From positions 1 to 38,767 of the forward strand of contig SUVU01000009.1 of the NCBI GenBank assembly GCA_015061865.1: a stretch of DNA of 38,767 nucleotides, given 5' to 3'. The DNA is from Lentisphaerota bacterium. Its GTDB lineage: Bacteria > Verrucomicrobiota > Lentisphaeria > Victivallales > Victivallaceae. The position numbers and the translations under genes were made by a program. Below the pieces are notes generated by a model, which saw nothing but the letters and a program-made list of their open reading frames with translations, was not told the origin of the DNA and made no database searches. Below are positions 1 through 38,767 of the stretch, one piece after another (position 1 is the stretch's first letter; the number at the start of each line of letters is the position of its first letter).

Positions 1-547
1 TTTTGGCGGAAATTTTGCGCTTTGCCAGCTCGGCTTTAAATGCATCGCACTGCTCGACCGTCGCCGCCGGAGCTACCAGCAGATAGCGGTTGGGCAGCCA
101 CTCCCATCTGCCGTCTCTGGTACGGCGCTGGTTCAGCGGCTTCAACGCTTTGTAATAATCAATGTCTGCTCTGCCGAAATATTCGGTCAGCAGTTCGGCA
201 ACTTCACGCCGCCGTTCCAACTGCAAACGCTGAATACTTTCCCGGTCGCCTTTTTTCAAAGACTTTTTCAAATGGTTGAACGGCTCGCAAACCACACCAT
301 AAGGAGCGCAGGTCACTTCGACCCGCGGCAGATTGCCGACCAGCAGATTGCCGTCAGCATCCAAAATCCTGCCCCGTTCCTTTTTGATAACTTTGGTATC
401 AGTGCGCCCTTTGGCAGCTTTTTTGGCAAACTCCTCGTGCCGCAGAATCTGCACCACACCGAAGCGCCATGATATCGCCAGCATGACCAACAGCGATACC
501 ACAGCGCATGCCAGTAATTTCAGCTGCACTGACCGTAAAGGATTCAT
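1..547 (-). CDS. ftsI: Division transpeptidase FtsI (penicillin-binding protein), N-terminal part, cut by window edge
   Basis: I translated the open frame that runs off the left edge; 182 codons are present. A short cytoplasmic start is followed by a hydrophobic anchor at about residues 9-27. The PBP dimerisation-domain hallmark RGRILDADGNLL follows at about residues 58-69, the usual first motif after the anchor in class B PBPs. The catalytic SxxK, SxN and KTG motifs would lie outside the window. The ATG overlaps the ftsL stop as TAATG (one shared base), so the two are translationally coupled. The order mraZ-rsmH-ftsL-ftsI is the classic dcw order, so FtsI is preferred over an elongation PBP. 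The family role is cross-linking septal peptidoglycan in the periplasm, with FtsW as the partner polymerase; ftsW is at 9949-11157 in this window. Confidence 0.85.
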   Translation of the reverse strand, partial: MNPLRSVQLKLLACAVVSLLVMLAISWRFGVVQILRHEEFAKKAAKGRTDTKVIKKERGRILDADGNLLVGNLPRVEVTCAPYGVVCEPFNHLKKSLKKGDRESIQRLQLERRREVAELLTEYFGRADIDYYKALKPLNQRRTRDGRWEWLPNRYLLVAPAATVEQCDAFKAELAKRKISAK

Positions 548-996
548 TACGGTCTGACCCGGTAATTATGCCCGGTGCGGGCGGCAGTTTCATAGCGGGA
601 ACGCTGCAATTGGGTCTGCGCCGCCTGTTCTGCGGTCAACACCGTCAACCGCCGGGTCTGATGATAGCGTGCCGGGGTCAGCGGCAAATTGAACCGCCGC
701 ACCTGCGCCATCACATAATCCCGTGAAGATCGCTGCGCTTCAATGCCTTTCAAACCGATAGTCTCCCGTTTTTCCCGGGCGATCTGTTCTTTGATATGTT
801 TTGCCTCACCTGCCGCCGTCGTGATCCGGTTGCCCAGAGTCACATACGCATAGCAGAAAGTACCGAACATGCCGATAATCATGGCGGTACGCAACACCAG
901 TGCGATCAGAGAACAGATCTCTGACACGCCGTTGGAAGTGTTTTTTTCTTGTTTGACCGGTCGCCGCCGGACTGAATTTCCAGGCTGAATATTCAT
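547..996 (-). CDS. ftsL: FtsL-like cell-division protein
   Basis: A 149-residue protein with a basic cytoplasmic tail (residues 1-26), one membrane segment at about 27-53, then a charged helical stretch (about 58-85) likely to form a coiled coil. This is the plan of FtsL, a bitopic divisome protein that recruits and activates FtsW/FtsI. The sequence is poorly conserved in this family, so the call rests on topology and on its place between rsmH and ftsI. An AGGAGCG ribosome site lies about 7 bases before the ATG. The gap to rsmH is 35 bases and the stop shares a base with the ftsI ATG. The C-terminal 60 residues are rich in Arg, Gln and Thr, longer than in many FtsL proteins. Confidence 0.72.
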   Translation of the reverse strand: MNIQPGNSVRRRPVKQEKNTSNGVSEICSLIALVLRTAMIIGMFGTFCYAYVTLGNRITTAAGEAKHIKEQIAREKRETIGLKGIEAQRSSRDYVMAQVRRFNLPLTPARYHQTRRLTVLTAEQAAQTQLQRSRYETAARTGHNYRVRP

Positions 997-1031
997 CGTT
1001 TTACGCTCCTGTATATATTAAAGTGTTTTAC

Positions 1032-1976
1032 TTAAATTTTCTCTGCCACCCGCAGTTTGGCACATGCCGAACGGCTGTTTGCCGCCACCTCTTCCGCATC
1101 AGCGGTCACGGCGTGCCGGGTCACGATTCTCAATGCGGCTTCATGCCCGCAGCAGCACACCGGCAATCCCGGCGGACAGACACACTGGGTGCTTTCCCGC
1201 CGGAAAAAGTTTTTCACGATCCGATCCTCCAGCGAATGGAAACTTATCACCGCCATCCGCCCGCCGCTGGCAAGCATCTGCACACCGGTATTCAAACCGG
1301 TTTCCAACTGTTTCAATTCATCATTGACTGCGATCCTGACCGCCTGAAACACCAGTGTCGGATGGGGCAGTTTGCCCGGACGGGACTTGCCCAGCACCGC
1401 ATCGGTCAATTTCACCAGATCACCGGTACGGGCAAACGGTTTTTCAGCTCGCATTTCACACGCTTTTTTTGCCAGCGCCCGGGATTTATTGATTTCACCG
1501 TACTCCCGGAACACCCGTTCCATTTCAGCTTCGCTTGTCCGGTTCAGCCATCTGCCGGCGGTCAATTCCGCCCGCTGATCCATACGCATATCCAAAGCAC
1601 CGTCACTCCGCCACGAAAAACCCCGTTCCGGAATATCCAGCTGCGGCGAAGAAACTCCGATGTCAAGCAATATCCCATCCACCTGATCCCAGTTGTGTTC
1701 CACTGCCAATGCGGCAAGTTCAGCGTAATTGCCCCGCACCAGCATCACCCTTTCTGCGGCAAATTTCAAATTTTCAGCGGCAGCGTCCAGAGCCATACTG
1801 TCCCGGTCAATGCCCAGCAATTCCAGTTTCGGGTACTTTGCCAGCAGCATGGCGCTGTGACCGCCGCCGCCGACCGTGCCGTCGATCAAACGTGCCGGAT
1901 GCGAAGCATCAAATGTCAGATGCTCCACCACCGCTTGCCCCAAAACGGGAATATGTTTGAATTCAACCGCACTCAT
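1032..1976 (-). CDS. rsmH: 16S rRNA (cytosine-1402-N4)-methyltransferase RsmH
   Basis: The 314-residue product has the family's usual length. The SAM-binding loop DGTVGGGGHS is at residues 32-41, GIDRD at 55-59, the GVSSPQLD segment near 109-116, and the C-terminal ISFHSLEDR motif near 245-253. The N-terminal HIPVL is also typical. RsmH methylates N4 of C1402 in the decoding centre of 16S rRNA. The ATG overlaps the mraZ stop as ATGA, which fixes the start and implies translational coupling. Second gene of the dcw cluster. Confidence 0.96.
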   Translation of the reverse strand: MSAVEFKHIPVLGQAVVEHLTFDASHPARLIDGTVGGGGHSAMLLAKYPKLELLGIDRDSMALDAAAENLKFAAERVMLVRGNYAELAALAVEHNWDQVDGILLDIGVSSPQLDIPERGFSWRSDGALDMRMDQRAELTAGRWLNRTSEAEMERVFREYGEINKSRALAKKACEMRAEKPFARTGDLVKLTDAVLGKSRPGKLPHPTLVFQAVRIAVNDELKQLETGLNTGVQMLASGGRMAVISFHSLEDRIVKNFFRRESTQCVCPPGLPVCCCGHEAALRIVTRHAVTADAEEVAANSRSACAKLRVAEKI

Positions 1977-2482
1977 TTACCGAAAACTCCCTGCAGCATG
2001 CTGCCAAGTTCATCTATATTGTCATTGCCGTCGCTGATCGCCTGGATCTCGCTGAGATACTCCGCAGAATTTTCAGACGGATTCCAATTTTCCGGCGCAC
2101 AAATGCGGATATGGTTGACCGCACCGATCAATTTCACCGTCTTGCCGACCCCGATGGAGTCCAGCATGCTCCGTTTCAGCGCCATACGTCCCTGTTTGTC
2201 ACAGCGGCAGCGGCTGGAATTACTGCCCAGATGCGCCAATGCCCGCTGGATATTCGGGTTGGCGATCGCTTTTTTTGCCGCTTTTTTCACAAACTCCATA
2301 AAAACTTCCAATGGCAGCAGCACCAGTGCTTTATCCGCAGTGGGCAGCAGCACCATTTCGGTCTCGCCGTCCCTGTTGCGCCATTCACTGGGCAGGGAAA
2401 CCCGACCCTGCGCATCCAGCACATGGTCGAAACTGTCGAGGTAAAGCCCCGGAAAAAGTTCCCCTATTGAATTACTTGCCAT
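1973..2482 (-). CDS. mraZ: Transcriptional regulator MraZ
   Basis: The product has two MraZ (AbrB-like) half-domains, each with the DxxGR signature: DAQGR near residue 20 and DKQGR near residue 90. MraZ forms ring-shaped oligomers that bind tandem repeats upstream of its own operon and repress the dcw genes. The open frame extends 21 codons further upstream to 2545, but I prefer the ATG at 2482. The longer start would put the -10 box and the 10-bp operator repeats inside the gene, whereas the shorter protein has the usual family N-terminus (short lead, then the first strand before DxxGR). An AAGGA lies about 10 bases before this ATG. Length is 169 residues, slightly longer than the common 140-150. 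Confidence 0.92.
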   Translation of the reverse strand: MASNSIGELFPGLYLDSFDHVLDAQGRVSLPSEWRNRDGETEMVLLPTADKALVLLPLEVFMEFVKKAAKKAIANPNIQRALAHLGSNSSRCRCDKQGRMALKRSMLDSIGVGKTVKLIGAVNHIRICAPENWNPSENSAEYLSEIQAISDGNDNIDELGSMLQGVFGK

Positions 2483-2520
2483 TCCTATTTGTTCCTTTTC
2501 ATACCTATCCGCACCTATTT
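2481..2520 (-). promoter_or_regulatory. Putative MraZ box: four tandem 10-bp repeats
   Basis: Read on the minus strand, 2520 to 2481 divides into four consecutive 10-base units with the common core RAWAGGW at the same phase: AAATAGGT, GGATAGGT, GAAAAGGA, AAATAGGA. A degenerate fifth unit (AAGTGTGGTA) lies just upstream at 2521-2530. Known MraZ operators are short G-rich direct repeats with the same 10-bp (one helical turn) period. The array covers the mraZ -10 element, predicted start site, leader and ribosome site, a good place for autorepression. Confidence 0.7.
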
Positions 2521-2545
2521 TACCACACTTCAGTACTTTTTTCAA
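2517..2545 (-). promoter_or_regulatory. Predicted mraZ/dcw promoter
   Basis: On the minus strand TTGAAA (2545-2540), a 17-bp spacer, and TAAAAT (2522-2517). Transcription would begin near 2510, giving a leader of about 28 bases made almost wholly of the MraZ repeats. The -10 overlaps the first repeat. Confidence 0.55.
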
Positions 2546-2604
2546 CCTTTTTTTTCAAAAAAATGCGTTTTTTTTCGTGTTTTTTCAAAAAAACGGTACA
2601 GCGG

Positions 2605-2633
2605 TGGAAATTTGTCACCTTTGGTGCTATATT
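2605..2633 (+). promoter_or_regulatory. Predicted ackA-pta promoter
   Basis: TGGAAA (2605-2610), 17-bp spacer, TATATT (2628-2633). The -10 is preceded by TGC, an extended -10 (TGnTATATT). The leader to the ackA ATG would be about 48 bases. A- and T-tracts at 2551-2593 separate it from the divergent mraZ promoter and may act as an UP-like or bent element. Confidence 0.5.
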
Positions 2634-2687
2634 AATTGGGTTACAACTCACAACAGAAAACTACCAATTTTTTCAGGAGGAAAGGTA

Positions 2688-3890
2688 ATGAAAATTCTGG
2701 TCATCAATGCCGGAAGCAGCTCGATGAAATTCACGCTGTTCGAAATGGAAAACGAAGCCGTTCTCGCCAAAGGCGTCTTTGAACGCCTGGGCAGTGCCAA
2801 CCCCAATCTGGTCTACAAACGTGCCGATGGCTTCAAACTCGAACAGGAGATCCCGGTCGCCGATCACGTCGGCGCTTTTACCGAAATCTGCAAACAGCTG
2901 GTCGATCCGGAAAACGGCGTTATCAAATCTCTCTCTGAAATCGCAGCTGTCGGTCACCGGGTGCTGCATGGCGGCGAAAAAATCACCCTGCCGATGCAGG
3001 TCGATGATAACGTCAAAGCCATCATCCGTGAGTGCTTCCCCCTCGGCCCGCTGCACAACCCCGCCAACCTCGCCGGTATCGAAGCCTGCGAAAAAGCGAT
3101 CCCCGGTGTGCCGAATGTGGCAGTGTTTGACACCCAGTTCCACCAGACCATGCCCCCGGAAGCATACCTCTATGCCATTCCTTATGAATATTATACCGAA
3201 CACGGCATCCGCAAATACGGTTTCCACGGCACCAGCCACCACTACGTCACGCTGGCAACCGCTAAATACCTCGGCAAACCCGTGGAAGATACCAACATCA
3301 TCACCTGCCACCTCGGCAACGGCTGCAGCATGGCGGCGGTCAAAGGCGGCAAAGTCGTCGATACCACCATGGGTCTGACCCCGCTGGAAGGTCTGATGAT
3401 GGGGACCCGTTCCGGTGACATGGATCCGGCGGCGGTCATCCGCATGATCGAACTCGGCTCCACCCCGCGTGAAGTTGATAACATCCTCAACAAAAAATCC
3501 GGTCTTTTCGGTGTCGGCGGTATCAATACCGGTGACATGCGCGATATGGAAGCCGCCGCCGCTGCCGGCAATGAACGTGCGGCGCTGGCGATCAAAATGT
3601 TCGTCCGCCGCATCGTCAAATACATCGGCTCCTACTTCCTGATGGTCGGCAATACGGATGCGGTCGTTTTCACCGGCGGTATCGGTGAATTTTCCGTGAA
3701 CACCCGTAAACGGATCATCGAACAGCTTTATCCGATGGGCATTATGCTTGATGAAGCCGCCAATAAAGAGTGCTTCGGCAAAGCCGGTGTCATCTCCACT
3801 GCCGACAGCAAAATCAAAGCGATCGTCATGCCCACCGACGAGGAAAAAATGATCGCTCTCACTACCGCAAAAATCGTTTTTGGCAAATAA
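2688..3890 (+). CDS. ackA: Acetate kinase
   Basis: A 400-residue protein, the standard family length. The start is the ATG with AGGAGG six to eleven bases upstream, giving MKILVINAGSSSMKF; the open frame continues upstream to 2577 but without family similarity. Visible signatures: NAGSSS (residues 7-12), the GHRVLHGG segment, FDTQFH, YGFHGTSHHYV, CHLGNGCS and FTGGIGE. AckA interconverts acetyl phosphate + ADP and acetate + ATP. Followed by pta after 19 bases, it completes the acetyl-CoA to acetate ATP-forming route expected in a fermenting anaerobe. Confidence 0.97.
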   Translation: MKILVINAGSSSMKFTLFEMENEAVLAKGVFERLGSANPNLVYKRADGFKLEQEIPVADHVGAFTEICKQLVDPENGVIKSLSEIAAVGHRVLHGGEKITLPMQVDDNVKAIIRECFPLGPLHNPANLAGIEACEKAIPGVPNVAVFDTQFHQTMPPEAYLYAIPYEYYTEHGIRKYGFHGTSHHYVTLATAKYLGKPVEDTNIITCHLGNGCSMAAVKGGKVVDTTMGLTPLEGLMMGTRSGDMDPAAVIRMIELGSTPREVDNILNKKSGLFGVGGINTGDMRDMEAAAAAGNERAALAIKMFVRRIVKYIGSYFLMVGNTDAVVFTGGIGEFSVNTRKRIIEQLYPMGIMLDEAANKECFGKAGVISTADSKIKAIVMPTDEEKMIALTTAKIVFGK

Positions 3891-3909
3891 TTACAGGAGA
3901 AATTCAACT

Positions 3910-4917
3910 ATGTCCGCTATTGACAGATTCGCAGAAAGAGCCCGCAGTGTCAGCCGCACCATCGTCCTCCCGGAAGGTCAGGACCCCCGCGTGGTCGTCG
4001 CCGCCAACAAAGCAGTGGAAGAAAAAGTCGTCGCTAAAGTCATCGTCCTCGGTACTGAAGCGGAAATTTCCGCCGCCTGCGCCGAAGCCGGTGTTACCGA
4101 ACGCAAATTTGAAGCCATCGACTATCTGGCTTCCGATCTGCTGAAACAGTTCGCCGCTGAAATGTATGAAATGCGCAAAGCCAAAGGCGTCACCGAGGAA
4201 AAAGCTCTGGCGATGGTCTCCAACCGCATTTATTTCGGCGCCATGATGTGCCGCAACAAACTTGCTGACGGTCTGGTTGCCGGCAGTATCGCCTCCACCG
4301 CCGATATGCTCCGTGCCGCATTCCACTGCATCGGAACGGCTCCGGGGATCAAAAGCGCCAGCAGCTGCTTCGTGATGGATCTTGCCACTCCGAGCCCCGC
4401 CGGTGATGACGTGCTGATGTTCGCAGACTGCGGCGTCAACCCGAATCCCGATGCCGATATGCTCGTTGATATCGCCATGGCGACCAGCACCACCTACCGT
4501 GCGCTGATCGGCAAACAGCCGAAAGTGGCGTTCCTCTCGTTCTCCACTCACGGCAGCGCCCAGAATGAAATTCTGGAAAAAATCACCGCCGCTTCCAAAA
4601 AATTTGCGGATAAAGTCGCCGCTGAAAAACTCGACATCCTCTGCGATGGCGAAATTCAGGCCGATGCCGCCCTCGTGCCGTCCGTCGCTAAAGCCAAAGC
4701 CCCGGACAGCCCGCTTGCCGGTGCTGCCAACATTCTGATCTTCCCCGATCTCAATGCCGGCAATATCGCCTACAAACTCGTCCAGCGCCTTGCCCATGCC
4801 CAGGCCTACGGCCCGGTGCTTCAGGGGCTTGCCACGCCGCTTAACGACCTTTCCCGCGGCTGCAGCGCCGAAGACATCTACGGTGAAATCGTTATCACCG
4901 TCTGTCAGACGCTCTGA
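3910..4917 (+). CDS. pta: Phosphate acetyltransferase (short form)
   Basis: A 335-residue protein matching the stand-alone PTA catalytic domain (about 330 residues) with no N-terminal DRTGG regulatory region. Signatures: IVLPEGQDPRV near the start, GLVAGSIASTADMLRAA, NPNPDADMLVDIA, FLSFSTHGSA, and the C-terminal LNDLSRGCS. It converts acetyl-CoA and phosphate to acetyl phosphate, the substrate for AckA. The ATG at 3910 has AGGAGA nine bases upstream; the open frame extends 30 bases further into the ackA stop region, but that start has no ribosome site. A hairpin terminator follows. Confidence 0.96.
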   Translation: MSAIDRFAERARSVSRTIVLPEGQDPRVVVAANKAVEEKVVAKVIVLGTEAEISAACAEAGVTERKFEAIDYLASDLLKQFAAEMYEMRKAKGVTEEKALAMVSNRIYFGAMMCRNKLADGLVAGSIASTADMLRAAFHCIGTAPGIKSASSCFVMDLATPSPAGDDVLMFADCGVNPNPDADMLVDIAMATSTTYRALIGKQPKVAFLSFSTHGSAQNEILEKITAASKKFADKVAAEKLDILCDGEIQADAALVPSVAKAKAPDSPLAGAANILIFPDLNAGNIAYKLVQRLAHAQAYGPVLQGLATPLNDLSRGCSAEDIYGEIVITVCQTL

Positions 4918-4928
4918 GTTATCAGCAA

Positions 4929-4966
4929 CAAAAAAATCAGCACCGTTTCCGGTGCTGATTTTTTTT
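4929..4966. terminator. Bidirectional rho-independent terminator after pta
   Basis: A-tract, stem ATCAGCACC (4936-4944), 6-base loop, stem GGTGCTGAT (4951-4959), then a run of eight T. The upstream A-run supplies a T-run for the minus strand, so the hairpin can end both pta and the convergent phosphoesterase gene at 4993-6096. Confidence 0.9.
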
Positions 4967-4992
4967 ACCGTATATACAATTTTTCAGACGCA

Positions 4993-6096
4993 TCAGCGTA
5001 ATTTTATGACCGCCGCCGGCCGGGGGGATGGGCTGTTGTAAATTTCGGCATCGACCGAGCCATTGTCCCGGATTTTCAGGACGGCAAATCCCCGCATCGT
5101 CTCCCTGCGGTAAATTATCAGCTTTTCGACCTTGAGCGGCTCCAGAAATTTCATAGCTTTGCTGGTGCTGGGGTTGGACATTTTTCCGTCTTTATTCAAA
5201 ATTGCGTAAAACTGCTCTTTACTGTCTGCAATGATTTCGGCATTTTTGCTGCTGCCCCAGGAGTAAGCGATACTGCTGACGACCAGTTGGGTGAGAGTGT
5301 TGTTTCCGACTTTAAGTTGCAAAAATGACGGCTGATGGGAGTTTCCGGCCAGAATGATTACATTGCGGCGCCGGGCGAGGATTTTCACCACTTCCGGATA
5401 ACTCGGCAGCAGCCAGCCCGTTTTGTAAACGCCAGAGGGCAACAGCGGTATATGGGTGATAAAAAAGATATTGCGGACATCCGGATGCGCATCAAGAGTA
5501 TCTTTGAGAAAATTGATGGATGTCTGCGGCTGCGGTTCAGCAAAATCATCATAAAAAATGTAAAGGTCATTGTTATAAACGACTGCGTAATTTGATTTCA
5601 CAGATGCTCTGCCCAGTTCTCTGGCCATAAGCGGCAGGAATGTCTGTTCATAGATTTGATGTTCCCATGATGCCGTCTGTATCATTTTACCGTTGACAAA
5701 TTTCACGGAAGTTTGCCGGCGGACATCGTGGTTGCCTTTAACAACCAGCAGTTTGTGGTTCGGAAAGAATTTTTTGACCTCGTAAAAGGATTCCGTAAGC
5801 ATCTGCGCCAAACCTTCGTTCGTTGCCGTATACCCCTGAATAAAGTCGCCAAGCTGAATGACAAACGGAAAATTTTTATCCATTTTTTCTGCCGAATTCC
5901 GGAGCATATTCTGCGCTTTTCCCTTCCACATCTCCACATATGGTTCAGAATAGCGGGTCACGATTTTTCCATCCGGAGAGGTGTGGTATTTTTTTGCATC
6001 AAAATGAATATCTCCCAGCACCATGACCTGATAATCTGCGGCAGCCGGCAGAAGAGTGACACTCAATGTCACAAGCAATAAAATAAATTTTTTCAT
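4993..6096 (-). CDS. Secreted calcineurin-like metallophosphoesterase
   Basis: A 367-residue protein with a Sec signal peptide (residues 1 to about 20, cut after PAAA). Motifs of the two-metal phosphoesterase fold appear in order: GDIHFD (D-x-H), GDFIQG (GD), GNHDVR (GNHD) and a late THIP histidine. The last motif, normally GHxH, reads GNSH, so one metal ligand is replaced by Asn. The substrate cannot be read from sequence; secreted members act on phosphomonoesters, nucleotides or phosphodiesters. It is the last gene of a minus-strand run after the glycosidase-like gene (37-base gap), with only a weak ribosome site. A -10-like TATAGT lies in the gap without a convincing -35, so co-transcription is likely. 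Confidence 0.82.
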   Translation of the reverse strand: MKKFILLLVTLSVTLLPAAADYQVMVLGDIHFDAKKYHTSPDGKIVTRYSEPYVEMWKGKAQNMLRNSAEKMDKNFPFVIQLGDFIQGYTATNEGLAQMLTESFYEVKKFFPNHKLLVVKGNHDVRRQTSVKFVNGKMIQTASWEHQIYEQTFLPLMARELGRASVKSNYAVVYNNDLYIFYDDFAEPQPQTSINFLKDTLDAHPDVRNIFFITHIPLLPSGVYKTGWLLPSYPEVVKILARRRNVIILAGNSHQPSFLQLKVGNNTLTQLVVSSIAYSWGSSKNAEIIADSKEQFYAILNKDGKMSNPSTSKAMKFLEPLKVEKLIIYRRETMRGFAVLKIRDNGSVDAEIYNSPSPRPAAVIKLR

Positions 6097-6133
6097 TTTC
6101 GGATTCTTCTTTTATTAAACTATAAAAATGATA

Positions 6134-7966
6134 TCATTCACAACAAATAATACATCCGCCGCGGAATGTTGGAATAACGACTTTGCCATCTTTATACTCC
6201 GCCGGACGTTTGATTTCACCGAATGGTTCCACAAACCATTCGCCCTCCGGCAGAGCCACCGTGCCGCCGCCGGAAACCACCGGTGAAGAGATCAGCACCC
6301 CGGTTATCACGCCGTCGTCATCGCATTTGAAGTCCACCACGCTTTCGGCATTAAGTTCAACCTCCGGCATGTCGGGGAAATATTGCCGCCAATCATCTTT
6401 CACATACTGTATTTCCGTGCGGAAACGGGCGAGCCGGACTTGGTGTTCCGGCATGGAGATTTTTTCCGCACCGGCAAACGGATTCTCCGCCCGCTGGGCA
6501 TAATTTTCATCATAATCACCGCACTCATCACCAATCACGATCAACCGCCCGGCAAAATTCTGCAGCTGTGTCACCACTTTATCTGACAGCAGTTTCGCCC
6601 CCGGCACGATCAGAGTCGTACATCCGGCAAGGTTTTCCATTTTGATGCCATTGGCATCGGCGATCACACACCGGAACGGCAGATGATTGCGCATCAGCGA
6701 TTCCTGCACTTTAACTGTATTTTCGACGGAATCATACGATTTATAAACAGACTCTTTACTGAAAAGTACACCGATCGGTTCGTAATGCGGCATATCCAGC
6801 AGAGATTTGTATTCCCGGTGCCACGCTTTAATCCGGTTCAGGATCTGTTTACGGTGGGCAATGACTGCCATATCCGGTTCTCCGCCGCGTTTCGGCCGCA
6901 TTGCCGAGCGTTCCACCAGAATTCCACCGCCAAAGAGTGATTCGCAAAACCGGGCAATCAGAAACTCTTCTGCCAAATCCAGCGTGGCGGCACAACCATC
7001 GGTCAACGGCAGATCAGGAATTCCTGCTGCCCGGGCAAATTTCAGTTCCGGCACCTGACTTATCACGCAACCGTCGGCGACTTTTACCAGATTGGAACTT
7101 TGTGACATGATCAGGTCAAATACTTTTGACAGTTCCACCATATCCCCGCCGAGATTGAATGCGCTGTACTGCATTGTCACCAGCGGATAATTGCCGGAAA
7201 GTATAAAATCCGGCTGACGGGATTTGATATAATCGCGGAATTGCCGATACTGCTCCGTAAGAGTTTCCTGACGGAAAGATAACATCGCCTGCTGCAGCGG
7301 ATCCTGAACTTCACTGTCGATCGCCGGCATCGGCGGCAATTCGATGTAATCCGGATCGAGGAAGTCAAAATCATAATGCGTTTTCACATATTCACGGAAT
7401 TTCTGCTGACAGCGGGGACAGTAACATGGGTAATTGCCCACATTGTCAAACAACACACCGTCAAAGCAGCCGGCATCCATGGCGATTTGGAGAATTTTAC
7501 AGATGTAGTCCCGGTATTCCGGATTATTCGGACACGGTGCCCAGCGCCAATACTCTTTACCGGCGTAGATCGCAGGTTTGCCATTCGCACCGATGATCGC
7601 CCAAGCGCGCAAATGGGGAATTTCTTTCTGCATCAACTCCCAATAGAGCGTCGCGTGCTGGACGTAGGCGATAACTTTTATTCCCCGTTTGCGGCAGCGC
7701 AAAGCAAATTCGCGCACCGCCGGGAAGTCGTGCTGTTCATGCTCCCAGCCCATGCCTTTATAAAAACGGCAGTGGAGAATATTCACCCCCATATCCTGCA
7801 ATAACGCCACAGATTCATCACTGTCATAGAAATTATGCCACTTTTTCAACCAGCGGGCATTCCCCGGCACGCCTCCGGTAGTGGAAATACCGCAGCGGCG
7901 GTACATATCAATGGGTTCATGATTGCCAAAGCCCCAAATCAGCAAATTTCCGGGTTCACGTTTCAT
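6134..7966 (-). CDS. Cytoplasmic GH42-like (TIM-barrel) glycosidase-type protein
   Basis: A 610-residue protein without a signal peptide. The N-terminal ~370 residues look like a (beta/alpha)8 barrel of the GH42/GH29-like kind common in Lentisphaerota and Planctomycetota: an early LLQDMGVNILHCRFY strand, KVIAYVQH, and FDGVLFDNVGNYPCYCPRC, where the Cys pair CxCPRC is followed by a YVKTHYD helix. The last third (about 400-600) resembles the beta-galactosidase trimerisation (glutaminase-like) domain and ends in a small beta domain. The substrate is unknown. An open frame starts at a TTG (7987), but the ATG at 7966 has AAGGG seven bases upstream and is preferred. It follows the DciA-like gene by 17 bases, so it is in the same transcript. 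Confidence 0.65.
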   Translation of the reverse strand: MKREPGNLLIWGFGNHEPIDMYRRCGISTTGGVPGNARWLKKWHNFYDSDESVALLQDMGVNILHCRFYKGMGWEHEQHDFPAVREFALRCRKRGIKVIAYVQHATLYWELMQKEIPHLRAWAIIGANGKPAIYAGKEYWRWAPCPNNPEYRDYICKILQIAMDAGCFDGVLFDNVGNYPCYCPRCQQKFREYVKTHYDFDFLDPDYIELPPMPAIDSEVQDPLQQAMLSFRQETLTEQYRQFRDYIKSRQPDFILSGNYPLVTMQYSAFNLGGDMVELSKVFDLIMSQSSNLVKVADGCVISQVPELKFARAAGIPDLPLTDGCAATLDLAEEFLIARFCESLFGGGILVERSAMRPKRGGEPDMAVIAHRKQILNRIKAWHREYKSLLDMPHYEPIGVLFSKESVYKSYDSVENTVKVQESLMRNHLPFRCVIADANGIKMENLAGCTTLIVPGAKLLSDKVVTQLQNFAGRLIVIGDECGDYDENYAQRAENPFAGAEKISMPEHQVRLARFRTEIQYVKDDWRQYFPDMPEVELNAESVVDFKCDDDGVITGVLISSPVVSGGGTVALPEGEWFVEPFGEIKRPAEYKDGKVVIPTFRGGCIICCE

Positions 7967-7983
7967 CTGGTTTCCCTTTCTGG

Positions 7984-8391
7984 TCAAACGGTAAATTTTA
8001 TGGAAGTAACAATATCAAATCTTGAGTGAATACGCTTCAAAATCAAATCCTGCGAGGGCTGCAGTTCCATCAGCAAGGCACTGTGACGGACTTTCAATGT
8101 CAATACTCCATCACGCAGTGACAATGGTTCCGTGAAGCGGGAAAATCCGGCACCAAGCAACTCGCTCCAATGGGTACGCAGCTGAATCAATGCACTGCTT
8201 TCCGGGCTGTGGAGACGGGAAAGTTCATGGTCGATCAAACTGCCGATGCTTTTCGGCTGCACCGTGTGGGCGGCGATTTCGACCGCCGCACGCTCTTCGC
8301 CGTACCACAATGTCAGCAATTCGGTGCGGCGCCGCCGCAATCCATGCCGTCGCGGCGGCAGTGGAGCATCCGGAGCCGGGGGCGGTTTCAT
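7984..8391 (-). CDS. dciA: DciA-like (DUF721) protein, probable replicative-helicase partner
   Basis: A 135-residue protein. The second half carries the DUF721 pattern: HWSELLGAGFSRFTEPLSLRDGVLTLKV, then SALLMEL and a final amphipathic stretch. Family knowledge: DciA is the common bacterial loader or assistant of DnaB helicase in species without DnaC/DnaI; the fold is KH-like. The first 40 residues are Pro/Arg-rich and probably disordered. The open frame runs up to 8535, but the ATG at 8391 overlaps the previous stop as ATGA and begins a sensible protein, so I use it. Its neighbours (secreted small protein, glycosidase) are not replication genes, which is unusual. Confidence 0.65.
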   Translation of the reverse strand: MKPPPAPDAPLPPRRHGLRRRRTELLTLWYGEERAAVEIAAHTVQPKSIGSLIDHELSRLHSPESSALIQLRTHWSELLGAGFSRFTEPLSLRDGVLTLKVRHSALLMELQPSQDLILKRIHSRFDIVTSIKFTV

Positions 8392-8765
8392 ATATTGACT
8401 CTCGCCCCGACCATGTAGACCGGCAAAATCAAAATATGCAGAAATAATCTGGTGGGAGCAACCACGCCGCCGCGCACGACATGCACCATGCCTTTGCGGA
8501 ATTTCTTGAACGGCGCACCGATCGTCATTTCGCATAATCCCAGCGGTAAATACAGGATTTGAAACGCGTCTTTGCCGATTTTCAGCAACCCCTCACCGGT
8601 TCCGACCGCCGCCCGGATCAGATACGGCTTTGCCGCCTCTGCCGCTTTCATCGCCACCGGAGCGAGAATCGCCATCGTGATCGGGTCGATCGCCTTTGCT
8701 TTCGGCGGCGGGAATGCCACCATCACGATCGCCAAACTTAAAACTATTAAAATCAAACGTTTCAT
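8388..8765 (-). CDS. Small secreted or membrane-associated protein, unknown
   Basis: I do not recognise this 125-residue protein. It has a clear signal peptide (MKRLILIVLSLAIVMVAF, likely cut after AKA at about residue 25). The mature part is small, basic and Ala/Gly-rich, with a hydrophobic stretch at about 28-45 (PITMAILAPVAMKAA) and another near the C-terminus (LFLHILILPVYMVG). There is no Cys and no repeat. It is the first gene behind the promoter at 8799-8827 and is coupled by ATGA to the DciA-like gene. Function unknown. Confidence 0.7.
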   Translation of the reverse strand: MKRLILIVLSLAIVMVAFPPPKAKAIDPITMAILAPVAMKAAEAAKPYLIRAAVGTGEGLLKIGKDAFQILYLPLGLCEMTIGAPFKKFRKGMVHVVRGGVVAPTRLFLHILILPVYMVGARVNI

Positions 8766-8798
8766 AATCTGCTTTCTGAAAAAATATGCCTTTGATAT

Positions 8799-8827
8799 AC
8801 TATACCATCAACTGCGGCACAATTCAA
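8799..8827 (-). promoter_or_regulatory. Predicted promoter of the small-protein/dciA/glycosidase run
   Basis: Minus strand TTGAAT (8827-8822), 17-bp spacer, TATAGT (8804-8799). The -35 overlaps the murG stop codon. The spacing is ideal; the hexamers are moderate. Confidence 0.4.
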
Positions 8828-9933
8828 TCCAATGCGGCGGAAATTTCCGCAACCATTTTTGCCGCCGCATCCGGCACTGCCAGTTCCCGCATCGCCGTTC
8901 CCATTTGCGCCCATTTTTCCCGGTTGCCGAAAAAATCATCCAGCAGAGAATCAACTTTTGCAACCGTGAATTCACTGTTTGCCACCATTTTTGCCGCCCC
9001 GTGCGACTCAAAATACGCCGCATTATCCGTCTGATGCCCTTCCGCGGCATACGGATACGGCACCAGCACCGAAACTTTGCCGAAAAGTGACAATTCCGCC
9101 GCCGTACTGCCGCCGGAACGGCTGAACACCAGATCCGCCGCCCCCAGACACAATTCCATCTGACTGCAGCTGTCCAACAGCAGTTTCGGGAATCCGGCGT
9201 GCTGATAGCCCTGAACCGTCTCCTCAAATTTGCCTTTGCCGGTCAAATGAATAAGTTGAAATTTTTCTGTTCGACCGCATAAAACTTCCGGCATGACCTG
9301 ATTGAATATTGCCGCCCCCTGACTGCCGCCGGTAACGAGGATGACCGGCAGATCAGCGGTAAAATCCACGCCGAAAACGGCATTTAATTCAGCAATGGCA
9401 TCGGCTTTGGACAAGCCGGTAAACTGCCGCAATTCCGGACGCACCGGCATGCCGGTACAAACGACCCGGCACCGGCAGTTTTGAGAATTCACCGCCGGGA
9501 AACCGGTTCCCAGCACTCTGGCGCTCCGGCTGAATACCCGGTTGGCTTTGCCGATGCGGGCATTGCCGTCATGCAAAAACAGCGGCAGTCGCCGCCACCA
9601 TGCCGCCGCCACCAACGGCGACGTGGCAAATGATCCCATACCCAGCAGCGCCTGCGGTTTGAATTTACGCAGCTGACTCAGCGCCGCAAAAAATCCCCCG
9701 ATCAGTCCGCAGATAAAACGGAACGGAGTTTTGCGGGGATTGGGCATATTCGGCAGCGCCACGGCAGTGATCCCGAATTTTTCAGCGATCTCTTTCTGGG
9801 CGGCAGAGTGTTCCCCGGAAAGCAGGATCAGCACCTCTTTGCCCTGTGATTTCACCTCACGGGCGATACTCAACCCCGGAAAAAAATGACCTCCTGTGCC
9901 GCCGCAGGTGATCGCCAAACGCTCCAAACTCAT
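8824..9933 (-). CDS. murG: UDP-GlcNAc:lipid I N-acetylglucosaminyltransferase MurG
   Basis: A 369-residue GT-B (GT28) protein. The N-terminal GGTGGHFFPGLSIA glycine-rich loop, the central VTGGSQGA, and the donor-site SRSGGSTAAELSLFG with the following PYPYAAEGHQTDNA are all visible. MurG adds GlcNAc to lipid I at the inner face of the membrane, making lipid II. The open frame includes a TTG one codon upstream; the ATG at 9933 has GGAG nine bases before it and is preferred. It lies 15 bases after ftsW, in the order pyrophosphorylase-ftsW-murG, so substrate supply, flippase-side synthase and lipid II synthase share a transcript. Confidence 0.96.
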   Translation of the reverse strand: MSLERLAITCGGTGGHFFPGLSIAREVKSQGKEVLILLSGEHSAAQKEIAEKFGITAVALPNMPNPRKTPFRFICGLIGGFFAALSQLRKFKPQALLGMGSFATSPLVAAAWWRRLPLFLHDGNARIGKANRVFSRSARVLGTGFPAVNSQNCRCRVVCTGMPVRPELRQFTGLSKADAIAELNAVFGVDFTADLPVILVTGGSQGAAIFNQVMPEVLCGRTEKFQLIHLTGKGKFEETVQGYQHAGFPKLLLDSCSQMELCLGAADLVFSRSGGSTAAELSLFGKVSVLVPYPYAAEGHQTDNAAYFESHGAAKMVANSEFTVAKVDSLLDDFFGNREKWAQMGTAMRELAVPDAAAKMVAEISAALD

Positions 9934-9948
9934 CAATTACTTCTCCAT

Positions 9949-11157
9949 TTAACGTCTGCCCAGTTTTTCCCGGAGTGTCCGGGCGATTTTTTCATTGTAA
10001 TCCGGCACACAACTGTCCATTGCGATCGCCACCAGCAATCCGGTCGCCAGCAGTGAACAAACCATATTACTGCCGCCGTAACTCAAAAACGGCGCCGGCA
10101 TACCTTTGGTCGGGAATGTCCCGGAAACCACCCCCAGATTAATGATCGCCTGCAATACCACCCCCAGCGTCAATGCTCCGCCGAGCAGCATCGCTTTGCG
10201 GGAATTCGCCCCAATAGCGATCCGGAAGGCAAAAAATCCCCACAGAATAAACAGCGTTATTACCGCCAGAACTCCGCAAAAGCCCAACTCCTCACCGATG
10301 ATCGCCATGATAAAGTCGGTGTGGTTCTCCGGCAGGAACCCGGCTTTCTGCCGGCTGTTTCCCAAACCTCTGCCGAACCAGAAACCGTCACCGAGAGCAT
10401 AAAATGCGTTAGAGAGCTGATAGCCGCCCTGACTTTTGTATTTTTCCGGATCAAGAAATGTGGTCATCCGGCTCCAGCGCATCGGGTCAAAATACTTGAT
10501 AAAAAACACTCCGCCGGTTATCACTACCGGTACCGGCAGCCAGTAATACCACCGCAAACCGCCGAGAAACATGGTCAGAAATGCCACCACGCCAACCAAT
10601 GCCGAGGTGCCGAGGTCCTTACCCAGCAGGATCAACCCCACCATACAGCCGACTGCGGCCCCCAGCGGCCAGATGCTGTACCGGACTTTCCAGTTGAAAC
10701 TGCCGAATGTCCGCACATGATCGGCACAATAATCTGCGACAAATATCGCCACAGCGATTTTGGTCAATTCCGAAGGCTGAAAGGTGAAGCCCGCCAGATG
10801 GATCCAGCGGTGCGCCCCGTTGACCTCTTTGGAACAGCGCGCCCACAGCAGCAGCACCGCACACCCTGCCAGCCACAATAATGTCCGGCGGCAGAAAAAC
10901 TTATACCCCAGCGCAAATGCCGTCAACCCGCCCAGACTGCCGATCGTCGCCCACAACAGCTGATTGCGGAACAAACGCACCGCCGTCACGCTGGGATCAT
11001 CGCCGCTGGCGGCAGAATAAACCATATTCAGCCCGAATGCCAGCAACACCATCGTCACCAACAGTAATCCGATGGCATTGCGCATCCCCTGCGGCCGGTA
11101 TCCGGTTTCGATTTCCGGCAATTCATTCCGGGTATCTTTTCGCTGCCAGATACTCAC
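9949..11157 (-). CDS. ftsW: SEDS peptidoglycan polymerase FtsW
   Basis: A 402-residue polytopic protein with about ten membrane segments, SEDS family. Signatures: FQPSELTKIA, GKDLGTSAL, LPENHTDFIMAIIGEELG (contains the catalytic aspartate region) and the C-terminal PAPFLSYGGSNM. It polymerises lipid II at the septum with FtsI; its place directly before murG favours FtsW over RodA. The start is GTG, overlapping the upstream stop as GTGA. The next in-frame ATG is 24 codons later and would remove part of the cytoplasmic lead only. Confidence 0.93.
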   Translation of the reverse strand: MSIWQRKDTRNELPEIETGYRPQGMRNAIGLLLVTMVLLAFGLNMVYSAASGDDPSVTAVRLFRNQLLWATIGSLGGLTAFALGYKFFCRRTLLWLAGCAVLLLWARCSKEVNGAHRWIHLAGFTFQPSELTKIAVAIFVADYCADHVRTFGSFNWKVRYSIWPLGAAVGCMVGLILLGKDLGTSALVGVVAFLTMFLGGLRWYYWLPVPVVITGGVFFIKYFDPMRWSRMTTFLDPEKYKSQGGYQLSNAFYALGDGFWFGRGLGNSRQKAGFLPENHTDFIMAIIGEELGFCGVLAVITLFILWGFFAFRIAIGANSRKAMLLGGALTLGVVLQAIINLGVVSGTFPTKGMPAPFLSYGGSNMVCSLLATGLLVAIAMDSCVPDYNEKIARTLREKLGRR

Positions 11158-12572
11158 AGTACCACCGTTTCTCCGGGCAATACGGCGCGCAAACCGGTGG
11201 CTTTTACCAATTCAACAGCATCAGCATCGTCGAATACCAGCCGCGGCGACAATTCGATCACCGCATTGACACTGCCGTCGGCATTGCGGGGAATATTTAC
11301 TCCGGCGGCGCTCAACCGTCTGGCGTTGCGCTCGGAGATCATGATCCGGCAGCTTTCAGCGGAGTCAACTCCGGTGGCGTTTTTAGTCGGCGCAAATACT
11401 TCACTGCGTCCGCCCTCCAGGATCATCACTTTTTCTGCCAGCGGCAGCGCATCAAAGATGAAAGATTCCAGCTTCACCCCGTTGGGTTCTGCCGGAGTGA
11501 CGATATTGCCATCGGCATCCAGAGCCGGTATCTTTTTATCCGCCCGGTGCCACGGCAGCATCAGCGTACCGCCGGAGGTGAGTTTTTCCACAAACTGCCG
11601 GGAAATAACATGGATCGCCGGACTGCCGGCGACGAATGCCAGAGAGCCGTCCGGATTGCGTTTTTCCGCCAATTCATCCGGCAGATCGCTGTACTCGATG
11701 ATCTGGACTTTGCCGCCGGAGACACAGAAATTGCCCAGTTTTTCTTTGGAATTGGTTTTGCTGAGCATCAGCGCACTCATTTCGGAATTTTCCAACGCAT
11801 GCAGTCCGATAAAACGCGGCGAAACCACCGGCACCAGCGGGTTGTCCACCTGAAAATAGGAGATATATTCCACGCCATTGGCAGCCATCATCTCCAACGC
11901 ACCGCTGCGGCGCAGTGCCAACAGCGTACCGCCGTGACCATCCGGAGAGAGCGACAGCGAATTTTTGGCACTCAACAGCAATTTGCCATCCGTACCGAAA
12001 GCGGGCATCGTTCCCTGGGTGAAGAAAAAGACCTGCTCCGGCGCCAAACCGAAAAAGTTCTGCGCCCGGAAAAAGTTTTCCGTCGCCTCCCGGTTGATCG
12101 GGCTGGTCATCAGGAACCAGAGGATGGGTTTACCGTATTTTTCCTGCGCTCTGGCAATAGATTCAGCGAAATAGCCGAAAAGTGTCCGGTTGGTGGCAGG
12201 TCCGATCGGGTATGTGCCTTTGGGCCCGTCAAATCCGAGCCGTGTCCCCTGCCCTCCGGCGACGGTCAGACAGCAGACTTTGCCGGCACGGAGCAGCTCC
12301 ACGCCTTTGGCATCGGCACGCTGATAAAGCTCACTCATGGCACTGTCGGCAGGCTCCAGCGGGAAAAATTCAGCGGGAGCCAAATCAGCGGGGATCACCG
12401 TTTCCGGACGTTTCACCACATATTCAGCGGCAAGACGCGGCAGTTCCTGCCAGTTGACCTGCGCCAACTGCGCCTCGAACTCCTGTTGTGATTCCGCAGA
12501 CAACTCACCGTAAAAACGCAATACCTGTTCCTGACCGGCATTGCGAATCGCCGCCAACAAATTTCCGTCCAT
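11154..12572 (-). CDS. Eukaryote-type UDP-N-acetylhexosamine (UDP-sugar) pyrophosphorylase
   Basis: A 472-residue protein of the UDPGP/UAP family, not the bacterial GlmU type: it lacks a left-handed beta-helix acetyltransferase domain. Nucleotide-binding motif VAGGQGTRLGFDGPKG at residues 104-119; then the LWFLMTSPIN, PDGHGGTL and QVDNPLV segments; later KLESFIFD, and FAPTKNATGVDS, as in eukaryotic UAP1. Expected reaction: GlcNAc-1-P + UTP to UDP-GlcNAc, feeding MurG, though other UDP sugars are possible. GGAGG lies seven bases before the ATG. It heads the ftsW-murG unit with a GTGA overlap, which supports a role in peptidoglycan precursor supply. Confidence 0.85.
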   Translation of the reverse strand: MDGNLLAAIRNAGQEQVLRFYGELSAESQQEFEAQLAQVNWQELPRLAAEYVVKRPETVIPADLAPAEFFPLEPADSAMSELYQRADAKGVELLRAGKVCCLTVAGGQGTRLGFDGPKGTYPIGPATNRTLFGYFAESIARAQEKYGKPILWFLMTSPINREATENFFRAQNFFGLAPEQVFFFTQGTMPAFGTDGKLLLSAKNSLSLSPDGHGGTLLALRRSGALEMMAANGVEYISYFQVDNPLVPVVSPRFIGLHALENSEMSALMLSKTNSKEKLGNFCVSGGKVQIIEYSDLPDELAEKRNPDGSLAFVAGSPAIHVISRQFVEKLTSGGTLMLPWHRADKKIPALDADGNIVTPAEPNGVKLESFIFDALPLAEKVMILEGGRSEVFAPTKNATGVDSAESCRIMISERNARRLSAAGVNIPRNADGSVNAVIELSPRLVFDDADAVELVKATGLRAVLPGETVVL

Positions 12573-12608
12573 AATCTATCCTCCGTTTCAATTTACCGTT
12601 TTTCTATT

Positions 12609-12636
12609 AATTTAACATAAAATCCCGGTAAGTCAA
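12609..12636 (-). promoter_or_regulatory. Predicted promoter of the pyrophosphorylase-ftsW-murG unit
   Basis: Minus strand TTGACT (12636-12631), 16-bp spacer, TAAATT (12614-12609), in the 78-base gap after the glycosidase gene. No convincing terminator hairpin is visible in this gap, so some read-through from the glycosidase operon is possible. Confidence 0.4.
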
Positions 12637-12650
12637 ACGGTACAGCAAAA

Positions 12651-15506
12651 TTATTTCCTGGATGGCTGCAACATGAACCAATAGGTACTGCCCGCAACGG
12701 CATCAATGGTGATTTCAGTCACCGCAGCAGCGATTTTTTTGTTGTTCCGTCCGTTTATCACCGTACTGCGCTGCGGCAGCGTGATCGTATATCTGCCGGG
12801 CATGATACAATGCACCGAAACAAAATTACCGTTCATCTCGACTTGCAATCCGCACCGGCTCGCCACAAAACCTCCGGCTTCTTTGACCAGACGGTTGAAA
12901 TATTCCGGAGTCAAACCGCCGGCATCGGCGATATAAACCGTCCTGAAATCACCGTTATTGCGCCACACGACTGCCGGAGCGCGGTCTTTTTTGTATCTGG
13001 CAACGACGTTAACCCCTTTTTCCGGCACGACGTGAAAACGGTCCGGCTGGCTGTACCGGTCTTTACCGGCATTGAATTTTTCGGTAAAAACAGCCATGTG
13101 CATGGATGAAAGCATATTGCCCGCCCCCGCTTCGGGGACGATCTCATGATCCTGCGGCGCCGGGGTTTTCACGATTTTGAACCCGGTCGCCTCACTGCCG
13201 CCGACGCTGCCGGTACCGCTTAAAAACACCAGAGTCCGGTTGCTGTTTTCAAGAGATTTCACCAGTTTCTGCCGGGGAGGATCCAAATTATACGCCCCGC
13301 CGAAAACAATGGTTTTATACCTTTTCAATGCCGCCGGATCTTTCAGCACATCTTCAAACATAAACAGATCAAACGGCACTCCTGACGATGCCAGCAGATT
13401 CAACTGATTGCCATTGATGAAACCATCGTCAAAATTATAATAATGTCCGGTGACATTGCGCCACATCATCCCCGCTTCATCCATCACATACGCCGTGTCC
13501 GGTTTCCACGAGTTCGGCAATTTGATCAATTTGCGGTAAGTTTTGACGGCACTGCCGATATCTTTGGCGATCTCTGGGGCGGCGAACCAGCCCGGTGCCA
13601 TATCCAGATACCAGTATCCCATATTGCGGGCGATCATCTGACCAGCCATTTTGCGGTTGATGCTCTGCCACATCGGGAAATCCGCCGCATAACTCAAACC
13701 GAGGTTGCGCAACTCCGTTTCCGGGCTGATTGCCGCATAAGTGCGGAGATCGAATTCCAAAACAAGCATTTTGCCGTTACGATGGAAACTTTCCAGCGGC
13801 AGCCGGACCCCGCAGCCCACTGCCGGAGTACGGCGGCTGTACGGCGGCTGGGCGCAGATAATGTCGATCTCTTTGGAATTGATAAAAGAGGTTATATCAT
13901 AAGCACCATTCAGCACTCCGTCAAATGCTCCCATACAATAGCGGATGAAAAAAATCTCTTTGCCGAAACATTTGCGGATGTGGCGGGCAAGATCCTCCTG
14001 CATCCGGAACGGCGCATTTTTCTGGAAATAAAAGAAATCATAGGTTTCCCGGTCGTTTTCCGGGGAGAGCATCCGTTTACTGCTGTCCGGCTGCGGCGGC
14101 ATGACCGTCTCAAAACCGGTGATATCATCCCGGTTCCACGCCTTTTTCAATGCCGCAACGGTACCGTATTTCTGCCGCAGATATTTCCGGTAAGCGGCGG
14201 TGGCAGGCTTGCCGTAATCCAGATGGCGCACCGCGAACTGCCCATCATGCAGACCTTCGATATGCATCCCGACGATACGTTTGCTCAAGCCGGTGCGTTT
14301 CAATTCGTCGATCAGCAACTTGAGATTTTTTTTCACCGCCTCCCGGTAGACCAATGAGTGCATGGAGATCCACGGCCAGCCTTTCTGCCGCTCCACATAA
14401 AAGTCGGCATGGACGGAACCGCCGTACACGACCTGTCCGGTGTGATGCACCCAAACTTCGTCGGGATGTTCGGCGGTGAATTCCACATACGGGTCGATGG
14501 ACACCGACAGGATAAAGTTGGATTTGGGTGCGCTGCGCATCGCTTTGCGCACCAGTTCCACGCCGGATGCCACATCAAATTTGTCTTTGCTCCAGATCCC
14601 GAATTCCCGGCGGGGAGTTTTGCCGAAGCGGATGGGATTCATCTGGATGGTCAAACCGGATTTCTCCAACACTTTGCCGCTGAACACGTTTTTATCCAGC
14701 GACGAATTTTTCGCTTTATAAATCGCCGGAGCCGTAATTTTGCCATCAATCAGCAACCGGGTCGTGCCGTTGATTTTCACCACCTTGCCGGTATGGTCGA
14801 TATCAGCTGCGAGCGCTTTTTCAAATTCATCCTGCGGGATCATATCCACATCATAATTTTTGGTATCACTGCGCCGTTTGCGCATCGCATCCCAGCGTTT
14901 CAATTCAGTTTTCAAATCCCGGATCTGCCAATCATCCCACACGCTGACCGAGGGCACACCGGAAACTACGATCGCCGGAGTTACCGCCGTGCCGCTTTTG
15001 GGGTCGATCTGCCAGCGGGCAAGTTTGCGCTCCCAGACTCCGGGGGCGGTATTGGCGATAAACTGCATTTTAGGTCCGCCGGGACCGCGGCCGTCAAGTT
15101 TTTTGAAATAGGACAAATCCTCTTTTTTGCCGAACATCCGGATAAAACCGGGGGTGTATTCAAAATTGGAGTTGGTACAGCGGACAAAAACTTCACTTTG
15201 CAGTTGAGTTCCCATTTTGCCGCAATACGGCACCCGCGGCGTGATCAGGATATACCCCTCGTGGTTGCTTTTGGTGATCTGCAGCGCTTTTTTGCCGCTG
15301 CGCACTTCGGAAGTAATATATTTGACGCTCCCGGCGGCACCATTGCGGAATTCAACTTTCAAATCGTGTTCCACACTGCCCTCGAAACTCTCGCTCCAGT
15401 ACGGCAGCGGGTCTCGCAGCGGTGAAATATTATCCCACCCGGCGGTCTGCGCCCAGAGCATCCCGGCGCAACTGCACAACATCGCAGTCAATAAACTTTT
15501 TTTCAT
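12651..15506 (-). CDS. Secreted GH42-like glycosidase paralog A
   Basis: A 951-residue protein with a signal peptide (1 to about 20, ending WAQ). An N-terminal beta-rich region (about 30-230) precedes a TIM barrel that begins near the INGTTRLLIDGKITAP segment (about 245-260). The barrel includes GMHIEGLHDGQF (E417, Q423), then DYGKPATAAYRKYLRQKYGT and a LEFDLRTYAA strand with E584, a plausible nucleophile. A glutaminase-like trimerisation domain follows (about 670-800), with VMDEAGMMWRN and a YKTIVFGG strand, then a small C-terminal beta domain. It is the second gene of a two-gene operon, 11 bases after paralog B, with AGGAGGAAGT before the ATG. In similar GH42-like proteins, as I recall them, the position of Q423 is the acid/base Glu, so activity is uncertain. 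Confidence 0.75.
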   Translation of the reverse strand: MKKSLLTAMLCSCAGMLWAQTAGWDNISPLRDPLPYWSESFEGSVEHDLKVEFRNGAAGSVKYITSEVRSGKKALQITKSNHEGYILITPRVPYCGKMGTQLQSEVFVRCTNSNFEYTPGFIRMFGKKEDLSYFKKLDGRGPGGPKMQFIANTAPGVWERKLARWQIDPKSGTAVTPAIVVSGVPSVSVWDDWQIRDLKTELKRWDAMRKRRSDTKNYDVDMIPQDEFEKALAADIDHTGKVVKINGTTRLLIDGKITAPAIYKAKNSSLDKNVFSGKVLEKSGLTIQMNPIRFGKTPRREFGIWSKDKFDVASGVELVRKAMRSAPKSNFILSVSIDPYVEFTAEHPDEVWVHHTGQVVYGGSVHADFYVERQKGWPWISMHSLVYREAVKKNLKLLIDELKRTGLSKRIVGMHIEGLHDGQFAVRHLDYGKPATAAYRKYLRQKYGTVAALKKAWNRDDITGFETVMPPQPDSSKRMLSPENDRETYDFFYFQKNAPFRMQEDLARHIRKCFGKEIFFIRYCMGAFDGVLNGAYDITSFINSKEIDIICAQPPYSRRTPAVGCGVRLPLESFHRNGKMLVLEFDLRTYAAISPETELRNLGLSYAADFPMWQSINRKMAGQMIARNMGYWYLDMAPGWFAAPEIAKDIGSAVKTYRKLIKLPNSWKPDTAYVMDEAGMMWRNVTGHYYNFDDGFINGNQLNLLASSGVPFDLFMFEDVLKDPAALKRYKTIVFGGAYNLDPPRQKLVKSLENSNRTLVFLSGTGSVGGSEATGFKIVKTPAPQDHEIVPEAGAGNMLSSMHMAVFTEKFNAGKDRYSQPDRFHVVPEKGVNVVARYKKDRAPAVVWRNNGDFRTVYIADAGGLTPEYFNRLVKEAGGFVASRCGLQVEMNGNFVSVHCIMPGRYTITLPQRSTVINGRNNKKIAAAVTEITIDAVAGSTYWFMLQPSRK
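15085..15140 (-). repeat. 56-bp block identical to 17955-18010 (copy in paralog A)
   Basis: Every base of 15085-15140 matches 17955-18010, whereas the two genes are otherwise only about half identical as proteins and show many synonymous differences. The block encodes the conserved GKKEDLSYFKKLDGRG core near residues 123-140. Confidence 0.9.
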
Positions 15507-15517
15507 ACTTCCTCCTG

Positions 15518-18376
15518 CTACTTAAGTTCAAACCAATAACTGCTGCCGGCAGCAAAATCTGCGGTAAACGTCCGTCCGGAAACTTTCACTGCCGAATCAT
15601 CTTTCAAATTGATGACCTGACACTGCCGCGGCAAATTGATGGTATATTTGCCGGGGATCACACAATGCACCGACATAAAACGGTCATTCATGTCGATCTG
15701 CAAACCACTTTCACTTGCCGTGAAACCGCCGGCGGCTTTGACCAGATGGTTGAAAAATTCCGGAGTCAAACCGCCGGGATTGCCGACGTAAACCGTCCGG
15801 TATGCCGGATACTGCCGGGAAGCGATCGCCGGCAGACCGTCACTTTTGTAACGGGCATGGATTTTGATTTCCGGAATTGCGCTGATGCTGAAGCGCACCG
15901 GGCGGAAATTTTTTGCCGGAACAGAGGCGATATTTTTCGCCAGCACGGTTTCGCTGTGCAGGATCGACAGCATATTGATCTTTTCTCCGGCGGCGGGAAT
16001 AACTTCGTGGTCTGCCGGAGCCCGGTGGCGCTTGATGGTAAAGCCGGTAAAACTGCCGCCGGCGACCTGCCCGGTACCGGAAAGATAAATCAATATCCGG
16101 TCATCACTCTGCAAGCGTTTCAGAAAATCTTTCCGCACTTTGTCGATCCGGTTCATCCCGGCAAAGATCAGCACCCGGTATTTGGCCGCAAGTTCTGGAT
16201 TTTTCAGCAGATCCTCCAACAGCCACCCATCCAGCGGCACGCCCGATGCCGCCAGACTCTGCAGCTGACCGCCCAGATTGAAATTTTCACCGTAATTGTA
16301 ATAATGCGCCGGAAAATTGCGGAGCATCATCCCCGCTTCGTCGATCACCACTGCCGCCGTTGCCACACTCTGCGGAACTTGACCGTTTACACTTTTTTCA
16401 TGCGCGGCGGTAACTTCTTTGATCGACCTGATGATCTCCGGCGGCGAAAACCAGCCGTTTGCCATATCCAGATAACGGTACGCCATATTATTGGCGATCA
16501 TCTGCCCCGCCATTTTGTGAATAATGGAGTGCCACATCGTATCATTGAGCGCACAACTCAGCCCCAGCATCCGCAATTCACTTTCTTTGCCGCTGAGGGC
16601 GGCGTAAGTACGCAAGTCAAAGTCATTGACAAACAATTTGCCGTGATGATGAAACGATGCCACCGGCGCCCGCAGACCGATGGATACCCCCGGGGTGCGC
16701 CGGGAATAAGCCGGCTGTACGATCATGGCATCCACGTTTTTGCAATTCAGGAAATATCCGACATCATAAGCGCAATTCAACGTCGCCCCGAATGCCCCCA
16801 TGCAATAGCGGACGACGATGATTTTTTTGCCGAAACACGCTTTGACAAATCCCGCCAGCTCCTCCTGCAGCGCCATTGCCCCGGTTTTCTGAAAATAAAA
16901 CCAATCGATCAAATGCGGTTCCCCGGTGACGGATAAAAACGTTTTTTTGCCGAATTTCCCCGGCGTGACCGCCTCAAACGATTCCGGAGCGTGACTTTTC
17001 CATGCCGCTTGCAGATTTCCGACAGTGCCGTATTTCTGCCGGAGAAATTTCCGGAATCCCGCCGCCGCCGGAATACTGTAATCCAGCTGTCTCGTACCGA
17101 ATTGATTGTCGTGAAATCCGGTAAAATGAACTCCGATGATCCGTTTGTCCAGCTGCTCGGACTGCAATGCTGCGATCAGGGCGGCGATGTGTTTTTTCAC
17201 TTCACGGCGCCAGATTTCCGAATGTATGGATATCCACGGCCAGTGCCGTGCCGGATCCATTTTTGCCGGCAGCGGATTGGGGATGTGCGTACCATGACCG
17301 AAAACCGTGCGGCCGTCAGCCATTTTCCAGATTTCAGTGGGATATTTCTGATAAAATCCCGCATACGGATTGATGGTCAGTGTCAACAGAAATTTTGCTT
17401 CCGGAGCGCAGCGCATGGCATGACGGATCTTTGCCACCGCCCCGGCGACATCAAAGCCTTTTTCCGTCCAGAAGCCGGGACGCTTGGGATTGGCGCCGAA
17501 CTGGATGATGACAAACTGCATATCCACGCCGCTTTGCTGCATTTCCCGGGAATTCACGCTCTCCCTGCCCGCTTTGCCCGCCCACGGGATAAAAAATACC
17601 GGAGCAGTGATTTTGCCATCCACCAGCAACCGGGAAACCCCATTGACGGCTTTGACCTCGGCGGTATGCTGCACATCCTGTTTCAGCATGGTGCGGAACT
17701 CGTTTTCAGCCACCGGCATCCCCGCGGGGAAACTGTTTCCCGATGCGGTAATGCGTTGGGCGAAAGCGGTTTTAGCGGCTTTAAAATCTTCAATATACCA
17801 GTTTTCCCAGTAACTTTCCGATGGCGTTCCGGCGACGACCAGTGCCGGAGTAATGAGATTGCCGGTCGCCGGAGTGACCAACAGATGGGCAAGTTTTCTT
17901 TCGGTACAATTTGCCGGACTGTTGGTGATATACTGCATTTTGGGCCCGCCGGGGCCGCGGCCGTCAAGTTTTTTGAAATAGGACAAATCCTCTTTTTTGC
18001 CGAACATCCGCAGATAACCGACCGCATATTCCGGATTGGCATTGACGCCGTGGACATGAATGACACTCTGCAGCTCTGTCCCCGGCGCACTCTGCAGCGG
18101 CCGTTTGGAGGTGATCAGGATATACCCCTGCTGATTGCTTTTAACGATTTTCAATGCTTTTTTGCCCGGAGTCACCGGACTTGACACGATGTCCACGCTG
18201 CCTTGGGCGCCATTGCGGAATTCGATTTTCAAACCGGACTTGCCGTCGGCAAAATCTTCCTGCCACAACACCTGTTCCGGCACCACCGCCGCCGGAGTGC
18301 CGCTTGCCCAGCCGGGTGTCGCCGCCGCGACTGTACCCCACGCCAGCAAACCAAGCAAAACAAACAATTTTTTCAT
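15518..18376 (-). CDS. Secreted GH42-like glycosidase paralog B, altered active-site positions
   Basis: A 952-residue protein, co-linear with paralog A over its whole length and roughly half identical by eye. Signal peptide at 1 to about 19 (cut after VAAA). Same layout: N-terminal beta region, barrel starting at the VNGVSRLLVDGKITAP segment, trimerisation-like domain with VIDEAGMMLRN, C-terminal beta domain. Key differences: HIEG of paralog A is HFTG here (T419), the GQF glutamine is kept (Q425 in DNQF), and the LEFDLRT strand reads NDFDLRT, so the putative nucleophile Glu is D585. This copy may be a binding protein, use a different mechanism, or act on another glycan. First gene behind the promoter at 18414-18441; stop TAG; weak ribosome site. 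Confidence 0.75.
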   Translation of the reverse strand: MKKLFVLLGLLAWGTVAAATPGWASGTPAAVVPEQVLWQEDFADGKSGLKIEFRNGAQGSVDIVSSPVTPGKKALKIVKSNQQGYILITSKRPLQSAPGTELQSVIHVHGVNANPEYAVGYLRMFGKKEDLSYFKKLDGRGPGGPKMQYITNSPANCTERKLAHLLVTPATGNLITPALVVAGTPSESYWENWYIEDFKAAKTAFAQRITASGNSFPAGMPVAENEFRTMLKQDVQHTAEVKAVNGVSRLLVDGKITAPVFFIPWAGKAGRESVNSREMQQSGVDMQFVIIQFGANPKRPGFWTEKGFDVAGAVAKIRHAMRCAPEAKFLLTLTINPYAGFYQKYPTEIWKMADGRTVFGHGTHIPNPLPAKMDPARHWPWISIHSEIWRREVKKHIAALIAALQSEQLDKRIIGVHFTGFHDNQFGTRQLDYSIPAAAGFRKFLRQKYGTVGNLQAAWKSHAPESFEAVTPGKFGKKTFLSVTGEPHLIDWFYFQKTGAMALQEELAGFVKACFGKKIIVVRYCMGAFGATLNCAYDVGYFLNCKNVDAMIVQPAYSRRTPGVSIGLRAPVASFHHHGKLFVNDFDLRTYAALSGKESELRMLGLSCALNDTMWHSIIHKMAGQMIANNMAYRYLDMANGWFSPPEIIRSIKEVTAAHEKSVNGQVPQSVATAAVVIDEAGMMLRNFPAHYYNYGENFNLGGQLQSLAASGVPLDGWLLEDLLKNPELAAKYRVLIFAGMNRIDKVRKDFLKRLQSDDRILIYLSGTGQVAGGSFTGFTIKRHRAPADHEVIPAAGEKINMLSILHSETVLAKNIASVPAKNFRPVRFSISAIPEIKIHARYKSDGLPAIASRQYPAYRTVYVGNPGGLTPEFFNHLVKAAGGFTASESGLQIDMNDRFMSVHCVIPGKYTINLPRQCQVINLKDDSAVKVSGRTFTADFAAGSSYWFELK
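17955..18010 (-). repeat. 56-bp block identical to 15085-15140 (copy in paralog B)
   Basis: Second copy of the perfect repeat, 2870 bases from the first and in register with the protein alignment, so it is part of the gene duplication rather than an inserted element. Confidence 0.9.
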
Positions 18377-18390
18377 GTCCGACCCCGCTT

Positions 18391-18406
18391 ACTTAACATG
18401 TTTAGT
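18391..18406. promoter_or_regulatory. Putative operator palindrome of the glycosidase operon
   Basis: ACTTAACATGTTTAGT is a 16-bp inverted repeat with one mismatched base pair per half (positions 4 and 13), centred on AACATGTT. It lies just downstream of the predicted start site, between the -10 and the gene, where a dimeric repressor (LacI/GntR-type size) could block initiation. No regulator gene adjoins it, and I saw no second copy in the window. Confidence 0.5.
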
Positions 18407-18413
18407 TATTAAT

Positions 18414-18441
18414 AATATACCCCGTATTTCCATTTTGTCAA
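18414..18441 (-). promoter_or_regulatory. Predicted strong promoter of the tandem glycosidase operon
   Basis: Minus strand TTGACA (18441-18436; perfect -35), 16-bp spacer, TATATT (18419-18414). The -35 overlaps the comF stop codon. This is the best -35 match in the window. Confidence 0.65.
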
Positions 18442-19166
18442 GTCAGTTGCGGCAATGCTCCGTAAGCCGGAGTCCGGGCGATGGTCAGCACGCTCAAATT
18501 TTCCCGTTCGACCTCCGGCAATGCTTGTGCGGCGGCGGTCAGAGTCGCCCCGGTGGTCAGCACATCATCGACCAGCATCAGCTGTAATCCGCAGAGTTTT
18601 TCCGGACAGCTGCAATAAAACGATGTCTGCAGTTTGTGGCGCTCCCGCCGCCCGAGCAAAGCCTGCTTTTTCCGGGGGAAGCGCCGTTTCAAAACCTTCA
18701 ACACCGGAATTCCCAACTCCCTGCCGATACAATCGGCGAGCAATTCCGCCTGATTATAGCCCCGGAGCATGAATCTCGTCCAGTGCAGCGGCACCGGAAC
18801 CAGCGCCTGCGGCATCACTCCGCGCGCCCGGATCGCCGCTGCCGCCAGCACTGCCAGCGGACGGCTCAATTCCGGACGGGTGGCAAACTTCATCTGCCGG
18901 ATCAATTTTTTGCCGAAGCCGCGGTACGGGAATACCGCCACGGCATGATGCCACGGCCGGACGGGTTCAGCCAGACATTGCGAGCAGACTGCCAGCGCCC
19001 CGTCCATGATCCCGCCGCAACCGGGACAGAATACCTGCCCGTCCGGAAACAGCTGCAGTTTCGCCACACATTCCGGACAGAAACCTCTGCCGCCGGCAGG
19101 AGCATCATCAGCGCCGCAACCGGGACAGGGGAATACCATCGTACTGAAAATATCGTTAAAATACAT
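18438..19166 (-). CDS. comF: ComF family phosphoribosyltransferase-like protein
   Basis: A 242-residue protein. The N-terminus has Zn-binding Cys clusters (CPGC, CPEC, CPGC, CSQC within the first 70 residues). The C-terminal half is a type I phosphoribosyltransferase domain with the PRPP loop LMLVDDVLTTGATL near residues 196-209 and the family's RGYNQAELLA segment. ComF/GntX proteins assist natural transformation or DNA handling; the exact role here is unknown. The ATG at 19166 lies 11 bases inside yraN and has GGAAG five bases before it. Third gene of prmC-yraN-comF. Confidence 0.9.
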   Translation of the reverse strand: MYFNDIFSTMVFPCPGCGADDAPAGGRGFCPECVAKLQLFPDGQVFCPGCGGIMDGALAVCSQCLAEPVRPWHHAVAVFPYRGFGKKLIRQMKFATRPELSRPLAVLAAAAIRARGVMPQALVPVPLHWTRFMLRGYNQAELLADCIGRELGIPVLKVLKRRFPRKKQALLGRRERHKLQTSFYCSCPEKLCGLQLMLVDDVLTTGATLTAAAQALPEVERENLSVLTIARTPAYGALPQLT

Positions 19167-19563
19167 TGCCGCTTCCCCGTGCCGGAAGTTGCGGCAGATA
19201 ATCCCGGTGATGAACGACCTGCACCGGGATCCGCCACCATAAACTGACTTCGATCAAATCAAACCTGCCGGGATACCCGATGATATCCAGCGAACGCAAA
19301 TAGACTTTGGCGGCATTGTAATTGCGCCGCCGCTGCCGGAAAGACAAATTTTCTGCCGGCGTGAAGTCCCGGCGGTAACGGGTGGTTTTGACCTCGGCAA
19401 ATACGATCGTGTCACCATCCAGAGCGACGATGTCCAACTCCCCGGCTTTGCACCGCCAGTTACGGGCGAGAATTTTCATCCCGCAGCTTTGCAGCGTATC
19501 GCAAGCGATATTTTCGCCGCGCCGCCCTAATTTCTGCCGGTATTTCCGCCCTGAACCAAACAT
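19156..19563 (-). CDS. yraN: YraN family (UPF0102) endonuclease-like protein
   Basis: A 135-residue protein. LGRRGENIA at about 11-19 and GELDIVALDGDTIVFAEVKT near 42-61 form the PD-(D/E)xK-like core (E, D, ExK) of UPF0102, a putative Holliday-junction-resolvase-like family. A longer open frame exists to 19617, but the ATG at 19563 overlaps the prmC stop as TAATG and gives the family length. Confidence 0.9.
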   Translation of the reverse strand: MFGSGRKYRQKLGRRGENIACDTLQSCGMKILARNWRCKAGELDIVALDGDTIVFAEVKTTRYRRDFTPAENLSFRQRRRNYNAAKVYLRSLDIIGYPGRFDLIEVSLWWRIPVQVVHHRDYLPQLPARGSGNVF

Positions 19564-20330
19564 TATTTGGCTCCGCAGACGAATCGTTCCCTGCCGCACA
19601 GATCCAGTTCGACCCACCCGGTAAAGCCGTGCTTCTGCAATTCGGCGACCACCGCCGGAGCCTGCGGCGGCGACAACTCAAATATCGCCGCACCGCCGGG
19701 ATTGAGGAACTCATCCAGCCGGGCGATCGTCCGGCGGATCAACTGCAATCCGGCATCCGGCGCCACCAGCGCCATTTCCGGTTCAAACTCCCGCACTTCA
19801 CGGTCAAGGGTATCATACTCCTCCGCAGTAACGTAAGGTAAATTGGCGGCAACGATATCAAATTTCCGTCCGGCAAGCCGGGTGAACAAATCACTGTGGA
19901 CAAACTCAACTTTGCCCGCCAGTGCGCATTTTTCCGCATTATGCCGTGCCACATCCAGCGCATCCGGACTCAAATCGACCGCCGTGACCTGCAAATCCTG
20001 CCGTTCGTGCGCCAGGGACAGAGCGATCGCTCCGCTGCCGCACCCCAGATCCACCACGCTGGCGCCCTGCGGGGCACGTTTCAAGACCCACTCCACCAAA
20101 GTTTCGGTTTCCGGGCGGGGGATCAGCACCCGGCGGTCAACGTCCAAAGTCAAATACCGGAACGGGGCGGTGCCGAGAATATATTGCAACGGTTCCCCTG
20201 CCGCCCGGCGGTGTGCCGCCGCCACAGCAGTTTCATCATCGGCGGTTTCGGCAATTATCCAGCGGGCTTCCTGCCGGAAATTTTCCACGCCGCCGGCTTG
20301 TAAAATTTCTCTGATCTGATCTGCAATCAT
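19563..20330 (-). CDS. prmC: Peptide chain release factor N5-glutamine methyltransferase PrmC
   Basis: A 255-residue protein with the PrmC N-terminal helical domain, then EPLQYILG, LIPRPETETLVEW and the SAM loop VVDLGCGSGAIALSLA. PrmC methylates the Gln of the GGQ motif in release factors. The usual catalytic NPPY reads NLPY here (AANLPYVTAEEYD), a change in the second position only. GAGGTG lies seven bases before the ATG. The promoter at 20355-20383 lies upstream; yraN and comF follow with overlaps. Confidence 0.93.
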   Translation of the reverse strand: MIADQIREILQAGGVENFRQEARWIIAETADDETAVAAAHRRAAGEPLQYILGTAPFRYLTLDVDRRVLIPRPETETLVEWVLKRAPQGASVVDLGCGSGAIALSLAHERQDLQVTAVDLSPDALDVARHNAEKCALAGKVEFVHSDLFTRLAGRKFDIVAANLPYVTAEEYDTLDREVREFEPEMALVAPDAGLQLIRRTIARLDEFLNPGGAAIFELSPPQAPAVVAELQKHGFTGWVELDLCGRERFVCGAK

Positions 20331-20354
20331 GATTTATCACCTCATTATACAGAA

Positions 20355-20383
20355 AATATAGCACATATACCGCCGGTGTGCAA
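20355..20383 (-). promoter_or_regulatory. Predicted prmC-yraN-comF promoter
   Basis: Minus strand TTGCAC (20383-20378), 17-bp spacer, TATATT (20360-20355) with an extended TGC before it. A TATAAT at 20349-20344 is an alternative -10 but has no matched -35. Back to back with the promoter at 20403-20430. Confidence 0.5.
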
Positions 20384-20402
20384 TTTTTTTCCCATTTTTA
20401 CA

Positions 20403-20430
20403 TTGATTTTTTTGCTCCGGGTGATATATT
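20403..20430 (+). promoter_or_regulatory. Predicted promoter of the ATP-cone gene
   Basis: TTGATT (20403-20408), 16-bp spacer, TATATT (20425-20430). The leader would be only about 22 bases, ending in GGAG five bases before the ATG at 20459. Confidence 0.5.
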
Positions 20431-20458
20431 GAGAAAATTGAATATTTTTGGAGTATTT

Positions 20459-21400
20459 ATGGTACAGACAGTTGAAAAACGGATCTATATCCGCGACACC
20501 GATGGCGGCGTCGCCCCTTTTGATCCCAATGAATTGCAGACCCGGATGATCGGAGCATTTCTCGGCGCCGGATTGAGAGAGGAAAGTTATATTTCCGAGG
20601 AGATCGTCCTCGCATTGGAATATACCTTGCTCACCTCCCCCCGCCCGGATGGGATTTTCACCCGGAGCGAAATCGACACTTCCATCGTCCGGCTGCTGGG
20701 AAACACCGGCTTTCCGGAAGTTGCCAACACCTACCGCCGCACCGCCAGTGAACAGGTCATGCGCCTCTCCGTTTCGCCGGAGGTGCTGGAACGTCTTTTT
20801 GTCACCCATCTGGGCTGTTCGGCGGAACGGGCGGCACATATCGCCGGGATCGTGACGGATAATATGAAAACCCTGCAAATTCCGGCGGCGTCGCCCCATT
20901 TGCTGTTGGAACTCGCACGCCACCACGAACGTGATCTGGCGGCACAGGATTCCCTGCCGCTGCCCGAAGTGCGGCAGCGTTCGCCCAAAGTCACGCTCTC
21001 CCGGGATGAGATCACCGCTTTGCTCCCGCCGGCGGCACAACAATTGGTTGCTGCCGGAGTATTGCGGATCAATGGCATCACCACGCTGTTTCCGAGCGTG
21101 CGCTTTTTCTTTTTCCTGACCCGCTTTGCCGAACTGCACCGGCTGGGGAATCCGGTCACCGAACTGGAGATCATGCCGCTGCTTTACGATGCCGGCAACA
21201 CGCTGGAAACTGCCCGTCAGGCGATCACAGGGGCATTGGAAACTCCGGAAGAACTGCCCTGCTGTCTGGCACTGCCGGATATTTCCGACTTTCAGGAACA
21301 GCGCATCGGCTGTCTGCCGGACCGGAAATTGGCAGAGGAACTTGCCGGAGCGCTCACTGCCGGTTTGAAGTGCGATTTGTATAACCTCTCCTTTGATTGA
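20459..21400 (+). CDS. ATP-cone domain protein of unknown function
   Basis: A 313-residue protein. The first ~95 residues fit the ATP-cone fold: an IRDTDGGVAPFDPNEL strand-turn-helix (compare KRDG..xPFD..KI), a middle helix, then FTRSEIDTSIVRLLGNTGFPEVANTYRR, matching the domain's IxxxVxxxLxxxGxxxVAxxYxxYR end. ATP-cones bind ATP/dATP and regulate ribonucleotide reductases or, in NrdR, their transcription. There is no Zn ribbon as in NrdR and no reductase barrel. The remaining ~215 helical residues match nothing I know. The ATG at 20459 has GGAG five bases upstream; the longer frame from 20378 would cover the promoter. It is followed after 99 bases by dnaN. Confidence 0.6.
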   Translation: MVQTVEKRIYIRDTDGGVAPFDPNELQTRMIGAFLGAGLREESYISEEIVLALEYTLLTSPRPDGIFTRSEIDTSIVRLLGNTGFPEVANTYRRTASEQVMRLSVSPEVLERLFVTHLGCSAERAAHIAGIVTDNMKTLQIPAASPHLLLELARHHERDLAAQDSLPLPEVRQRSPKVTLSRDEITALLPPAAQQLVAAGVLRINGITTLFPSVRFFFFLTRFAELHRLGNPVTELEIMPLLYDAGNTLETARQAITGALETPEELPCCLALPDISDFQEQRIGCLPDRKLAEELAGALTAGLKCDLYNLSFD

Positions 21401-21428
21401 AAAATTATGATTTTTTGAAAAAATCCAC

Positions 21429-21457
21429 TGGACAGATACCACAATCGGGATTATATT
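21429..21457 (+). promoter_or_regulatory. Predicted dnaN-recF promoter
   Basis: TGGACA (21429-21434), 17-bp spacer, TATATT (21452-21457); both hexamers match consensus at 5 of 6. TATAAT at 21463-21468 is an alternative -10 without a matched -35. The leader is about 36 bases. Confidence 0.6.
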
Positions 21458-21499
21458 ACCTCTATAATTTATAGAAATTCATTCTGGAGGAAAATCATT

Positions 21500-22594
21500 A
21501 TGAAATTTACTGTTGACAGAGTAAAATTGCAGAAAGCTCTGCAGAGAGTCGGCAACATTATCGGCTCCAAATCCATGCTGCCGCTGCTCGGCAATGTCCT
21601 TATCCGCGCCGAAGAAAATGCGCTTGAACTCAGCACCACCGACTTGGAACTGCGCCTGGTCACCCGGGTGGAAGCAGAGGTTTCCGTCCCCGGCGCCACC
21701 ACCTTGCCGGCACGCAAACTGGTGTCCCTGGTCGGCTCATTTTCCGCAGCCGATGTGGAGATCGACGTCGATGAAAAAGATTTCGCCCGCATCACCTGCG
21801 GCACGGCGAAATTCACACTGCACGGGCTCTCCACCGCCGACTTCCCGGAAGCGCTCAATTTCACCGCTGTCCGTGAAGTCAAAATCAAAGAAAACGTGTT
21901 CAAACGGATGATCGGTTCGATCGCTTATGCAGTCAGCGCCGATGATTCCCGCAAAGTCCTGACCGGCGTGTTGCTCAACCTCCGTGAAACGTCCATGACG
22001 CTCGTTGCCACCGACGGCAAACGTATGGCGATGCAGGAAAATACTCCGGATGCCATCAGCGGCGGCGACGGCGATGCGATCATCCCCCTCAAAGCCATGT
22101 CGGAGATCCGCCGCCTGCTCGACGGCGATGAAGTAATGACCATTGAGATCGGCGACAAACTCTGCCGTTTCACCACCGCCAATGTCACGTTGACCAGCAA
22201 ATTGATCGAGGGCGCTTATCCCAACTACCGTCAGGTCGTGCCCAGCAAATTCCAGCGTGAAGTGGAATTGCCGGTGCAGGCACTGCTCTCCAAAATCGAA
22301 ACCGTGGCGCTGATGCTCTCTGAAGCCAACAGTTTCATCATTCTCCGTTTCGGCGACAATCAGCTGCAGCTGCAGGCATCCAGCGCTGAAGTCGGCGAAG
22401 GCAGTGACCTGATCGAAACCGCTTGCGACGGCGAGCCGTTTGAAGTCTCTTTCAATCCGGCGTTCCTCGCTGATCCGCTGCGCAATACCGATGCCGACAT
22501 GGTGCGCTTCCGTTTGAATGATCCCCTCAGCCCGGTCGCCATCGAAGCCGGCGAAGGTTTCATCTACGTTATCATGCCGATCCGCAAAAAGTGA
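21500..22594 (+). CDS. dnaN: DNA polymerase III beta sliding clamp
   Basis: A 364-residue protein, the normal clamp length. It starts MKFTVDRVKLQKALQRV, has the repeated three-domain pattern (LELSTTDLELRL, KRMAMQE, EGAYPNYRQVVP) and ends in the family's YVIMPIRKK. TGGAGG lies nine bases before the ATG. The ring clamp tethers polymerase III and other partners to DNA. recF follows after six bases. dnaA and gyrB, the frequent neighbours, are not here, and I saw no cluster of DnaA boxes. Confidence 0.97.
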   Translation: MKFTVDRVKLQKALQRVGNIIGSKSMLPLLGNVLIRAEENALELSTTDLELRLVTRVEAEVSVPGATTLPARKLVSLVGSFSAADVEIDVDEKDFARITCGTAKFTLHGLSTADFPEALNFTAVREVKIKENVFKRMIGSIAYAVSADDSRKVLTGVLLNLRETSMTLVATDGKRMAMQENTPDAISGGDGDAIIPLKAMSEIRRLLDGDEVMTIEIGDKLCRFTTANVTLTSKLIEGAYPNYRQVVPSKFQREVELPVQALLSKIETVALMLSEANSFIILRFGDNQLQLQASSAEVGEGSDLIETACDGEPFEVSFNPAFLADPLRNTDADMVRFRLNDPLSPVAIEAGEGFIYVIMPIRKK

Positions 22595-22600
22595 CGAGCA

Positions 22601-23638
22601 GTGGTAATTAATTCTCTGGAACTGACCAATTTCCGCAACTTTGCGTCGCGGAAATTGGTTTTTCATAACCGCAATATTTTCTTTACCGGCGCCAATGGTT
22701 CTGGAAAAAGCAACCTGTTGGAAAGCATCGCTTTTTCCAGTTTGCTCCGTTCTTTCCGGGGCGCTCCGCCGCGGGAAATGATCCGGCTGGGCAGCCGGGA
22801 ATTTCAACTGAAAACCACACTCTGTACCCGAATCGGCACCGAAACTCTCCACATCATCGAACACGCTTCCGGCAGGCGGGAATTATTCATCCAGGGTTCG
22901 CCGGTGCGCCGTTCCAGCGATTTCATCCGGGAATTTCATACCATCGTATTCGCTCCTGAAGACCGGATGACGGTCTCCGGCAGTTCCGGATTCCGCCGCC
23001 GTTTTTTTGACATCCTGATTTCAGAAATCGAACCGGAATATCTGTTGCGGCTTGCCCGCTATCAACGGGCATTGAATCAACGCAACCGGGCGCTGAAAAC
23101 TGCACCGCATACTGCTATGGCATTTGAAGCGGAACTGGCGGAGCAGGCGCCTTTTATCGCCGATGCCAGACGCCGCTACGCTGAATCGATCGCCGCCGAA
23201 TGTAACACGCTGTTGAATGGCAAAGCCGAATTTGCGATCGCCCACCATACGGATTCTGCCGCCACGGCAGCGGAACACCGGAAACTGTTTGATCTGAAAC
23301 GGGAGAGCGAACTGCGCCGTCAATGCACCTTGTCCGGGGCGCAGCTGGATGAGTTTGATTTTTATTACAACGGTAAATTACTGCGGACTTACGGTTCCAC
23401 CGGTCAGATCCGGCTGATCTCGCTGATGCTGAAACTGGCACAATTCAAACTGGTCAGCTCCCGGTCGGATATTCCGGTGGCAGTGCTTGCCGATGATGTC
23501 ACCGGCGAATTGGATGAGAGCAATGTCCAGCTCTTTCTTGACACGATCGCCGGTGCCGGACAGGTGTTTTTCACCTTTGCCGAGCCGCCGCGGTTCACCC
23601 TGCCCGACTCGGAAACCATCGCCGTTGCAGAGCCGTGA
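22601..23638 (+). CDS. recF: DNA repair protein RecF (divergent C-terminus)
   Basis: A 345-residue SMC-like ATPase. Walker A GANGSGKSNLLES near residues 30-42; FAPEDRMTVSGSSGFRRRFFD, typical of RecF; signature STGQIRLISLMLKLA near 266-280; Walker B VAVLADDVTGELD. RecF helps load RecA at gaps. The usual GPHRDDL before the signature reads GAQLDEF. The start is GTG six bases after the dnaN stop. The last codon abuts the convergent TauE gene: the two stop codons together form TGATCA. Confidence 0.9.
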   Translation: MVINSLELTNFRNFASRKLVFHNRNIFFTGANGSGKSNLLESIAFSSLLRSFRGAPPREMIRLGSREFQLKTTLCTRIGTETLHIIEHASGRRELFIQGSPVRRSSDFIREFHTIVFAPEDRMTVSGSSGFRRRFFDILISEIEPEYLLRLARYQRALNQRNRALKTAPHTAMAFEAELAEQAPFIADARRRYAESIAAECNTLLNGKAEFAIAHHTDSAATAAEHRKLFDLKRESELRRQCTLSGAQLDEFDFYYNGKLLRTYGSTGQIRLISLMLKLAQFKLVSSRSDIPVAVLADDVTGELDESNVQLFLDTIAGAGQVFFTFAEPPRFTLPDSETIAVAEP

Positions 23639-24394
23639 TCAGCCCCACAACAGCCGTATCGCCGCAACCACGACCAACACCAGAACGATGTTTTCAAACA
23701 GTTGCTGTGACATTTTTTTCAACAGCACGATGCCCAGCACCCCGCCCAGAATAATCAGCGGGATCATGCACAAATCCAACTTTACCGACTCCATCGTCAC
23801 CCGGCCCTCCCAGGCAAAAATCGGCAATTTGATCCAGTTCAAAATCAGAAAATACCAGGCACAGCAGCCCATATATTTCTCTTTGGGCAGTTTCATCGCC
23901 TGCAAATAAAGCGACGAAATCGGCCCGGCGGCATTTGCCAACTGGGTAGTAGAACCCATTAATATACCGTAAAATGCCGCCCAGCCGGTGCCGGCAGGGA
24001 TCTTTTCCGGAGCCAGCCGTTTGCGGACAAATCCCAACACCATCAACGCCAGCACGATCCCGCCGATGACCCGTTTCATCACCGAACCGTCAGTCGGAAT
24101 AAATCTCAAAATAACACTGCCGACCGCCAACCCCACCAAAGCCCAGGGAAAGAGACGCAGCAAAAACTTCCAGTCCGCATTGCGCCGGTAATACGCTACT
24201 GCGATCACATCCGCCAACGCCAGCATCCCCAACTGCACGCCGGTGGACATTTTGGTTTCAAATGCCATCGTCAGCATCACCACCGGCAATACCCCCAACC
24301 CGGGAATGGCAGTTTTATTGATCCCGATCAGCACAGCGGCGATGCACAATGTGACCAGCTGATAAATTTCCAAATTACAGATAAAATCAAACAT
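23639..24394 (-). CDS. TauE/SafE family membrane exporter
   Basis: A 251-residue polytopic protein with about eight membrane segments. The N-terminal GINKTAIPGLGVLPVVML and the central GSTTQLANAAGP are the two repeat motifs of the TauE/SafE (DUF81) family, which exports sulfite or organosulfonates. The substrate here is unknown. GGAGCGAGAA precedes the ATG. It follows the purC terminator too closely for an obvious separate promoter, so expression is probably read-through. It ends directly against recF with no spacer. Confidence 0.85.
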   Translation of the reverse strand: MFDFICNLEIYQLVTLCIAAVLIGINKTAIPGLGVLPVVMLTMAFETKMSTGVQLGMLALADVIAVAYYRRNADWKFLLRLFPWALVGLAVGSVILRFIPTDGSVMKRVIGGIVLALMVLGFVRKRLAPEKIPAGTGWAAFYGILMGSTTQLANAAGPISSLYLQAMKLPKEKYMGCCAWYFLILNWIKLPIFAWEGRVTMESVKLDLCMIPLIILGGVLGIVLLKKMSQQLFENIVLVLVVVAAIRLLWG

Positions 24395-24422
24395 TTCTCG
24401 CTCCGCAAAGAAAATTCTCTAC

Positions 24423-24452
24423 AAAAAAAGCGGCATTGCTGCCGCTTTTTTA
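24423..24452 (-). terminator. Rho-independent terminator after purC
   Basis: Stem AGCGGCA (24429-24435), loop of 4, stem TGCCGCT (24440-24446), flanked by A-run and T-run, so a U-tract follows on the minus strand. Only 28 bases separate it from the TauE ATG. Confidence 0.85.
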
Positions 24453-24462
24453 TTTCTGCATC

Positions 24463-25359
24463 TCACAAATCTTTGCCGGTCAGCATCCGGTAAGCATCCA
24501 GATACTTGGCAGAAGTTTTGTTGACCACTTCGTCCGGAAGTTCCGGAGCCGGCGGATTTTTGTCCCAATCCAGACTTTCCAGATAGTCACGGACAAACTG
24601 TTTGTCCAAACTCACCGGACTGGTTCCCTCGACGTATTCGTCAGCGGGCCAGAACCGGCTGGAGTCGGGAGTCAGCACTTCGTCAACGAGAATGATTTCC
24701 CCGTCGATCTCACCGAATTCAAATTTCGTATCCGCCACGATGATACCGCGTTCAGCGGCATAATCACGGGCGGTGGTGTAGATATGCAGAGCCAATTCAC
24801 GGAGTTTAGCGGCTTTCGCTTCGCCGATAAGTTCCGCCACGCCCTCAAAACTGATGGCTTCGTCGTGATCGCCGATCGCCGCTTTGGTCGAGGGGGTGAA
24901 CAACGGCTCATCCAGTTTGGACGCCTGTTTGTAGCCGGCACGCAGTTTCAAACCGGAAACTTCACCGGTTTTCTGATAATCTTTCCAGCCGCTGCCGACC
25001 AGATAACCGCGCACGATGCACTCCACCGGCAGAACTTTCGCTTTTTTAACGATCAGCGAACGTCCCTGCAGATCTTTGACGTAGGGCCGCAATTCCTCAC
25101 GGGTGGAAACGTCAGCGGAGATCAAATGGTTCGGCACATCTTTGAGCAGGTCGAACCAAAACAGCGAAATCTGGGTCAGCACCTCGCCTTTGCGCGGCAC
25201 TCCGGTGGACATGACCACATCAAACGCACTCAAGCGGTCAGTCGCAACAAACAGCAGCGCATCGCCGAGATCGTAGATGTCGCGCACTTTGCCGCGGTTG
25301 ATCAGTTTAATGCCGGGCAGCTCGGTACCCAGCAACGCGCCGTTAGCTCCGTATTGCAT
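24463..25359 (-). CDS. purC: SAICAR synthetase (phosphoribosylaminoimidazole-succinocarboxamide synthase)
   Basis: A 298-residue protein of the longer PurC type. Signatures: RGKVRDIYDLGD near 23-34, TDRLSAFDVVM, GEVLTQIS, ECIVRGYLVGSGW, and late DTKFEFG and DEVLTPDSSRFW. It condenses CAIR with aspartate in purine synthesis. It starts five bases after the rplU stop with a poor ribosome site (CTGAAG), implying translational coupling. Confidence 0.96.
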   Translation of the reverse strand: MQYGANGALLGTELPGIKLINRGKVRDIYDLGDALLFVATDRLSAFDVVMSTGVPRKGEVLTQISLFWFDLLKDVPNHLISADVSTREELRPYVKDLQGRSLIVKKAKVLPVECIVRGYLVGSGWKDYQKTGEVSGLKLRAGYKQASKLDEPLFTPSTKAAIGDHDEAISFEGVAELIGEAKAAKLRELALHIYTTARDYAAERGIIVADTKFEFGEIDGEIILVDEVLTPDSSRFWPADEYVEGTSPVSLDKQFVRDYLESLDWDKNPPAPELPDEVVNKTSAKYLDAYRMLTGKDL

Positions 25360-25364
25360 GATCT

Positions 25365-25679
25365 TCAGCCCTGGATAGCACCGATCTCAACACGGGTCAG
25401 GGTCTGACGGTGACCGTGGGTACGGCGATAGCTTTTGCGGCGTTTCATTTTGAAAACGACGATTTTTTTGGCACGGAATTCGTCCAGAACTTTGGCGGCG
25501 ACTTTGGCGCCCTCGACCATCGGGGTACCGATATTCAGTTTACCATCGGCTCCGCTGACCGCAAGAACCTGATCGAAAGTAACTTCGCTGCCTGCTTCCA
25601 GACCGAGTTTTTCGACTTCGATGATGTCACCGGTCTGAACTTTGTACTGTTTTCCGCCAGTAGTGATGATAGCGTACAT
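25365..25679 (-). CDS. rplU: Ribosomal protein bL21
   Basis: A 104-residue protein, the full bL21 length: [14 protein letters not shown] at the start, then [21 protein letters not shown] at the rRNA-binding end. AGGAGC lies before the ATG. In most bacteria rpmA (bL27) and obg follow; here purC follows at five bases and no rpmA is in the window. Confidence 0.97.
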
Positions 25680-25738
25680 TTTTTTGCTCCTGTATTGAAT
25701 TGATGTTAAAATTTCTGCAAATACTCAATTATTCAGAT

Positions 25739-25767
25739 AATATAACTCCAATCAGTGATTTTTGCAA
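25739..25767 (-). promoter_or_regulatory. Predicted rplU-purC promoter
   Basis: Minus strand TTGCAA (25767-25762), 17-bp spacer, TATATT (25744-25739). The leader of about 55 bases has no obvious attenuator hairpin. Confidence 0.55.
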
Positions 25768-25774
25768 GTCATTA

Positions 25775-26728
25775 TTACCGCAAAAACAAATCTTGCACCA
25801 CATTTTTCCATCCACGCCCGAATTTCCGGTAATTTCCGGCGCAAATTTCCCGGTATATCAGCGGCAGCCGTTTCCAGAATCCGGTATTCATCGCCGCCCG
25901 GTTCCGGGAGTGTTCCATTCGCCTTTGCAGCATCAAACGCACTTCGTCAGGCAGCTCCGGCAGCCGGGACAGCACCGCCTGAAACAATGTGGCGTTCCAG
26001 GCAAACGTATTATCTTTCACCGAATTTTGCGCCTCATGCCACTGCTCAATCAGCGACATTTTTCTCCCTGCACCTGAACAACTCGCCCCGTGGCGGCGGA
26101 ATATCCCCAGCGAACCGGGATAGATCCTCCATGCCCCCAGTGCCGCCGCCGCAATGCCGAGATAATTGTCGTGACAGGCAGGCAACTCCGGCAGCGGCAG
26201 CAGTTTTTTCAGCAATGCCGCCGAAACTGCCATATCGTGTCCCGCCGCCGGGAAGCGACGGCACGAAGCGGCAAACTGCCCCTGCCACACCCCCGCCGGA
26301 ATACGGCGCAATTTTCCATATCCTCTGGTTTCCAAATGGGTCACTCCGGTCACATTGCCGTTTTCATCGGCAATATCACTGTCGCAAAACGCTCCGGCGA
26401 TTTCTCCTGGAGCAAAAAAACGGCTCATTTCGGCGATTTTCTGCGGATACCACACATCGTCCTGATCGCAGAGAAAAACCACTTCGCCGGTGGACAAAGA
26501 TAAAACTTTATTGAAATTACCGGTCACGCCCAGCGGCACCGGGTTGATCTGATACGTCAACGGCAGTTCACCCGAAAACTTCTGCACCGCCAGCGCCGTC
26601 GCCTCGTCCGGCCCGTCATCGCAAATGATCACTTCATCCGGCAACCGGCTCTGGGCGGCGATACTTGCCAGCTGCGCCCCGATAAACCTGCCGCCCCGGC
26701 AGGCGGCAACAGCGACAGATATTTTCAC
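25775..26728 (-). CDS. Family 2 glycosyltransferase
   Basis: A 317-residue GT-A protein. ISVAVAACRGGRFIGAQLAS at the N-terminus, EVIICDDG near 33-40, and EVVFLCDQDDVWYP near 85-98 with the DxD-like QDD metal site. Resembles the rhamnosyltransferase/O-antigen branch of GT2; donor and acceptor cannot be read. The start is GTG, overlapping the methyltransferase stop as GTGA. Last gene of the rnpB-headed run; probable role in LPS or capsule with the GT9 gene upstream. Confidence 0.88.
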   Translation of the reverse strand: MKISVAVAACRGGRFIGAQLASIAAQSRLPDEVIICDDGPDEATALAVQKFSGELPLTYQINPVPLGVTGNFNKVLSLSTGEVVFLCDQDDVWYPQKIAEMSRFFAPGEIAGAFCDSDIADENGNVTGVTHLETRGYGKLRRIPAGVWQGQFAASCRRFPAAGHDMAVSAALLKKLLPLPELPACHDNYLGIAAAALGAWRIYPGSLGIFRRHGASCSGAGRKMSLIEQWHEAQNSVKDNTFAWNATLFQAVLSRLPELPDEVRLMLQRRMEHSRNRAAMNTGFWKRLPLIYREICAGNYRKFGRGWKNVVQDLFLR

Positions 26729-27885
26729 AGTTCGCCCCTCCGCAACACGGTCATAACTTCAAAATGCGCCGTACCGGGAAACATATCCAGCAAACCGGCA
26801 CTTTCAGCGGTGTAATTCCCGGCTTTCAACAATTCCAGATCCCGCACCAGCGTATCAGCCGCACAGGAAATATAGATCAGTATCGCCGGTTCCGCCCGGA
26901 GTATCGCCGCCACCGCCTCCCGGCTCAAACCTGACCGGGGCGGATCGACCAGCAGTACCGCATCGTGCAAAAGTCCCTCTTGGCGCAGCAATTTCCCGGC
27001 ATCACCGGCGGCGAACCGGCAGCGGGATGCCACCTGATGATGGGCGGCATTATGCTTTGCCGCCCCGATCGCTCCGGCATCAAGTTCCACCCCGGCAGTC
27101 TGCAGCTGCGGCAGTGCTTCTGCCGCCGCAATGGAAAATATCCCCACGCCGCAATACAATTCGACCAACCGGGGCAATCCCCCGTGGCGCACCACCTCGA
27201 TCACCCGGCGGATCAATTCACTGCCAACGACCGGATTGGTTTGAAAAAAGCCGGTGGGGGCGACTTGAAATTCGCCGTATGGCGGCAATGTTTCGGTCAG
27301 CAAACCACCGCGTCCGGTGCTGACTTTCAACGCTCCGTCAACAACAGTAAAACGGAAAACTTCCCTGCCCCCGGCGGGAGCTGTGGCGGCAAGCAATTCG
27401 TTGATTTCCGGTGCCGCCAGCAGACACTTATCCACCTGAAACAAAGTCTGGTTGTCTTTACCGATATAGCCCCTTATCCCGTCTGCGCTGTGCATGACCA
27501 GCTTATTGCGCAGTCCGAAACGCTGCGGCACGGCAAACGGTTCCAGCAGTGCTTCCGGAGTCAACACGCCGCGCCGCACCAGAAAATCATGCAGCTGGCG
27601 CTGTTTCCAGAGGATTTCATGCTCATAAGTACAGTGGATATAGACACAGCCGGGACAAATTCCGGAGGCAAAATATGGACACTCCGGCTCGATCCGGGCA
27701 TCAGATGCTTCGATCACCCGGAGCAATCTGCCCCGGCGGAAACGTTTTTTGACGGCAGTTATCTCCGCTTCGACCAGCTCACCGGGCAAAGCCCCGGAAA
27801 TAAAACACACCGCCCCGTCACTGCTTCTGCCGACACCGTCACCGCCGTAAGCCAGTGCATCAATGCGGAAAACTTCACTTTTCAT
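26725..27885 (-). CDS. 23S rRNA (uracil-5-)-methyltransferase, RlmD/RlmCD type
   Basis: A 386-residue protein. N-terminal TRAM domain (about 1-58, with GDGVGR), then a cysteine group CPYFASGICPGC and a following Cys that resembles the Fe-S site of this family. The SAM domain has LYCGVGIFSIAAA, VDPPRSGL and the catalytic-Cys motif ISCAADTLVRDL near the end. Members methylate C5 of U1939 and/or U747 in 23S rRNA; which one is not evident. Overlaps the upstream gene by 11 bases and the GT2 gene by 4. Confidence 0.9.
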   Translation of the reverse strand: MKSEVFRIDALAYGGDGVGRSSDGAVCFISGALPGELVEAEITAVKKRFRRGRLLRVIEASDARIEPECPYFASGICPGCVYIHCTYEHEILWKQRQLHDFLVRRGVLTPEALLEPFAVPQRFGLRNKLVMHSADGIRGYIGKDNQTLFQVDKCLLAAPEINELLAATAPAGGREVFRFTVVDGALKVSTGRGGLLTETLPPYGEFQVAPTGFFQTNPVVGSELIRRVIEVVRHGGLPRLVELYCGVGIFSIAAAEALPQLQTAGVELDAGAIGAAKHNAAHHQVASRCRFAAGDAGKLLRQEGLLHDAVLLVDPPRSGLSREAVAAILRAEPAILIYISCAADTLVRDLELLKAGNYTAESAGLLDMFPGTAHFEVMTVLRRGEL

Positions 27886-28864
27886 CAGGAGCTTTCTGCG
27901 GCATGGTATGTTCGCCGAGATCGACTACGCCCTCATCCACCGGCGGGGCGATTTTGGGCTGATCCTGCGGTGTGATCATATCGTTGATACTGAGTCTGCC
28001 TTCGCGCGGATCACGGTAATCAATGCCTTTGCGTGCTTCAATACCGCCCATACGGGTGACGGAACCGGTTTTCTGATCCCGGTAAAGGATCGGGATCGTA
28101 CCGGAAGTTTTCCAGTAGCTGTTGGCAAGATTTATGCCATTGACATTGAACGACATATAATGAAATACCCGCGGCGAAACCGGCATCAGCAGGTGGATCC
28201 GGCTCAACATATCGACTTCGACCTGAAATTTCTCGTAACTTACTTCATGACCGATCAGCATGACCGCATGGATATATTTTTCATCCTCCACCCGCAAATA
28301 ATAACTGCGGAAACCGCCATCACTTGCCACCCGGATCGAATAAGTGATCTCATCGTAAGCGGATTTTACGCTGCTCTGTTTGCTCTGCGCCTCAGGTTTG
28401 CCGACGGTTTTACGCCACACTTCCACGCCTTGAGAGATCGAAAACGATTTATCCTGACTGCGGAACTCATTGGGCAAAACATTATGGCCGACATAGGCAT
28501 GCACCCGGTAGTTGCCGGGTTTGGACAAATCATAATGCTCGCCCAACGGGATGACCATGGATTTGACCTCACCGGGGGCAAGATACAAACCGGTGACCGA
28601 CACTTCTTTATCTTTGATCGCTCTGACCGGACGGTTTTGCGAATCCCGGATGTCAAACAGCACAAAACCGTGCAATTCCGGGCGGGAACCGAAAATCAAA
28701 GGTCTGCCGGAATCATTGCGTAAAGTCACGCAGGCAAAAATCTGTTCGTACTGCATATAACTTCTGCGGTTGAGCGTAAGCCCCACTCCGACCTGGGCAA
28801 ATACCGGCAGCACGATGCCAAAGAGCAGCACTGCCAACGCAAAAATTTTCCTGTTTCCGGTCAT
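27875..28864 (-). CDS. Secreted protein of unknown function
   Basis: Not recognised. A 329-residue protein with a signal peptide (about 1-23, ending PVFA). The mature part is beta-rich: LTLNRRSYMQYEQIFACVTLRN resembles the start of an Ig-like or intracellular-protease-inhibitor-type fold, and further strands run to about residue 260. The last 60 residues are Pro/Asp-rich with DPREG and look disordered. The frame is open upstream to 28972, but the ATG at 28864 overlaps the GT9 stop as ATGA and begins a proper signal peptide. Confidence 0.75.
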   Translation of the reverse strand: MTGNRKIFALAVLLFGIVLPVFAQVGVGLTLNRRSYMQYEQIFACVTLRNDSGRPLIFGSRPELHGFVLFDIRDSQNRPVRAIKDKEVSVTGLYLAPGEVKSMVIPLGEHYDLSKPGNYRVHAYVGHNVLPNEFRSQDKSFSISQGVEVWRKTVGKPEAQSKQSSVKSAYDEITYSIRVASDGGFRSYYLRVEDEKYIHAVMLIGHEVSYEKFQVEVDMLSRIHLLMPVSPRVFHYMSFNVNGINLANSYWKTSGTIPILYRDQKTGSVTRMGGIEARKGIDYRDPREGRLSINDMITPQDQPKIAPPVDEGVVDLGEHTMPQKAPDEK

Positions 28865-29859
28865 TTTCCACCCCCTGTTTTTTCCATGATCGCCGCAGCG
28901 ACCTTTTCCGCATCCAACTGCCAACAGCGGTAACTGCCGTCCGGGCAGAGCCGCTTCAAACATCCGGCACATTCACATCCGGCGGCAAAAGTTCCGGCGA
29001 GTTCCCCCCACGGTCCGGTCAGCACCGGATCAGTGGGCCCGTAAAACCCGAATACCGGCTTTGCCAGTGCCGCCGCCGCATGCAGCGGGCCGGAATCATT
29101 GCCGCAGACAAATTCAGCATTGCGCAGCAGTTCAAACAATCCGCCCAGCGTCGTCTGTCCGGCAAGATTGATCACATTTTCACCGATCGCCCCGGCGATC
29201 TCCCGTTCTGCGGCACTGCCGGCGGCAACGAACGCCAAATCCGGATCGTGCCGGTGCAGCGCCGCCGCCAACGCTCCGAAAAACTCCGGCGGAAAACGCT
29301 TACTCTCCCATCTCGTTCCCGGCAGCAGTACCGCATAACGGGGCGGCAGTTCCGGCAAAGCTGCCGCTGCCGCCGGATTCAACGGCAGAGCCACCTGATG
29401 CAGTTTACCATCCAAGCCGAAAACTTCCGCCGCCAGCGCGCCGCATCGCTCCACCGCATGACCGGCAGGAACTGCCACTTTGCGGTTATAGAACCACGCC
29501 GCACTTTTCTCCCGCGGTGCCGCAAAACCGGCTTTCACCTCCGCCCGGGCCAGACCGAGCAGCAGACCGCTGCGGAACAAACCCTGAAAATCCACGGCGA
29601 TATCGTATTTTTCCCGGCGCAACTCCCGGTACAAACGGCACAAAGCAGGAAAAAATCCCGCCGCCGAACCGAGTTTTTTGCGCTCAAAAATAATTTTCCG
29701 GCGTACCGGAAACGGTGAATAATCCAACAGCGGCACAAATTCCGGATTGACCACGAAATCCAATTCGCCATCCGGATATTTCTCCCGCATCAATGCCAAT
29801 GCCGGAAACAAGTGAACTATATCTCCGAAACTGCTGGGTTTCACCACGAGAATACGCAC
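28861..29859 (-). CDS. Family 9 glycosyltransferase (ADP-heptose:LPS heptosyltransferase-like)
   Basis: A 332-residue GT-B protein. MRILVVKPSSFGDIVHLFPAL is the canonical GT9 start with the GD acceptor loop; VDFQGLFRSG, LLPGTRWESKRFP and FVCGNDSGPLHAAAALAKPVFGFYGPTDP give the donor site (DSGPLHAA). Similar to WaaC/WaaF, which build the LPS inner core at the cytoplasmic face of the inner membrane. A Cys-rich tail (CECAGCLKRLC) is typical of many such proteins. GTG start with GGAG about ten bases upstream. The gene suggests a Gram-negative envelope with LPS. Confidence 0.9.
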   Translation of the reverse strand: MRILVVKPSSFGDIVHLFPALALMREKYPDGELDFVVNPEFVPLLDYSPFPVRRKIIFERKKLGSAAGFFPALCRLYRELRREKYDIAVDFQGLFRSGLLLGLARAEVKAGFAAPREKSAAWFYNRKVAVPAGHAVERCGALAAEVFGLDGKLHQVALPLNPAAAAALPELPPRYAVLLPGTRWESKRFPPEFFGALAAALHRHDPDLAFVAAGSAAEREIAGAIGENVINLAGQTTLGGLFELLRNAEFVCGNDSGPLHAAAALAKPVFGFYGPTDPVLTGPWGELAGTFAAGCECAGCLKRLCPDGSYRCWQLDAEKVAAAIMEKTGGGK

Positions 29860-29880
29860 AGTAACTTCGCTCCGGGGCTG

Positions 29881-30690
29881 TTATTTGCCGACACCGATAC
29901 GCCACGCCAGACGCTCCGGCAGACCGGCGGCAAGGATTTTTTCCTGGGCGGCAGCGATATTGTACGGCACCCGGTAGCGGGAGACCGTCTGCGCTTCGTC
30001 ATCGTAAACGGCGAAACTTGCCCGCGGATCACTGTTGCGCGGCTGACCGATACTGCCGATGTTGAACAGATATTTGTGACCTTTTTCCAACTTCACCGGC
30101 AATTCATCAGAGAGCGAAAAGTTTTCGTCAGCTTCCGGATAATAGAAGTTGTTTTCCCATTCTGCGATCGGCTCGACCAGACGTCTGCCAACGGCAAAAG
30201 GAGCTTTGTCAAATGCCACCGGCACATGCGAGTGACCGCAGAAACAGATTTGAGTGCGCTGATAAGTAAAGTTGCCCACGGCGTGGTGGGAGTCAAAAAC
30301 ATATCCCCAGGTATCCGGAGAATCCAACGTCGCATGCACCAGCGAGATCGCCGTCCCCGGCACCACCGCTTTCAGCGGCATGGCATCCAGGTAATCCAAA
30401 TCATCTTCCGAAAGCTGCTGTCTTGTCCACTGGATCGCCAGTGTCGCATTGGCATTGAAGCCCGCCAGTTCGGTATTGCCGCTGATGGTAAATTCATCGT
30501 GATTGCCCCGCACCGATGCCAGAAAACCGACTTCACGCGCCATTGCCACACAGCGCACCGGATCCGCATTGTACCCGACCAGATCGCCCAGAAACAGATA
30601 TTTGTCCACACCGAGACCGGCACAGCGCTGCAACACCGCTGCAAACGCATCTGAATTGGCGTGAATATCGCTCAAAACCGCATATTTCAT
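29881..30690 (-). CDS. Cytoplasmic metallophosphoesterase (YfcE/ApaH-like fold)
   Basis: A 269-residue protein without a signal peptide. All motifs of the fold are intact: SDIHAN (D-x-H), GDLVGYN, GNHDEF, LVHAT, and CGHSH (the complete GHxH). The NIGSIGQPR turn near residue 216 is typical of the YfcE-like group. Phosphodiesterase or nucleotide phosphatase activity is likely; substrate unknown. It begins about 67 bases after the RNase P RNA with no visible promoter or terminator between, so it is probably read through from the rnpB promoter. GT9 follows after 21 bases. Confidence 0.88.
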   Translation of the reverse strand: MKYAVLSDIHANSDAFAAVLQRCAGLGVDKYLFLGDLVGYNADPVRCVAMAREVGFLASVRGNHDEFTISGNTELAGFNANATLAIQWTRQQLSEDDLDYLDAMPLKAVVPGTAISLVHATLDSPDTWGYVFDSHHAVGNFTYQRTQICFCGHSHVPVAFDKAPFAVGRRLVEPIAEWENNFYYPEADENFSLSDELPVKLEKGHKYLFNIGSIGQPRNSDPRASFAVYDDEAQTVSRYRVPYNIAAAQEKILAAGLPERLAWRIGVGK

Positions 30691-30756
30691 CTACTTTCGA
30701 ACACCTTTCCGTCAAATTTCGCCCGGCGACACCTGTCACACCGGATACAACACAAT

Positions 30757-31125
30757 GGAAATATATTGACCGCTGTAAGCCGGATTCTGTCCCGCCTTGC
30801 GGCGGTGGCAATCATCTGTCTGTGCGACCAGAACCCGGGATTTATAACGTCGCGAGCCACGGCTCATCCCCTATTTGGTCTTGCTGCGGGAGGAGTTTAC
30901 CATGCGGCGGAGCTTTCACTGCCGCCCGGTGGGCTCTTACCCCACCCTTTCACCCTTACTCCCGGTAAACCGGAAGCGGTCTGCTCTCTGTTGCACTGGT
31001 CTTTCCGCAGAATATGGTCTGCGGCATCCCTCTTTTCAAAGGGACTCCCTGCTCTATGCAGTCCGGACTTTCCTCAACGGGACGCAAATGCTCCCGCCGC
31101 GATTGCCCGCGGTCAACATAATTCC
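30757..31125 (-). ncRNA. rnpB: RNase P RNA, bacterial type A
   Basis: The minus strand carries the universal RNase P blocks in order: GAGGAAAGTCCGGAC (31075-31061), CAGTGCAACAGAGAGCA, GTAAGGGTGAAAGGGTG, GGTAAGAGCCCACCG, GTAAACTCC (30900-30892), CCAAATAGGGG (30878-30868) and ACAGAATCCGGCTTAC (30790-30775). Ends are set by helix P1: 31125-31109 pairs with 30773-30757 over 17 positions with one mismatch and one wobble. The predicted start from the promoter at 31133-31160 falls at the same 5' base. It is the catalytic RNA that matures tRNA 5' ends. Confidence 0.96.
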
Positions 31126-31132
31126 GTTTATT

Positions 31133-31160
31133 AATATATCACTCCCGGAACAATATGCAA
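31133..31160 (-). promoter_or_regulatory. Predicted rnpB promoter
   Basis: Minus strand TTGCAT (31160-31155), 16-bp spacer, TATATT (31138-31133). The start site expected about 7 bases downstream is 31126-31125, exactly where the P1 helix of RNase P RNA begins. Confidence 0.65.
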
Positions 31161-31201
31161 GGTATTTTCCATAAACTTTTATCATCATCCGGTGTTTTTA
31201 C

Positions 31202-31230
31202 TTGTTTTCCCCGGTTTACAGCAGTATATT
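31202..31230 (+). promoter_or_regulatory. Predicted promoter of the membrane-protein gene
   Basis: TTGTTT (31202-31207), 17-bp spacer, TATATT (31225-31230). The leader to the ATG at 31268 is about 31 bases. It is divergent from the rnpB promoter; the gap shows nothing else I can name. Confidence 0.5.
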
Positions 31231-31267
31231 CTTCCGTTGGCAAATCATAAAATCAGGAAGTATCAAA

Positions 31268-32836
31268 ATGTTGACCCGGAAAAAAATCTTTTTTCTCTCC
31301 TTTACCATTCCGGCGGCGGTGCGGGCGCTTTTCGGCTGGATTTTCGGGACATCCATGTTCAAACACTTCCATCTGGTGCGCGGTTTGGATATGGAAACAC
31401 TGCTGCGCTTTTCAGAATGGGGTTCCGGCGCTGATGCGATCCCGCTGCTGACTCCGCACCGGCTGCTGCTTTTTATCAACTGGTTCTGCCACGGCAAAAC
31501 TCATGTTACTGCGCCGGTTTTCATCATTCAAGCGCTGTTGGGGGCGCTTGGTTGTGCGGCACTTGCCGATCTGGTACTGACCCTCACCGGCAAACGGCGC
31601 GGCGCGCTGGCGGCGGGGATCATAGCGGCACTTTACCTGCCCTCACTGGTCTATGAATTTTCCATTTTGCAGGATTCGTTTGCCATGAACTTCACCCTGC
31701 TGGCGATCTGGGGAACCAGTTACGCATGGCGCAAAAATTTCCGGATTTTCCCGGCGGCAGTCAGTGCGGTATTATGGTCACTGGCGCTCTGCGGCCGCCC
31801 GACTGCGGCAGTGTGTGCGGCGGCATTTGCGCTCTGGAGCATATTCCGGATGTACCGCAAAAAACTGCTGCACCGGCTGATTTTCCCGGCGGTTCTGCTG
31901 TTGACATTGCTGGTGGCGGCAAGTTTATTCAACTATCACCACGGCTGGAAATTTTCGCCTTTCTACTCCTCGATGCAGTACGCCAAAACTTTCAACGCCA
32001 CGCCCCGGTCGCCTCAGGCAACGGAACTGCAGGTGGCAAAAAATGCCCTCATCCGTTCCCCGCAGCTGCTCTCGGCATACGAATTGCGGGAAAATCAGAA
32101 CATCTATTTCTGGCAGCGCCAGCTCCCGGAATTGCGGATACTGCCGGCGCCGTCGGAATTAATCCCTGCCGCCTGCGCCGCTCTGATGATACTGCTGGTG
32201 TCCGGAGCGTGGAAACGCAAAAGTTTTTACTTCGTTGCCATTCCGCTGCTGACATTGGCATTGCCGCTGTGTTTCCGGGAAGTCATCGGCAGATACCGTC
32301 TGCTGCTGACGCCTTATTTTATCGTTGCTGTGGTCATGGCATTTTATGCGTTGAAAAAACTGCGCCAATTCAAACTTGCCGCCGCATTGCTGACCGGCAT
32401 GATCGCCGCGGGGCTCTCCATTTATTCAGCGGCCGGCAAACCGCAGGTGATCGCCGAAGATCTCCACGCCTGGGCGATGGCGGCAAAAAATTCCGGCACG
32501 GAGAAAAAAACTGTTTTCGATCTCTATTACCGCTACTGGCAGCACACCGGCTTCACCTCGGCAAAAGCATTCCGGGATTTTGCCGAATGCACTCTGGAAT
32601 TGCACGACCCGCAAGCGGCGCTGACCGTCTGCCGTACCGCCATGCGCCACAATATCGATCCCCATTTAGTGAACTACTATTACGGTATGACTATGGTCAT
32701 GCAGAACCGTCCGGAGGAGGTGGCAATGATCTATTCCCGGATAAATCCCGGCCGTCTGCCGCCCGACCTGCGGGAAAATTACTTCCGTATCTGCCGTGAT
32801 ACCCGCAAAATACTGTTGCATAAACGCAAAAACTGA
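31268..32836 (+). CDS. Polytopic membrane protein, GT-C glycosyltransferase-like with helical C-terminal tail
   Basis: A 522-residue protein with about 9-11 membrane segments in the first ~390 residues, spaced like dolichyl/undecaprenyl-phosphate sugar transferases (ArnT/PMT, GT-C). An early extracytoplasmic loop, HGKTHVTAPVFIIQALLGALG and SLVYEFSILQDSF are similar in pattern, but the catalytic acidic residue is not certain. The C-terminal ~120 residues are soluble and helical with a TPR-like look (AFRDFAECTLELHDPQAALTVCRTAM). The chosen ATG has AGGAAG seven bases upstream; the longer frame from 31202 would cover the promoter. The role is probably envelope glycan or lipid modification. It may be co-transcribed with metG. 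Confidence 0.6.
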   Translation: MLTRKKIFFLSFTIPAAVRALFGWIFGTSMFKHFHLVRGLDMETLLRFSEWGSGADAIPLLTPHRLLLFINWFCHGKTHVTAPVFIIQALLGALGCAALADLVLTLTGKRRGALAAGIIAALYLPSLVYEFSILQDSFAMNFTLLAIWGTSYAWRKNFRIFPAAVSAVLWSLALCGRPTAAVCAAAFALWSIFRMYRKKLLHRLIFPAVLLLTLLVAASLFNYHHGWKFSPFYSSMQYAKTFNATPRSPQATELQVAKNALIRSPQLLSAYELRENQNIYFWQRQLPELRILPAPSELIPAACAALMILLVSGAWKRKSFYFVAIPLLTLALPLCFREVIGRYRLLLTPYFIVAVVMAFYALKKLRQFKLAAALLTGMIAAGLSIYSAAGKPQVIAEDLHAWAMAAKNSGTEKKTVFDLYYRYWQHTGFTSAKAFRDFAECTLELHDPQAALTVCRTAMRHNIDPHLVNYYYGMTMVMQNRPEEVAMIYSRINPGRLPPDLRENYFRICRDTRKILLHKRKN

Positions 32837-32844
32837 ACTATATT
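32816..32844 (+). promoter_or_regulatory. Possible metG promoter inside the preceding gene's end
   Basis: TTGCAT (32816-32821), 17-bp spacer, TATATT (32839-32844), overlapping the stop of the membrane-protein gene. TATAAT at 32844-32849 is an overlapping alternative -10. Confidence 0.35.
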
Positions 32845-32888
32845 ATAATGATGTACATAAATTTGACAATATATTCCGGAGGTTGAAC

Positions 32889-34835
32889 ATGAGCGAAAAA
32901 TTTTACGTTACTACGCCCATTTACTACGTCAATGACCGTCCCCACATCGGTCACGCCTACACCACGATCCTCGCTGACGTGCTGGCAAGATTTCACCGTT
33001 CCGTCGGCAATGATACATTCTTTCTGACCGGCACGGATGAACATGGGCAAAAAGTCCAGAACGCCGCCGAAAAACGGGGCGTTGAGCCGTTGCAGCACTG
33101 CGACGAAACCGTCATCCGCTTTCAGGAATTGTGGCAGCGTCTGGGCATTACCAATGACCGTTTCATCCGCACCACCCAGGCGGAACACAAACGGGTGGTT
33201 TCTGAAATCATGCAGGAACTCTACGACCGCGGCGAAATCTACAAAGCCGACTACACCGGCTGGTACTGCGTCGGCTGCGAACGCTTTTTCACCGAAAAAG
33301 ACCTCGTGGACGGCAAATGCCCCGACTGCGGCAGAGATGTCAATGCCATCACCGAAAGCAACTACTTTTTCCGCATGAGCAAATATCAGGACTGGCTGAT
33401 CGACCATATCAAATCCAATCCTGATTTCATCCTGCCGGCTTTCCGTGCCAATGAAACGCTGGGCTTCCTGAAAAAACCGCTGGGCGACCTCTGCATCAGC
33501 CGTCCCAAATCCCGTTTGAGCTGGGGCATCGAACTGCCGTTTGATAAAGATTACGTCTGCTATGTCTGGTTCGATGCGCTGATCAACTACATTTCCGGCG
33601 TGGGCTACCACACCGATGCCGATAATTTCGCCCGCCGCTGGCCCGCCAGCTGCCACCTCATCGGCAAAGATATCCTCACCACTCACAGCGTTTACTGGCC
33701 CACCATGCTTAAAGCCATGGGGCTGCCGATGCCCAAAACCATCTTTGCCCACGGCTGGTGGCTGACCGGAAATTCCAAAATGAGCAAATCGCTCGGCAAC
33801 GTGGTCAACCCGATGGATATGATCGACCGTGCCGGCGTGGATGCGTTCCGTTACTTCCTGCTGGCGGAGATGTCTCCGGGCAACGATGCCAACTTCAGCG
33901 AAGATGCCTTTATCGCCCGTTACAACAGCGATCTGGCCAACGATCTGGGCAACCTCCTTTCCCGGGTCAGCAAACTCACCATCCGTGCCACCGGCGGAGT
34001 CATCCCCGCCCCGGCGGAACTCAATGCTGACGATGCCGAACTTGCCGATGCGGTCAACGCCGCCATCGCCACGATGGAGGAAAGTTTGAAATCCTACAAA
34101 CTCGATCAGGGCATCAATGCCGCCATGAATGCCGTCCGTGCCGGCAACCGTTATCTGGAAAAATGCGCGCCGTGGACGCTGGCAAAACAGGGCGACACCG
34201 CCCGGCTGCACACGGTTCTGCACAATGCGGCGGATGCACTTTGCCGGGTGGCGGTACTGCTGGCGCCGGTCATGCCGGAAAAAATGTCTGAACTGCTCGC
34301 CGTTCTCGGCATTGCTGACGGTCAGATTTCCGGGATCGCCGCTTTGAAAGAATTCAAAAGCGTTGCCGGAGCAACCATGCGTGAAACTGCGCCGCTGTTC
34401 CCCCGCATTGTCGTCGAAGAAACTGAACAATCCGCCGCCCCGGCAGCCAAACCGGAGAAAAAACAGCCGAAACAGGAGAAAAAAGCTGCTCCTGAAACCG
34501 CTGAAACAGTCGGGGTGGTCACGATTGACCAGTTCTTCCAGACCCAGTTGAAAACCGCCAAAGTTCTCAGTGCCGAGAAAGTCGAGGGCGCAGACAAACT
34601 GTTGAAACTGCAGATCGAAGTCGGTGCGGAAACCCGCCAACTCGTTGCCGGTGTGGCAAAATTCTACACTCCGGAGGAGATCACCGGCAAAACCATCGTC
34701 ATCGTCGCCAACCTCAAACCGGCAAAAATCCGGGGCATTGAGTCGCAGGGCATGCTGCTGGCAGCCAAAGACGGCGACACGCTGAAACTGGTCACGACTG
34801 ACGGCGAGATCGCTTCCGGAGCTTCCGTGGGCTGA
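32889..34835 (+). CDS. metG: Methionyl-tRNA synthetase with C-terminal tRNA-binding domain
   Basis: A 648-residue class I synthetase. HIGH-type PHIGHAYTT at residues 18-26; Zn-binding knuckle CVGCERFF ... CPDCGRD near 127-150; KMSKS near 298. After the anticodon-binding helices comes a Lys/Pro/Glu/Ala-rich linker (about 515-540), then an EMAPII/Trbp111-like OB-fold (VTIDQFFQTQLKTAKVLSAE ... GIESQGMLLAA, about 544-648) that dimerises and binds tRNA. The ATG has GGAGG eight bases upstream; a longer frame begins inside the preceding gene. A hairpin terminator follows. Confidence 0.97.
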   Translation: MSEKFYVTTPIYYVNDRPHIGHAYTTILADVLARFHRSVGNDTFFLTGTDEHGQKVQNAAEKRGVEPLQHCDETVIRFQELWQRLGITNDRFIRTTQAEHKRVVSEIMQELYDRGEIYKADYTGWYCVGCERFFTEKDLVDGKCPDCGRDVNAITESNYFFRMSKYQDWLIDHIKSNPDFILPAFRANETLGFLKKPLGDLCISRPKSRLSWGIELPFDKDYVCYVWFDALINYISGVGYHTDADNFARRWPASCHLIGKDILTTHSVYWPTMLKAMGLPMPKTIFAHGWWLTGNSKMSKSLGNVVNPMDMIDRAGVDAFRYFLLAEMSPGNDANFSEDAFIARYNSDLANDLGNLLSRVSKLTIRATGGVIPAPAELNADDAELADAVNAAIATMEESLKSYKLDQGINAAMNAVRAGNRYLEKCAPWTLAKQGDTARLHTVLHNAADALCRVAVLLAPVMPEKMSELLAVLGIADGQISGIAALKEFKSVAGATMRETAPLFPRIVVEETEQSAAPAAKPEKKQPKQEKKAAPETAETVGVVTIDQFFQTQLKTAKVLSAEKVEGADKLLKLQIEVGAETRQLVAGVAKFYTPEEITGKTIVIVANLKPAKIRGIESQGMLLAAKDGDTLKLVTTDGEIASGASVG

Positions 34836-34858
34836 CCCCCATCACACCCAAAATACCC

Positions 34859-34892
34859 CAATGGCTGTTGCAATCCAACAGCCATTTTTTTA
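34859..34892 (+). terminator. Rho-independent terminator after metG
   Basis: Stem ATGGCTGTTG (34861-34870), 5-base loop, stem CAACAGCCAT (34876-34885), then seven T. Confidence 0.9.
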
Positions 34893-34904
34893 TATTGCTT
34901 CAGC

Positions 34905-34941
34905 GTAAAAAAAAAACCGTCTGCATCCATGCAAACGGTTT
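34905..34941 (-). terminator. Rho-independent terminator after glnS
   Basis: On the minus strand AAACCGT (34941-34935), inner stem GCAT/ATGC around a two-base loop, ACGGTTT (34920-34914), then a run of about ten T. It lies back to back with the metG terminator; the rest of the gap to 35001 shows nothing. Confidence 0.85.
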
Positions 34942-35001
34942 GAAACAATTGACATTTTGCCGCCCGGCGCAGTGTGCCGGAAACCGACGGGAGAACTCCA
35001 A

Positions 35002-36678
35002 TTATTTTCCGGCTTTTTTGCTCCAGGAGTCTTTCAGCGTCACGGTGCGGTTGAACACCGGCAGTTCCGCCGTTGTATCCGGGTCGCAGGCGAAGTAGCC
35101 GACCCGTTCAAACTGGGCGACCGCACCGGGGGCAAGTTTCGCCGCTTCCGGCTCCAGATAACCGGTCACGATCCGTTTGGAATCCGGATTGAGCTGGGTG
35201 AGGAAATCCACCCCGTCGGTTCCCGGCTGTTCCACGGAAAAGAGCCGGTCATACAAGCGGACTTCGGCTTTGACCGCATGTTCGGCGGAAACCCAGTGGA
35301 TCGTGCCTTTGACCTTGCGCCCGTCCGGAGCATTGCCGCCCCGGGTTTCAGGATCAAACGTACACTTCAATTCCACCACATTGCCGTCGGCATCCAGCAC
35401 CGCTTCTTCGCATTTGATAAAATATCCGTAGCGCAGCCGCACCTCTTTGCCCGGTGCCAGCCGGAAATAGCCTTTGGGCGGCTCCAGCATGAAGTCGGCA
35501 CGGTCGATATAAAGCGTCCGGCCGAAAGGCAGTTTGCGGGATCCCGCCGCCGGATCTTCCGGATTGTTGACCGCATCCAGATCCGCCACGCCTTCAGCGG
35601 GGAAGTTGGTGATGGTAACTTTCAGCGGATCCAGCACCGCCATAAAGCGGGGGGCAGTCGCATTGAGTTCTTCACGGATGCAGTGTTCCAGCACCGCCGC
35701 ATCGGTGATGCCGTCAAACTTGGTGATACCGACGATTTTGCACATTTTGCGGATCGCCGCCGCCGGCACGCCCCGCCGCCGCATACCGCAGATCGTGGGC
35801 ATCCGGGGGTCGTCCCAGTTGGAAACGTGGTTTTCTTTGACCAGCTGCAGCAATTTGCGTTTGCTCATCACGGTATTGGTCAGATTGAGGCGGGAAAATT
35901 CGATCTGCTGCGGACGGTGGGGATAATCCAACGCCTCCAGCACCCAGTCATACAGCGGCCGGTGGATCTCAAATTCCAACGTGCAGAGCGAATGGGTCAC
36001 GCCCTCAAACGCATCTTCCAGCGGGTGGGCAAAATCGTACATCGGATAGATGCAGTATTTGTCACCGTGGCGGAAGTGATGGATGCGGCGGATGCGGTAA
36101 ATCACCGGGTCGCGCATATTGATATTGGGGGAAGCCATGTCGATTTTGGCGCGCAGTACCATCGCCCCGTCGGCAAATTCACCGGCTTTCATGCGGGCGA
36201 AAAGGTCGAGGTTCTCCTCCACCGTGCGGCTGCGGCCGGGGGACTCTTTGCCGGGGGTCTGCAAATTGCCTTTGTACTCCTCCCACTCCTCGTTGGTCAG
36301 AGTGCAGATATAGGCTTTGCCCCGTTTGATAAGTTCCACGGCACAATCGTACATTTTGTCAAAATAATCACTGGCGTACAGCACCGCCGCCGGTTCAAAT
36401 CCCAGCCAGCGGACGTCGCCGATGATGGATTCGACGTATTCGGTATCTTCTTTGGTGGGGTTGGTGTCATCCATACGGAGGTTGCATTTGCCGTTGAATT
36501 CAGCGGCGATACCGAAATCCAGGCAAATCGCTTTGGCATGGCCGATATGCAGATAGCCATTGGGTTCCGGCGGGAAACGGGTGACGACTTGACCGCCATG
36601 TTTACCGTTTTTCACATCTTCAGTAACGATCTCACGGATAAAATCCATCGGTTCTGTTTTTTCAATCGAGTCCGCCAT
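35002..36678 (-). CDS. glnS: Glutaminyl-tRNA synthetase
   Basis: A 558-residue class I synthetase, the usual length. [21 protein letters not shown] near residues 35-55 is the GlnRS/GluRS HIGH region with GlnRS-type [14 protein letters not shown] follows; VMSKRKL near residue 270 is the KMSKS equivalent; the C-terminal ~210 residues form the two anticodon-binding beta-barrels. The frame is open to a TTG at 36708 and an ATG at 36693, but the ATG at 36678 has AAAGG seven bases upstream and gives the family length. A dedicated GlnRS means Gln-tRNA can be charged directly. Confidence 0.97.
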
Positions 36679-36726
36679 AAAAAAACCTTTCATTAAACAG
36701 CGTTTCAATTCATTATAAATCTACAT

Positions 36727-36755
36727 AATATAAACCGTGATTCAGATTTTTTCAA
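36727..36755 (-). promoter_or_regulatory. Predicted glnS promoter
   Basis: Minus strand TTGAAA (36755-36750), 17-bp spacer, TATATT (36732-36727). The leader is about 42 bases. Confidence 0.6.
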
Positions 36756-36763
36756 TCCGATGT

Positions 36764-36792
36764 TTGACTATTGTCCAAAGATGGGTTATTTT
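36764..36792 (+). promoter_or_regulatory. Predicted promoter of the membrane complex operon
   Basis: TTGACT (36764-36769), 17-bp spacer, TATTTT (36787-36792). Divergent from glnS. The leader is about 53 bases and ends in AGGAGG eight bases before the ATG. Confidence 0.5.
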
Positions 36793-36851
36793 AACAAACG
36801 TACAAATGGCATCAACCGAAAACAATCAAGCAAAAACAGGAGGTATTTCCG

Positions 36852-37421
36852 ATGGCTCTCAACGAACTTTTTTCCAACCCCAAAAAACGCAAACTTCTGC
36901 TTATTATCGCCGCGGCGCTCATCATCGGTGCCGTATTCACCATCTGGGTCAGTTATGCTTTTAAAACCAATGCCGGATTCAAATCCCTGTTCATGGCTGC
37001 CGATTCCCAGGTCATCGGCGAAACTGAAACCGGCGAAACGCTGGCGGATAAAGCTGAATTCACCGCCAAAGTTTCGTTGTGGATCTTTATTTTCATCACG
37101 CTGCTGCAGCTGATCGCTTTCTGTATCTGCTATGCGGTCATGAGTACGATCTCCGCCAGTGAAGATCCGGTCAAACTGAAACTGCGCAGTCTGGAAAATG
37201 CGGAAATTTTCTTTGACATTCCGCTTTACTTCGGTCTTTTCGGCACGGTTTCGGCGTTTCTGGTGATGACCTTTTCACCGCAGAGCAGCCGTCTGATCGC
37301 ATACAGTTCCACGCTGATCGGTATTCTTTTCAGTCTTTTTTTGCGTCTGGCGCTGCAATATCCGCTGCGCAAACGTCTCGTCCGCATGGATGCTCTGGAA
37401 GATAAAGGAGCTGACAAGTGA
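36852..37421 (+). CDS. ExbB/TolQ/MotA-like small membrane protein
   Basis: A 189-residue protein with four predicted membrane segments: about 15-37, 73-97, 123-141 and 148-168. The third begins FGLFGTVSAF (G128-V133), which resembles the GLxGTV motif of ExbB/TolQ/MotA proton-channel subunits, and the fourth, AYSSTLIGILFSLFLR, has the conserved small T...G pattern of their last helix. It lacks the large cytoplasmic loop of true ExbB; a ~40-residue acidic loop (38-72) sits between the first two segments. AGGAGG lies eight bases before the ATG. Its stop overlaps the next gene's GTG (GTGA), whose product has an Asp in its single membrane segment, as ExbD/MotB-type partners do. The family call is an inference from pattern and pairing. 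Confidence 0.5.
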   Translation: MALNELFSNPKKRKLLLIIAAALIIGAVFTIWVSYAFKTNAGFKSLFMAADSQVIGETETGETLADKAEFTAKVSLWIFIFITLLQLIAFCICYAVMSTISASEDPVKLKLRSLENAEIFFDIPLYFGLFGTVSAFLVMTFSPQSSRLIAYSSTLIGILFSLFLRLALQYPLRKRLVRMDALEDKGADK

Positions 37422-38767
37422 ATAAAGCTATTCTTATCGTCATCTGCGACTTCCTCGTCTCGGCGATGCTGACGATGATGACCGGCATGGTTCCGGCTCA
37501 CAGCGGCGGTACCGGAGTGGGGTTGGATGAAAAAACCACCAAAGTTTTGCTGCGCGAACTTGACCGCCAGAACTCCGAATTGGAGGCTCTGCGGGCAAAA
37601 TTGCGTGAAACCGTGGAAAAACTGGGCATGACTCCGGAACGGGAAGCCGAATTGCGCCGGCTGGCAGCAGAGCTTGCCGCCAACAGAGTTCAGCGGCAGA
37701 AATTGCTGGCTGCCCAAAACGCCACCGCCAAAAACACCGGCGTCCTGACTCCGGAAGAATTACAGCGCCGTCTGGATGCCGAAATGATCAATAAAACCCG
37801 TCTGGAAATCGAGCTGAAAGACAGTCAGACCGATCTGGCGGCAAGCCGGGCAAAAGCCGGCGATATTTCCAAAAAATTGCAGGAGACCACGGAACAGCTG
37901 GTCAAAACTTCGGAAACACTGCAGGGTGAATTGCGGGAGATCAGACGTGAAGCCTCCGCCCAGCGTGAGGAGCTGTCCGGCGAGCGCCGCAAACACGATG
38001 AGACCAAAGCCAAACTTGAGCGCGCACAAAATGCCCATTCTGAAACCAGAATCGCTCTGGCACGGGTCGAGAGTGAACTTGATTCCGAGCGCCGCAGCGC
38101 CCAACAGCAGCAGCAGGAAGCCAAAGCTGAAGTCAAACGGCTCAGCGATGCCCTCGGCAAAAGCCGCGGCACCGGCGAAAAGCAGCTGCGGGAGATCGCC
38201 ACTTTGCGCGGCCGCTTGAGCGAACGGCAGAAAGAACATGCCACCGACCGTGACCGGATCGGACTGCTGGAACGGCAAATTCTGGTGGAACGGATGAAAA
38301 GCGCCGAGGCTAAAGGCCGGGCGGAAGTGGTGGAAAACACGTTAAAATCCACCGTCGCCGAACTCTCTAAAATCCGGGCGCAGGAACAAGTCCAGATGCG
38401 GGAAAAGGCCCAGGCGCAAGCCAAACTTGAAGCGGCGCAGAAAATGCTCGCTGAAAAAGGCCGCCCGGTCGATGTGGCGTTGCAGAGCTATGCCAAAGCC
38501 ATCGTGAACGTCCGCTGTGAAGTCAGCGAAAAAACCGCTTTCCGCACCCTTACCGGCAAAAGTGAAAGTTTCTATCCGGTGGTGGATTTCGGCGGCAAAA
38601 CGATCCTCGTCGGCTTGCTGAACCGCTTCGCCGGGGATGAAAACGTCGCTTTGAGCTTCAAAAACATCATCAATGTAAAATTCACCGCTTCCTCGCCGCT
38701 GGGTGGGAACAGCAAAGCGCTGACCGGAGCGATGTATCTGCCCAACAGCAACCGCCGGATCGCCGGA
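37418..38767 (+). CDS. Membrane-anchored long coiled-coil protein with intramembrane Asp, C-terminus beyond window
   Basis: Translated from the GTG that overlaps the previous stop; 450 codons are present and the frame is open to the edge. A very short lead is followed by one membrane segment (about 4-24, AILIVICDFLVSAMLTMM) with D11 inside it, then a ~310-residue Glu/Lys/Arg/Gln/Ala-rich coiled coil (about 45-345) with no Pro-rich breaks. From about residue 348 a globular beta-containing domain starts (VDVALQSYAKAIVNVRCEV, later VVDFGGKTILVGLL). The topology resembles ExbD/TolR/MotB, short inside and large tail outside, but with a far longer rod. Function unknown; it probably forms a complex with the preceding membrane protein. 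Confidence 0.7.
   Translation, partial: MNKAILIVICDFLVSAMLTMMTGMVPAHSGGTGVGLDEKTTKVLLRELDRQNSELEALRAKLRETVEKLGMTPEREAELRRLAAELAANRVQRQKLLAAQNATAKNTGVLTPEELQRRLDAEMINKTRLEIELKDSQTDLAASRAKAGDISKKLQETTEQLVKTSETLQGELREIRREASAQREELSGERRKHDETKAKLERAQNAHSETRIALARVESELDSERRSAQQQQQEAKAEVKRLSDALGKSRGTGEKQLREIATLRGRLSERQKEHATDRDRIGLLERQILVERMKSAEAKGRAEVVENTLKSTVAELSKIRAQEQVQMREKAQAQAKLEAAQKMLAEKGRPVDVALQSYAKAIVNVRCEVSEKTAFRTLTGKSESFYPVVDFGGKTILVGLLNRFAGDENVALSFKNIINVKFTASSPLGGNSKALTGAMYLPNSNRRIAG

Follow-up and report, generated by a model that had tools for sequence, protein, structure and literature searches.

Two overlapping genes stand at the end of a 38,767-nucleotide stretch of DNA from a Lentisphaerota bacterium, and they raise the question of whether they encode an ion-driven device that reaches across the periplasm, or a structural complex of the envelope. 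That stretch, the window, is the entire contig C117 of a draft genome, and the downstream gene (B) is therefore cut at the contig end. The nearest named relatives of the window are Lentisphaeria genomes from metagenomes, mostly of animal gut to judge by title, together with Victivallis vadensis, which is assigned to Lentisphaerota at NCBI; this group is placed under Verrucomicrobiota in GTDB. The sequence-only reading of this DNA proposed a two-part membrane machine with a span beginning at 36764. Gene A itself starts at 36852, with an ATG preceded by AGGAGG. The features of the locus, all on the forward strand, are as follows.

36838..36843 (+), ribosome-binding site of gene A, AGGAGG, read from the sequence
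36852..37421 (+), gene A, 189 amino acids, a putative four-helix membrane subunit resembling MotA and TolQ (open reading frame, structure model, structural matches)
37215..37274 (+), A helix 3, residues 122-141, with D122, Y126, GLFGTV and T/S132 (conservation, helix model, hydropathy)
37287..37349 (+), A helix 4, residues 146-166, with A150, Y151, S153, T/N154 and G157 (conservation, helix model, hydropathy)
37418..37421 (+), GTGA overlap of the A stop and the B start, read from the sequence; a four-base overlap occurs in 51 of 113 adjacent pairs
37418..38767 (+), first 450 amino acids of gene B, the rod partner, cut by the contig end (open reading frame, alignments, relatives)
37427..37483 (+), the one membrane helix of B, at its N terminus, residues 4-22 (hydropathy)
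37448..37450 (+), GAC codon of Asp11 of B, which lies in the membrane helix and is invariant (115 of 115 B proteins)
37529..38467 (+), rod region of B, long and helical, approximately residues 38-350 (AlphaFold model of the V. vadensis relative, alignments)
38468..38767 (+), start of the trypsin/HtrA-fold domain at the C terminus of B, the rest lying on contig C163 (model, structural matches, C163 overlap)

The association of the two genes extends well beyond the window. Of 60 relatives, 39 have A, and 34 named contigs carry it. A profile made from 31 A proteins was searched against 387 genomes of 197 genera, a sample taken from a single phylum and rich in close relatives of the window, and matched 126 genomes in 56 genera, once in each; 68 of these 126 belong to the window's order. 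An independent profile of the C-terminal domain of B alone also matched 126 genomes, two of which, including that of the window, carry two pieces on separate contigs. The two sets have 125 genomes in common, and each contains one genome that the other lacks. In G067 the profiles matched only A, and a contig end truncates its B at locus L209; in G023 they matched only B. Within f4, another family of the window's order, some genomes have both A and B and others have neither.

We assembled 115 loci, comprising the window, the 34 named contigs and a further 80 regions taken from other genomes, all of which contain A by construction. B lies downstream of A on the same strand in 113 of them, at most 50 bases away in 105 pairs and never more than 427. 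In L140 and L164 the search located no B next to A, and B turned up elsewhere in each genome, again with Asp at position 11. The pair is thus conserved, occurring in roughly one third of the genomes sampled. The near-identical genome sets obtained from separate profiles, together with the invariant Asp11, confirm that the pair is beyond chance. The plasmids searched contained no match to the A core of one relative, and the pair was not found in the viral contigs searched. It is not described in the titles and abstract openings of the literature searched, and the accessible part of an essential-gene study of Verrucomicrobium spinosum (PMC12283558) does not mention TolQ, ExbB or MotA. One cultured strain, V. 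vadensis DSM 14823 (locus L054), is among the carriers.

The sequence motifs remarked upon earlier in A are present. GLFGTV occupies residues 128-133, and the last helix is rich in Thr and Gly and contains SRLIAYSSTLIGI. In the structure model the helices at residues 61-102 and 107-138 are linked by four residues, the protein terminates three residues past its last helix, and no large cytoplasmic segment separates the helix pairs. Among 113 aligned A proteins L125, Y126, G128, A150, Y151 and G157 are present in all, and Q86 and D122 in 112, the remaining sequence being a fragment. The last two helices carry hydroxyl residues; position 132 is T in 102 and S in 11 sequences (113/113 in all), and position 154 is T in 86 and N in 27. 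The spacing between these two positions is 21-23 residues, which fits two helices with a tight turn between them. Of 54 more distant loci, 46 encode a longer A (522-782 amino acids by open frame) and eight a short one. The N-terminal extension, carried by L131, L133, L137-L146 and similar loci, adds two hydropathic segments in the four proteins checked, and none of three long A proteins scanned has a Pfam match.

The A stop codon (37419-37421) overlaps the GTG start of B (37418-37420), as had been read. The expected N-terminal membrane helix with a buried Asp is also found, residues 4-22 being the sole hydropathic segment of B in the window and including Asp11. Asp is at residue 11 in all 115 B proteins, although B was located by a hydrophobic start with Asp, so that a partner lacking it could in principle have escaped. 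Asp11 is the only invariant column in the first 26 residues, and Lys or Arg is present within residues 2-4 in 115 of 115. The two proteins also vary together, since A154 is T where B16 is A or S (86 of 86) and N where B16 is N or T (27 of 27) in the 113 pairs. This switch is confined to one clade, and may therefore reflect one single event.

Beyond its membrane helix B was expected to form a coiled coil of about 310 residues. The AlphaFold model of V. vadensis B has long helices, with breaks near residue 70 and at 102-111 and 249-251, and its confidence is low across residues 231-350 (block means 47-74). A periodicity of 3.5 residues peaks in the V. vadensis coil, as calculated without a shuffle test, but over the whole coil of the window's B the result is negative, as 215 of 1000 shuffles reach the observed value. 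The rod ahead of the head is 232-380 residues long in 52 sequences. The longer rods, if fully straight, would exceed the distance between the membranes, and must therefore be bent, tilted or folded back. The matches that B gives to coiled-coil proteins such as SMC, tropomyosin and LmuB were dismissed as compositional.

The C-terminal domain, previously described as unrecognised, is recognised by structural comparison as a trypsin/HtrA fold. Around 100 of its approximately 250 residues lie inside the window. Contig C163 of the same genome matches the last 48 window residues of B with one difference, and then supplies the end of the protein. The fold was assigned by VIA-align of the V. vadensis B model, and all 50 of the matches listed for the head are by title chymotrypsin-fold proteases; the head does not resemble an OmpA-like peptidoglycan-binding domain in this comparison. 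No catalytic His column could be found, the best column having His in 5 of 42 sequences. The invariant Gly-Asp is not followed by a nucleophile, with F, L, I or Y at that position in 39 of 42. Trypsin-type proteases are expected to contain the motif GNSGGP, and a scan of 113 B proteins, including the incomplete L001 and L209, found nothing resembling it. One Ser column is found elsewhere in the head, at residue 500 (32 of 42). To judge from its sequence the head of B is a dead protease, lacking the catalytic His-Asp-Ser set. The loss of the catalytic residues suggests that the head probably binds a partner rather than cuts one.

A possible kinship of A with ExbB, TolQ and MotA was examined in several ways. 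Neither A nor B of the window has a significant family in Pfam, NCBIfam or PADLOC, and their relatives give scattered weak family matches of single or few members each. A search of PDB sequences with A gave nothing at E 10. PF01618 is absent from the matches listed for alignments A1 (25 of 53 families) and A4 (25 of 79 families), and at E 0.001 it matches three other loci in the window's genome but not A. TolQ is the top structural match of the A model, and PomA and MotA are also in the list, with unrelated helical proteins mixed in. When 113 A cores were compared with an ExbB/TolQ alignment using hhalign the score was 28.1 (P 0.0027, probability 11%), with 14.2 for the reversed profile and 10.8-15.6 for four other membrane clusters. 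Against 126 single sequences TolQ scored 28.6, unrelated proteins up to 24.9 and many family members lower, so that controls overlap the signal. In the hhalign alignment GLFGTV of A falls on the identical motif in TolQ, and STLIG on ATAIG. Overall, A resembles the known motors only weakly in sequence.

The genome has other loci of this general kind. L065 and L066 (G000:C158 and C105) contain PF01618 genes with neighbors resembling ExbD/TolR and TonB, as named by inspection, and the A/B pair is therefore additional to them. At L067 (G000:C113, approximately 42741-43082) a Trypsin_2 protein is encoded with a PF01618 MotA/ExbB protein of weak ZorA similarity, and with two coiled-coil proteins, in each of which an Asp lies close to a hydrophobic helix at the N terminus. 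Taking this with the head of B, a trypsin fold lies beside a motor-like protein twice in the genome.

Of 59 Victivallales loci, 49 have a Ser/Thr kinase gene immediately downstream of B; a distance rule identifies 48 of them, and the other is L053, where the frame starts too early. One of the remaining loci is cut before the kinase position, and eight have A and B without a kinase. The kinase of the window's genome is on C163 after the end of B; it has 718 amino acids, and matches Pkinase PF00069 at E 1.9e-38. The Victivallales kinase has a likely membrane segment. On C163 it is followed by a putative ABC-F ATPase, identified by inspection only. Outside Victivallales, the few kilobases examined at each of 54 loci gave no kinase match. 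Its lack there and in the eight Victivallales loci indicates a lineage-specific addition, with A and B as the core. In many loci (L216:1439-3595 and relatives) HCD or HGD replaces the HRD of the catalytic motif, with HRD in others, and the kinase of the window's genome has DWG instead of DFG.

On balance we favor, with modest confidence, the view that A and B together make up a motor-like complex, driven by ions, in the inner membrane, with a periplasmic rod and a binding head. The mechanism is based on the parallel with MotAB and ZorAB, where, in the portions of the reports available, the critical Asp of the inner subunit packs on a ring of Ser and Thr residues (PMC11890865; PMC9389320). Several A subunits, five by analogy, would encircle a dimer of B at its N-terminal helices. 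Coming from the periplasm, ions would bind to Asp11 of B in the membrane and exit via a ring of hydroxyl and amide residues of A, namely T/S132 and T/N154, with S153 and Q86. The ion cycle would shift B relative to A, and the rod would transmit the movement into the periplasm to the trypsin-fold head, where the catalytically dead domain would probably bind a partner. GldM, an 18 nm shaft, provides a precedent for a shaft-like inner subunit (PMC9389320). In Victivallales the neighboring kinase would probably control or report on the complex. The proposal of an ion-driven device across the periplasm is partly supported. In its favor are the linkage and co-occurrence of the genes, the invariant Asp11, the polar residues at A132 and A154, the joint change of A154 and B16, TolQ as the best structural match and the aligned motifs. 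The trypsin fold of the head (in the model) and the kinase neighbor are likewise observed, while ion flow, movement, load, stoichiometry and the roles of head and kinase are what we infer. More tentatively, and a little short of an even chance, the pair could be a new motor family, present once per carrying genome in this phylum. Here a minimal channel of four helices would turn or pull the rod, the dead HtrA-type head would act as a mechanical hand or a sensor, and the kinase would exert control in Victivallales.

Other explanations have been considered. A might simply anchor B as a static tether, with Asp11 and the polar residues only holding the helices together, and an unpowered rod and head linking the inner membrane to the wall or outer membrane. 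A long rod would suit a spacer, a head with neither catalytic His column nor nucleophile after Gly-Asp is in keeping with this, A has no cytoplasmic domain, and ion flow through the pair is itself a deduction. Yet a buried acid in every B protein and the retained hydroxyl groups of A seem excessive for a mere anchor, and the best structural relatives of A are ion driven, so we regard a tether as unlikely. The pair could alternatively sense rather than move, the head binding a ligand or strained wall, the rod and helices relaying its state inward, and the kinase providing the output. The position of the kinase right after B in most Victivallales loci, and on C163, invites this idea, but A and B are retained where no kinase is seen, both in the few kilobases examined outside the order and in eight loci within it, and we consider a sensor improbable.

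The remaining alternatives concern the nature of the proteins themselves. A could be another type of four-helix protein, for example a relative of KwaA of the Kiwa defence system, with a convergent TolQ-like motif. The PADLOC KwaA profile does match some A proteins, and the structural list includes unrelated helical proteins, but the match is weak, with a best E of 0.00029, and only three of the 31 members give it. Moreover A is present in single copy per carrying genome across 56 of 197 genera, and absent from the viral contigs and plasmids searched, which makes this explanation very doubtful. Lastly, the first helix of B could be a cleaved signal peptide, releasing a secreted head. A very permissive cleavage motif is present near residues 21-28 in 67 of 115 proteins, but the Asp is invariant in the hydrophobic core, a charged residue comes straight after the helix in many members, and B is linked to A; we find this scarcely credible.

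Few ion-driven motors of the type that we favor for A and B are known, namely MotAB, ExbBD, TolQR, GldLM and AglRQS (PMC9389320), and likewise ZorAB, as stated in the part of the report available (PMC11890865). If the proposal is correct, 126 of the 387 genomes sampled carry a further motor to which the family libraries searched have no match, and a motor core can dispense with a cytoplasmic domain and power a new type of head. The single Asp codon of B offers a clear genetic handle on the hypothesis.

The pair shares some features with each of several known systems. TolQ/TolR and ExbB/ExbD are likewise encoded by adjacent genes, with GLFGTV and T-x-I-G in the last two helices of the E. coli sequences, and TolR and ExbD have one N-terminal helix with an intramembrane Asp. 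PF01618 proteins have a large cytoplasmic segment between their helix pairs; in comparison with TolQ and ExbB, A lacks this segment and a PF01618 match, and has an extra first helix, while in B a long rod and a trypsin-fold head take the place of the short domain of ExbD and TolR. MotA has four membrane helices, and MotA/MotB and PomA/PomB resemble the pair in this and in the Asp of the partner, but A has no large cytoplasmic domain and the head of B is not OmpA-like. Zorya ZorA/ZorB combines a motor-like core with a long added coil. Zorya has a C-terminal tail on ZorA, and zorC, zorD or zorE genes; here the coil is on the B side, A has no C-terminal tail, the recurrent neighbor is a kinase gene, and no Zorya model is among the PADLOC matches listed for A or B. 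Unlike HtrA, DegP and DegS, the head of B has neither the catalytic His column nor a GNSGGP-like motif, and a rod connects it to a membrane helix containing Asp. GldL/GldM, which has no obvious sequence similarity to MotAB (PMC9389320), also has a long periplasmic shaft as the inner partner, but GldM builds it from four periplasmic domains rather than a coil with a trypsin-fold head. The A/B pair is best called one that belongs with the ion-driven motors, yet outside any named family.
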